From positions 1 through 37,401 of the forward strand of contig JAFPVJ010000011.1 in the NCBI GenBank assembly GCA_017400135.1: a stretch of DNA of 37,401 nucleotides, in the 5' to 3' direction. Positions 1-37,401 of this stretch are shown one piece after another. The DNA is from Bacteroidales bacterium (GTDB taxonomy: Bacteria > Bacteroidota > Bacteroidia > Bacteroidales > UBA932). A program made the translations under genes and the position numbers. Below the pieces are notes generated by a model. It did not search any database. It was not told the DNA's origin and worked only from the letters and a program-made list of their open reading frames with translations. Each line of letters begins with the position of its first letter. Within the stretch, counting starts at the first letter, position 1.

Positions 1-12
1 GCGCGGCCCTCG

Positions 13-84
13 TACCCCCGAGGCGAATCGAACGCCTATCGTCGGAACCGGAATCCGAAATTCTATCCATTAAACTACAGGGGC
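13..84 (-). tRNA. tRNA-Arg (anticodon CCG)
   Basis: Reading the minus strand, a complete 72-base cloverleaf can be folded. The acceptor stem is GCCCCTG with CGGGGGT (G-U at the first pair). The anticodon stem is TCGGA/TCCGA around loop TTCCGGT, giving anticodon CCG. The T arm is AGGCG-TTCGATT-CGCCT. The discriminator base is A and no CCA is encoded, as is common in Bacteroidetes. It decodes the CGG arginine codon, which is used in these GC-rich genes. The gene is divergent from fabD. Confidence 0.93.
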
Positions 85-141
85 CGGAACAAACCCGTCA
101 GGATGAACCCCCAAAACGACATCCTTCCCGGTTTGCGACTG

Positions 142-149
142 CAAAAATA
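142..149 (-). promoter_or_regulatory. Predicted -7 box for tRNA-Arg
   Basis: Minus-strand TATTTTTG matches the Bacteroidetes -7 consensus TAnnTTTG and lies 57 bases upstream of the tRNA 5' end. A TTTG at 166-169 is only 16 bases further upstream, closer than the usual 19-21, so the -33 element is uncertain. Confidence 0.4.
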
Positions 150-185
150 GCAAAATTTATATTTCCAAATGCCAATTATTTTGAT

Positions 186-193
186 TATTTTTG
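186..193 (+). promoter_or_regulatory. Predicted -7 box for fabD
   Basis: TATTTTTG matches TAnnTTTG and lies 22 bases before the chosen fabD ATG, which would give a short leader. I found no good -33 TTTG at the usual spacing. Confidence 0.4.
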
Positions 194-215
194 TTTGATT
201 GCACGTAATGACGAA

Positions 216-1076
216 ATGAAAGCATATCTCTTCCCCGGACAAGGGTCCCAATTCCCCGGCATGGCACGCGAGCTGTATGACGGCTGCCCGGAAGCCAAGT
301 CCTTGATGGACAAGGCGGATGAGATCCTGGGCTTCCGTCTGACCGAAATCATGTTCGAGGGAAGCGATGAGGATCTGAGGGCGACGCGCGTCACCCAGCC
401 CGCCGTCTTCCTGCATTCCGTCGCCGCCTTCACGGCGCTGGAAACGCCCGATCCGGAAGCAGTCTTCGCCGGGCATTCGCTGGGCGAATTCTCCGCCCTC
501 GCCGCAGCGGGCGTGCTAGACTTCGAAGACGCCCTGCGCCTGGTCGCCCTGCGCGCTTCCGAGATGCAGAAATGCTGCGAGAGCTCCCCCGGCACGATGG
601 CGGCCATCATCGGACTGGAGGGCGATGCCGTCGAGCGCCTCTGCGCCGAAACGGAAGGTCTCGTCATCCCTGCCAACTACAACAGCGACGCCCAGATCGT
701 CATCTCCGGAGAGCAGGATGCCGTCCTCGCTGCCTGCGTCAAGGCGAAGGAAGCCGGTGCCAAGCGCGCCCTTCCCCTCCCCGTCAGCGGTGCATTCCAC
801 TCCCCCCTTATGGAGCCGGCGCGGAAAGCCCTAGCCGAAGCCATCGCCGCCACCCGTTTCCGGGAGCCGAAGAATCCCGTCTACCAGAACGTGACCGCCC
901 TGCCGGAAATCGACCCGGAGCGCATCCAAGCCAACCTCCTCGCCCAACTGACCTCTCCCGTCCGCTGGACCCAGACCGTCCGGCAGATGCGCCGCGACGG
1001 CGTGGACGAGTTCATCGAACTCGGCCCTGGCACCGTCCTGACCGGTCTGCTCAAGCGGATCGCAGAAGAACAATAA
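216..1076 (+). CDS. fabD: Malonyl-CoA:ACP transacylase (FabD)
   Basis: This enzyme transfers the malonyl group from malonyl-CoA to acyl carrier protein, supplying the extender unit for cytoplasmic type II fatty acid synthesis. The 286-residue product begins MKAYLFPGQGSQ, the family's usual start. It has the nucleophile motif GHSLGE with Ser88, the catalytic His195 in AFHSPLM, and the C-terminal ELGPGTVLTGL block. The length is normal for a stand-alone FabD. An in-frame TTG at 195 would add seven residues, but homologues start at MKAYLFPGQG and TATTTTTG lies just upstream, so I chose the ATG at 216. The next gene starts 22 bases after the stop on the same strand, so they may be co-transcribed, although the pathways are unrelated. 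Confidence 0.96.
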   Translation: MKAYLFPGQGSQFPGMARELYDGCPEAKSLMDKADEILGFRLTEIMFEGSDEDLRATRVTQPAVFLHSVAAFTALETPDPEAVFAGHSLGEFSALAAAGVLDFEDALRLVALRASEMQKCCESSPGTMAAIIGLEGDAVERLCAETEGLVIPANYNSDAQIVISGEQDAVLAACVKAKEAGAKRALPLPVSGAFHSPLMEPARKALAEAIAATRFREPKNPVYQNVTALPEIDPERIQANLLAQLTSPVRWTQTVRQMRRDGVDEFIELGPGTVLTGLLKRIAEEQ

Positions 1077-1098
1077 CACCTTGATAAACCTACCTCAA

Positions 1099-2541
1099 AT
1101 GAGCACTGAAACCCATTACCTTGCAGTCGACCTCGGAGCCACCAGCGGCAGGACCATCCTCGCCACTTTCGACGGCAGCAAGGTCGGGATGCGCGAGCTG
1201 ACCCGCTTCAAGCACCCCATGGTCCCGATCGGAGGACACCTCTACTGGGACCTTCCCCATCTTTTCAATGAAATTCTCGAAGGCCTGAAGAAGGTCGCCG
1301 CCGAAGGAATCGAGATCCAGTCCGTAGGCATCGACACCTGGGGCGTCGACTTCGCCTTCTTCGGCAAGGACGGGCAGCCCATCGGCCTCCCCCACTGCTA
1401 CCGCGACGAGTATACGACCGGAGCGATGGACCGTTTCTTCGCCGACCGCATGCCTTCCAAGGAAGTCTATGCCAAGACCGGCATCCAGTTCATGGAGTTC
1501 AACTCCCTCTTCCAGCTGGACACCCAGCGCCGGGAAGGCAGCAGCGTCCTCGAGGCCGCCGACAAGATCCTCTTCATGCCGGATGCGCTGACCTACATGC
1601 TCACCGGCGAGGCGGTCTGCGAATACACCATCGCCTCCACCTCCCAGATCCTGAACCCCGTCACGGGCGACCTGGACGCCGATCTCCTCAAAACCCTGAA
1701 ACTGGACCGGGAGCGCTTCGGCCGTCTCGTCCAGCCCGGCGAAGTCGTCGGTACGCTGACCCCGCAGGTACAGAAGGCCACCGGTCTCGGCCCCGTCAAG
1801 GTCGTCGCCGTCGCGGGCCACGACACAGCTTCCGCCGTCGTCTCCGTCCCCGCCAAGGGCGCGCATTTCGCCTACCTCAGCTGCGGCACCTGGTCGCTGC
1901 TCGGCATCGAGTCCCCGAAGCCCATCATCAACGAGCAGAGCTTCCGGGAGAACTTCACCAACGAAGGCGGCATCGACGGGACCACACGTTTCCTCAAGAA
2001 CATCTGCGGCCTCTGGATCTTCGAGAAATGCCGCGAAGACTTCTACAAGGATCCCGTCCGCTTCCCCGGCGCCCCGCAGGGCATCAAGGAGCTGACCGCC
2101 AAGTGCCTGGAGTCCGACTATGACGGCATCATCTTCCCGGACGACGATCTTTTCGTCCACCCCGACTCGATGACTGCCGCCATCTGCGAATTCTGCCGCC
2201 GCACCGGCCAGAAGGCCCCCGAGACCGTCGCCGACTACCTGCGCTGCATCTACCGCAGCCTGGCGCTGCGCTACAAGGAAGTCATCGCCCTGCTCGCCGA
2301 AATGGGCGGGTTCCCGATCGAGAGCCTCAACGTCATCGGCGGCGGGTCCCAGAACCCCTACCTGATGCAGTTTGCGGCCGACGCCCTCGGCTTCCCTGTC
2401 ATCTGCGGCCCCACCGAAGGCACGGCCCTGGGCAACACCCTCGTGCAGCTGCGCGCCGCCGGCAAGGTCGGCGACCTCTGGCAAATGCGCGCGATCAGCG
2501 CCGCCTCCGTCGAATTGAAAACCTATTTCCCTCAAAAATAA
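1099..2541 (+). CDS. rhaB: Rhamnulokinase, FGGY carbohydrate kinase family
   Basis: This is an FGGY-family sugar kinase of 480 residues, the expected length. The phosphate-1 loop VDLGATSGR (residues 10-18) is the form typical of RhaB. GHDTASA places the catalytic-base Asp at about residue 242. A GGGSQN adenosine loop lies near residue 414. The inferred reaction is ATP-dependent phosphorylation of L-rhamnulose to L-rhamnulose-1-phosphate in the cytoplasm. No rhamnose isomerase, aldolase or permease gene lies nearby, so the substrate rests on sequence resemblance alone; another deoxyketose such as fuculose is possible. The ATG at 1099 is preferred over a TTG at 1081 because the Rossmann-like start follows directly. 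Confidence 0.85.
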   Translation: MSTETHYLAVDLGATSGRTILATFDGSKVGMRELTRFKHPMVPIGGHLYWDLPHLFNEILEGLKKVAAEGIEIQSVGIDTWGVDFAFFGKDGQPIGLPHCYRDEYTTGAMDRFFADRMPSKEVYAKTGIQFMEFNSLFQLDTQRREGSSVLEAADKILFMPDALTYMLTGEAVCEYTIASTSQILNPVTGDLDADLLKTLKLDRERFGRLVQPGEVVGTLTPQVQKATGLGPVKVVAVAGHDTASAVVSVPAKGAHFAYLSCGTWSLLGIESPKPIINEQSFRENFTNEGGIDGTTRFLKNICGLWIFEKCREDFYKDPVRFPGAPQGIKELTAKCLESDYDGIIFPDDDLFVHPDSMTAAICEFCRRTGQKAPETVADYLRCIYRSLALRYKEVIALLAEMGGFPIESLNVIGGGSQNPYLMQFAADALGFPVICGPTEGTALGNTLVQLRAAGKVGDLWQMRAISAASVELKTYFPQK

Positions 2542-2559
2542 CTACTAAACTATCCCGAT

Positions 2560-5500
2560 ATGGCAAAAGAAAAGAAATTCATCACCTGTGATGGAAACCA
2601 GGCTGCGTCCAACATCGCATACCTGTTCAGTGAGCACGCCGCTATTTACCCGATCACGCCCTCTTCCACGATGGCTGAAAACGTGGACGAATGGGCCGCG
2701 CACGGCAAGAAGAACCTTTGGGGCGAGACCGTGAAGGTTACTGAAATGCAGAGCGAGGCGGGTGCGGCCGGAGCGGTACACGGGTCGCTCCAGGCCGGCG
2801 CGCTCACGACGACCTTCACCGCTTCCCAGGGATTGCTCCTGATGATCCCCAACATGTACAAGATCGCCGGTGAGATGCTCCCGTCCGTTTTCCACGTCTC
2901 CGCCCGCGCGCTCGCTTCGCACGCGCTTTCCATCTTCGGAGACCACCAGGACGTGATGGCCTGCCGCCAGACCGGTTTCGCGATGCTCGCCTCCGGTTCC
3001 GTCCAGGAAGCCCAGGACATGGCCGCCGTCGCACACCTGGCCGCCATCAAGAGCAGCGTTCCGTTCCTCCACTTCTTCGACGGTTTCCGGACCTCCCACG
3101 AGATCCAGAAGATCGAGGCCTTCGACGAGGCCGACCTGAAGGGCCTGGTCAGCGAGAAATCCCTGCAGGCCTTCCGCCAGCGCGCCCTCAACCCCGAAAC
3201 GCCCGTCACCCGCGGCACCGCGCAGAACGGCGACGTCTATTTCCAGGCCGTCGAGTCGCGCAACAAGGTGTATGAAGCCGTCCCGGACATCGTCGCCCGC
3301 TACATGGGCGAAATCGGAGAGATCTCCGGCCGCCACTATCGTCCCTTCGAGTATTACGGTGCCAAGGATGCCGAGAACGTCATCGTCGCGATGGGCTCCG
3401 TCACCGAGACCATCAAGGAGACCATCGACTATCTGGCCGCCCAGGGCAAGAAGGCCGGTCTCGTGACCGTTCACCTCTACCGTCCGTTCTCCGAGAAGTA
3501 CCTCCTCAAGGTCCTCCCGAAGACCGTCAAGCGTATCGCGGTCCTCGATCGCACCAAGGAGCCCGGCGCTCCCGGCGAGCCCCTCTTCCTCGACATCAAG
3601 GCCGTATTCCAGGGCCGGGAGAACGCTCCGCTCGTCATCGGAGGCCGTTACGGACTGTCCTCCAAGGACACCACGCCCGCCCAGATCGTCGCCGTCTTCC
3701 ACAACCTCGAGCTGAAGTTCCCCAAGGCCGATTTCACCATCGGCATCATCGACGACGTGACCTTCAAGAGCCTGCCCGTCAAGGAGGAGATCTCCATCGT
3801 GAAGCCCGGCACCACCGAGTGCAAGTTCTACGGCCTCGGATCCGACGGCACCGTCGGCGCCAACAAGAACACGATCAAGATCATCGGTTCCCACACCAAC
3901 CTCTACAGCCAGGCCTATTTCGACTACGACTCCAAGAAGTCCGGCGGTTACACCTGCTCGCACCTGCGTTTCGGCAAGTCCCCGATCAAGGCCCCGTACC
4001 TGGTCGGAACGCCCGACTTCGTGGCCTGCCACGTACCTTCCTATCTGGAGAAATATGACGTCCTCAAGGGCATCAAGGAAGGCGGCAGCCTCCTGCTCAA
4101 TTCCCTCTGGGACGAGGAAGAGACCCTGAAGCACATCCCCGACCACGCCAAGAGCGTCATCGGCCGCAAGCACATCCGTCTCTTCATCATCAACGCGACC
4201 AAGATCGCCGCGGAAATCGGCCTCGGCGGCCGTACCAACACGATCCTGCAGTCCGCCTTCTTCCGCATCACGGGTATCATCCCCGTCGACGACGCGGTCA
4301 AGTACATGAAGGACGCCGCCCTCAAGAGCTATGGCAAGAAGGGTGAGAACGTCGTCAACATGAACTACGCGGCCATCGACCGCGGCGGCGAATTCACCGA
4401 GGTGAAGATCCCTGCCGAATGGGCCGAGATCACCGCCAAGTTCACCAATCCCAACGAGAACCGCCTCGCTCCTGCTTTCGTCAAGGAGATCGCCGACGTG
4501 GTGAACGCCCAGTGCGGCGACACCCTGCCCGTCAGCGCCTTTGTCCCCTGGGCGGACGGCACGATGCCCAACGGTACCGCCGCCTTCGAGAAGCGCGGCG
4601 TCGCCGTGACGGTCCCCGTCTGGGATGCCGAGAAGTGCATCCAGTGCAACACCTGCGCCTTCGTCTGCCCGCACGCCGCCATCCGCCCGTTCCTCCTGAC
4701 TGCGGACGAGGCCGCCGCGGCGCCCGCCGGCATGCCCGTCGCGGACGGCAAGGCCAACCTCAAGGAGTACAAGTACGCCCTCTCCGTGTCCGTCGCCGAC
4801 TGTACCGGTTGCGGCAACTGCGTGGACGTCTGCCTCTCCAAGGACAAGGCCCTCAAGATGGAGTCTTACCAGGAGCATGCCGCCGAGCAGGCCTGGTACG
4901 ACCACCTCAACGCGAAGGTCGGCTACCGCCAGCCCTTCGACCCGAAGTCCAACATGAAGAACGCCCAGTTCTCCCAGCCGCTCTTCGAGTTCTCCGGCGC
5001 CTGCGCAGGCTGCGGCGAGACCCCGTACATCAAGAACATCACCCAGCTCTTCGGCGACCGCATGATGATCGCCAACGCGACGGGCTGTTCCTCCATCTAC
5101 GGCGCCTCCTTCCCCGCCTCCCCGTACTGCACCAACGCCCAGGGCCATGGCCCGGCCTGGCAGAATTCCCTCTTCGAGGACTTCTGCGAATTCGGTCTCG
5201 GCATGCACCTCGGCTCCGAGCGCGTCCGTGACACGGTCGCAGCCCTGATGAAGAAGGGCCTCGAGTGCGAGAAGTGCAGCCCCGAGATGAAGGAGCTGTA
5301 CCAGAAGTGGCTCGACAACCGCAAGAGCTATGAGGTCACCCGCGAGGTCTGCGACAAGCTCGTCCCGATGATGGAGGCCTGCGGCTGCGACGTCAGCAAG
5401 AGCTTGCTGGCTCTCAAGCAGTACATCCCGGCCCGCAGCCAATGGATCTTCGGCGGCGACGGCGCCTCCTACGACATCGGCTACGGCGGCCTGGACCACG

Positions 5501-6087
5501 TCCTCGCTTCCGGCGAGAACGTCAACATCCTGGTCCTCGATACCGAGGTGTACTCCAACACCGGCGGCCAGTCCTCCAAGGCGACTCCGGTCGGCGCCAT
5601 CGCGAAGTTCGCGGCGTCCGGCAAGAAGATCCGCAAGAAGGATCTCGGCATGATGGCCATCAGCTACGGCTACGTCTATGTCGCGCAGGTCGCGATGGGC
5701 GCCAGCCCCGTGCAGTACATGAACGCCATCAAGGAGGCCGAAGCCTACGACGGACCGTCGCTGATCATCGCCTACGCGCCTTGTATCAACCACGGCCTGA
5801 AGGCCGGCATGGGCCTGAGCCAGAAGGAAGAGAAGCTGGCCGTCGAGTGCGGCTACTGGCATCTCTACCGCTACAACCCGGCCTTCGAAGGCACGGACAA
5901 GAACCCGTTCAGCCTCGACAGCAAGGAGCCCGACTGGAGCAAGTTCCAGGACTTCCTGAAAGGCGAGGTGCGCTTCGCGTCCCTGTACAAGCTCTTCCCG
6001 GAGTCGGCCGCCGAGCTGCTCCAGAAGACCGAGGAATTCGCCAAGGTCCGCCTGGGCACCTACAAGCGCCTGGCCGGCAAAGAGTAA
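2560..6087 (+). CDS. nifJ: Pyruvate:ferredoxin (flavodoxin) oxidoreductase, single-chain
   Basis: This enzyme oxidatively decarboxylates pyruvate to acetyl-CoA and CO2 and reduces ferredoxin, a central step in anaerobic energy metabolism. The 1175-residue chain has the full fused domain order. First come the pyrimidine-binding and transketolase-like domains (YPITPSSTMAE near residue 30). A ferredoxin-like domain follows with two 4Fe-4S motifs, Cys693-696-699-703 and Cys748-751-754-758. The proximal-cluster and TPP-binding domain comes last, with CAGC at 815-818 and GGDGASYDIGYGG near 963. In the second cluster motif the proline that usually follows the fourth cysteine is leucine (VCLSK), a minor oddity. 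It starts 18 bases after the kinase stop. A ferredoxin gene lies 3.4 kb downstream and could be its partner. Confidence 0.97.
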   Translation: MAKEKKFITCDGNQAASNIAYLFSEHAAIYPITPSSTMAENVDEWAAHGKKNLWGETVKVTEMQSEAGAAGAVHGSLQAGALTTTFTASQGLLLMIPNMYKIAGEMLPSVFHVSARALASHALSIFGDHQDVMACRQTGFAMLASGSVQEAQDMAAVAHLAAIKSSVPFLHFFDGFRTSHEIQKIEAFDEADLKGLVSEKSLQAFRQRALNPETPVTRGTAQNGDVYFQAVESRNKVYEAVPDIVARYMGEIGEISGRHYRPFEYYGAKDAENVIVAMGSVTETIKETIDYLAAQGKKAGLVTVHLYRPFSEKYLLKVLPKTVKRIAVLDRTKEPGAPGEPLFLDIKAVFQGRENAPLVIGGRYGLSSKDTTPAQIVAVFHNLELKFPKADFTIGIIDDVTFKSLPVKEEISIVKPGTTECKFYGLGSDGTVGANKNTIKIIGSHTNLYSQAYFDYDSKKSGGYTCSHLRFGKSPIKAPYLVGTPDFVACHVPSYLEKYDVLKGIKEGGSLLLNSLWDEEETLKHIPDHAKSVIGRKHIRLFIINATKIAAEIGLGGRTNTILQSAFFRITGIIPVDDAVKYMKDAALKSYGKKGENVVNMNYAAIDRGGEFTEVKIPAEWAEITAKFTNPNENRLAPAFVKEIADVVNAQCGDTLPVSAFVPWADGTMPNGTAAFEKRGVAVTVPVWDAEKCIQCNTCAFVCPHAAIRPFLLTADEAAAAPAGMPVADGKANLKEYKYALSVSVADCTGCGNCVDVCLSKDKALKMESYQEHAAEQAWYDHLNAKVGYRQPFDPKSNMKNAQFSQPLFEFSGACAGCGETPYIKNITQLFGDRMMIANATGCSSIYGASFPASPYCTNAQGHGPAWQNSLFEDFCEFGLGMHLGSERVRDTVAALMKKGLECEKCSPEMKELYQKWLDNRKSYEVTREVCDKLVPMMEACGCDVSKSLLALKQYIPARSQWIFGGDGASYDIGYGGLDHVLASGENVNILVLDTEVYSNTGGQSSKATPVGAIAKFAASGKKIRKKDLGMMAISYGYVYVAQVAMGASPVQYMNAIKEAEAYDGPSLIIAYAPCINHGLKAGMGLSQKEEKLAVECGYWHLYRYNPAFEGTDKNPFSLDSKEPDWSKFQDFLKGEVRFASLYKLFPESAAELLQKTEEFAKVRLGTYKRLAGKE

Positions 6088-6093
6088 TCTGCG

Positions 6094-7926
6094 ATGAACG
6101 TATGGTTAAAAAAAGCAGCGCTGCTGGTGGCGGCGCTGCTTTTGGTTTCCGGACTGAAGGCCCAGCAGGCCCCGGATATCATCGTGCGCCTCTATCCCGA
6201 GGGACAGGGTGTGGACAAGGGCATCGTGGAGAACGGCATCGCCGTCACGCAGGGGCCCGGCTGCGCCAATGAGTTGAAGGTCCCCCAGAGCTGGGACGGC
6301 AACCTGCTGCGGCGCGTGTCCGACCCCTGGATGCACATCTATCTTCCCGAGCACAACACCACGGGCCAGATGGTCGTCATCTGCCCCGGCGGCGCATACG
6401 CCCTGCTGTCCACGGTGACGGAAGGGGAACTGGCCGCCCGCTGGCTCAATGAGCGCGGTATCGCAGCCTGCGTCCTCTGGTACCGCATGCCCAACAAGCA
6501 CGATATCGTGCCCCTGACCGATGTGCAGAATGCCTTCCGCTACTGCCGCCATCACGCCGCCGAATGGGGCGTGGAGCAGGTCGGCGTGATGGGATTCTCC
6601 GCGGGCGGGCACCTCGCCGCGAGCGCGTCGACGCTCTTTACCGACGAAATCACGCGCCCGGACTTCTCCATTCTCTTCTATCCCGTCATCACGATGGAGG
6701 AAGGACTGACGCACGAAGGCACGATGTACAACCTCACCGGCAAGGACCCGGCGCTGCGGGAGCGTTATTCCCTGGAAAACAGGGTGACGTCCGACACGCC
6801 GCCCACAATCCTGCTGCTGAGTTCCAACGATGACGCCGTTCCACCGGAGAACAGCCTGCGTTACCTGCGCGCGCTAAAGGAGCACGGCGTCCCGGCCCAG
6901 ATCCACAGTTTCCCCACCGGGGGGCACGGCTGGGGCTTCGCCGCGAAGGCTTACACCGGCAAGAAAGACCCCATCGGGGATGAGGCCCGCGCGACGGCCG
7001 ATGCAGCGCTGGAGACCTTCCTGCGCTCCTGCCAGACGGTCCCGGAAACGGTCCTGCTCTACCCTGAAGGCCAGAACGTGGACAAGGGCATTGTCGAGGA
7101 TGGCGTCGCCGTCACCCTCGGCCCCGGGGAAAGCACCGAAGCCGAGGGACCTGAATTCGTCAAGGAGACAGGGAATGTCGGCAATGTCAGCGACAGCGCC
7201 CGGATGATCATCTATCTCCCCAAAAAGCCCAACGGCCAGATGGTCGTCATCTGTCCGGGGGGCGGCTATACCAACCTCGCGATGCGCCACGAGGGCTACT
7301 GGGTGGCCGAATGGCTGAACGAACGCGGGATTGCGGCCTGTATCCTGGTTTACCGGATGCCGCGGGGCACGCACCACCAGGCGCCCATCATCGACGTGCA
7401 GAACGCCTTCCGCTACTGCCGGCACCATGCCTCGGAGTGGGGCGTACGGCAGATCGGTGTGATGGGATTCTCCGCCGGCGGCCATCTGGCGGCCTGCGCC
7501 TCGACCCTCTACGTCGACGAAGTGACGCGCCCGGACTTCTCGATTCTCATCTATCCTGTCATCACCTTCGACGAGAAGGTCAAGAAAAAAGGCACTCTCG
7601 AGCAGATGACCGAAGGCGGACGCCGGAAGGACCTGATGGAATACTATTCGTTGGAAAACCGCGTCACGGAGCAGACGCCTCCCGCCATCCTGCTGTTGAG
7701 CGAGGACGACAAGGGCGTCATCCCCGAGCACAGCTGGCGCTATTTCGAGCAGCTGCGGCAGCACGGCGTCCCCGGGGAACTGCACATTCTCCCCTACGGC
7801 GGCCACGGCTGGGGCTGGAAAACCCCCGACAAGAGCGGCAAGCCCGATCCCCTGCACGACGGCGTACGGGAAGTCTTCTTCCACTGCGTGGACAACTTCC
7901 TGGAGCGACAGATCAAAGACAACTAA
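6094..7926 (+). CDS. Exported protein with two tandem alpha/beta-hydrolase (esterase) domains
   Basis: The 610-residue product has a signal peptide (MNVWLKKAALLVAALLLVSG, cut near AQ). Two similar domains follow, about residues 26-315 and 325-605. Each begins with a LYPEGQ.VDKGIVE segment and has an oxyanion-type VVICPGG loop, a nucleophile elbow GFSAGGHLAA (Ser169 and Ser460), an aspartate region (SSNDDAVPPE; SEDDKGVIPE) and a terminal histidine in GGHGWG. Both catalytic sites therefore look intact. The family resembles secreted acetyl-xylan and other carbohydrate esterases. The true substrate is not evident. The following sialidase-fold gene begins 13 bases later and suggests de-acylation of glycans. 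It starts 6 bases after nifJ, but the functions differ. An internal gene duplication is the simplest origin. Confidence 0.88.
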   Translation: MNVWLKKAALLVAALLLVSGLKAQQAPDIIVRLYPEGQGVDKGIVENGIAVTQGPGCANELKVPQSWDGNLLRRVSDPWMHIYLPEHNTTGQMVVICPGGAYALLSTVTEGELAARWLNERGIAACVLWYRMPNKHDIVPLTDVQNAFRYCRHHAAEWGVEQVGVMGFSAGGHLAASASTLFTDEITRPDFSILFYPVITMEEGLTHEGTMYNLTGKDPALRERYSLENRVTSDTPPTILLLSSNDDAVPPENSLRYLRALKEHGVPAQIHSFPTGGHGWGFAAKAYTGKKDPIGDEARATADAALETFLRSCQTVPETVLLYPEGQNVDKGIVEDGVAVTLGPGESTEAEGPEFVKETGNVGNVSDSARMIIYLPKKPNGQMVVICPGGGYTNLAMRHEGYWVAEWLNERGIAACILVYRMPRGTHHQAPIIDVQNAFRYCRHHASEWGVRQIGVMGFSAGGHLAACASTLYVDEVTRPDFSILIYPVITFDEKVKKKGTLEQMTEGGRRKDLMEYYSLENRVTEQTPPAILLLSEDDKGVIPEHSWRYFEQLRQHGVPGELHILPYGGHGWGWKTPDKSGKPDPLHDGVREVFFHCVDNFLERQIKDN

Positions 7927-7939
7927 CTATCGTCGATTC

Positions 7940-9061
7940 ATGTCAATACGAGCCTTTTTCTCGGGAATCCTCGTCCTTGCGCTGCCCCTGACGGCGGCGG
8001 CACAGGGCAACCGGTGCAATCTGCCCTGGACAGACATTTCCGGGCAGAAAAACCGTCAGGTCGTCGTCGCGGCCGGAACGCCCGACAACTATAACGGACA
8101 TCCCACGACCGTCCTGATGGAGGACGGGCGGACGATGGTCTGCGCCTGGTCGGAGGGCCACGGCGGGAAGGCGGCCTATATCGGATTCAGCTATGACGGA
8201 GGCCTGACCTGGCACAATTCGGCCGCGCCGAAGGAATGGGAGGGCCTCGTCAACTGCCCCAGCCTCTACCGTCTGACGGACAAACAGGGCAAGGAACGCC
8301 TGTTCTGTTTCGCCTGCATCCAGAGCGACCTCCCCTACCGCAACATGGGCTACTCCGTCAGCGAGGACGGGGGCAGGACCTGGAGCTCCGTGAAAGACCT
8401 GGGCAAGCCCTGCATCATGGCTTTTACCAGCATCATTCCCCTGAAAAACGGCGACCTGCTCGGTATGTACCACCGGGGAAATTCGGACCAGGACCGCAAT
8501 CCGCTCAAACTCTGGCAGGCCGTGTCCCACGACGGAGGCCTGAGCTGGGACGAATCCGTCCTGGTCGGGGAAATGGAGGAACGTTCGCCCTGCGAGCCCT
8601 GTGTCTTCCGCTCCCCCGACGGGCAGACGCTCATCTGCCTGGCGCGGGAGAACCGGCGCAGGGGCTGTTCGCTCTATATGGGATCCAAGGATGAGGGCAA
8701 GACTTGGACCACGCTGCGCGAGGCGCCCTGGGGCATTACCGGAGACCGCCACACGCTCCGCTACCTTCCGGACGGCCGCATCCTCTGCGTCTTCCGCGAC
8801 ATGGCGCCGAACAGCCCCACGAAGGGCCATTTCGTGGCCTGGGTGGGGACATACCTGGATCTTACCAACGGACTGTCAGGGCAGTACCGGGTCAAACTGC
8901 TGCACAGCTACGCCGGCTGGGACTGCGGCTATCCGGGCCTCGAAATGCTGCCGGACGGCACGCTCGTGGCTACGACCTATATCAAATACCACCCGGGGAC
9001 CGCGAAACATTCCGTGGTCTCCGTACGGTTCAAGATAGAGGAATTGGACGGCCTGTTTTAA
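7940..9061 (+). CDS. Secreted sialidase-fold (BNR/Asp-box) protein
   Basis: The 373-residue product has a signal peptide (MSIRAFFSGILVLALPLTAAAQ). Four Asp-box motifs of the form S-x-D-x-G-x-T/S-W are visible: SYDGGLTW, SEDGGRTW, SHDGGLSW and SKDEGKTW. They mark a six-bladed propeller of the sialidase superfamily. A C-terminal block GYPGLEMLPDGTLVATTY resembles that of Bacteroidales exo-alpha-sialidase-like proteins. The canonical FRIP motif near the N terminus is absent (the region reads YNGHPTTVL), so the glycosidase type is uncertain; sialidase is the nearest name, not a proven activity. The stop shares TTAA (9058-9061) with the convergent small regulator gene. Confidence 0.8.
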   Translation: MSIRAFFSGILVLALPLTAAAQGNRCNLPWTDISGQKNRQVVVAAGTPDNYNGHPTTVLMEDGRTMVCAWSEGHGGKAAYIGFSYDGGLTWHNSAAPKEWEGLVNCPSLYRLTDKQGKERLFCFACIQSDLPYRNMGYSVSEDGGRTWSSVKDLGKPCIMAFTSIIPLKNGDLLGMYHRGNSDQDRNPLKLWQAVSHDGGLSWDESVLVGEMEERSPCEPCVFRSPDGQTLICLARENRRRGCSLYMGSKDEGKTWTTLREAPWGITGDRHTLRYLPDGRILCVFRDMAPNSPTKGHFVAWVGTYLDLTNGLSGQYRVKLLHSYAGWDCGYPGLEMLPDGTLVATTYIKYHPGTAKHSVVSVRFKIEELDGLF

Positions 9062-9405
9062 TCCGAAAGGATCTCTTTGAAAATGCGGAAAGAAGGCTCG
9101 TCCTTGATGGCATTGATCTTTTCCGCAACGCTTGCGAAGGCCTCATAGTCGCTGAAGACGACATTGAGGTCTTCGTAGTCTTTGAGGATGCGCGTGGCGA
9201 AGATGCGGAAGGTCTCACCCCGGGGCGTGAGGGTGACAGCTCCCCGCTGGCGGTCAAAAAGTGCATCGCCGATCCTTTTCTCCAGGTCGGCGATGCACTG
9301 GCTGACGGCAGGCTGGGTCAGGCCCAGCTTACGTGCCGCGGCGGTGAAGCTCCGTTCCCGGGCCACCGCCTCGAAAATTTTCAGTCTCTGGTCTTCGAGT
9401 ATCAC
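9058..9405 (-). CDS. Small HTH-only LysR-like transcription factor
   Basis: The 115-residue product starts VILEDQRLKIFEAVARERSF (GTG start) and contains a textbook LysR winged HTH (SFTAAARKLGLTQPAVSQCIADLEKRIG, split here only for description) plus wing LFDRQRGAVTLTPRGE. A helical tail of about 50 residues replaces the roughly 200-residue effector domain of normal LysR proteins. The reading frame ends in a real stop and shows no downstream remnant. The GTG at 9405 overlaps the last base of the ferredoxin stop (TAGTG), implying translational coupling. It may dimerise through the tail helix and respond to redox state or act constitutively; this is inference. ModE-type DNA-binding domains are a related alternative. 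Confidence 0.75.
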   Translation of the reverse strand: MILEDQRLKIFEAVARERSFTAAARKLGLTQPAVSQCIADLEKRIGDALFDRQRGAVTLTPRGETFRIFATRILKDYEDLNVVFSDYEAFASVAEKINAIKDEPSFRIFKEILSD

Positions 9406-9575
9406 TACTCGCCGGAAATGGAACCGGTCGGGCAAGCGTCGGCGCAAGCGCCGCAGTCGATACAGATGTCGGGATCGATGGAGTACACATCGCCCTCGAT
9501 GATGGCGCCGGTCGGGCATTCACCCTGGCAGGCTCCGCAAGCGACGCAGGTCTCCGGATTGATTTTGTGTGCCAT
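9405..9575 (-). CDS. 2[4Fe-4S] ferredoxin
   Basis: This is a 56-residue bacterial ferredoxin with two CxxCxxCxxxCP motifs: CVACGACQGECP and CIDCGACADACP. It starts MAHKINPETC, the usual clostridial-type form. It is a soluble low-potential electron carrier and would accept electrons from enzymes such as the pyruvate oxidoreductase encoded upstream on the other strand. Upstream in-frame codons would add 14 residues, but no homologous start is expected there. A good promoter lies at 9626-9656. The downstream HTH gene overlaps its stop codon, so both come from one transcript. Confidence 0.95.
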   Translation of the reverse strand: MAHKINPETCVACGACQGECPTGAIIEGDVYSIDPDICIDCGACADACPTGSISGE

Positions 9576-9625
9576 AGTCTTATTGTTGTTAAAGTTTGTG
9601 ATTCGAGTCCTTTTCAAAAACTGTG

Positions 9626-9656
9626 CAAATATACATTTCCCTTTCGAGAAAACAAA
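9626..9656 (-). promoter_or_regulatory. Predicted promoter of the ferredoxin-HTH operon
   Basis: On the minus strand, TTTG (9653-9656), a 19-base spacer and TATATTTG (9626-9633) match the Bacteroidetes -33/-7 consensus. It is the best promoter match I found in the window and lies 51 bases before the ferredoxin start. Confidence 0.7.
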
Positions 9657-9678
9657 AACTATTCACTGCGGCCCCATT

Positions 9679-9711
9679 CTTGCGAAGGAGACAAAAAAGT
9701 ATTTAACTTTG
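9679..9711 (+). promoter_or_regulatory. Predicted promoter of the DUF1573 gene
   Basis: CTTG (9679-9682), a 21-base spacer and TAACTTTG (9704-9711). The -7 box ends only 8 bases before the ATG at 9720, so the leader would be very short or absent. Confidence 0.5.
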
Positions 9712-9719
9712 CAGGTGAA

Positions 9720-10892
9720 ATGAAAAGGATGAAGACATACGCGCTCCTGGCGGCCCTCGCGCTCAGCCTGACCGCCGTTCAGGCCCAGAACACGTTCGGC
9801 GGCCGCGTGGAGCTGGACCGCACCGTCCACGATTTCGGGGACATCCAAACCTCGCAGGGCCCCGTCAGCTGCACCTATACCGTCAGGAATATATCCAAGG
9901 CGCCCGTTACCATCCTCAACGTCATCTCCTCCTGCGGCTGCACCGACGTCCAGTGGACGAAGGAGAGCATTCCCGCAGGCGGCAAGGGCACCATCTCCGC
10001 GACCTTCAAGAACGAAGATGGCCCCTTCCCCTTCGACAAGACCCTGACCGCCTATTTCTCCGACGTCAAGCAGCCGGTCGTCCTCCATCTGCGGGGCATC
10101 GCCCACGAGAAGGAACTGCCGGTCGGCGAACTGTATCCCATCCATTTCGGCGCTCTGGGCATGCGGAGTGCCGAGCTCAAGGCCGGCAACGTCCTCCAGG
10201 GGCAGCAGAAGAGCGGAGAAGTCAAGATCGCCAACGTGGGCAAGGCCCCGGTCCGGATCGGGTTCAAGGACGTGGACAAGGGACTCTCCCTGAGCGTTTC
10301 TCCCGAAACCATCCCCGCCGGCGGCACGGCCACCCTTACCTATACCATCACGACCGACCGAACCCACTGGGGCAAGAGCTGGTACTATGCCACTCCGACC
10401 GTGGACGGAAAGCCCTACCGGGCCGTCGAGGTCGTCCAGACGGAAAAACGGCCGGAACGGGGCGTGGAAGCCCTCGTGGCCGATCCTAATCCGGAAATCG
10501 GCGCCGGGAAGGAGCGCATCGGCGTCTGGACCATCATCAAGGAAGACTTCAGCGCCCTTACGAAGGAGCAGCGGGCGGCCGGGCCGAATCCCATGTTCGC
10601 CTCCAGTACCTTCAGCTTCGGCGCCGTCAAGGCCGGAACCAAGGTGGAAGCCGTCTTTGACGCCTCCAACATCGGCAAGGGCGAACTGGTCATCTATAAA
10701 GTGGACTCCGACAGCCGGCGCATCACCGTCACGCAGGTTCCGAAGATCAAAGCCGGCGGCAAGGGCACGCTCAAGGCCACCCTCGACACCAAGGGCATGG
10801 CCTCCGGCGAGGCGCTGTTCATCCTGAGTCTCACCACCAATTCGCCGCTGCGGCCCATCGTCAACCTCTATATCACCGGTTTCATCAAATGA
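9720..10892 (+). CDS. Exported DUF1573-domain protein
   Basis: The 390-residue product starts MKRMKTYALLAALALSLTA, a signal peptide ending near VQAQ. Immediately after comes a DUF1573 unit (VHDFGDIQTSQGPVSCTYTVRN, and the hallmark SSCGCT with its IPAGGKGTISATF strand). A second Ig-like segment (IPAGGTATLTYTI) and a third (STFSFGAVKAGTKVEAVFDASNIGKG through IKAGGKGTLKATL) follow, so the protein is a string of about three beta-sandwich repeats. DUF1573 proteins are abundant periplasmic or surface proteins of Bacteroidetes with no established biochemical role. Its final codons overlap the start of the next gene by 4 bases (ATGA), implying coupled translation with a membrane transporter. Confidence 0.88.
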   Translation: MKRMKTYALLAALALSLTAVQAQNTFGGRVELDRTVHDFGDIQTSQGPVSCTYTVRNISKAPVTILNVISSCGCTDVQWTKESIPAGGKGTISATFKNEDGPFPFDKTLTAYFSDVKQPVVLHLRGIAHEKELPVGELYPIHFGALGMRSAELKAGNVLQGQQKSGEVKIANVGKAPVRIGFKDVDKGLSLSVSPETIPAGGTATLTYTITTDRTHWGKSWYYATPTVDGKPYRAVEVVQTEKRPERGVEALVADPNPEIGAGKERIGVWTIIKEDFSALTKEQRAAGPNPMFASSTFSFGAVKAGTKVEAVFDASNIGKGELVIYKVDSDSRRITVTQVPKIKAGGKGTLKATLDTKGMASGEALFILSLTTNSPLRPIVNLYITGFIK

Positions 10893-11716
10893 GCGCGGCC
10901 GCCTTCTGGGACATCCTGAAAGAATCTCTCGTCATCACCATCGTGGTGACGGCGCTGATGCTGGCCATCGAGGCCCTGGACTTCGCGCTGAAAGGGCGGA
11001 TGCTCGCCGGCCTGCGGCGTACCCGCGCCGGACAGGTCGTGGCTTCGGGCTTGCTGGGGGTCATTCCCGGCTGCGCCGGAGGCTATGTCAGCGTATCGAT
11101 GTACGCCCGGGGCATGTTCTCCTTCGGCGCCCTGCTGTCCATGATGATCGCCACGACCGGAGACGAGGCTTTCCTGATGCTGGCCCTCGTTCCCAGGCAG
11201 GCGCTCTTGATTTTCGCCGGACTGCTGGTGCTGGGACTGATCGCCGGCTGGATCGCGGATGCCGTCAGCCGCCGCCGCAAGGGTGACGTCCAATACATCG
11301 AAGACATCAACAAGGATGCCCACGACGGAGGCAACACGCTGAAAGAGCGGCTCCTGCACATCCTTCCCCACGCCCTCAAGGTCTTCCTCTGGACCTTCGG
11401 CGTCCTGCTGGCGGTCGGCTTTCTCGAGCAATACGTCGATCTCGGCGAATGGATCAAAACCCATCCCGCCCTCAGCATCGGGATCGCCATCCTCGTCGGA
11501 CTGATTCCCCAGTCCGGTCCCCACATGGCCTTCGTCACGATGTTCGCCGACGGTCTGCTCCCCCTCCCGGTCCTGATCGCGAACTGCATCGTCCAGGAAG
11601 GCCACGCCGGCCTCCCCCTCCTGTCTGAAAGCAAAGGCGCCTGGCTCCGCGCCAAACTGATCAAAGTCGTCCTCGCCATCGTCATTTCCGTCGTTCTGAC
11701 CCTCGTCAAATTGTAG
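10889..11716 (+). CDS. Multi-spanning putative arsenic/heavy-metal (manganese) exporter
   Basis: This 275-residue integral membrane protein has about eight to ten hydrophobic segments in two halves. A conserved GLLGVIPGCAGGYVSV loop in the first half is mirrored by VGLIPQSGPHMAFV in the second, an inverted-repeat pattern typical of transporters. A charged cytoplasmic linker (RRRKGDVQYIEDINKD) separates the halves. It resembles the Bacteroidetes family annotated as arsenic efflux protein or putative manganese transporter (ArsP_2-like). The substrate is not established. The start overlaps the DUF1573 stop by 4 bases. A second pseudo-repeat glycine/proline pair suggests the two halves arose by duplication. 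Confidence 0.72.
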   Translation: MSAAAFWDILKESLVITIVVTALMLAIEALDFALKGRMLAGLRRTRAGQVVASGLLGVIPGCAGGYVSVSMYARGMFSFGALLSMMIATTGDEAFLMLALVPRQALLIFAGLLVLGLIAGWIADAVSRRRKGDVQYIEDINKDAHDGGNTLKERLLHILPHALKVFLWTFGVLLAVGFLEQYVDLGEWIKTHPALSIGIAILVGLIPQSGPHMAFVTMFADGLLPLPVLIANCIVQEGHAGLPLLSESKGAWLRAKLIKVVLAIVISVVLTLVKL

Positions 11717-11741
11717 TTTTCAAAGATATTTATTATCTTTG
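11710..11741 (+). promoter_or_regulatory. Predicted promoter of parE
   Basis: ATTG (11710-11713), a 20-base spacer and TATCTTTG (11734-11741), 20 bases before the parE ATG. It overlaps the stop of the preceding transporter gene. Confidence 0.55.
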
Positions 11742-11761
11742 TGAGATTATTTGACTGAAGC

Positions 11762-13669
11762 ATGGCTGCGAACGAAGTGAACAACTATACAGATGCCAAC
11801 ATCCGCACCCTCGAAGGCGTGGAGCATATCCGGATGCGTCCGGGCATGTACATCGGACGGCTCGGCAACGGCAACAACCCCGGCGACGGCATCTATGTCC
11901 TCCTGAAGGAAATCATCGACAATTCCGTGGACGAATTTGCGATGGGATTCGGCAAACAGGTCCAGATCACCATCGAGGACAAGACCGTCACGGTGCGTGA
12001 CTTCGGGCGCGGCATTCCCCTCGACGCCGTCATCAAGGCGACGAGCATCCTCAACACCGGCGGCAAGTTCGACACCAAGGGCTACAAGAAGTCCGTGGGT
12101 CTCAACGGTGTCGGTACCAAGGCCGTCAACGCCCTGTCGGAAGAGTTTTATGTCTGTTCCTTCCGGGACGGCGAATGCTCCTGGGCCAAATATGAGCGCG
12201 GCGACCTGAAAGACAGCGGCAAGGCCGAGTCCAAGGAGAAGAACGGCACCCTCGTCGTCTTCAAGCCGGACAACCTGATGTTCACCGACTTCCATTTCAA
12301 CATGGACTATGTCGAGACGATGGTGAAGAACTATTCTTATCTGAAGAAAGGTCTCACCCTCGTCCTCAACGGCACGCCCTACAAGTCGGAGAACGGCCTG
12401 CTCGACCTGGTCAACGAGAACCTCTCCGAGGAGCCGCTCTACGCCCCCATCCACCTGGAGGGCGAGGACATCGAGGTCGTCATTTCCCACGGCAACGCCT
12501 ACGGCGAGAACATTTCCTCCTTCGTCAACGGCCAGAACACCCGCGACGGCGGCACGCACCTGGCTGCCTTCCGCGAGGCGGTGGCCAAGACCCTGAAGGA
12601 GTTCTTCAAGAAGAATTACGCCCCCGAGGACTGCCGCCAGGGCATCGTGGGCGCCATCAGCATCCAGATCCAGGAGCCCAACTTCGAAGGGCAGACCAAG
12701 ACCAAGCTGGGATCCACCTACATGTGGGAAAAGCAGGAGAAGGACGAGCACGGCGCCATCCACACCGACATCGGCCCGACCATCCGCTCCTTCGTCAACG
12801 ACTTCATCGCCAAAAACCTGGACAACTACCTGCGGATGCACCTGGACATCGTCCCCGTCATAGAGGACAAGATCAAGAACTCCCAGAAGGAGCGCGAAGA
12901 GATCCAGGGCATCCAGAAGAAAACCCGCGAGAAGAACAAGAAGGCCAACGTCTATAACAAGAAACTCCGCGACTGCCGCGTCCATTACAGCGACAAGGTG
13001 ACGGAGAAGAACCAGGAAGACGTCGAAGCTTCCAGCATCTTCATCACGGAGGGTGATTCCGCGAGCGGAACCATCACCAAGGTCCGCAACGCCAACAACC
13101 AGGCGGTGTTCAGCCTGCGCGGCAAGCCCATCAACTGCTACAAGGAAAGCCGCAAGAAGGTGGCGGAAAACGAGGAGCTCAATCTCCTGATCTCCGCCCT
13201 CGGCGTCGAGGACGACCTGGAGAACCTGCGCTACAACAACATCATCGTGGCGACCGATGCCGATGACGATGGTATGCACATCCGGATGCTGGTGCTGACC
13301 TTCTTCATGAAGTATTATCCGGACCTGATCCGGCGCGGCCACGTCCATATCCTGCAGACGCCGCTCTTCCGCGTCCGCAACAAGAAAAACACGCGCTACT
13401 GCTATTCCATCGACGAAAAGGAAAGCGCCGTCAAGGATCTCAAGACCGGGGTCGAGATCACCCGGTTCAAGGGTCTGGGCGAAATCTCCTCCGACGAATT
13501 CGTCGATTTCATCGGCGCCAACATGCGCCTCGACCTCGTGAAGCTGGCCGACGAGGAGTCCATCTCCAACATCATGGAGTTCTACATGGGCGACAACACC
13601 ATAGACCGGCAAAACTTTATCAGAGAAAACCTGCGAAGCGAAGAGGAGCTGGAAGATGTGAATCTCTAA
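11762..13669 (+). CDS. parE: DNA topoisomerase IV subunit B (ParE)
   Basis: This is the ATPase subunit of topoisomerase IV, which with ParC separates linked daughter chromosomes. The 635 residues match Bacteroidetes ParE. They include the GHKL ATP-binding elements (HIRMRPGMYIG, EIIDNSVDEF with the catalytic Glu/Asn, DFGRGIP, GLNGVGTKAVNALS), a transducer domain, and a TOPRIM domain with EGDSASG and DADDDGMHIRML. The C-terminal block ITRFKGLGEIS is present. GyrB is the main alternative, but the short length and the EGDSASGT form favour ParE. parC is not in the window. The gene is followed after 23 bases by a small peptide gene on the same strand. Confidence 0.92.
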   Translation: MAANEVNNYTDANIRTLEGVEHIRMRPGMYIGRLGNGNNPGDGIYVLLKEIIDNSVDEFAMGFGKQVQITIEDKTVTVRDFGRGIPLDAVIKATSILNTGGKFDTKGYKKSVGLNGVGTKAVNALSEEFYVCSFRDGECSWAKYERGDLKDSGKAESKEKNGTLVVFKPDNLMFTDFHFNMDYVETMVKNYSYLKKGLTLVLNGTPYKSENGLLDLVNENLSEEPLYAPIHLEGEDIEVVISHGNAYGENISSFVNGQNTRDGGTHLAAFREAVAKTLKEFFKKNYAPEDCRQGIVGAISIQIQEPNFEGQTKTKLGSTYMWEKQEKDEHGAIHTDIGPTIRSFVNDFIAKNLDNYLRMHLDIVPVIEDKIKNSQKEREEIQGIQKKTREKNKKANVYNKKLRDCRVHYSDKVTEKNQEDVEASSIFITEGDSASGTITKVRNANNQAVFSLRGKPINCYKESRKKVAENEELNLLISALGVEDDLENLRYNNIIVATDADDDGMHIRMLVLTFFMKYYPDLIRRGHVHILQTPLFRVRNKKNTRYCYSIDEKESAVKDLKTGVEITRFKGLGEISSDEFVDFIGANMRLDLVKLADEESISNIMEFYMGDNTIDRQNFIRENLRSEEELEDVNL

Positions 13670-13692
13670 TCCTCCCCTTCCCCTTGAATACA

Positions 13693-13827
13693 ATGATCAT
13701 ACGTTACGTCAAACCTCAAACCCAAGTCATCGATTTCCTGCCTGAGATGACGCTCTGCGCCACCAGCAACCGGCCCGGGTCTTCCTCGGACTACGATGAG
13801 GACGATGACGACATCTTCGGCGACTGA
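13693..13827 (+). CDS. 44-residue peptide with conserved Cys and acidic tail
   Basis: The short frame encodes MIIRYVKPQTQVIDFLPEM and continues with LCATSNRPGSSSDYDEDDDDIFGD. There is no signal peptide. Its features are an N-terminal YxxP motif, a central E-M-x-L-C segment and a run of Asp/Glu near the end. Small proteins of this general shape occur beside surface-protein genes in Bacteroidales, but I know no assigned function. The TGA overlaps the ATG of the following lipoprotein gene (TGATG), so translation of the two is probably coupled. No ribosome-binding site is visible. The gene was too short for routine ORF calling. Possible roles, all inferred, are a coupled leader peptide or a small partner of the lipoprotein. 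Confidence 0.65.
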   Translation: MIIRYVKPQTQVIDFLPEMTLCATSNRPGSSSDYDEDDDDIFGD

Positions 13828-15821
13828 TGAAAAGAAATATGCTCCTTTCAGGATGCCTGGCGGCCTTGATGGTCCTCGCCTCCTGCGAAAAGACAGTCGT
13901 CGAAACAGACTTCAATCCCGATGAACCCTTGATGGTTCCCGTCACCCTGACGGGTTCCATTCCCGAGACCCGCGTCTCCCTGGACGGCGTCACGCCGAAA
14001 TGGACGGCGGGCGACCGGCTCTCCGTCTTCACGGCGGACGGCACCCTCTGCCCGGCCTTCACGGCCGACCAGGGCGGGAGCGCCACCACGACTTTCTCCG
14101 GCACCAAGCCAGACGGCTCGACCCTGGGATTCGCAATCTTCCCCTACAGCGCATCCATCAGCCAGAGCGGCGCCAATTATACCCTGAGCCTGCCTGCCAC
14201 GCAAGACGGCACGCTTTCGAACGCCGTCATGGCGGCCAAGATCCCTGCCGGCGAAGCGGAAATGGTCTTCTCCAACCTGCTCACCGTCGTCCGTGTCACC
14301 ATTCCTTCGGGGATGAACGTCACCCGGATCGAACTGCAACGCAGCGACCGCGTGTCCGGCAGCTTCACCGTCAACGGCAGCACCCTGGCCGTGACGCCGG
14401 CCGCTTCCCCCACCGACGCGGACAAGCGTGTCGTGGTGGAGAAGAGCGCCGGTTTCTCCGGCGAGGACGTGCTCCTCTGCGTCCTGCCCTCGTCCAGTAA
14501 GCAGATCGACCTGCTGCTCACCCGGAGCGACGGCAAGATGGCCCTGGTCAGCAAGACCCTGCAGACCGCCTACGAGGCCGGGCACCTCAAGAAGGCGACC
14601 GTCCCTTCGAACCTCGTCTTCAGCGACGTAGCCAAGATCGGCGCCAGCACCGCCTCGCAGCAGTACACCACGACGACCCAACCTAATACCAATGCCACTG
14701 GCTGGCAGGTAAAGAACGGTGACTTCGAGACCTGGACGATGGATGGGGAGAATCTTCCTAATTATTGGAATTCGTTCCAGACCTTTTTAAACGGCGGCAA
14801 TATATTGACAAAAGCCTTACTGGCCCAGGGATATAGTTCTTCCAACCGTCAAGTCAAGAGATCTACAGATAAGCGTCCCGGCACGAGCGGCTCATATTCC
14901 TGTCGTATATGGGCAAGAAGTATTGCAGGCCTTGCAACGGCCCAAGGTAATTTGACAACCGGAAGAGTCTATGCCAGCAATACTTCTGCAACCGGAACAG
15001 GTAATTACAATTTTACTGATCAAGACGGTTATGCGACGATTGGTGGTTTTCAGAATCCATTCCACATGGATTTCACAGCTCGTCCTGACTCCATGGTAGT
15101 ATGGATTAAATACAGACGGGATGAATCAAATACCAGTCATCCTTATGCAAAAGTTGAAGCCATACTTCACGATAATGTTGACTATAAAAGCGGATATAAT
15201 GCATCAGATTGCACGGGAGGGACTAATCTCATTGGAGACGCTACAGACCAAATGATCACTAGTACAGGATCCAATTGGGTCAGGCTGTCTCTTCCGTTCG
15301 TTTACCGCTATAGCAAGACGCCGAATTTTGTCCTTATCAATATCGCGACAAATTCATATCCTGGAGGAGGAGTGGCCAATGACGAGATGTACATCGACGA
15401 TCTTGTGATGATCTACAACCTGTACAATCTCCGGACGGATGCGAACGGCTGGGCGACGCTCTGCCTCAATTACAAGGCCCTGGTTCCCAGTGGAGCGACG
15501 GCCTATTATATCAAAAAGATCGCCGGCGGTTATGCAGAACTGACGGCCATCCCCGCCGGACAGGTCATCCCCGCCAACACGGGTGTCCTCGTAAAGGGCA
15601 GCGCCAATACGACCTACGCATTCAACGGCAGCGCGGCGGATATCAAGAACAAGACCGTCGCCGATGTCAGCGGCAACTTGCTGAGCGGAACTACTACAGC
15701 TATCGGCAAGCCTTCCGGCACCTGCCGCGTGCTGTCCTCCGAGAGCACCGCCTCCCTGGCCGCCTTCGGCGCCTTCACCGGAAGCCAGATCGCCGCCAAC
15801 ACGGCCTGGCTGACCCAATAA
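13827..15821 (+). CDS. Surface lipoprotein: fimbrillin-like N domain, PCMD-like middle domain
   Basis: The 664-residue product has a lipoprotein signal (lipobox LASC, Cys20). Residues about 30-285 look like a fimbrillin-family domain (VPVTLTGSIPETRVSLDG, WTAGDRLSVF, FSNLLTVVRVTIPSG). Residues about 290-530 resemble the PCMD carbohydrate-associated domain (NGDFETWT, LPNYWNSF, later DDLVMIYN). A C-terminal segment (NGWATLCLNY, IPANTGVLVKG) is a common Bacteroidales surface-protein ending. Expected location is the outer membrane, with a glycan-binding or adhesive role inferred. The middle domain is strikingly poorer in GC than its flanks, pointing to a recombined cassette. Its start overlaps the preceding peptide gene by one base. 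Confidence 0.8.
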   Translation: MKRNMLLSGCLAALMVLASCEKTVVETDFNPDEPLMVPVTLTGSIPETRVSLDGVTPKWTAGDRLSVFTADGTLCPAFTADQGGSATTTFSGTKPDGSTLGFAIFPYSASISQSGANYTLSLPATQDGTLSNAVMAAKIPAGEAEMVFSNLLTVVRVTIPSGMNVTRIELQRSDRVSGSFTVNGSTLAVTPAASPTDADKRVVVEKSAGFSGEDVLLCVLPSSSKQIDLLLTRSDGKMALVSKTLQTAYEAGHLKKATVPSNLVFSDVAKIGASTASQQYTTTTQPNTNATGWQVKNGDFETWTMDGENLPNYWNSFQTFLNGGNILTKALLAQGYSSSNRQVKRSTDKRPGTSGSYSCRIWARSIAGLATAQGNLTTGRVYASNTSATGTGNYNFTDQDGYATIGGFQNPFHMDFTARPDSMVVWIKYRRDESNTSHPYAKVEAILHDNVDYKSGYNASDCTGGTNLIGDATDQMITSTGSNWVRLSLPFVYRYSKTPNFVLINIATNSYPGGGVANDEMYIDDLVMIYNLYNLRTDANGWATLCLNYKALVPSGATAYYIKKIAGGYAELTAIPAGQVIPANTGVLVKGSANTTYAFNGSAADIKNKTVADVSGNLLSGTTTAIGKPSGTCRVLSSESTASLAAFGAFTGSQIAANTAWLTQ

Positions 15822-15845
15822 ACAGAAAAACAAACACTTACCACC

Positions 15846-17291
15846 ATGGCAACACAGGATAAAGGCAGCAAAGCCTACTTGTTCTCGATCGTGCTCGTCG
15901 CCGTCATCGGCGGCCTCCTCTTCGGTTACGACACCGCCGTCATCTCCGGTGCGGAGCGAGGCCTGCAGGCGTTTTTCAAAGGCGCCGCGGACTTCAACTA
16001 CACCGATGGCTGGCATGGCTTCACGACCTCCAGCGCCTTGATCGGCTGCATCATCGGAGCCTTCCTCTCCGGCTGGATGGCCTCGCGCCTCGGCCGCAAG
16101 AAGTCGCTCTTCATCGCCGGCATCCTGTTCTTCCTCTCCGCCCTGGGCTCCTACGCGCCCGAGTTCCTCTTCTTCGAGAAGGGAGTGCCCACGAAGGGTC
16201 TGCTGGTCGCGTTCAACCTCTACCGCATCCTGGGCGGCATCGGCGTCGGTCTGGCATCCGCCCTGTGTCCGATGTATATCGCCGAGGTATCGCCTGCCAA
16301 CAAGCGGGGCAAGCTGGTCTCCTGGAACCAGTTCGCCATCATCTTCGGCCAGCTGGTGGTCTATTTCGTCAACTTCCTGATCGTCCGCTCCCACGCCAAC
16401 GATCCCGCCGTCGTGGAGTGGACCAACAGCATCGGCTGGCGCCTGATGTTCGTGTCCGAATGCGTGCCGGCCGGCCTGTTCGCCCTGCTGATCCTGCTCG
16501 TGCCCGAGACGCCGCGATACCTCGTCCTCAACGGGGAGCCGGCCAAGGCCCTGCACGTCCTCACCCGCATCAACGGGGCCGATAAGGCGCAGGAGATCCT
16601 GCTCGAGATCAAGAATACCGTGGTCGAAAAGACCGAGAAGCTCTTCTCCTACGGTTGGATGGTCATCTTCATCGGCTGCATGCTGAGCGTGTTCCAGCAG
16701 ATCATCGGCATCAACGCGGTGCTCTATTTCGCGCCGCGCATCTTCGAGTCGATGGGCGTCAGCAACAACATGCTCTTCACCGTCATCATGGGCGTGATCA
16801 ACATTTCCTTCACGCTTGTGGCCGTCTTCACCGTGGAGAAACTGGGCCGCAAGCCCCTGCTGATCACCGGTTCGCTGGGCATGGCGCTGGGCGCCCTGGG
16901 CGTAGCCCTGTCCAACGTCGTGACCCTGCCGGCCATCATTCCGGTGCTGTCCATCATGGTCTACAGCGCCTGTTTCATGTTCAGCTGGGGCCCCATCTGC
17001 TGGGTATACATTTCCGAGCTCTTCCCCAACACCATCCGCAGTCAGGCCACGGCCCTCGCCGTCGCCTTCCAGTGGATCTTCAACTTCATCGTCTCGTCCA
17101 CCTTCGTGCCGATGTACAATATGAAACTGGGGGCGATGGGTGACAGTTTCGGCCACTTCTTCGCCTACGCCCTGTACGGCCTCATCTGCCTCATTGCGGC
17201 CTTCTTTGTCTGGAAACTCGTCCCCGAGACCAAGGGAAAGACCCTCGAGGCCATGACCGCCCTCTGGCGCGCCCGGAAGAACGAGGCCTGA
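15846..17291 (+). CDS. xylE: MFS sugar porter, XylE-type proton symporter
   Basis: This 481-residue inner-membrane protein has 12 predicted helices and all major sugar-porter signatures: GGLLFGYDTAVISG in TM1, SRLGRKKS in loop 2-3, PMYIAEVSPANKRG after TM4, PETPRYL in the central loop, QQIIGINAVLYFAP in TM7, EKLGRKPLL in loop 8-9 and PETKGKTLE at the end. This matches bacterial D-xylose/H+ symporters, so it probably imports a pentose or hexose. No isomerase or kinase for xylose is adjacent, so the substrate is inferred from resemblance. It follows the lipoprotein gene after 24 bases and precedes the phosphatase gene by 12, so the three may form one transcription unit. Confidence 0.85.
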   Translation: MATQDKGSKAYLFSIVLVAVIGGLLFGYDTAVISGAERGLQAFFKGAADFNYTDGWHGFTTSSALIGCIIGAFLSGWMASRLGRKKSLFIAGILFFLSALGSYAPEFLFFEKGVPTKGLLVAFNLYRILGGIGVGLASALCPMYIAEVSPANKRGKLVSWNQFAIIFGQLVVYFVNFLIVRSHANDPAVVEWTNSIGWRLMFVSECVPAGLFALLILLVPETPRYLVLNGEPAKALHVLTRINGADKAQEILLEIKNTVVEKTEKLFSYGWMVIFIGCMLSVFQQIIGINAVLYFAPRIFESMGVSNNMLFTVIMGVINISFTLVAVFTVEKLGRKPLLITGSLGMALGALGVALSNVVTLPAIIPVLSIMVYSACFMFSWGPICWVYISELFPNTIRSQATALAVAFQWIFNFIVSSTFVPMYNMKLGAMGDSFGHFFAYALYGLICLIAAFFVWKLVPETKGKTLEAMTALWRARKNEA

Positions 17292-17303
17292 TCCACGGCT
17301 GGG

Positions 17304-18095
17304 ATGGACATCTGCCTGCAACAAGTCATCGACGTCGTCCGCGAGGCCGGGGCCCTGCTGGACCGGACGGGCGGTTTCGAGATTCACGACAAGGGATCCC
17401 GGGAAAACATCGTCACATCCTCCGACCTGGCCGTCCAGCATTTCCTGACGGGCAGACTGGCGGCGCTCCTCCCCGGGAGCGGCTTTCTCTGTGAGGAAGA
17501 GGACCTGGCGGATACCGCGCACCGGGACGTCTGGATCATCGATCCGATCGACGGGACGGCCAATTACGCCCGCGGCATCGAGAACTGCTGCATCAGCGTG
17601 GCGCTCATGCGGGACGGTCTCCTGTCGATGGGCGTGGTCTTCAGTCCCTGGCGTGGGGAAATCTATTCCGCGGAAAAGGGATGCGGCGCCTTCTGCAACG
17701 GGACGCCCGTCCGCGTCTCCGACAGGTCCTTCAGCGAAGGTATTCTCTTCACTGCCATGAGCACCTACCGGAAGGAATTCGCCCGTACCTGCAGCGACAT
17801 CATCTACGACATCTATATGGACTGCAACGATTTCCGCCGGACCGGGTCCGCCGCCGTCGAGCTGTGCCTGATGGCCGCCGGCAAGGCGGAACTGTATTTC
17901 GAGATGCGTCTTATGCCCTGGGACTACGCCGCGGCAGGGCTCATCCTTCAGGAAGCCGGCGGGGCCATCTGCGGCTTCGACGGAGACTTCCCGTCCCTGT
18001 CCCAGCCCTCCCTGGTGATCGCTGCCAACAACGCCTCGAACTGCGAGCGCATCCTCCGGACCGTCCGCCGCCACCTGGACAAGATCCCCTACTGA
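17304..18095 (+). CDS. Inositol monophosphatase family phosphatase
   Basis: This is a 263-residue Mg-dependent phosphatase. Metal-binding motif 1 includes EEED (64-67) and IDPIDGTANYARG (Asp80, Asp83, Gly84, Thr85). Motif 2 is MPWDYAAAGLILQEAGG. Both define the IMPase/SuhB/CysQ superfamily. The exact substrate (inositol phosphate, fructose-1,6-bisphosphate or 3'-phosphoadenosine 5'-phosphate) cannot be decided from motifs alone. The gene lies 12 bases after the sugar porter and is followed by a strong terminator, so it probably ends that transcript. Confidence 0.85.
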   Translation: MDICLQQVIDVVREAGALLDRTGGFEIHDKGSRENIVTSSDLAVQHFLTGRLAALLPGSGFLCEEEDLADTAHRDVWIIDPIDGTANYARGIENCCISVALMRDGLLSMGVVFSPWRGEIYSAEKGCGAFCNGTPVRVSDRSFSEGILFTAMSTYRKEFARTCSDIIYDIYMDCNDFRRTGSAAVELCLMAAGKAELYFEMRLMPWDYAAAGLILQEAGGAICGFDGDFPSLSQPSLVIAANNASNCERILRTVRRHLDKIPY

Positions 18096-18114
18096 CAATC
18101 CCTGGCATACGAAA

Positions 18115-18147
18115 GAAGGCGACCGGAATTCCGGCCGCCTTCTTTTT
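18115..18147. terminator. Rho-independent terminator between convergent genes
   Basis: GAAGGCGACCGG, loop AATT, CCGGCCGCCTTC (one A.C mismatch), then TTTTT on the plus strand. It follows the phosphatase stop by 19 bases and precedes the convergent lipoprotein stop. The plus-strand T tract makes it strongest for the phosphatase transcript; on the minus strand the tract is shorter. Confidence 0.8.
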
Positions 18148-18162
18148 CAGCGTTTCGGCTTA

Positions 18163-18861
18163 TTATTCAGCTTTGGGCGCTTCTTCCGGAGCGGGCTCTC
18201 CGTCCGGGCAGGGATGATGATGGCCGTGGCAGGGAGGGGCCACCGCAACGGTAGCCTTCACAGGGACAGCCTTCTTCCAAGCCTTGGCGACGCCACCCTC
18301 GGCGAACGCGACATCCTGAACCTGCTGGACAGTCAGCTCGGCGGGTTTCTCACCCTTCAGGAAAATGACGACAAACTGGCCGTCCTTGGCGCAGCATGCG
18401 GGCGGCGGAGGGCACTTGCCTTCGCCCTTGCAGCATTCCGGTTTTCCTTCCTTGCAGCACTCGTGTTTCTCTTCGCCTTCCTTGCAGCATTCAGGCTTCT
18501 CTTCAGCGCAGCATTCGGGCTTCTCTTCACCCTCTTTGCAGCACTCAGGCTTGTCACCCTTGCAGCAGTCGGGTTTTCCCTCTTTGCAGCAGTCGGGCTT
18601 CTCCTCGCCTTCCTTGCACTCCTTGGGGCAGGCAGGATTCTTGTCGGAGACAAACGCGAAAGCAACCTCACCACCCGGAACGGCGAAGGTCTCAGGCGTG
18701 ACGGCGTCGGCCTGGACGGCCTGCGCATATTCTACGACAACTGCCACGGGCGTGGCTTCCTCACCGGCCACGAGCGCCGTGACCTTCGGACACTTCTGGC
18801 AACAGCCAGCGGCAACCAGCATCATGAAACCGGCAGCCAGAATCGAATGATAGATTTTCAT
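18163..18861 (-). CDS. Cys/His-rich lipoprotein with CC repeats, probable metal binder
   Basis: The 232-residue product has signal MKIYHSILAAGFMMLVAAGC with a lipobox ending in AGC, so it is lipid-anchored. By my count it holds 24 cysteines. Residues about 80-155 contain seven units of the type K-x-[DE]-C-C-K-E-G, rich in Lys and Glu, followed by PPPPACC. A PPCHGHHHPC cluster lies near the end. The flanking parts (EEATPVAVVVEYAQAVQADAVTPETFAV before, GQFVVIFLKGEKPAELT after) look like strands of one beta domain, as if the repeat were inserted into a loop. Metal binding is inferred from composition. No characterised family is recognised. A start four codons upstream is possible. A dyad overlaps its promoter. 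Confidence 0.72.
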   Translation of the reverse strand: MKIYHSILAAGFMMLVAAGCCQKCPKVTALVAGEEATPVAVVVEYAQAVQADAVTPETFAVPGGEVAFAFVSDKNPACPKECKEGEEKPDCCKEGKPDCCKGDKPECCKEGEEKPECCAEEKPECCKEGEEKHECCKEGKPECCKGEGKCPPPPACCAKDGQFVVIFLKGEKPAELTVQQVQDVAFAEGGVAKAWKKAVPVKATVAVAPPCHGHHHPCPDGEPAPEEAPKAE

Positions 18862-18907
18862 GGTTTTATACACTTATGAATTTAAAGATGTTTATTTCTT
18901 TGATAGT

Positions 18908-18930
18908 CACAAATATAGTGATTATTTGTG
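18908..18930. promoter_or_regulatory. Promoter -7 box and overlapping dyad upstream of the Cys-rich lipoprotein
   Basis: Minus-strand TATATTTG at 18910-18917 fits TAnnTTTG. It is embedded in a perfect 8-base inverted repeat, CACAAATA (18908-18915), 7-base spacer, TATTTGTG (18923-18930). A regulator bound there would block the promoter. No -33 box is obvious. Operator function is inferred. Confidence 0.45.
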
Positions 18931-18958
18931 TCGCTGTGTCCTATTTCGGATAATTATT

Positions 18959-20116
18959 TTACAGCTGGTCGCTGTAAACCGAAGGCGGAAGGTCGTGCTG
19001 GTTGTAGCGGGAGGCCATGGACATCCCGTAAGCGCCGGCGGACTTGATCGTCAACAGGTCGCCGCGGCGCGTTTCGGGCAGGTTGACGCTTTCGTCGAAT
19101 ACGTCCGTCGATTCGCAGGCCGTGCCCACGATGGTATAGCGCTCGTGACGGTCCGAAGTCGAGGTGATGTTCTCGATGTTGTGGTAGGAGCCGTAGAGCG
19201 CCGGCCGGATCAGCTCGGTCATGCTCGCATCCACGATGACCAGTTTGCGGCCGGTGGCCGTCGTCTTGTTGAAGAGCACGCCGGTGATCAGTTCGCCGCA
19301 CTGCGCCACGATGGCGCGCCCGAATTCGAAATGTACCTGACGGTCCCCCACCCGCAGATGGCTGTTGATGATGGAGAAGACCGACGCGAAATTGGGTACC
19401 GGCTCATTTTCCGGGACATCATAGTTGATACCCAGTCCGCCGCCCACATCTACGAAATCCAGTTCGAAACCCAGTCTCACCAGGTTCTCGACGATCACGT
19501 TGACCTTGTTGCACAGGTATTCAAAGACATGCAGCTCCCGGATCTGGGAACCGATATGCAGGTGCATGCCGCGGATATGGATGTTCTTCAGAGCTTGGAT
19601 CCTGGCCGCCGAAGAAAGTACTTCCTCGTAGGAAATGCCGAACTTGCTGTCCGCCTGGCCCGTATCGATGCAGTGGTTGGTCTTGGGATCGATGTCCGGG
19701 TTGATGCGCAGGGCCACGGTCACGACCTTGCCCGCCTCGGCGGCGAAGGCATCGACCACCTCCAGTTCCTCGAGGGACTCGCAGTTGATGGCGAAAATCC
19801 CCTGCTCGATGGCATAGCGGATCTCGTGGTCCCGCTTCCCCACGCCGGCATAGACGATGGTCTTGGGGTCGAAACCTGCCTCGATGGCGCAGCGGATCTC
19901 ATTGCCGCTGGCACAGTCGATGCCCAGGCCGTATTCGCGGATCACCTGGAGGATACGGGGGTCATAATTCGCCTTGATGGCATAATGGATGACATAGTTG
20001 TAACGGTCGGCAACCGAGACGGCGCTCTGGAGCGTCTGGCGCAGCAGATCGATGTCATACAGGTAAAAGGGCGTGCGGTAGTTTCTCAACTTCTCCGCGA
20101 CTTTTCTACTCAGCAT
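18959..20116 (-). CDS. lysA: Diaminopimelate decarboxylase
   Basis: This PLP enzyme removes CO2 from meso-diaminopimelate to make L-lysine. The 385-residue protein belongs to fold type III. PLP-binding Lys48 lies in HYAIKAN. HIGSQI, the glycine-rich VDVGGGLGINY and CESTD (usually CESGD) are present. The substrate motif usually written EPGR reads EFGR here, a noticeable substitution. The length is a little short but within range. It is last in a tightly packed minus-strand set asd, nucleoside kinase, nadE, lysA, which places two lysine-pathway genes in one likely operon. A related decarboxylase acting on ornithine/arginine or carboxynorspermidine is the main alternative. Confidence 0.88.
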   Translation of the reverse strand: MLSRKVAEKLRNYRTPFYLYDIDLLRQTLQSAVSVADRYNYVIHYAIKANYDPRILQVIREYGLGIDCASGNEIRCAIEAGFDPKTIVYAGVGKRDHEIRYAIEQGIFAINCESLEELEVVDAFAAEAGKVVTVALRINPDIDPKTNHCIDTGQADSKFGISYEEVLSSAARIQALKNIHIRGMHLHIGSQIRELHVFEYLCNKVNVIVENLVRLGFELDFVDVGGGLGINYDVPENEPVPNFASVFSIINSHLRVGDRQVHFEFGRAIVAQCGELITGVLFNKTTATGRKLVIVDASMTELIRPALYGSYHNIENITSTSDRHERYTIVGTACESTDVFDESVNLPETRRGDLLTIKSAGAYGMSMASRYNQHDLPPSVYSDQL

Positions 20117-20138
20117 ATCAAGTTCGTTTTATCAGTTT

Positions 20139-20888
20139 CTAATGAATCGGGAAACCGGGATCGAAAGCAGGAATGTGCAGGATCTCGGTCTTGAAAAGGT
20201 TGCGGCGATGCATGCGTTCGATCTTCGCCCGGATTTCCTCATCCTCGCAGACGCCCTCCCGGATATAATGGTCCAGGGTCGCATAGCTGAAGCCGAACTT
20301 CTCCTCGTCGGGGCTGGAATGCGGCAGACCGTCGTCCGGGATCTTGTCCACCCACTTCGCCGGCAGGCCCAGGGCATGCCCGATGCCCTTCACTTCGCGC
20401 ACCACCAGGCGGCCGAACGGAGAGAAGGAACCGGCGGCGTCGCCGAACAGCGTCGCGTAGCCGATGTAGTCTTCGCTGAGGTTACAGGTATTCGCCACCA
20501 TCCCGTTGTTCGACTGCGCCACGGCATAGAGCATCGTCATCCGGATGCGGGGCGGAATGTTCTGCACCGTCTGGACGGACCATTTGCCCCCGGGAATGCA
20601 GTCTTCCAGCGCCTCACAGGCGTCGGTCACCGCTCCGATCGGCAGGCAGAGATATGTGATGCCCAGATAGCGGCAGATCTTGTCCGCGTCGTTGATGCTT
20701 TGTCCGTTCTGCGGCATCGCGACGCCGATGACCCGCTCCGGGCCGAGCGCCTCGGCGCAGAGGGCCGCGGCGATGGTGCTGTCCTTGCCGCCGCTCATGC
20801 CGAGCACGCCGGTGCAGGTCGGACCGTTCTTGTCAAACCATTCGCGAATCCACGCGATGCAGTTGTCTTTCAGCACATTGTAATCCAT
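20139..20888 (-). CDS. nadE: NH3-dependent NAD+ synthetase
   Basis: This enzyme converts nicotinate adenine dinucleotide, ATP and ammonia to NAD+. The 249-residue protein contains the PP-loop SGGKDS (32-37), NxQSINDAD-type helices, and the C-terminal block KIPDDGLPHSSPDEEKFGF diagnostic of NadE. It has no N-terminal nitrilase-like glutaminase domain, so it should use free ammonia. It lies 6 bases downstream of the nucleoside kinase gene and 22 bases before lysA on the minus strand. Confidence 0.93.
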   Translation of the reverse strand: MDYNVLKDNCIAWIREWFDKNGPTCTGVLGMSGGKDSTIAAALCAEALGPERVIGVAMPQNGQSINDADKICRYLGITYLCLPIGAVTDACEALEDCIPGGKWSVQTVQNIPPRIRMTMLYAVAQSNNGMVANTCNLSEDYIGYATLFGDAAGSFSPFGRLVVREVKGIGHALGLPAKWVDKIPDDGLPHSSPDEEKFGFSYATLDHYIREGVCEDEEIRAKIERMHRRNLFKTEILHIPAFDPGFPIH

Positions 20889-20894
20889 GGCGCA

Positions 20895-22568
20895 TCAATA
20901 TTTGAAGGACGAGCCGCCGAGGAACTCACGCAGCAGCGAAGTCGGCGGGATTTCGTTGTCCGGGACGGGCACGAAATAATGGATGAACTTGAGCAGGCGG
21001 TGCGCCTCGGCGTATTCGGGGCAGTTCTTCGGAACGCTGGCCAGAATGGGATCGGCGTGGTTGCGCAGGACGGCGAATTCCACCAGGTAGGCCGAATTGA
21101 ACATCACGTCCGCATTCTCCTGGAAGGGAGCGATCCACTTCTCTTCAGCGGCACAGACGTTCGCCCATTGGGCGATGGACTCGCGGGCCGAGAAAGCGCC
21201 CTTCTTGTAGTCACGCACGATGCGGCGCAGGAGGCGGTTGTCGCTGGTCGGGATGCAGTTGTGGTGGTCCAGCGGGATGCCGGTGAGGGTCGAAATGAAA
21301 ATGCGGAACTTCGTGTTCTCCGGGATCTGGTCCGTCAGGCGCGGATTCAGGGCATGGATGCCTTCGACAAGCACGACCGTACTGGCGCCCAGCTTAAGGC
21401 GCTTGCCGTTGTATTCCCGCTCGCCGGTCACGAAATTGTATTCAGGCACCTCGATCTGCTCACCGGCCAGGAGGGCCATCAGGTCCCGCTGCAGGGAGGC
21501 ATGGTCGACGGTGTCGAAGTTGTCGAAATCATAGCTGCCGTCGGGAAGCTTGGGCGTGTCGACACGGTTGACGAAATAATCGTCGGTCGAGAAGGAGACG
21601 GGGCGCAGGCCGCAGGCCTTGAGCTGGACGCTGAGACGCTTGCAGACCGTGGTCTTGCCGCTGCTGCTGGGGCCCGTGATCAGAATCAGGCGGACCGGAT
21701 CCTGCTCGCGCCGGAAACGCCGGTCGATCTCCTCGGCGATCTGGACGATTTTCTTCTCCTGGAGGGCTTCCGAGACCTGGATCAGCTCGCTGGCGTTCCC
21801 CCTGAGGCAGGCGTGGTTGACGTCGCCGACGGTGTTGAGGTGCGTGATGATGTTCCAGCGGAGGTTCTCGGAGAACATCTCGAAGGTCTTGGGCTGCTCG
21901 ACGAAGGGGCGCAGGGCGTTCGGGTCGTGCGGATCCGGCACACGCAGCAGCATCCCGCCGTGGTAAGGCTCCAGGCCCCAGACCTGGATGTAGCCCGCGG
22001 ACGGGACCAGGCGGCCATAGTAGTAATCGGGCGTATCGCCGAGGGTATAATAGTCGGTAAAGACCGTGCCGCTGGTCTCGAAGAGCTTGACCTTGTCGGC
22101 ATTGCCCCTCTCCTTGAAGATGCGGACCGCCTCGTCGGTATGGACCTCATAGCGGTGGAAAGCCAGATCCTCCTTCACGATCTCCTGCATGCGCTCGCGG
22201 ATGCGGGCGACATCCTCGATCGTCGTAGCGGAACCGTCCACCTTGTTGAAATTGCAATAATAGCCGTTGCTGATCGGGTGCTCCAGGTAGATCCTGCCGT
22301 CCGGGAAGACATCGCGAGCCGCCTTGCAGAGAAGGAAGAAAAGCGAGCGGCAATACACGCGCATCCCGCTGGAATCCCGCAGGTCCAGGAACTCGATGTC
22401 CTTGTTGTTGTAGACCTTGAATTTCAGGCCCTGGGAGACATTGTTGACCTTGGCGGAGACAATGGGATAGGGCTTCTCGAACTCGAAGGCGGAGAGCGCC
22501 TCCAGCAAGGAGGTTCCTTCCGGGAAGTCCTGGGCCGTGCCGGTGTTTTTACAGTAGATCCGTATCAT
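20895..22568 (-). CDS. TGS-domain nucleoside (uridine) kinase-like protein
   Basis: The 557-residue protein combines an N-terminal TGS-like ubiquitin-fold segment (about 1-65), a threonyl-tRNA-synthetase-like second segment (about 66-250, including HPISNGYY and VWGLEPYHGG) and a C-terminal P-loop kinase of the uridine kinase/phosphoribulokinase type (Walker A GPSSSGKTT, 299-307; DDYF; LVEGIHALNP). This three-part protein is widespread in Bacteroidales and Clostridia and is usually called nucleoside kinase. Its physiological substrate is unclear to me. It is spaced 18 bases after asd and 6 bases before nadE. Confidence 0.88.
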   Translation of the reverse strand: MIRIYCKNTGTAQDFPEGTSLLEALSAFEFEKPYPIVSAKVNNVSQGLKFKVYNNKDIEFLDLRDSSGMRVYCRSLFFLLCKAARDVFPDGRIYLEHPISNGYYCNFNKVDGSATTIEDVARIRERMQEIVKEDLAFHRYEVHTDEAVRIFKERGNADKVKLFETSGTVFTDYYTLGDTPDYYYGRLVPSAGYIQVWGLEPYHGGMLLRVPDPHDPNALRPFVEQPKTFEMFSENLRWNIITHLNTVGDVNHACLRGNASELIQVSEALQEKKIVQIAEEIDRRFRREQDPVRLILITGPSSSGKTTVCKRLSVQLKACGLRPVSFSTDDYFVNRVDTPKLPDGSYDFDNFDTVDHASLQRDLMALLAGEQIEVPEYNFVTGEREYNGKRLKLGASTVVLVEGIHALNPRLTDQIPENTKFRIFISTLTGIPLDHHNCIPTSDNRLLRRIVRDYKKGAFSARESIAQWANVCAAEEKWIAPFQENADVMFNSAYLVEFAVLRNHADPILASVPKNCPEYAEAHRLLKFIHYFVPVPDNEIPPTSLLREFLGGSSFKY

Positions 22569-22586
22569 AGTTTACAGGGGCTGGTA

Positions 22587-23600
22587 TCAAGCTTTGAGGT
22601 CGCCGCAGGCGACGAGGTATTCCGCGATCTGGACGGCGTTGAGGGCGGCGCCCTTCTTGATCTGGTCGCCGGAGAGCCACAGGGTGATGCCGTTGTCGTT
22701 GGCCAGGTCCTTGCGGATGCGGCCGACGAAGACGTTGTCCTTGCCGCCGGTGAAAAGGGGCATGGGATAAGTCTGGGTGGCAGGATCGTCCTCCAGCGTG
22801 ACGCCGGGAGCCGCGGCGAGGGCCGCCTGCACTTCCTTCACGCCGAGGGGGCGCTCCGTCTCGATCCACACGGCCTCCGAATGCGACCGGAGGGAGGAAA
22901 TGCGCACGCACATCGCGGAGCAACGCACGTCCGAATGGAGGATCTTGCGCGTCTCGTTGAACATCTTCATCTCTTCCTTGGTATAGCCGTTGTCCGTAAA
23001 GACGTCGATCTGCGGAATGACGTTGTAGGCCAGCTGGTAGGCGAATTTCTCTGCCCTGGCAGGACGTCCCGCGACGATGTCGGCATACTGCTGCTGGAGC
23101 TCGGCCATCGCCTGCGCACCGGCACCCGAAGCGGACTGGTAGCTCGCCACGTGGATGCGGGTGATGTGGGACAGGGCCTCGATCGGCTTGAGGACGACCA
23201 CCATCAGGATGGTCGTGCAGTTGGGATTGGCGATGATGCCGCGGGGACGCACGAGGGCGTCTTCGGCGTTGCACTCCGGAACGACGAGCGGCACGTCGGC
23301 ATCCATGCGGAAGGCGCTGGAGTTGTCGATCATCACCGCACCGTATTTCGTGATCGTCTCGGCGAACTCGCGGGACGTGCCGGCGCCGGCCGAGGTGAAG
23401 GCGACGTCCACTCCCTTGAAATCGTCATTGTGCTGCAGCAGCTTGACTTCCAGCTCCTTGCCGCGGAACTTATACCTGCGTCCCGCACTTCTGGAGGAAC
23501 CGAAAAGGACCAATTCGTCAGCCGGGAAATTCCGCTCCTCGAGGATTTTCAGGAACTCCTGACCGACTGCGCCGCTGGCGCCGACAATCGCTGCTTTCAT
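22587..23600 (-). CDS. asd: Aspartate-semialdehyde dehydrogenase
   Basis: This enzyme reduces aspartyl phosphate to aspartate semialdehyde with NADPH, the branch point to lysine/diaminopimelate, threonine and methionine. The 337 residues show the NADP-binding [11 protein letters not shown] (7-17), [11 protein letters not shown], catalytic Cys128 in NPNCTT, and the C-terminal [11 protein letters not shown]. It is the first gene of the minus-strand cluster that ends with lysA, and divergent from two aminotransferases, so the neighbourhood is aspartate-centred. I found no clear TAnnTTTG box on the minus strand in the 95-base divergent gap. Confidence 0.95.
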
Positions 23601-23683
23601 CTTCTGACAAGAATTAAGGATACACTACATGACAAATTCTTTGTAAGGTATGAAAAAATTTTTAAAAACTACAAAATAATGAC

Positions 23684-23691
23684 TACTTTTG
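23684..23691 (+). promoter_or_regulatory. Predicted -7 box of the aminotransferase pair
   Basis: TACTTTTG fits TAnnTTTG and ends four bases before the ATG at 23696. Transcription would begin at or near the start codon, so the message may be leaderless, unless translation starts at the Met10 codon. Confidence 0.5.
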
Positions 23692-23695
23692 GGAT

Positions 23696-24895
23696 ATGAA
23701 GATCTCCCAACGGGCCCAGAACATGCCGAGCTCCCCGATCCGGAAGCTGGCGAAATATGCCGAGGATGCCAAACGGAACGGCATCCACGTCTATCATCTC
23801 AACATCGGACAGCCGGACATTCCGACCCCGGAATGCGCCTTGGAGGCCGCCCGCCACATCGACCGCAGCGTCCTCGAGTACAGCCCCTCGCAGGGCTACC
23901 GGAGCCTGCGGACCAAACTCGTGGGCTATTACGCCGCCTACGGCATCGACCTCAGCCCCGACGAGATCATCATCACCTCCGGCGGATCGGAAGCCGTCCA
24001 GTTCGCCTACATGGCCTGCCTGAATCCCGGTGACGAGATCATCGTCACGGATCCTTCCTACGCCAACTACATGGCCTTCGCCATCAGCGGCGGCGCCGTG
24101 ATCAAGTCCGTCAAGACTTCGATCGACGACGGATTCCGACTCCCCCCGATGGAAAAGTTCGAAGAGCAGATCACGCCCAAGACCAAGGCCATCCTCATCT
24201 GCAACCCCAACAACCCCACGGGCTACCTCTACACCCGGCAGGAGATGCGCAAGATCCGCGACCTGGTCAAGAAATACGACCTCTATCTCTTCTCCGACGA
24301 GGTATACCGCGAGTTCATCTACACCAAGGCCCCGTACATCTCTGCCTTCCACCTGGAGGGCATCGAGGAGAACGTGGTGCTGCTCGACTCGGTCTCCAAG
24401 CGTTATTCCGAGTGCGGCATCCGCATCGGCGCCCTGATCACCAAGAATAAGGCCGTCCGCGAAGCGGTGATGAAGTTCTGCCAGGCCCGCTTGTCTCCTC
24501 CGCTGGTCGGCCAGATCATCGCGGAAGCCTCCTTGGGCGCCCCCCAGGAGTATATGGATGAGGCCTACGAAGAATATCTGACCCGCCGCAATTTCCTGGT
24601 GGACGGGCTCAACCGCATCCCGGGAGTCTTCTCCCCCACTCCGATGGGCACCTTCTACACGATGGCGCGGCTGCCGGTGGACGATGCGGAGGCCTTCTGC
24701 AAATGGTGCCTGACCGACTTCTCCTACGAGGGTCAGACCGTCATGATGGCCCCCGGCCGCGGATTCTATTCCGACCCGGCCGACGGGCGCGACGAGGTGC
24801 GCCTCGCCTACGTCCTCAAGAAAGAAGACCTGGCGAAGGCGCTGGTCGTCCTGCAGAAAGCCCTGGAAGCATACAACGAACTGAAACAACAATAA
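23696..24895 (+). CDS. Class I/II PLP aminotransferase (aspartate-type), first of pair
   Basis: This 399-residue fold-type-I aminotransferase has NIGQPDIPTP near residue 36, the turn TSGGSEAVQFA (94-104), NPNNPTG (170-176), SDEVYREF with the PLP-pairing Asp201, PLP lysine Lys235 in SVSKRYSECGIRIG, and a C-terminal substrate Arg in RLAYVLK. The closest general assignment is aspartate or aromatic/branched aminotransferase of the 1-gamma type. The amino donor cannot be fixed from sequence. It lies beside asd and lysA, consistent with providing aspartate or acting in diaminopimelate synthesis. The second paralogue begins one base after its stop. Confidence 0.88.
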   Translation: MKISQRAQNMPSSPIRKLAKYAEDAKRNGIHVYHLNIGQPDIPTPECALEAARHIDRSVLEYSPSQGYRSLRTKLVGYYAAYGIDLSPDEIIITSGGSEAVQFAYMACLNPGDEIIVTDPSYANYMAFAISGGAVIKSVKTSIDDGFRLPPMEKFEEQITPKTKAILICNPNNPTGYLYTRQEMRKIRDLVKKYDLYLFSDEVYREFIYTKAPYISAFHLEGIEENVVLLDSVSKRYSECGIRIGALITKNKAVREAVMKFCQARLSPPLVGQIIAEASLGAPQEYMDEAYEEYLTRRNFLVDGLNRIPGVFSPTPMGTFYTMARLPVDDAEAFCKWCLTDFSYEGQTVMMAPGRGFYSDPADGRDEVRLAYVLKKEDLAKALVVLQKALEAYNELKQQ

Positions 24896-24896
24896 G

Positions 24897-26114
24897 ATGG
24901 AACAACTCTCCATTTCCCGGAAGTCCGCCGAGATGCCGGCGTCCGCCATCCGGAAACTGGTACCCCTGTCCGACGCCGCCGAAAGCGCCGGCGTGAAGGT
25001 GTACCACCTCAACGTGGGCGCGCCGGACATCAAGTCTCCGGACTGTGCCATCGCGGGCGTGATGGACCGCTGCCGCACGATGCACCACCTGTCGTACACC
25101 AATTCCGCGGGCCTGATACAGCTGCGCCAGGATTTCATCGAGAAGTATTACAAGAAGGTCGGGATCGACATCGACGTCAGCGAGATCCTGGTCGACGTGG
25201 CCGGCAGCGAGGCCTTTTCGGTCGCGATGCAGATCGTGGCGGACCGCGGCGACGAAATAATCGTCGTGGAGCCTTTCTACACCAATTACCAGACCTTCGC
25301 CTTCCTGAACGGCATCACGCTCAAGGCGGTGCATACCGACATCCGCGCCGGATTCGCGATTCCCGACATGGACGAATTCGAGAAACTGGTGACGCCCCGG
25401 ACCAAGGCGGTGCTCCTGTGCAACCCCTGCAACCCTTCGGGCAAGCTGTTCAGCAAGCAGGAGATGCTGGCGATCGGCGAATTCTGCGTCCGGTACAATC
25501 TGTTCCTCATTTCCGATGAAGTCTACCGGGAATTCTGCTATTCGGACGAACCGCATTTCTCGGCGATGTTCATCCCGGGCGCGGAGCAGAACGTGATCCT
25601 GGCCGATTCGGTCTCGAAGCGCTACAATCTCTGCGGCGCGCGCATCGGCTGCATGGTCTCGCACAACAAGGACGTGATGGCGGCGGCCCTGAAGTTCGCC
25701 CAGTCGCGCCTCTGCCCGCCGGTGCTGGGCCAGTATGCGGCCATCGGCGCCCTGGACACGCCCTTCTCCTATTTCGACGAAGTCCGGGAGGAATACATCC
25801 GTCGGCGCGACTTTACCCTGGCGGCTCTCAACGCGATGCCGGGCGTCTTCTCCCCGACCCCGTACGGCGCCTTCTACACGGTGGCCGAACTGCCCGTGGA
25901 CAGCGCCGAGGCCTTCATCCGCTGGATGCTGACGGAGTTCCGCATCGACGGCGAGACCGTCATGCTCACCCCTGCGGCGTCCTTCTACAAAACGCCCGGC
26001 GAAGGTCTTCGCCAGGCGCGTATCGCTTACGTGCTGGAGGTCCCGGAGCTGGCGAAAGCCATGCGCATCCTCGCCGCCGCCCTCCAGGCTTACCCCGGCC
26101 GGCTGCAGGCCTAG
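24897..26114 (+). CDS. Class I/II PLP aminotransferase, second of tandem pair
   Basis: This 405-residue paralogue of the preceding gene shares EMPASAIRKL near the start, the YHLNVGAPDIKSP block, NPCNPSG, SDEVYREFCYS, and PLP Lys241 in DSVSKRYNLCGARIG. It differs in substrate-loop regions (for example FYTNYQTFAF against SYANYMAFAI), so the two probably have different substrates or complementary donor ranges. The one-base gap to the upstream stop makes translational coupling likely. A long inverted repeat immediately follows. Confidence 0.87.
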   Translation: MEQLSISRKSAEMPASAIRKLVPLSDAAESAGVKVYHLNVGAPDIKSPDCAIAGVMDRCRTMHHLSYTNSAGLIQLRQDFIEKYYKKVGIDIDVSEILVDVAGSEAFSVAMQIVADRGDEIIVVEPFYTNYQTFAFLNGITLKAVHTDIRAGFAIPDMDEFEKLVTPRTKAVLLCNPCNPSGKLFSKQEMLAIGEFCVRYNLFLISDEVYREFCYSDEPHFSAMFIPGAEQNVILADSVSKRYNLCGARIGCMVSHNKDVMAAALKFAQSRLCPPVLGQYAAIGALDTPFSYFDEVREEYIRRRDFTLAALNAMPGVFSPTPYGAFYTVAELPVDSAEAFIRWMLTEFRIDGETVMLTPAASFYKTPGEGLRQARIAYVLEVPELAKAMRILAAALQAYPGRLQA

Positions 26115-26121
26115 CCTTGGA

Positions 26122-26198
26122 CCGGACAGACTGCGGACTCCAAGGTGCAGAAAACAACCCTTCCGGGGAATGCACCTTGGAGTCCGCAGTCTGTCCGG
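26122..26198. repeat. Perfect 28-bp inverted repeat with 21-base loop
   Basis: Arms 26122-26149 and 26171-26198 are exact reverse complements. The left arm runs from CCGGACAG to AAGGTGCA and the right arm from TGCACCTT to CTGTCCGG. The loop is 26150-26170. It fills the whole gap between the convergent aminotransferase and guaA genes. There is no T tract, so it is not a standard terminator, though a hairpin this long could still protect both message ends. Confidence 0.95.
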
Positions 26199-26208
26199 GC
26201 TTGAACGC

Positions 26209-27168
26209 CTACTCCCACTCGATCGTTGCCGGCGGCTTGGGAGAGATGTCGTAGACGACGCGGTTCACGCCATCGACCTGCGCGATGATGTCCGTCGCCA
26301 CCTTCTGCAGGAACTCGAACGGCAGGTTCACCACCTCGGCCGTCACCGCATCCACCGAATTGACCGCCCGCAGCGCCACGACATTGTCGTAAGTCCGGCG
26401 CCCGTCTTTGATGCCCGTGCTGCGGACCGGCAGCAGCACCACTGCCGCCTGCCAGATCTCGTCATACAGGCCCGCTTCCCGCAGGTCATTGATAAACACG
26501 GCATCCGCCTCCTGCAGGATGTGGATGCGCTCGGGGGTCAGCTCCTCCAGGCAGCGCACGCCCAGTCCCGGTCCCGGGAAAGGATGGCGGCCCAGGAAAT
26601 GCTGGTCCAGACCCAGCGCAGCGCCCACCTCGCGCACCTCGTACTTGTAGAGATACTTCAGCGGCTCCACCAGGCCGAAATGCAGGTCCTCCGGCAGACC
26701 GCCCACGTTGTGATGACTCTTGATGCAGCCCTTGTCGGACTTGGACTCCGCGATGTCCGGCCAGATCGTGCCCTGCGCCAGCCATTTGGCATCCTGCACC
26801 TTGCGCGCCTCGTCGGCGAACACGTCGATGAAGGTCTTGCCGATCGCCTTGCGCTTCAGTTCGGGATCCGTGATGCCCTTGCAGGCCGCGAAGAAGCGGT
26901 CCGCGGCGCGCACACCGATTACGTTCAAGCCCATGCCCTCGTAGTGCTTCAAGACATCCTCGAACTCGTTCTTGCGCAGCAGGCCGTGGTCCACGAAGAT
27001 GCAGACCAGCTTCTTGCCGATGGCCTTGTCCACCAGCAGGGCGGTCACCGTCGAATCCACGCCGCCCGACAGGCCGAGTACGACGACGTCGTCGCCCACC
27101 TGGGCCTTGATCTCAGCCACCGCATCCGCGATGAACTGCCGTACGTTCAGTTTTTCTCCGTTGTACAT
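26209..27168 (-). CDS. guaA: GMP synthetase, ATP-pyrophosphatase subunit only
   Basis: This enzyme converts XMP to GMP using ATP. The 319-residue product carries the PP-loop [10 protein letters not shown] (31-40), the NVIGV..ADRFF region, [23 protein letters not shown], and the terminal dimerisation domain ending [12 protein letters not shown]. The start MYNGEK lies 11 bases after the guaB stop, so no room exists for the usual glutaminase domain of about 190 residues. It therefore resembles the two-subunit archaeal-type enzyme and should need a separate glutaminase or free ammonia. It is the second gene of a guaB-guaA operon. Confidence 0.93.
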
Positions 27169-27179
27169 ATCTCGTAAAA

Positions 27180-28721
<1,542 letters not shown>

Positions 28722-28749
28722 TTATCAACATTTTTTCAAACACACGCGG

Positions 28750-30051
28750 TCAGTCGCAATCCGCCGCCGAGAGCGCTGCCAGGTAGGGGCGCAGCTCGGA
28801 CCATTTGTAATAAGGTCCCTGCCAGGGCTGCAGACGCGTGATGACGACTTCCTTCTCGTTGTACAGGAACTTGACCAGCACATCTCCCTTGCAGTTGCGG
28901 AAGAAAACCATCTGGAGGTTGGTACACATCGGAATCTGCTCGAAGGCATACCAGCCGTGTTCCCATTCTTCGCCGAGATGCCAGGTGTGGTCGTTGCCCG
29001 TCAGGCCAAGGTAAAAGGCCAGCGGCAGGACGCCCCCGTCGTGGCTGAAGCGAAGGTCGGCGGCCTTGGTGCTGCCCTCGCTCAGGGCCTCGTCCGCCTT
29101 TTCCAGGATGTCGGTGACAATGAACTTGCCCACCCGGCGCAGCGCCTCCCCGTTCTCATAGCTGAAACCGTGAGCATTGAGCGTGGCCGCGTTGCGGAAC
29201 ACCCAGTAGTTGAACAGCTCGTCCTCCGTGAAATAGGGATAGATCGGAGGCACCGGCTCGTCCAGGCACTGGTCGGCGACGCAGTGGGCGATGACCTGGA
29301 CCATGAAAGATTCCATATCTCCGTCCGGCACGCACGCTGCGGCCGCCGTGGAGTCCGTGAACATCCGGCGGGCAAAGGCCGATGCATCCGTACGGGCACG
29401 CTTGATCGAGTCCACCTTCGCCATGCTGTTGTCCTCGGGCGGGAAGATGGGATTGCGGCCGCCGTGCGCCACGCGCGTCAGCGCCTCGTCCGTGCGCCCG
29501 TTGGTGTAGTAATGGATGTCGAGCTGCGGCGCCTTGCCTTTCAGGGCCGTGCAGAAGTTCATCATGCTCTGGTTGCAGCGCACGACGGTACTGGAGACCG
29601 CCAGCACGTCGCGGCGGCCCTTCTGCCGGAAGATGCGGGGGTATCGCCCGTACAGGCGTTCGGCCACGCCCTGGTGCTCCCGGCTCCCGACCTGGGTCAG
29701 GTAGCCCGCCATGTCCTCGTGGACCACCTGCATCGTGTCGACGATGTGCATCACGATGCGGCCGGTGTCGGTCAACAGGCCCTTGCTTTCGAGCTCCCTG
29801 AAGGCAGCCATCGTCGGGCCAAAGGGCCTCGAAGAGGTGTGATACCGGCTGCCGTGCCGGCCGAAATGGCTGACATAGAAGGGCTTGTAGCCGGCGGGAG
29901 GGGGCGTGTCCCGGATGACGGGCACCTCATAGACGTGCTGCTGGCAGGCGATACGGGTCGGATCCTCCCGGATCAGTTCCCGGGCGGTCTGCGCCCGGAG
30001 CGGAAGAAGGCCCAGGCAGGCCGAGAGCAGCAGGAAAAAGGTTTTATTCAT
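28750..30051 (-). CDS. Exported histidine acid phosphatase (phytase/MINPP-like superfamily)
   Basis: The 433-residue product has a signal peptide (MNKTFFLLLSACLGLLPLRAQ). The phosphohistidine motif is RHGSRYHTS (Arg65, His66, Arg69), and the distal proton donor region reads FSHDGGVLPLAF, the HD form found in branch-2 histidine phosphatases. Between them lies the alpha-helical cap typical of phytases and glucose-1-phosphatases. It probably hydrolyses phosphomonoesters in the periplasm; inositol phosphates are a candidate by family only. Its start overlaps the htpG stop by eight bases (ATGAATAA). Confidence 0.83.
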   Translation of the reverse strand: MNKTFFLLLSACLGLLPLRAQTARELIREDPTRIACQQHVYEVPVIRDTPPPAGYKPFYVSHFGRHGSRYHTSSRPFGPTMAAFRELESKGLLTDTGRIVMHIVDTMQVVHEDMAGYLTQVGSREHQGVAERLYGRYPRIFRQKGRRDVLAVSSTVVRCNQSMMNFCTALKGKAPQLDIHYYTNGRTDEALTRVAHGGRNPIFPPEDNSMAKVDSIKRARTDASAFARRMFTDSTAAAACVPDGDMESFMVQVIAHCVADQCLDEPVPPIYPYFTEDELFNYWVFRNAATLNAHGFSYENGEALRRVGKFIVTDILEKADEALSEGSTKAADLRFSHDGGVLPLAFYLGLTGNDHTWHLGEEWEHGWYAFEQIPMCTNLQMVFFRNCKGDVLVKFLYNEKEVVITRLQPWQGPYYKWSELRPYLAALSAADCD

Positions 30052-31933
30052 TGTTCAAAAGCTGTTGGCTGCGGGTGATGAAGTCGCTCAGCGCCTTGCC
30101 CTTGAGCATGCCGTTGCCGAGCAGGGCGAGGTCGGTCACCTGCTTCAGCAGGTCGTTGCCCTTTGCGAAATCCTCGACGCTGCCGCCGTCCGCCTTGTGG
30201 GCCTCCCAGATCCGGTGGATCAGGGGGTTCTCCATGTTGACGATGATGTTGTAGGCCTCGGGCATCTGGCCGTAGAAGTTCATCCCGCCGCCGAGCACGC
30301 TCATCTCGCGGTAGCGGCGCAGGAATTCGCTCTGGGTGATCAGGACGGGCGCCTTGTCCTCGCCGAGGTTCTGGGCCTCGACGATGTAGTCGTTGCCTTC
30401 CGGCAGGACGGCCTTGAAGATGTCGCTGAGCGCCTTGCTGTCGTCCTCGGACATCTCGGGCTTGACGGCTTCCTCCTTGGGAATCAGGTTCTTGATGCTG
30501 TCGGAATCGACGCGCGCGAAGCGGACGTTCTCCATCTTCTGCTCCAGCAGGTTGACGAAGTGCGAATCCAGCTCGCAGTCCAGCAGCAGGACGTTGTAGC
30601 CCATGTTCTTGGCCTGCTCGATGTAGGCGTACTGCTTCTCGACGTCGGTGGCATAGAGCAGGACGACCTTCTTGTCCTTGTCGGTCTGCTGCGGCTCCAC
30701 GGCCGTCTTGTACTCGTCCAGGCTGAAATGCTTGCCGTCGGTGTTCTTGAGCAGGGCGAACTTGAGCGCCCGCTCGCAGAACTTCTCCTCCGTCAGCATG
30801 CCGTACTCGATGAAGAGCTTGATGTTGTCCCACTTCTCCTCGAGCTGCTGCCGCTCCGTCTTGAAAATGTCCTCCAGGCGGTCGGCGACCTTCTTGGTGA
30901 TGTAGGTGCTGATCTTCTTCACGTTGGCGTCGCTCTGGAGATAGCTGCGGCTGACGTTCAGCGGGATGTCCGGCGAATCGATGACGCCGTGCAGCAGCGT
31001 CAGGAAATCCGGGACGATGTTGTCCACGTGGTCCGTGACGAACATCTGGTTGCAGTAGAGCTGTATCTTGTTCTTCTGGATCGCCATCCGCTCCTTGATC
31101 TTCGGGAAATAGAGAATGCCCGTGAGCGTGAAAGGATAATCCACGTTCAGGTGGATGTGGAACATCGGATCCTCTTCGCCCGGATAGAGGGCGCGGTAGA
31201 ACTTCAGGTAATCCTCATCCTTGAGGTCGGAAGGCGTGCGCGCCCAGAGCGGCTCTATGACGTTGATGACATTGTCCTCGTCGGTCTCCACGTTCTTGCC
31301 GTCCTTCCATTCCTGCTTCTTGCCGAAGACGATGGGGACGGGCATGAACTTGCAGTATTTGTGGAGCAGGGAGCTAATCCTGCCCTTCTGGGCGAATTCC
31401 TCGGAGTCGTCGTCGAGGTGGAGGGTGATGACCGTGCCGCGGTCCGCCTTCTTGCAGGCCTTCATCGTGTACTCCGGCGAGCCGTCGCAGCTCCAGATGA
31501 CCGGGGTGGCGCCTTCCTTCCAGGAAAGGGTCTCGATCGTGACCTTCTTCGCGACCATGAAGGCGGAATAGAATCCCAGGCCGAAATGGCCGATGATGCT
31601 GCCGATCTGGTCCTTGTACTTCTCCAGGAACTCTCCGGCCGAGGAGAAGGCGATCTGGTTGATGTATTTATCCACTTCCTCTTCCGTCATGCCGACACCG
31701 TTGTCGACAACCTTGAGGATCTTTTTCTTTTCGTCCAGTTCGATGTGGACCTTCAGCTCCCCCAGCTCGCCCTTGAAGTCGCCGCTCGAGGCGAGGGCTT
31801 TCAGCTTCTGAGTGGCATCGACCGCATTGGCGACCAGCTCGCGGAGGAAGATCTCGTGGTCCGAATACAGGAATTGCTTGATGACCGGGAAGATATTCTC
31901 GGTGGTTACTCCTATCTTACCTTTGTTTTCCAT
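30044..31933 (-). CDS. htpG: Chaperone HtpG (Hsp90)
   Basis: This cytoplasmic ATP-dependent chaperone has 629 residues, N-terminal GHKL elements LRELVANAVDATQKL, DNGVGMT, and HFGLGFYSAFMVA, a middle domain with the client/ATP-sensing Arg region NVSRSYLQ, and the C-terminal dimerisation domain. The usual N-box NASDA reads NAVDA here. It is the promoter-proximal gene of a two-gene unit whose second member, an exported phosphatase, overlaps it by eight bases. A 9-bp hairpin lies 22 bases upstream of its ATG. Confidence 0.96.
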   Translation of the reverse strand: MENKGKIGVTTENIFPVIKQFLYSDHEIFLRELVANAVDATQKLKALASSGDFKGELGELKVHIELDEKKKILKVVDNGVGMTEEEVDKYINQIAFSSAGEFLEKYKDQIGSIIGHFGLGFYSAFMVAKKVTIETLSWKEGATPVIWSCDGSPEYTMKACKKADRGTVITLHLDDDSEEFAQKGRISSLLHKYCKFMPVPIVFGKKQEWKDGKNVETDEDNVINVIEPLWARTPSDLKDEDYLKFYRALYPGEEDPMFHIHLNVDYPFTLTGILYFPKIKERMAIQKNKIQLYCNQMFVTDHVDNIVPDFLTLLHGVIDSPDIPLNVSRSYLQSDANVKKISTYITKKVADRLEDIFKTERQQLEEKWDNIKLFIEYGMLTEEKFCERALKFALLKNTDGKHFSLDEYKTAVEPQQTDKDKKVVLLYATDVEKQYAYIEQAKNMGYNVLLLDCELDSHFVNLLEQKMENVRFARVDSDSIKNLIPKEEAVKPEMSEDDSKALSDIFKAVLPEGNDYIVEAQNLGEDKAPVLITQSEFLRRYREMSVLGGGMNFYGQMPEAYNIIVNMENPLIHRIWEAHKADGGSVEDFAKGNDLLKQVTDLALLGNGMLKGKALSDFITRSQQLLNNE

Positions 31934-31954
31934 AATGCTGACAATTTACAAATA

Positions 31955-31980
31955 TCGAGGCGCCTTTGCAAGCGCCTCGA
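31955..31980. promoter_or_regulatory. 9-bp inverted repeat upstream of htpG
   Basis: TCGAGGCGC (31955-31963), loop of eight bases, GCGCCTCGA (31972-31980), perfect. On the minus strand it is followed at once by GATATTTG (31949-31956), close to a -7 box, then the htpG ATG. It could be an operator, or the terminator of the acyl-CoA ligase gene upstream, though no clean T tract follows. The arm sequence is not CIRCE. Confidence 0.5.
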
Positions 31981-32030
31981 CATACTTTTCAATTTATGTT
32001 CCACTGGCAGTTTTCCGCCAATTTGTCAGT

Positions 32031-33677
32031 CTATTTATAGAGGAAGCGCTTGATGCTCATCTTCGGGGTCTTCTCGAAGGGGACGAGGACGACCTCGACC
32101 TTGGCGATCTGGCTGTAGTTCGGGAGCTTGCGGTTGGCTCCGACGCGCACCTTTTCGGGGATGTCGGCGACCGCCTCGTCGTCCAGATTGTCACGCTTGA
32201 TGGCGTCCTTGTCGAGATAGACCAGGGCCACGATCTTGCCGGCGCGGTCCACGACCACGCTCTCGGAGACGTAGGGCTGGTTGTTGATGATGGCCTCGAG
32301 CTCCTCGGGATAGACGTTCTGGCCGTTGGCGCTCAGGATCATGCTCTTCGAACGGCCCTTGATGAAGATGTTGCCTTCCTTGTCGATGATACCAAGGTCG
32401 CCGGTGCGCAGCCAGCCGTCCTCCGTAAAGGCGTTGGCGGAAGCCTCGGGATTCTTGTAGTAACCGATGGTGATGTTCTCACCCCGGGCTTGGATCTCAC
32501 CAGCAATGTGCTCGGGATCCTCGGAATCGATGCGGACCTCGGCGACGTCCACCGCCTTGCCGCAGGATCCGGCCACATACTTGGTCCAGTGCTCGTAAGC
32601 GAGCAGCGGGCAGGCCTCGGTCATGCCATATCCGACGAGATAAGGGAACTTGATGCGCTTGAAGAGCTTCTCCACTTCGGGATTGAGGGCCGCGCCGCCC
32701 ATGATGAACTCCTGGACTTCGCCGCCGAAAGCGGAGACGAGACCGTCCTTCACCTTCTTGTAGATGATGCCGTTAAGACCGGGGATCTTCGTCAGGAACT
32801 TGACCGCAGGCTTGTCGAGGGTGGGCTTGACCTTGCTCTTGTAGATCTTTTCCATCACGAGCGGAACGGTGATGAGGAGGTAAGGCTTCACCTCGGCGAA
32901 GGCGCTCATCAGGGCCGCGGGAGTCGGGGCCTTGCCCAGCCAGTAGATGGAAGTGCCGTTGCAGAGCGGATAGATGAACTCGATCACCAGGCCGTACATG
33001 TGGGCCATGGGAAGCATGGAAACCATCCTTTCCCCGGCCGCCACATGGCGCTGGCTGTAATCCACGTTGGCGCTGAAGTTCCGGTAGGTGAGCATGACGC
33101 CCTTGGGGTCGCCGGTCGAGCCGGAGGTATAGCTGATGGTGGAAAGGTCATCCCAGTTGTCGGTGGGGAAAGCCACATTCTCGGGGCCGTAACCGTTGGG
33201 CCATTTCTCCGCGAAAAGGGTCTCCATGGTCTCGTAGGTGGCCTTGACCTGCTCGTCGGCCGCCCAGAGGCAGCTCCAGTCATCCACGTTGATGACGAGA
33301 CGGATGTTGGGCATCCGGGCGATGTCCATGTTCTTCCACTTCGCGGCATTGGTGAAGAGAGCGATGCTGTCGGAGTGGTTCACGAGGAAGGAGGCGTTCT
33401 CCGGCGTGAAATCAGCAAGCAGGGGGACAATCACCGTCTCGTAGGTGTTGACCGCCATATAGACCATGCCCCAGCGGGCGCCGTTGGCCGCATAGAGGGC
33501 GATCTTTTCGCCTTTCTTGAAGCCGAGGGCCTTGAAGACCAGGTGGAATTTCTCGATTTGGACGGCCATCTGGCCGAAGGAATAGGATTCGCCGCCGATG
33601 GTGTTGAGGGCGACCTTGTCCCAGTATTTTTTTGTGGCGTTCTGGAGTCTCTCCAGATAGTGAGGATATGTTTCCAT
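32031..33677 (-). CDS. fadD: Long-chain acyl-CoA ligase / AMP-binding synthetase
   Basis: This is a 548-residue ANL-superfamily enzyme. It has the AMP-binding P-loop SYTSGSTGDPKGVM near residue 190, the adenine motif VGYGMTEACPLL, the hinge TGDLGIIDKEGNIFIKGRSK and the catalytic Lys in the terminal KTPKMSIKRFL. It activates a carboxylate, most likely a fatty acid, as acyl-AMP and then acyl-CoA. In Bacteroidales such proteins are annotated long-chain fatty-acid-CoA ligase; the chain length is not deducible. The start METYPHYLERLQ follows a good promoter at 33704-33735. The htpG gene lies downstream, separated by 97 bases and a hairpin. Confidence 0.88.
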   Translation of the reverse strand: METYPHYLERLQNATKKYWDKVALNTIGGESYSFGQMAVQIEKFHLVFKALGFKKGEKIALYAANGARWGMVYMAVNTYETVIVPLLADFTPENASFLVNHSDSIALFTNAAKWKNMDIARMPNIRLVINVDDWSCLWAADEQVKATYETMETLFAEKWPNGYGPENVAFPTDNWDDLSTISYTSGSTGDPKGVMLTYRNFSANVDYSQRHVAAGERMVSMLPMAHMYGLVIEFIYPLCNGTSIYWLGKAPTPAALMSAFAEVKPYLLITVPLVMEKIYKSKVKPTLDKPAVKFLTKIPGLNGIIYKKVKDGLVSAFGGEVQEFIMGGAALNPEVEKLFKRIKFPYLVGYGMTEACPLLAYEHWTKYVAGSCGKAVDVAEVRIDSEDPEHIAGEIQARGENITIGYYKNPEASANAFTEDGWLRTGDLGIIDKEGNIFIKGRSKSMILSANGQNVYPEELEAIINNQPYVSESVVVDRAGKIVALVYLDKDAIKRDNLDDEAVADIPEKVRVGANRKLPNYSQIAKVEVVLVPFEKTPKMSIKRFLYK

Positions 33678-33703
33678 TTGCTAAGTTTTGATTTGAACGG
33701 TGG

Positions 33704-33735
33704 CAAAAATAACGGGAGGGGGATTTTTTTACAAG
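33704..33735 (-). promoter_or_regulatory. Predicted promoter of the acyl-CoA ligase gene
   Basis: On the minus strand, CTTG (33732-33735), a 20-base spacer and TATTTTTG (33704-33711), 26 bases before the ATG. Confidence 0.6.
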
Positions 33736-33804
33736 GCGCTTCGCGCGTATGTGGCGAATTATTCCGATATTTGTGGTGGAAAACATTTATTTGGGGCGAA
33801 AATT

Positions 33805-34644
33805 ATGGCGCACAAACCCATCATAGCGCTGGTCTATGACTTCGACGGGACCCTGTCTCCCGGCAACATGCAGGAGTTCGGATTCATCCAGACCATCGGC
33901 AAGACGCCGGAAGAGTTCTGGAAGATGAGCGACAACATCGCGATCGGCCAGGACGCGAGCAACGTGCTCGCCTACATGAAACTGATGTTCGACGAGGCGC
34001 GCAAGGCCGGCATCCGGCTCAACCGCGAGGAGTTCCGCAAGTTCGGAGCGCACATCCGTCTGTTCGAAGGCGTGAAGGAATGGTTCTCCCTGGTCAACGC
34101 TTACGGCGCGGCCAAGGGCGTCCGCATCGAGCATTACATCAATTCCTCGGGGCTCAAGGAGATCATCGAGGGGTGCCCTATCGCCCACGAATTCAAGCAC
34201 ATCTTCGCCGGGACCTTCATCTACAATGCGGACGGCGAGGCCGAGTGGCCCGGCATCGCGGTGGACTTCACCGCCAAGACGCAGTTCCTTTTCAAGATCA
34301 GCAAGGGCATCTTCTCCTCCCGCGACAACAAGCGTGTCAACGACAGCATCGCGGACGACCAGAAGCGCATCCCTTTCCCGCACATGATCTATTTCGGCGA
34401 CGGGCAGACCGACGTCCCCTGCATGAAGATCGTCAACATGTTCGGTGGCAATTCAGTGGCCGTATACAACCCGCACGACGAGGTCGGCCGGGAGGTGGCC
34501 GCCAAGCTGAAACGCCAGGGGCGGGTCAATTTCGTAACGCCGGCGGTCTACACGAAGGACAGCCGCACCTTCCACGTGGTGTGCGCCATCATCGATAAGA
34601 TTAAAGCTGAGTGCGACCTGCAGCGCCTGTCGGCGAAGATGTAA
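33805..34644 (+). CDS. HAD-superfamily hydrolase
   Basis: The 279-residue product starts MAHKPIIALVYDFDGTLSPG, giving motif I DxDGT with nucleophile Asp12 and acid/base Asp14. Motif II Ser lies in INSSGLKE, and motif IV is YFGDGQTDVPC. A cap of about 80 residues sits between motifs I and II. It is probably a cytoplasmic phosphatase similar in outline to phosphoserine-phosphatase-type HADs; the substrate is unknown. The ATG at 33805 is chosen because motif I follows in the usual place; 35 upstream codons in frame are poorly protein-like. GATATTTG at 33766-33773 may be an imperfect -7 box. Confidence 0.85.
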   Translation: MAHKPIIALVYDFDGTLSPGNMQEFGFIQTIGKTPEEFWKMSDNIAIGQDASNVLAYMKLMFDEARKAGIRLNREEFRKFGAHIRLFEGVKEWFSLVNAYGAAKGVRIEHYINSSGLKEIIEGCPIAHEFKHIFAGTFIYNADGEAEWPGIAVDFTAKTQFLFKISKGIFSSRDNKRVNDSIADDQKRIPFPHMIYFGDGQTDVPCMKIVNMFGGNSVAVYNPHDEVGREVAAKLKRQGRVNFVTPAVYTKDSRTFHVVCAIIDKIKAECDLQRLSAKM

Positions 34645-34675
34645 GGGCGCCGGGGGCGCATGAATGGGGTCACGA

Positions 34676-34701
34676 GGTGCAATATAAGCCTGTTTTGCAC
34701 C
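34676..34701. repeat. Short inverted repeat between HAD and folE genes
   Basis: GGTGCAA (34676-34682), 12-base loop, TTGCACC (34695-34701), ending next to the folE stop. The stem motif GGTGCA also borders the loop of the long inverted repeat at 26122-26198. It may act as a terminator or belong to a dispersed repeat family. Confidence 0.6.
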
Positions 34702-34702
34702 C

Positions 34703-35290
34703 CTACCTAATCAGATTGAGGAATTCGTTGCGCGTGCGCGGATCCTTCAGGAATACGCCCGAGAAAGCGGATGTCGTCGTGACGGCATTCGCTTTTTCTA
34801 CGCCGCGGAGCTGCATGCAGGTGTGGTTGGCCTCGATGACGACGGCCACGCCGAGAGGCTGCAGGGCCTCCTGGATGCAGTCGCGGATCTGCACGGTCAG
34901 CCGCTCCTGGACCTGGAGCCGGCGGGCGTAGGTTTCCACGACGCGGGCGATCTTGCTCAGGCCGGTGATCTTGCCGTTGGGGATGTAGGCGACGTGGGCC
35001 TTGCCGATGAACGGCAGCAGATGATGCTCGCAGGTGCTGTAGAGCTCGATGTCCTTGACCAGGACCATCTGCTGGTACTCCTCGTCGAACATGGCGGACC
35101 GGATGATCTGCAGTCCGTCCTCGCCATAGCCCTTGGTCAGATATTGGAGGGACTTGGCGACGCGCTCGGGAGTCTTGAGGAGACCCTCGCGGTTTTCGTC
35201 CTCTCCCAGCAGGCGGAGGATTTCCTTCACATGGACCGCAATCTGCTCTGTCACAGGGACTTCGTAACTATCATTCTTTTTGTATGACAT
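34703..35290 (-). CDS. folE: GTP cyclohydrolase I
   Basis: This enzyme opens GTP to dihydroneopterin triphosphate, the first step of folate synthesis. The 195-residue product has zinc ligands Cys87 and His90 in [10 protein letters not shown] and Cys158 in NHTCMQLRG, plus the [23 protein letters not shown] helix region characteristic of FolE-I. The start [10 protein letters not shown] is the last plausible Met before the conserved domain. A minus-strand TATTTTTG lies at 35312-35319. It converges with the HAD gene and diverges from the DUF2795 gene. Confidence 0.96.
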
Positions 35291-35311
35291 GGCGTTTCGA
35301 CGATTATATTG

Positions 35312-35319
35312 CAAAAATA
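35312..35319 (-). promoter_or_regulatory. Predicted -7 box of folE
   Basis: Minus-strand TATTTTTG, 22 bases before the folE ATG. No -33 TTTG at the normal distance. Confidence 0.45.
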
Positions 35320-35351
35320 GATAAAAATCATTTTTGTTTTGATTTTTTGTA

Positions 35352-35359
35352 TATCTTTG
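35352..35359 (+). promoter_or_regulatory. Predicted -7 box of the DUF2795 gene
   Basis: TATCTTTG on the plus strand, 58 bases before the ATG at 35417. TTTG at 35333-35336 is 15 bases upstream, closer than ideal. Confidence 0.5.
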
Positions 35360-35416
35360 CGGCGAAAAAGAGGGGGTATCCCCCTGCGATTGTTGAACCA
35401 CTTAATTGTTTTGAAT

Positions 35417-35638
35417 ATGTATTGGACACTCGAACTTGCCAGCAGCCTGGACGACGCTCCGTGGCCGGCAACCAAAGAAGAATTGATAGACTATGCCAAC
35501 CGTTCCGGCGCTCCGGAAGAAGTCATCGAGAACCTCCAGGAGCTCGAGGAAGACAACGAGATCTACGAGAGCATCGAGGACATCTGGCCCGACTACCCTT
35601 CCAAGGACGACTTTTTCTGGAACGAGGAAGAATATTAA
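35417..35638 (+). CDS. DUF2795 family small protein
   Basis: This 73-residue cytoplasmic protein starts MYWTLELASSLDDAPWPATK and ends FFWNEEEY. It matches the very conserved Bacteroidetes DUF2795 form (ELIDYANRSGAPEEVIENLQ, EDIWPDYPSKDDF). Its function is unknown. The upstream in-frame extension of 26 codons is not conserved-looking and overlaps the promoter. Base composition is host-like, unlike everything downstream. Its last 16 coding bases recur at 37032-37047, suggesting that the gene's 3' end is an integration site. Confidence 0.9.
   Translation: MYWTLELASSLDDAPWPATKEELIDYANRSGAPEEVIENLQELEEDNEIYESIEDIWPDYPSKDDFFWNEEEY
35621..35636 (+). repeat. Direct repeat copy 1 (att-like), inside the 3' end of the DUF2795 gene
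   Basis: AACGAGGAAGAATATT, encoding the final NEEEY and the first base of TAA. An identical 16-mer lies at 37032-37047, 1,411 bases downstream. Confidence 0.85.
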
Positions 35639-35679
35639 GAAATTTCTGTTTGTAATCGCTTGATTATCAATAGATTATG

Positions 35680-35709
35680 AAAAAGCCAGGGATAGTACCT
35701 GGCTTTTTT
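35680..35709 (+). terminator. Rho-independent terminator after the DUF2795 gene
   Basis: AAAAAGCCAGG, loop GATAGTA, CCTGGCTTTTTT: an 11-bp stem with a T tract. It begins 59 bases after the start of the 16-base repeat. A diverged counterpart stands at the same relative place after the second repeat copy. Confidence 0.88.
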
Positions 35710-35722
35710 ACTTCCCCAAAAC

Positions 35723-35773
35723 ATAGCCCAAAATGCCTATTTTCACCCCCTCACTACCCCTGGGGCTATCCCA
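35723..35773. repeat. Cassette-boundary repeat, copy 1
   Basis: Right half ACTACCCCTGGGGCTATCCC (35753-35772) matches the boundary repeats at 36310 and 36948. A left arm ATAGCCC (35723-35729) is complementary to GGGCTAT (35763-35769), so the site can fold. It lies upstream of the barstar-like gene. Confidence 0.65.
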
Positions 35774-35840
35774 AATCTTTCATTTTCATCCTAAAAAGGT
35801 AATAGTTCGTTGAAAAGAGGAGGAATAGTAAATATATGGT

Positions 35841-35848
35841 TATCTTTG
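35841..35848 (+). promoter_or_regulatory. Predicted -7 box of the barstar-like gene
   Basis: TATCTTTG, 26 bases before the ATG at 35875. The upstream GAGGAATAGTAAA (35820-35832) is repeated before the third cassette gene (37150-37162). Confidence 0.5.
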
Positions 35849-35874
35849 TATGACTGTTATTCATTGACTCAATA

Positions 35875-36249
35875 ATGAATTGTAAAACTATTCAGATTGA
35901 TTGTAAAGGTTTCAAAGAAAAAGACCTTCATTTTGTATTCAAGGAAAAGCTGGGATTCCCAGATTTCTATGGAATGAATTGGGATGCTTTGATAGATTGT
36001 TTATCTTACCTCCGTGAACCCGAGGCAGAGATGACAAAAGTATCCCTGGAAGAAGATGAGGTGCTTTTGATATACTGCAATGATTTGTCTAAAGCCAAGT
36101 TCAATTCAAATGACTTGGTTGATATTATTGAATGGGTGAATGCACGAGGACTTGCCTGGTTTAACAAACCATTTGTTACCTTGTGCCCAGTCGAGTCAAA
36201 CATCCTTTCTATTGAGAAGGCTCGTATTGAGAAACAACAATTCAAATAA
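35875..36249 (+). CDS. Barstar-like ribonuclease inhibitor (probable immunity protein)
   Basis: The 124-residue acidic protein contains the barstar-family core: a helix with KEKLGFPDFYGMNWDALIDC (residues 24-43), then a strand VLLIYCNDL and an amphipathic helix. In barstar the FYGxNxDALWDxL helix plugs the barnase active site. It should bind and neutralise a barnase-like RNase toxin. No RNase gene lies beside it, so it looks like an orphan immunity gene. The coding sequence is AT-rich (about 27 percent GC in one 60-base stretch I counted), far below the folE side, implying horizontal gain. A boundary repeat lies on each side. Confidence 0.82.
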   Translation: MNCKTIQIDCKGFKEKDLHFVFKEKLGFPDFYGMNWDALIDCLSYLREPEAEMTKVSLEEDEVLLIYCNDLSKAKFNSNDLVDIIEWVNARGLAWFNKPFVTLCPVESNILSIEKARIEKQQFK

Positions 36250-36253
36250 TAAC

Positions 36254-36330
36254 GGGGATAGTACAGTTGAGCTTTATTTGTCAGTTTGTGATACCTTAGC
36301 CTGCCTCAAACTTCCCCTGTGACTATCCCA
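36254..36330. repeat. Cassette-boundary repeat, copy 2
   Basis: It begins GGGGATAGT (36254-36262) and ends ACTATCCC (36322-36329), which are complementary, with ACTTCCCC inside. The right 31 bases (36298-36328) match 36936-36966 at 29 of 31 positions. It starts four bases after the barstar-like stop and ends 26 bases before the DUF4279 start. Confidence 0.85.
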
Positions 36331-36356
36331 AGTTTTTCTTTTCTTTTCTTTGTACT

Positions 36357-36881
36357 ATGACTACCACAAGAGTTTATATTGTCTTTTACTCTGGCAAACC
36401 GATGGATTTCCAAACCATCTCTGAATTATCAGGGGTGGAACCTTCACACATAGAGGTCAAAGGGGAACAGAGGATTGGACATACAGGCAAAGTGGTTAAA
36501 ACCCAAAACAAGGATGGCGAATGGGTTCCTTTGATAAATCAGCACAATTCTTTTGAGTATCAATTGCCTGCCTCACACGGCATATATGTAGAAAGACTGT
36601 TTAGCAAGCTGAGGAGAACCATCAAGAATTCCGAACAATTGGGTGAGTATTGTAAGGCACATCACATCAAGGTAATTGTTCGAGTTGTCATTCAAGGCAT
36701 TACTGACACATATTCTGTTCCTGTGCTTCACTTTGATGGAAAGTTCATTTCTTTTCTTGCCGACTTGAATAATGCAGATGTCGATTTTGATATCTACACA
36801 GAACCCTGGGGAAAGGATGACGATTCATACAAAAAACCGGCAATTGTCCTTCCATCCGGCGTAGAGCTTTACAAAATCTGA
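36357..36881 (+). CDS. DUF4279-domain protein (probable immunity protein)
   Basis: The 174-residue protein resembles DUF4279: an early strand VYIVFYSGKPMDFQTISELS, a GVEPSHIEVKGEQ stretch, W and SFEY positions, a middle helix pair (ERLFSKLRRTIKN), and the terminal DVDFDIY. DUF4279 members occur among polymorphic-toxin immunity proteins; the partner toxin here is unknown. Like its neighbour it is AT-rich and flanked by boundary repeats. A TTTCTTTG close before the ATG may be its promoter, giving almost no leader. Immunity role is inferred from family and context. Confidence 0.7.
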   Translation: MTTTRVYIVFYSGKPMDFQTISELSGVEPSHIEVKGEQRIGHTGKVVKTQNKDGEWVPLINQHNSFEYQLPASHGIYVERLFSKLRRTIKNSEQLGEYCKAHHIKVIVRVVIQGITDTYSVPVLHFDGKFISFLADLNNADVDFDIYTEPWGKDDDSYKKPAIVLPSGVELYKI

Positions 36882-36892
36882 GTCTACATTTT

Positions 36893-36968
36893 GGGGAAGT
36901 ATTCTTATTAAGATACTGTTATTTCAAGGCATCTCAGCCTGTCTCAGACTTCCCCTGTGACTATCCGG
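36893..36968. repeat. Cassette-boundary repeat, copy 3
   Basis: Left arm GGGGAAGT (36893-36900) is complementary to ACTTCCCC (36948-36955). The right 31 bases (36936-36966) repeat those of copy 2 with two mismatches and end in TGTGACTATCC. It begins 11 bases after the DUF4279 stop. Confidence 0.85.
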
Positions 36969-37025
36969 GTTTTTAAACACAAGTATAACTTGCTGATAAT
37001 AAGCAGTATACAACAATTGCACTAT

Positions 37026-37049
37026 ATGTTTAACGAGGAAGAATATTGA
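37026..37049 (+). pseudogene. Displaced 3' end of a DUF2795-type gene
   Basis: ATGTTTAACGAGGAAGAATATTGA reads M-F-N-E-E-E-Y-stop. The last five residues and 15 codon bases equal the end of the intact DUF2795 gene at 35417-35638, but the stop is TGA instead of TAA and the rest of the gene is absent. It is followed by a terminator, as in the intact copy. I interpret it as the original gene end pushed aside by insertion of the cassettes. Confidence 0.65.
37032..37047 (+). repeat. Direct repeat copy 2 (att-like)
   Basis: AACGAGGAAGAATATT, identical to 35621-35636. Together the two copies bracket the barstar-like and DUF4279 genes. Confidence 0.85.
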
Positions 37050-37080
37050 TTTTATAACATATTGAAAATCAATAAATTAC

Positions 37081-37113
37081 AAAACTGCCAAGGAATCATC
37101 CTTGGCAGTTTTT
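37081..37113 (+). terminator. Rho-independent terminator after the displaced gene end
   Basis: AAAACTGCCAAGG, loop of six bases, CCTTGGCAGTTTTT. It corresponds in position and flanking bases (ATCAATAxATTA before it) to the terminator at 35680-35709. Confidence 0.85.
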
Positions 37114-37125
37114 GGTTTTTAGCCC

Positions 37126-37140
37126 ACTTTGGGACTATCC
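37126..37140. repeat. Cassette-boundary repeat, partial copy 4
   Basis: ACTTTGGGACTATCC shares the GACTATCC end with the other copies but is shortened in the middle. It precedes the third cassette gene. Confidence 0.5.
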
Positions 37141-37184
37141 CTGAAAGAAGAGGAATAGTAAAGAATGATGTTGTAGAAAACCAT

Positions 37185-37192
37185 TATCTTTG
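37185..37192 (+). promoter_or_regulatory. Predicted -7 box of the truncated last gene
   Basis: TATCTTTG, 21 bases before the ATG at 37214, in the same setting (after GAGGAATAGTAAA) as the barstar-like gene's box. Confidence 0.5.
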
Positions 37193-37213
37193 TAAGGAGA
37201 ATATTCAGTTTGT

Positions 37214-37401
37214 ATGAAATTGCTGGAAAGACTCTTCCATTCCAAGGCAACACCAGAGGAGACGGTGGTGCCGGATGAGTATATCAAGAAGTATCCTGAG
37301 CCTTCTGAAAAGGTACAGGAACTTTTGCAGAGGGTCCCAGATACTGGCAAGATGCTTTATCAGTATATCAGGCACACCAGCATTTCAAAAGAGTGGAAGT
37401 A
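37214..37401 (+). CDS. Unrecognised protein, 5' part only (window ends)
   Basis: Sixty-two codons are visible before the window stops, beginning MKLLERLFHSKATPEETVV. There is no signal peptide. The segment is charged and probably helical, with a KVQELLQRVPDTGKMLYQYI stretch. I do not recognise the family. By position, after a promoter and a partial boundary repeat, it is probably another cassette gene, perhaps a further immunity protein. The full length and function cannot be judged. Confidence 0.65.
   Translation, partial: MKLLERLFHSKATPEETVVPDEYIKKYPEPSEKVQELLQRVPDTGKMLYQYIRHTSISKEWK

Follow-up and report, generated by a model that had tools for sequence, protein, structure and literature searches.

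The window considered here, the whole stretch of 37,401 nt that was analysed, is contig JAFPVJ010000011.1 of assembly GCA_017400135.1 from a Bacteroidales bacterium (UBA932; forward strand, positions 1-37,401), contig C8 of a genome that is 88.6% complete. It carries a host gene for a 73-aa DUF2795 protein (35417..35638, + strand; PF11387, E 7e-20), upstream of which lies a divergent GTP cyclohydrolase I gene (PF01227) with a relative in many of the fetched DUF2795 loci. The 3′ end of the DUF2795 gene is the attachment site discussed below. Its last 21 bases, here called the core (35618..35638, + strand; TGG AAC GAG GAA GAA TAT TAA), recur as a repeat match at 37029..37049 (+ strand), where the frame reads ATG TTT AAC GAG GAA GAA TAT TGA. 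The initial annotation had reported a 16-mer duplicated 1.4 kb apart with a different stop codon, and indeed AACGAGGAAGAATATT has exact matches at 35621-35636 and 37032-37047, the first frame stopping with TAA and the second with TGA. Each core is followed by a TTGAWWATCAATA stretch and by a strong hairpin accompanied by a run of T, in agreement with the ATCAATA/ATTA-like stretch and terminator noted earlier.

The first unit begins with a putative right arm-like motif (GTAATCGCTTGATTATCAATAGATT; 35652..35676, no strand assigned), read from the sequence 14 nt behind the core, and a terminator-like hairpin (35678..35711, + strand; raw -28.0 kcal/mol in an RNA fold of 35640-35712); starts resembling this motif region also occur in L060 and L101. 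Its first gene (35875..36249, + strand; PF01337, E 3e-12) is barstar-like, a predicted immunity protein with a relative in the G244 array, and its second (36357..36881, + strand; PF14106, E 3.5e-9) encodes a DUF4279 protein with relatives in the G179 and G244 arrays. Between them lies what remains of a cassette end element, its arm and core missing (36250..36339, + strand; repeat D1, with an R1 match at 36296-36339 covering positions 3-45), which is likely a former cassette boundary. A full end element (36933..37048, + strand), recognised by alignment and by an R1 score of 106.6 bits, with this copy itself among those that trained the R1 model, overlaps the second core. It contains a left arm motif, TATAACTTGCTGATAATAAG (36984..37003, + strand), 45 nt before that core, which scores p 0.005 with a matrix derived from other elements found at sites of this kind. 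The second core both ends this cassette and starts the next, which opens with its own putative right arm-like motif (TATTGAAAATCAATAAATTAC; 37060..37080, no strand assigned) and a terminator-like hairpin (37081..37112, + strand; an inverted repeat, raw -24.9 kcal/mol in an RNA fold of 37048-37120). Starts resembling this second motif region were seen in L043, L047, L050, L051, L052, L054 and L057. The 5′ part of a gene of 207 aa in all follows (37214..37401, + strand) and continues on contig C6; its C6 part, the part scanned, gave no Pfam match, and relatives of the gene occur in the G045 and G202 arrays.

The contig end sits inside a longer array, the last 141 bases of C8 being identical to C6:1-141, and two further cores follow on C6 (L006:706-726 and L006:1703-1723). 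The DUF2795 gene is thus succeeded by three cassettes of 1411, 937 and 997 bases, about 3.35 kb in total, each closed by a copy of the last 21 bases of the gene (F/W-N-E-E-E-Y-stop). A single insertion of roughly 1.4 kb, as first proposed, is rejected by this overlap and the further cores, and 37048-37113, taken earlier for the host flank at an empty site, proves to be the start of the second cassette, so that the empty site of the window itself should join DUF2795 to L006:1724 onward. The cargo in this genome comprises the barstar-like, DUF4279 and 207-aa genes and a fourth gene on the opposite strand; toxin-immunity genes are likely among it as predicted, and it may protect against toxins. 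The Pfam scan of the window's cargo genes yielded no integrase and no relaxase. A PF00589 search of the genome gave five matches, all on other contigs and none at the locus, bearing out the earlier statement that no integrase lies between the copies.

Orthologous occupied and empty sites in relatives support an insertion that entered DUF2795 at its 3′ end and restored the gene, as the initial annotation had suggested. L047 holds DUF2795 and one cassette, and L051 an array on a contig that starts inside the array; L309 and L308 carry a single core, with DUF2795 on one side and, on the other, the right flank that follows the final core of L047 and L051, respectively. L047 7467-8101 matches L309 1-635 at 98.3%, and the right block restarts at L047 9641 (L309 615), giving the two blocks a 21-base overlap at the core (L309 617-637); L051 1964-7585 matches L308 666-6283 at 94.4%. 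The empty-site comparison proposed at the outset, run on these other orthologous sites, accordingly gives a single core at the junction of DUF2795 and right flank, and on such comparative grounds the repeat is identified as an integration footprint and the gene end as the place of integration. For the window's own site, the gene behind the last core encodes a flavodoxin, and no other fetched DUF2795 locus has it next to DUF2795; a search for it in 300 genomes (64 with a match at E<=1e-60) gave no place common to the DUF2795 list by eye. An all-against-all comparison of right flanks for the most part paired integrase-bearing elements with each other and yielded no empty counterpart of an array. 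Strings coding for NEEEY are short, and a chance coding match of the 16-mer was therefore weighed; its probability is practically nil and we reject it, given the empty sites, the extra copies on C6, the like pattern in relatives and a shuffle control in which AACGAGGAAGAATATT at <=3 mismatches has 3 matches in the window against a mean of 0.19 in shuffles (0/100 reach 3). Among core-like sites, 30 of 39 read F/W-N-E-E-E-Y-stop, and deviations in core codons 2-6 fall 54 times at third positions and 7 times at first or second.

Most cassettes measure about 0.8-1.6 kb and mostly hold one gene. They have in common an end element some 100 bases long (mean column identity 80% in the alignment) and recur between species in different orders, with 9 of 26 cassette gene families found in at least two genomes. 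They seem, by eye, to have their own promoters and terminators, and gene orientation varies. Cassettes of G284 and G202 are 93.8% identical over 1801 bp against 77-85% for host DNA, those of G017 and G226 89.9% over 1439 bp against 70.4%, and those of G000 and G202 85.8% against 75.0%; the contrast is weak for G000 and G045 (90% against 84% for host DNA, over 225 bp), and many same-gene pairs are only 75-82% identical, not above host DNA. As far as such identities can tell, the cassettes have been exchanged between species. The end elements are long and alike enough for homologous crossover, and copies could have moved only by homologous recombination between them after one old insertion; we hold this to be very improbable, since it leaves unexplained how insertion occurred at a gene end with nothing but the core in common, the core-precise junctions, and the integrase-type ends that stand directly beside cassette starts. 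Such integrase-type and cassette-type ends are direct neighbours in L055, L101, L138 and L144. An order-level search of 294 other genomes returned no full end element, by which the cassettes look genus-bound and the integrases order-wide, and cassette end DNA had no match in plasmids.

The gene for one family of tyrosine integrases comes immediately after DUF2795 in 72 of 80 named loci, and in four more it follows a core copy, which marks the 3′ end of this gene, judging by gene position, as the target of that family across mobilizable elements of the Bacteroidales. At its DUF2795 site L099 carries an integrase, DUF3987, DUF6371 and a MobV relaxase together with the same core and arm motif. 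Scored with an arm matrix built from eight ends of other elements, 29 of the 31 cassette ends reach p<=0.05, each with its match at -45/-46; these 31 ends are homologous rather than independent tests, and the matrix's anchor word was picked by eye after both sets had been seen. The cassette profile in turn aligns the arm and core of integrase-bearing elements. The earlier idea that the insert moved in trans is favoured by arrays in which no recombinase was found and by a DUF2795-specific integrase family in other elements, but it meets no co-occurrence of the two, this integrase being present at E<=1e-30 in 4 of 25 array genomes and 11 of 55 others. It had no match in the window's own genome, of which 88.6% is covered, adjoined an array on one contig in none of the arrays examined, and gave no match in phages at E 1e-30. 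A blastp with seed recombinases over the 20 loci L042-L061 gave no tyrosine recombinase between the outermost cores, and no PF00589 match adjoins the array in seven genomes.

The arm in cassettes lies about 11 nt (about one helical turn) further from the core than in the integrase-bearing training elements, so a related but different integrase may be at work. This spacing would also suit another dedicated cassette recombinase of the genus, encoded elsewhere or in unassembled array parts, since assemblies tend to break at arrays. Relatives of the L011 integrase (contig C13 of the window's genome) form a family that occurs in 14 of 25 array genomes, but it is just as common in others (35 of 55), and in two array genomes that are each at least 95% complete, G096 and G297, it has no match at E<=1e-30. 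With a PF00589 match beside the array in 0 of 7 genomes, we regard such an enzyme as unlikely, with the proviso that recombinase searches covered the tyrosine type and recombinase clustering recovered 29 of 32 loci. Alternatively, the cassettes might rely on host XerC/XerD in the manner of Xer-exploiting elements, the core region serving as a dif-like site. Of the families compared across eight genomes, the XerD-like and the XerC-like one are the two present in every genome, and in G016, which is 98% complete in 8 contigs, PF00589 matches nothing else; Xer is nevertheless expected in nearly every genome, which makes its presence uninformative, and G016 has a cassette-type start but lacks a full-length end element. 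As the arm motif and core are common to cassette ends and to elements with a dedicated integrase for the same gene end, the use of Xer seems quite improbable, slightly more so than a separate cassette recombinase.

We consider it reasonably probable that the locus holds three non-autonomous integrative cassettes at the DUF2795 3′ end, moved by the DUF2795-specific integrase in trans or by accretion. Each cassette would combine one or more cargo genes of its own, a terminator close to the start, and an end element with the arm motif and 21-base core. Cassettes may form circles, and a tyrosine integrase, most likely that of Bacteroidales mobilizable elements specific for DUF2795, would act on them by recombining the circle's core with that of the gene end or with one of the array; the enzyme could come in trans, from an element in passing, or act once an element has accreted in tandem. 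The DUF2795 gene may gain a new stop codon on insertion, the protein being kept. More broadly, and with somewhat less than even confidence, we propose a recombinase-free cassette platform of the Bacteroidales, in which integrases borrowed from a community of mobilizable elements would take up standardised cassettes with immunity-like and other genes at the DUF2795 3′ end, stack them there and exchange them, integron-like but with the integrase in trans and a protein-coding gene end as platform.

Integron cassettes are small mobile units, usually with one gene, each with a recombination site, which stand head to tail at one platform site. The cassettes described here are likewise small, usually single-gene, and arrayed head to tail at one platform with a recombination site each, but by eye they have their own promoters and terminators, their orientation varies and their platform is the end of a protein gene. 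Integron membership is rejected for want of an adjacent intI-type integrase; none lies at the locus, and the best of the genome's five recombinases reaches 153 bits against the TIGR02249 cut-off of 265 bits. CIMEs (cis-mobilizable elements) occur at the 3′ ends of tRNA-Lys, rpmG or rpsI in streptococci and at ssrA in Dehalococcoides, and the extracts of these reports describe them as decayed ICEs or IMEs, the classical Streptococcus salivarius ones being 1.2-13 kb long (PMC5704250, PMC7563491, PMC3146451). Like CIMEs as portrayed there, the cassettes have att repeats from a gene 3′ end (cores at cassette borders, a single core at the empty sites of relatives), no integrase found inside, and a target also used by integrase-bearing elements. 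Integrase and transfer genes were absent inside as judged by blastp in 20 loci and by Pfam for the window's cargo, with the relaxase check confined to the window. Unlike CIMEs in these extracts, most are about 0.8-1.6 kb long, and they are mostly of one gene, have a common end element, stand in arrays reshuffled between species, and target DUF2795 in Bacteroidales. As to an origin by decay, the arm and core are common to integrase-bearing elements, the cassettes add their own end element, and no integrase relics were noticed. As to mobilisation in cis after accretion with an ICE or IME, what was observed is that ends of the two types adjoin. The core and arm motif are those of Bacteroidetes IMEs such as L099, with a tyrosine integrase and MobV relaxase, both of which the window's cassettes lack. 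The best reading is therefore that of CIME-like non-autonomous cassettes arrayed like integron cassettes.

On this reading the conserved protein gene DUF2795 serves as an attachment site across the Bacteroidales, with a matching integrase family, and the array gives a testable route by which orphan immunity or defence genes may be gained and lost. In the preprint excerpts, rAID systems of Bacteroidales are rows of short low-GC genes, some for predicted immunity proteins, with a conserved intergenic sequence, and the mechanism of their biogenesis is called an area of active research (PMC12247911). The DUF2795 locus offers a mechanism to test in rAID-related systems. By that partial description the cassette array resembles them as a row of short genes of fairly low GC, some for predicted immunity proteins, with a conserved sequence between genes, but no recombinase was found at its locus, its genes are not all co-oriented and its cargo is wider than immunity; rAID membership is rejected, the predicted tyrosine recombinase upstream of the genes not being found. 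Against the rAID rule of at least two co-directional genes below 41% GC, the four array genes have rounded GC contents of 0.37, 0.41, 0.44 and 0.41, the fourth being reversed.

The genome to which the window belongs, assigned to the order Bacteroidales through its named relatives, comprises 2.31 Mb and is 88.6% complete, and the last 141 bases of its contig C8 (window 37261-37401) are identical to the first 141 bases of contig C6, fetched as locus L006; the window end is an assembly break. The 16-mer that the initial annotation had read as an integration footprint is part of a 21-base core, the last 21 bases of the DUF2795 gene, which a core pattern search found in four copies in this genome: at the DUF2795 gene end (window 35618-35638), at window 37029-37049, at L006:706-726 and, as the last copy, at L006:1703-1723. 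Allowing up to three mismatches, the window contains 3 occurrences of the 16-mer; shuffles yield 0.19 on average, and 0 of 100 attain 3. The four cores bound three cassettes of 1411, 937 and 997 bases, and G+C is 0.40-0.42 over the first 2 kb of L006 versus 0.61 at L006 2001-3000. Cassette 1 carries barstar-like and DUF4279 genes (Pfam) with a remnant cassette end between both, no Pfam match was found for the genes of cassettes 2 and 3 (the scan of the cassette 2 gene covering its C6 portion), and the cassette 3 gene lies on the minus strand. The last core is followed 3′ by a terminator-like stretch and then by a flavodoxin gene. A core-like string, AAAGARGAGGAATAGTAAA, also occurs at window 35814-35832 and 37144-37162, just 5′ of TATCTTTG promoter-like boxes, and at the cassette borders of two relatives' loci (L046 and L055) a decayed core leads directly into the next gene's leader; decayed cores may be an origin of cassette promoters.

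Sixty further DUF2795 loci that, going by contig position, have room downstream were fetched, and in two of them, L308 and L309, the DUF2795 gene is joined via a single core to sequence that is found behind the last core of the array loci L047 (genome G226) and L051 (genome G179). L047 aligns with L309 in a left block of 98.3% identity over 635 bp and a right block, which overlap by 21 bases at the core, and the 1560-base cassette of L047 sits between them; in the right block the first 773 bases are 69.2% identical, about 680 bases are unaligned, and later blocks reach 86-89%. L051 is 94.4% identical to L308 over 5.6 kb, starting 3 bases before the core; its contig begins inside the array, so that the DUF2795 gene itself is not on it, and the DUF2795 matches listed include none for G179. 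Its last core is altered, reading W-N-E-E-E-L-stop. The gene ends with TAG in the empty sites; in L047 the occupied gene ends with TGA and the last core with TAG. The alignments place the crossover position in or near the core, at a resolution coarser than a single base. In the library searched, the papers that use the term DUF2795 are, judged by their titles and the opening of their abstracts, not about integration; a description of the site may exist elsewhere in the literature. CIMEs and IMEs are treated in PMC5704250, PMC7563491, PMC3146451 and PMC6907783, and rAID in PMC12247911.

Such arrays recur in relatives. A 136-base query around the second core matched 40 of 300 genomes of the same genus, the window's own among them (at most two match ranges scored per genome): in 25 of these the match includes sequence well upstream of the core, in G278 it reaches 28 bases upstream, and in 14 it lies at the core, with no more than 8 additional bases. 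The strict core pattern is present in 18 of 20 regions fetched around the best matches and absent from L046 and L061. In these regions, inner core copies mostly have a shared end element 5′ and often a TGATTTGATAATCAA-like start 3′, and last copies are followed by different sequence. The DUF2795 gene is intact in 7 of the 20 loci, and many arrays start at contig ends. Many relatives' DUF2795 genes likewise have a contig end no more than a few hundred bases away, which is what assemblies broken at array repeats would show. By blastp, the cargo ORFs from 32 cassette ends group into 26 families, some of which probably consist of spurious short ORFs; 9 of the 26 are present in at least two genomes. 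Each of the four cargo genes of the window's array has a relative in an array of some other genome, and gene order can differ (DUF4279 followed by barstar in G244, barstar followed by DUF4279 in the window). Pfam matches above the family cut-off were obtained for 8 of 23 cargo proteins (barstar, DUF4279, Bro-N, DUF4299, KilA-N, AAA_14/DUF4143, TonB_C and RelE) and none for 15, leaving out one scanned L139 protein that is not from such a cassette. A five-kilobase unit between two cores (L101:988-6049), in which no integrase was seen, contains FRG, DUF4238, PLD-like and CAP12-type TIR genes, with strong PADLOC matches for FRG (PDC-S15) and TIR (PDC-S35) and a weak one for the PLD-like protein, and is likely a defence module at the DUF2795 site. 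The window cargo had no PADLOC match, and its genes are predicted to be immunity genes from their family names.

An end-element profile stopping short of the core yielded 48 matches once five loci repeating others were left out; 6 end early, and the 42 examined comprise 39 with a core-like string and 3 without (L057, L058 and L101). The ending F/W-N-E-E-E-Y-stop is encoded by 30 of the 39 strings, the other 9 having another reading. In codons 2-6, 54 deviations from the reference fall on third positions and 7 on first or second positions, a bias by which the cassette cores behave as though they regularly served as the gene's end. DNA identity of the same cassette across genomes is about 75 to 94%, clearly above that of the host in three pairs: G284-G202 (93.8% over 1801 bp versus 77.1% over 515 bp and 84.8% over 230 bp), G017-G226 (89.9% over 1439 bp versus 70.4% over 961 bp) and G000-G202 (85.8% over 850 bp versus 75.0% over 977 bp). 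In other pairs it is not clearly above; several Bro-N and cassette 2 pairs, for instance, are at 75-79%.

In the 20 array loci, blastp with seed recombinases found no tyrosine recombinase between the outermost cores, and in 7 genomes at least 93% complete no match to PF00589, the tyrosine recombinase domain, adjoins the array; in G202 one such match lies beside a DUF2795 gene, on a contig other than the array's. XerD-like and XerC-like proteins are present in all 8 genomes compared, and G016, the weakest array case (a cassette-type start, no full end element), has only these two. A further family related to L011 (contig C13 of the window's genome) occurs in several of the 8 and is not enriched with arrays (14 of 25 array genomes versus 35 of 55 others).

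Larger elements with their own integrase directly behind DUF2795 occur in the same genus (L098, L099, L103 and L109). Named genomes were scanned with six DUF2795-site integrases, and in the best 80 of 117 confirmed loci, two of which (L174 and L191) are records of query elements, a DUF2795 gene end lies at most 1.5 kb upstream of the integrase in 72; 70 of these 72 match the core pattern, the integrase starting 215-298 nt downstream of the core's start. Among the remaining loci, four have a core copy but no gene, two are at a contig start, L183 meets an assembly gap and L239 has other sequence. Named hosts include Bacteroides ilei, B. mediterraneensis, B. gallinarum, Barnesiella, Muribaculum and Alistipes senegalensis, and one element also encodes DUF3987, DUF6371 and a MobV relaxase. 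At the order level the core pattern is found in 96 of 393 genomes, and two cores 1.8-28 kb apart on one contig were noted in eight. Among 80 DUF2795 loci picked by contig position, 14 have an integrase of this family no more than 2.5 kb away, 13 contain a second core and 23 show at least one of the two; all three counts are lower bounds, as 57 of the loci have more than 4 kb downstream. One locus (L133:1023-16572) holds a tandem of two elements with same-family integrases behind one DUF2795, the second integrase ORF being shorter (351 aa), and another (L110, reversed orientation) a 12-kb unit between cores at 875 and 12646, whose ORFs include two of very large size (1043 and 1989 aa) and in which blastp found no recombinase.

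An arm matrix was trained on 8 ends of other elements at DUF2795-type sites; the fetched element contains an integrase for 5 of these ends (divided between two ORFs in L135) and none for 3. With 200 dinucleotide shuffles per end, 29 of the 31 cassette ends reached p<=0.05, the match lying at -45 or -46 in every case, and L042:10815 and L137:1950 were missed; these are not 31 independent tests, because the cassette ends are homologues of one another and both sets had been used in picking the anchor word by eye. In the training set the start of the motif is at -34, and the cassette consensus has it at a constant position about one helical turn more distant from the core. Conversely, a profile built solely on the sequence of 24 cassette ends had matches, under strict filters, in 5 of the 294 other genomes searched at order level; all are partial, and three (G590, G404 and G411) fall at arm and core positions of cores noted in the order-level core pattern search. 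With a gap of 11 bases, the cassette-end profile also lines up with the arm and core of L098, L099 and L144:8427. By eye, integrase-type-looking ends directly adjoin cassette starts in L055, L101 and L138, and in L144 an integrase-type start stands behind a cassette end.

The DUF2795-type integrase, proposed to act in trans, is not linked with arrays: it occurs in 4 of the 25 array genomes (G202, G146, G228 and G067), which were included whatever their completeness, versus 11 of 55 others at >=90% completeness. This missing co-occurrence counts against a resident helper, and a transient helper integrase would fit it. In G202 the DUF2795-type integrase lies behind DUF2795 on contig C15 (L073) and the array on contig C4 (L055), with an integrase-type end in the array's left neighbour; assembly may have split a single tandem into these two.
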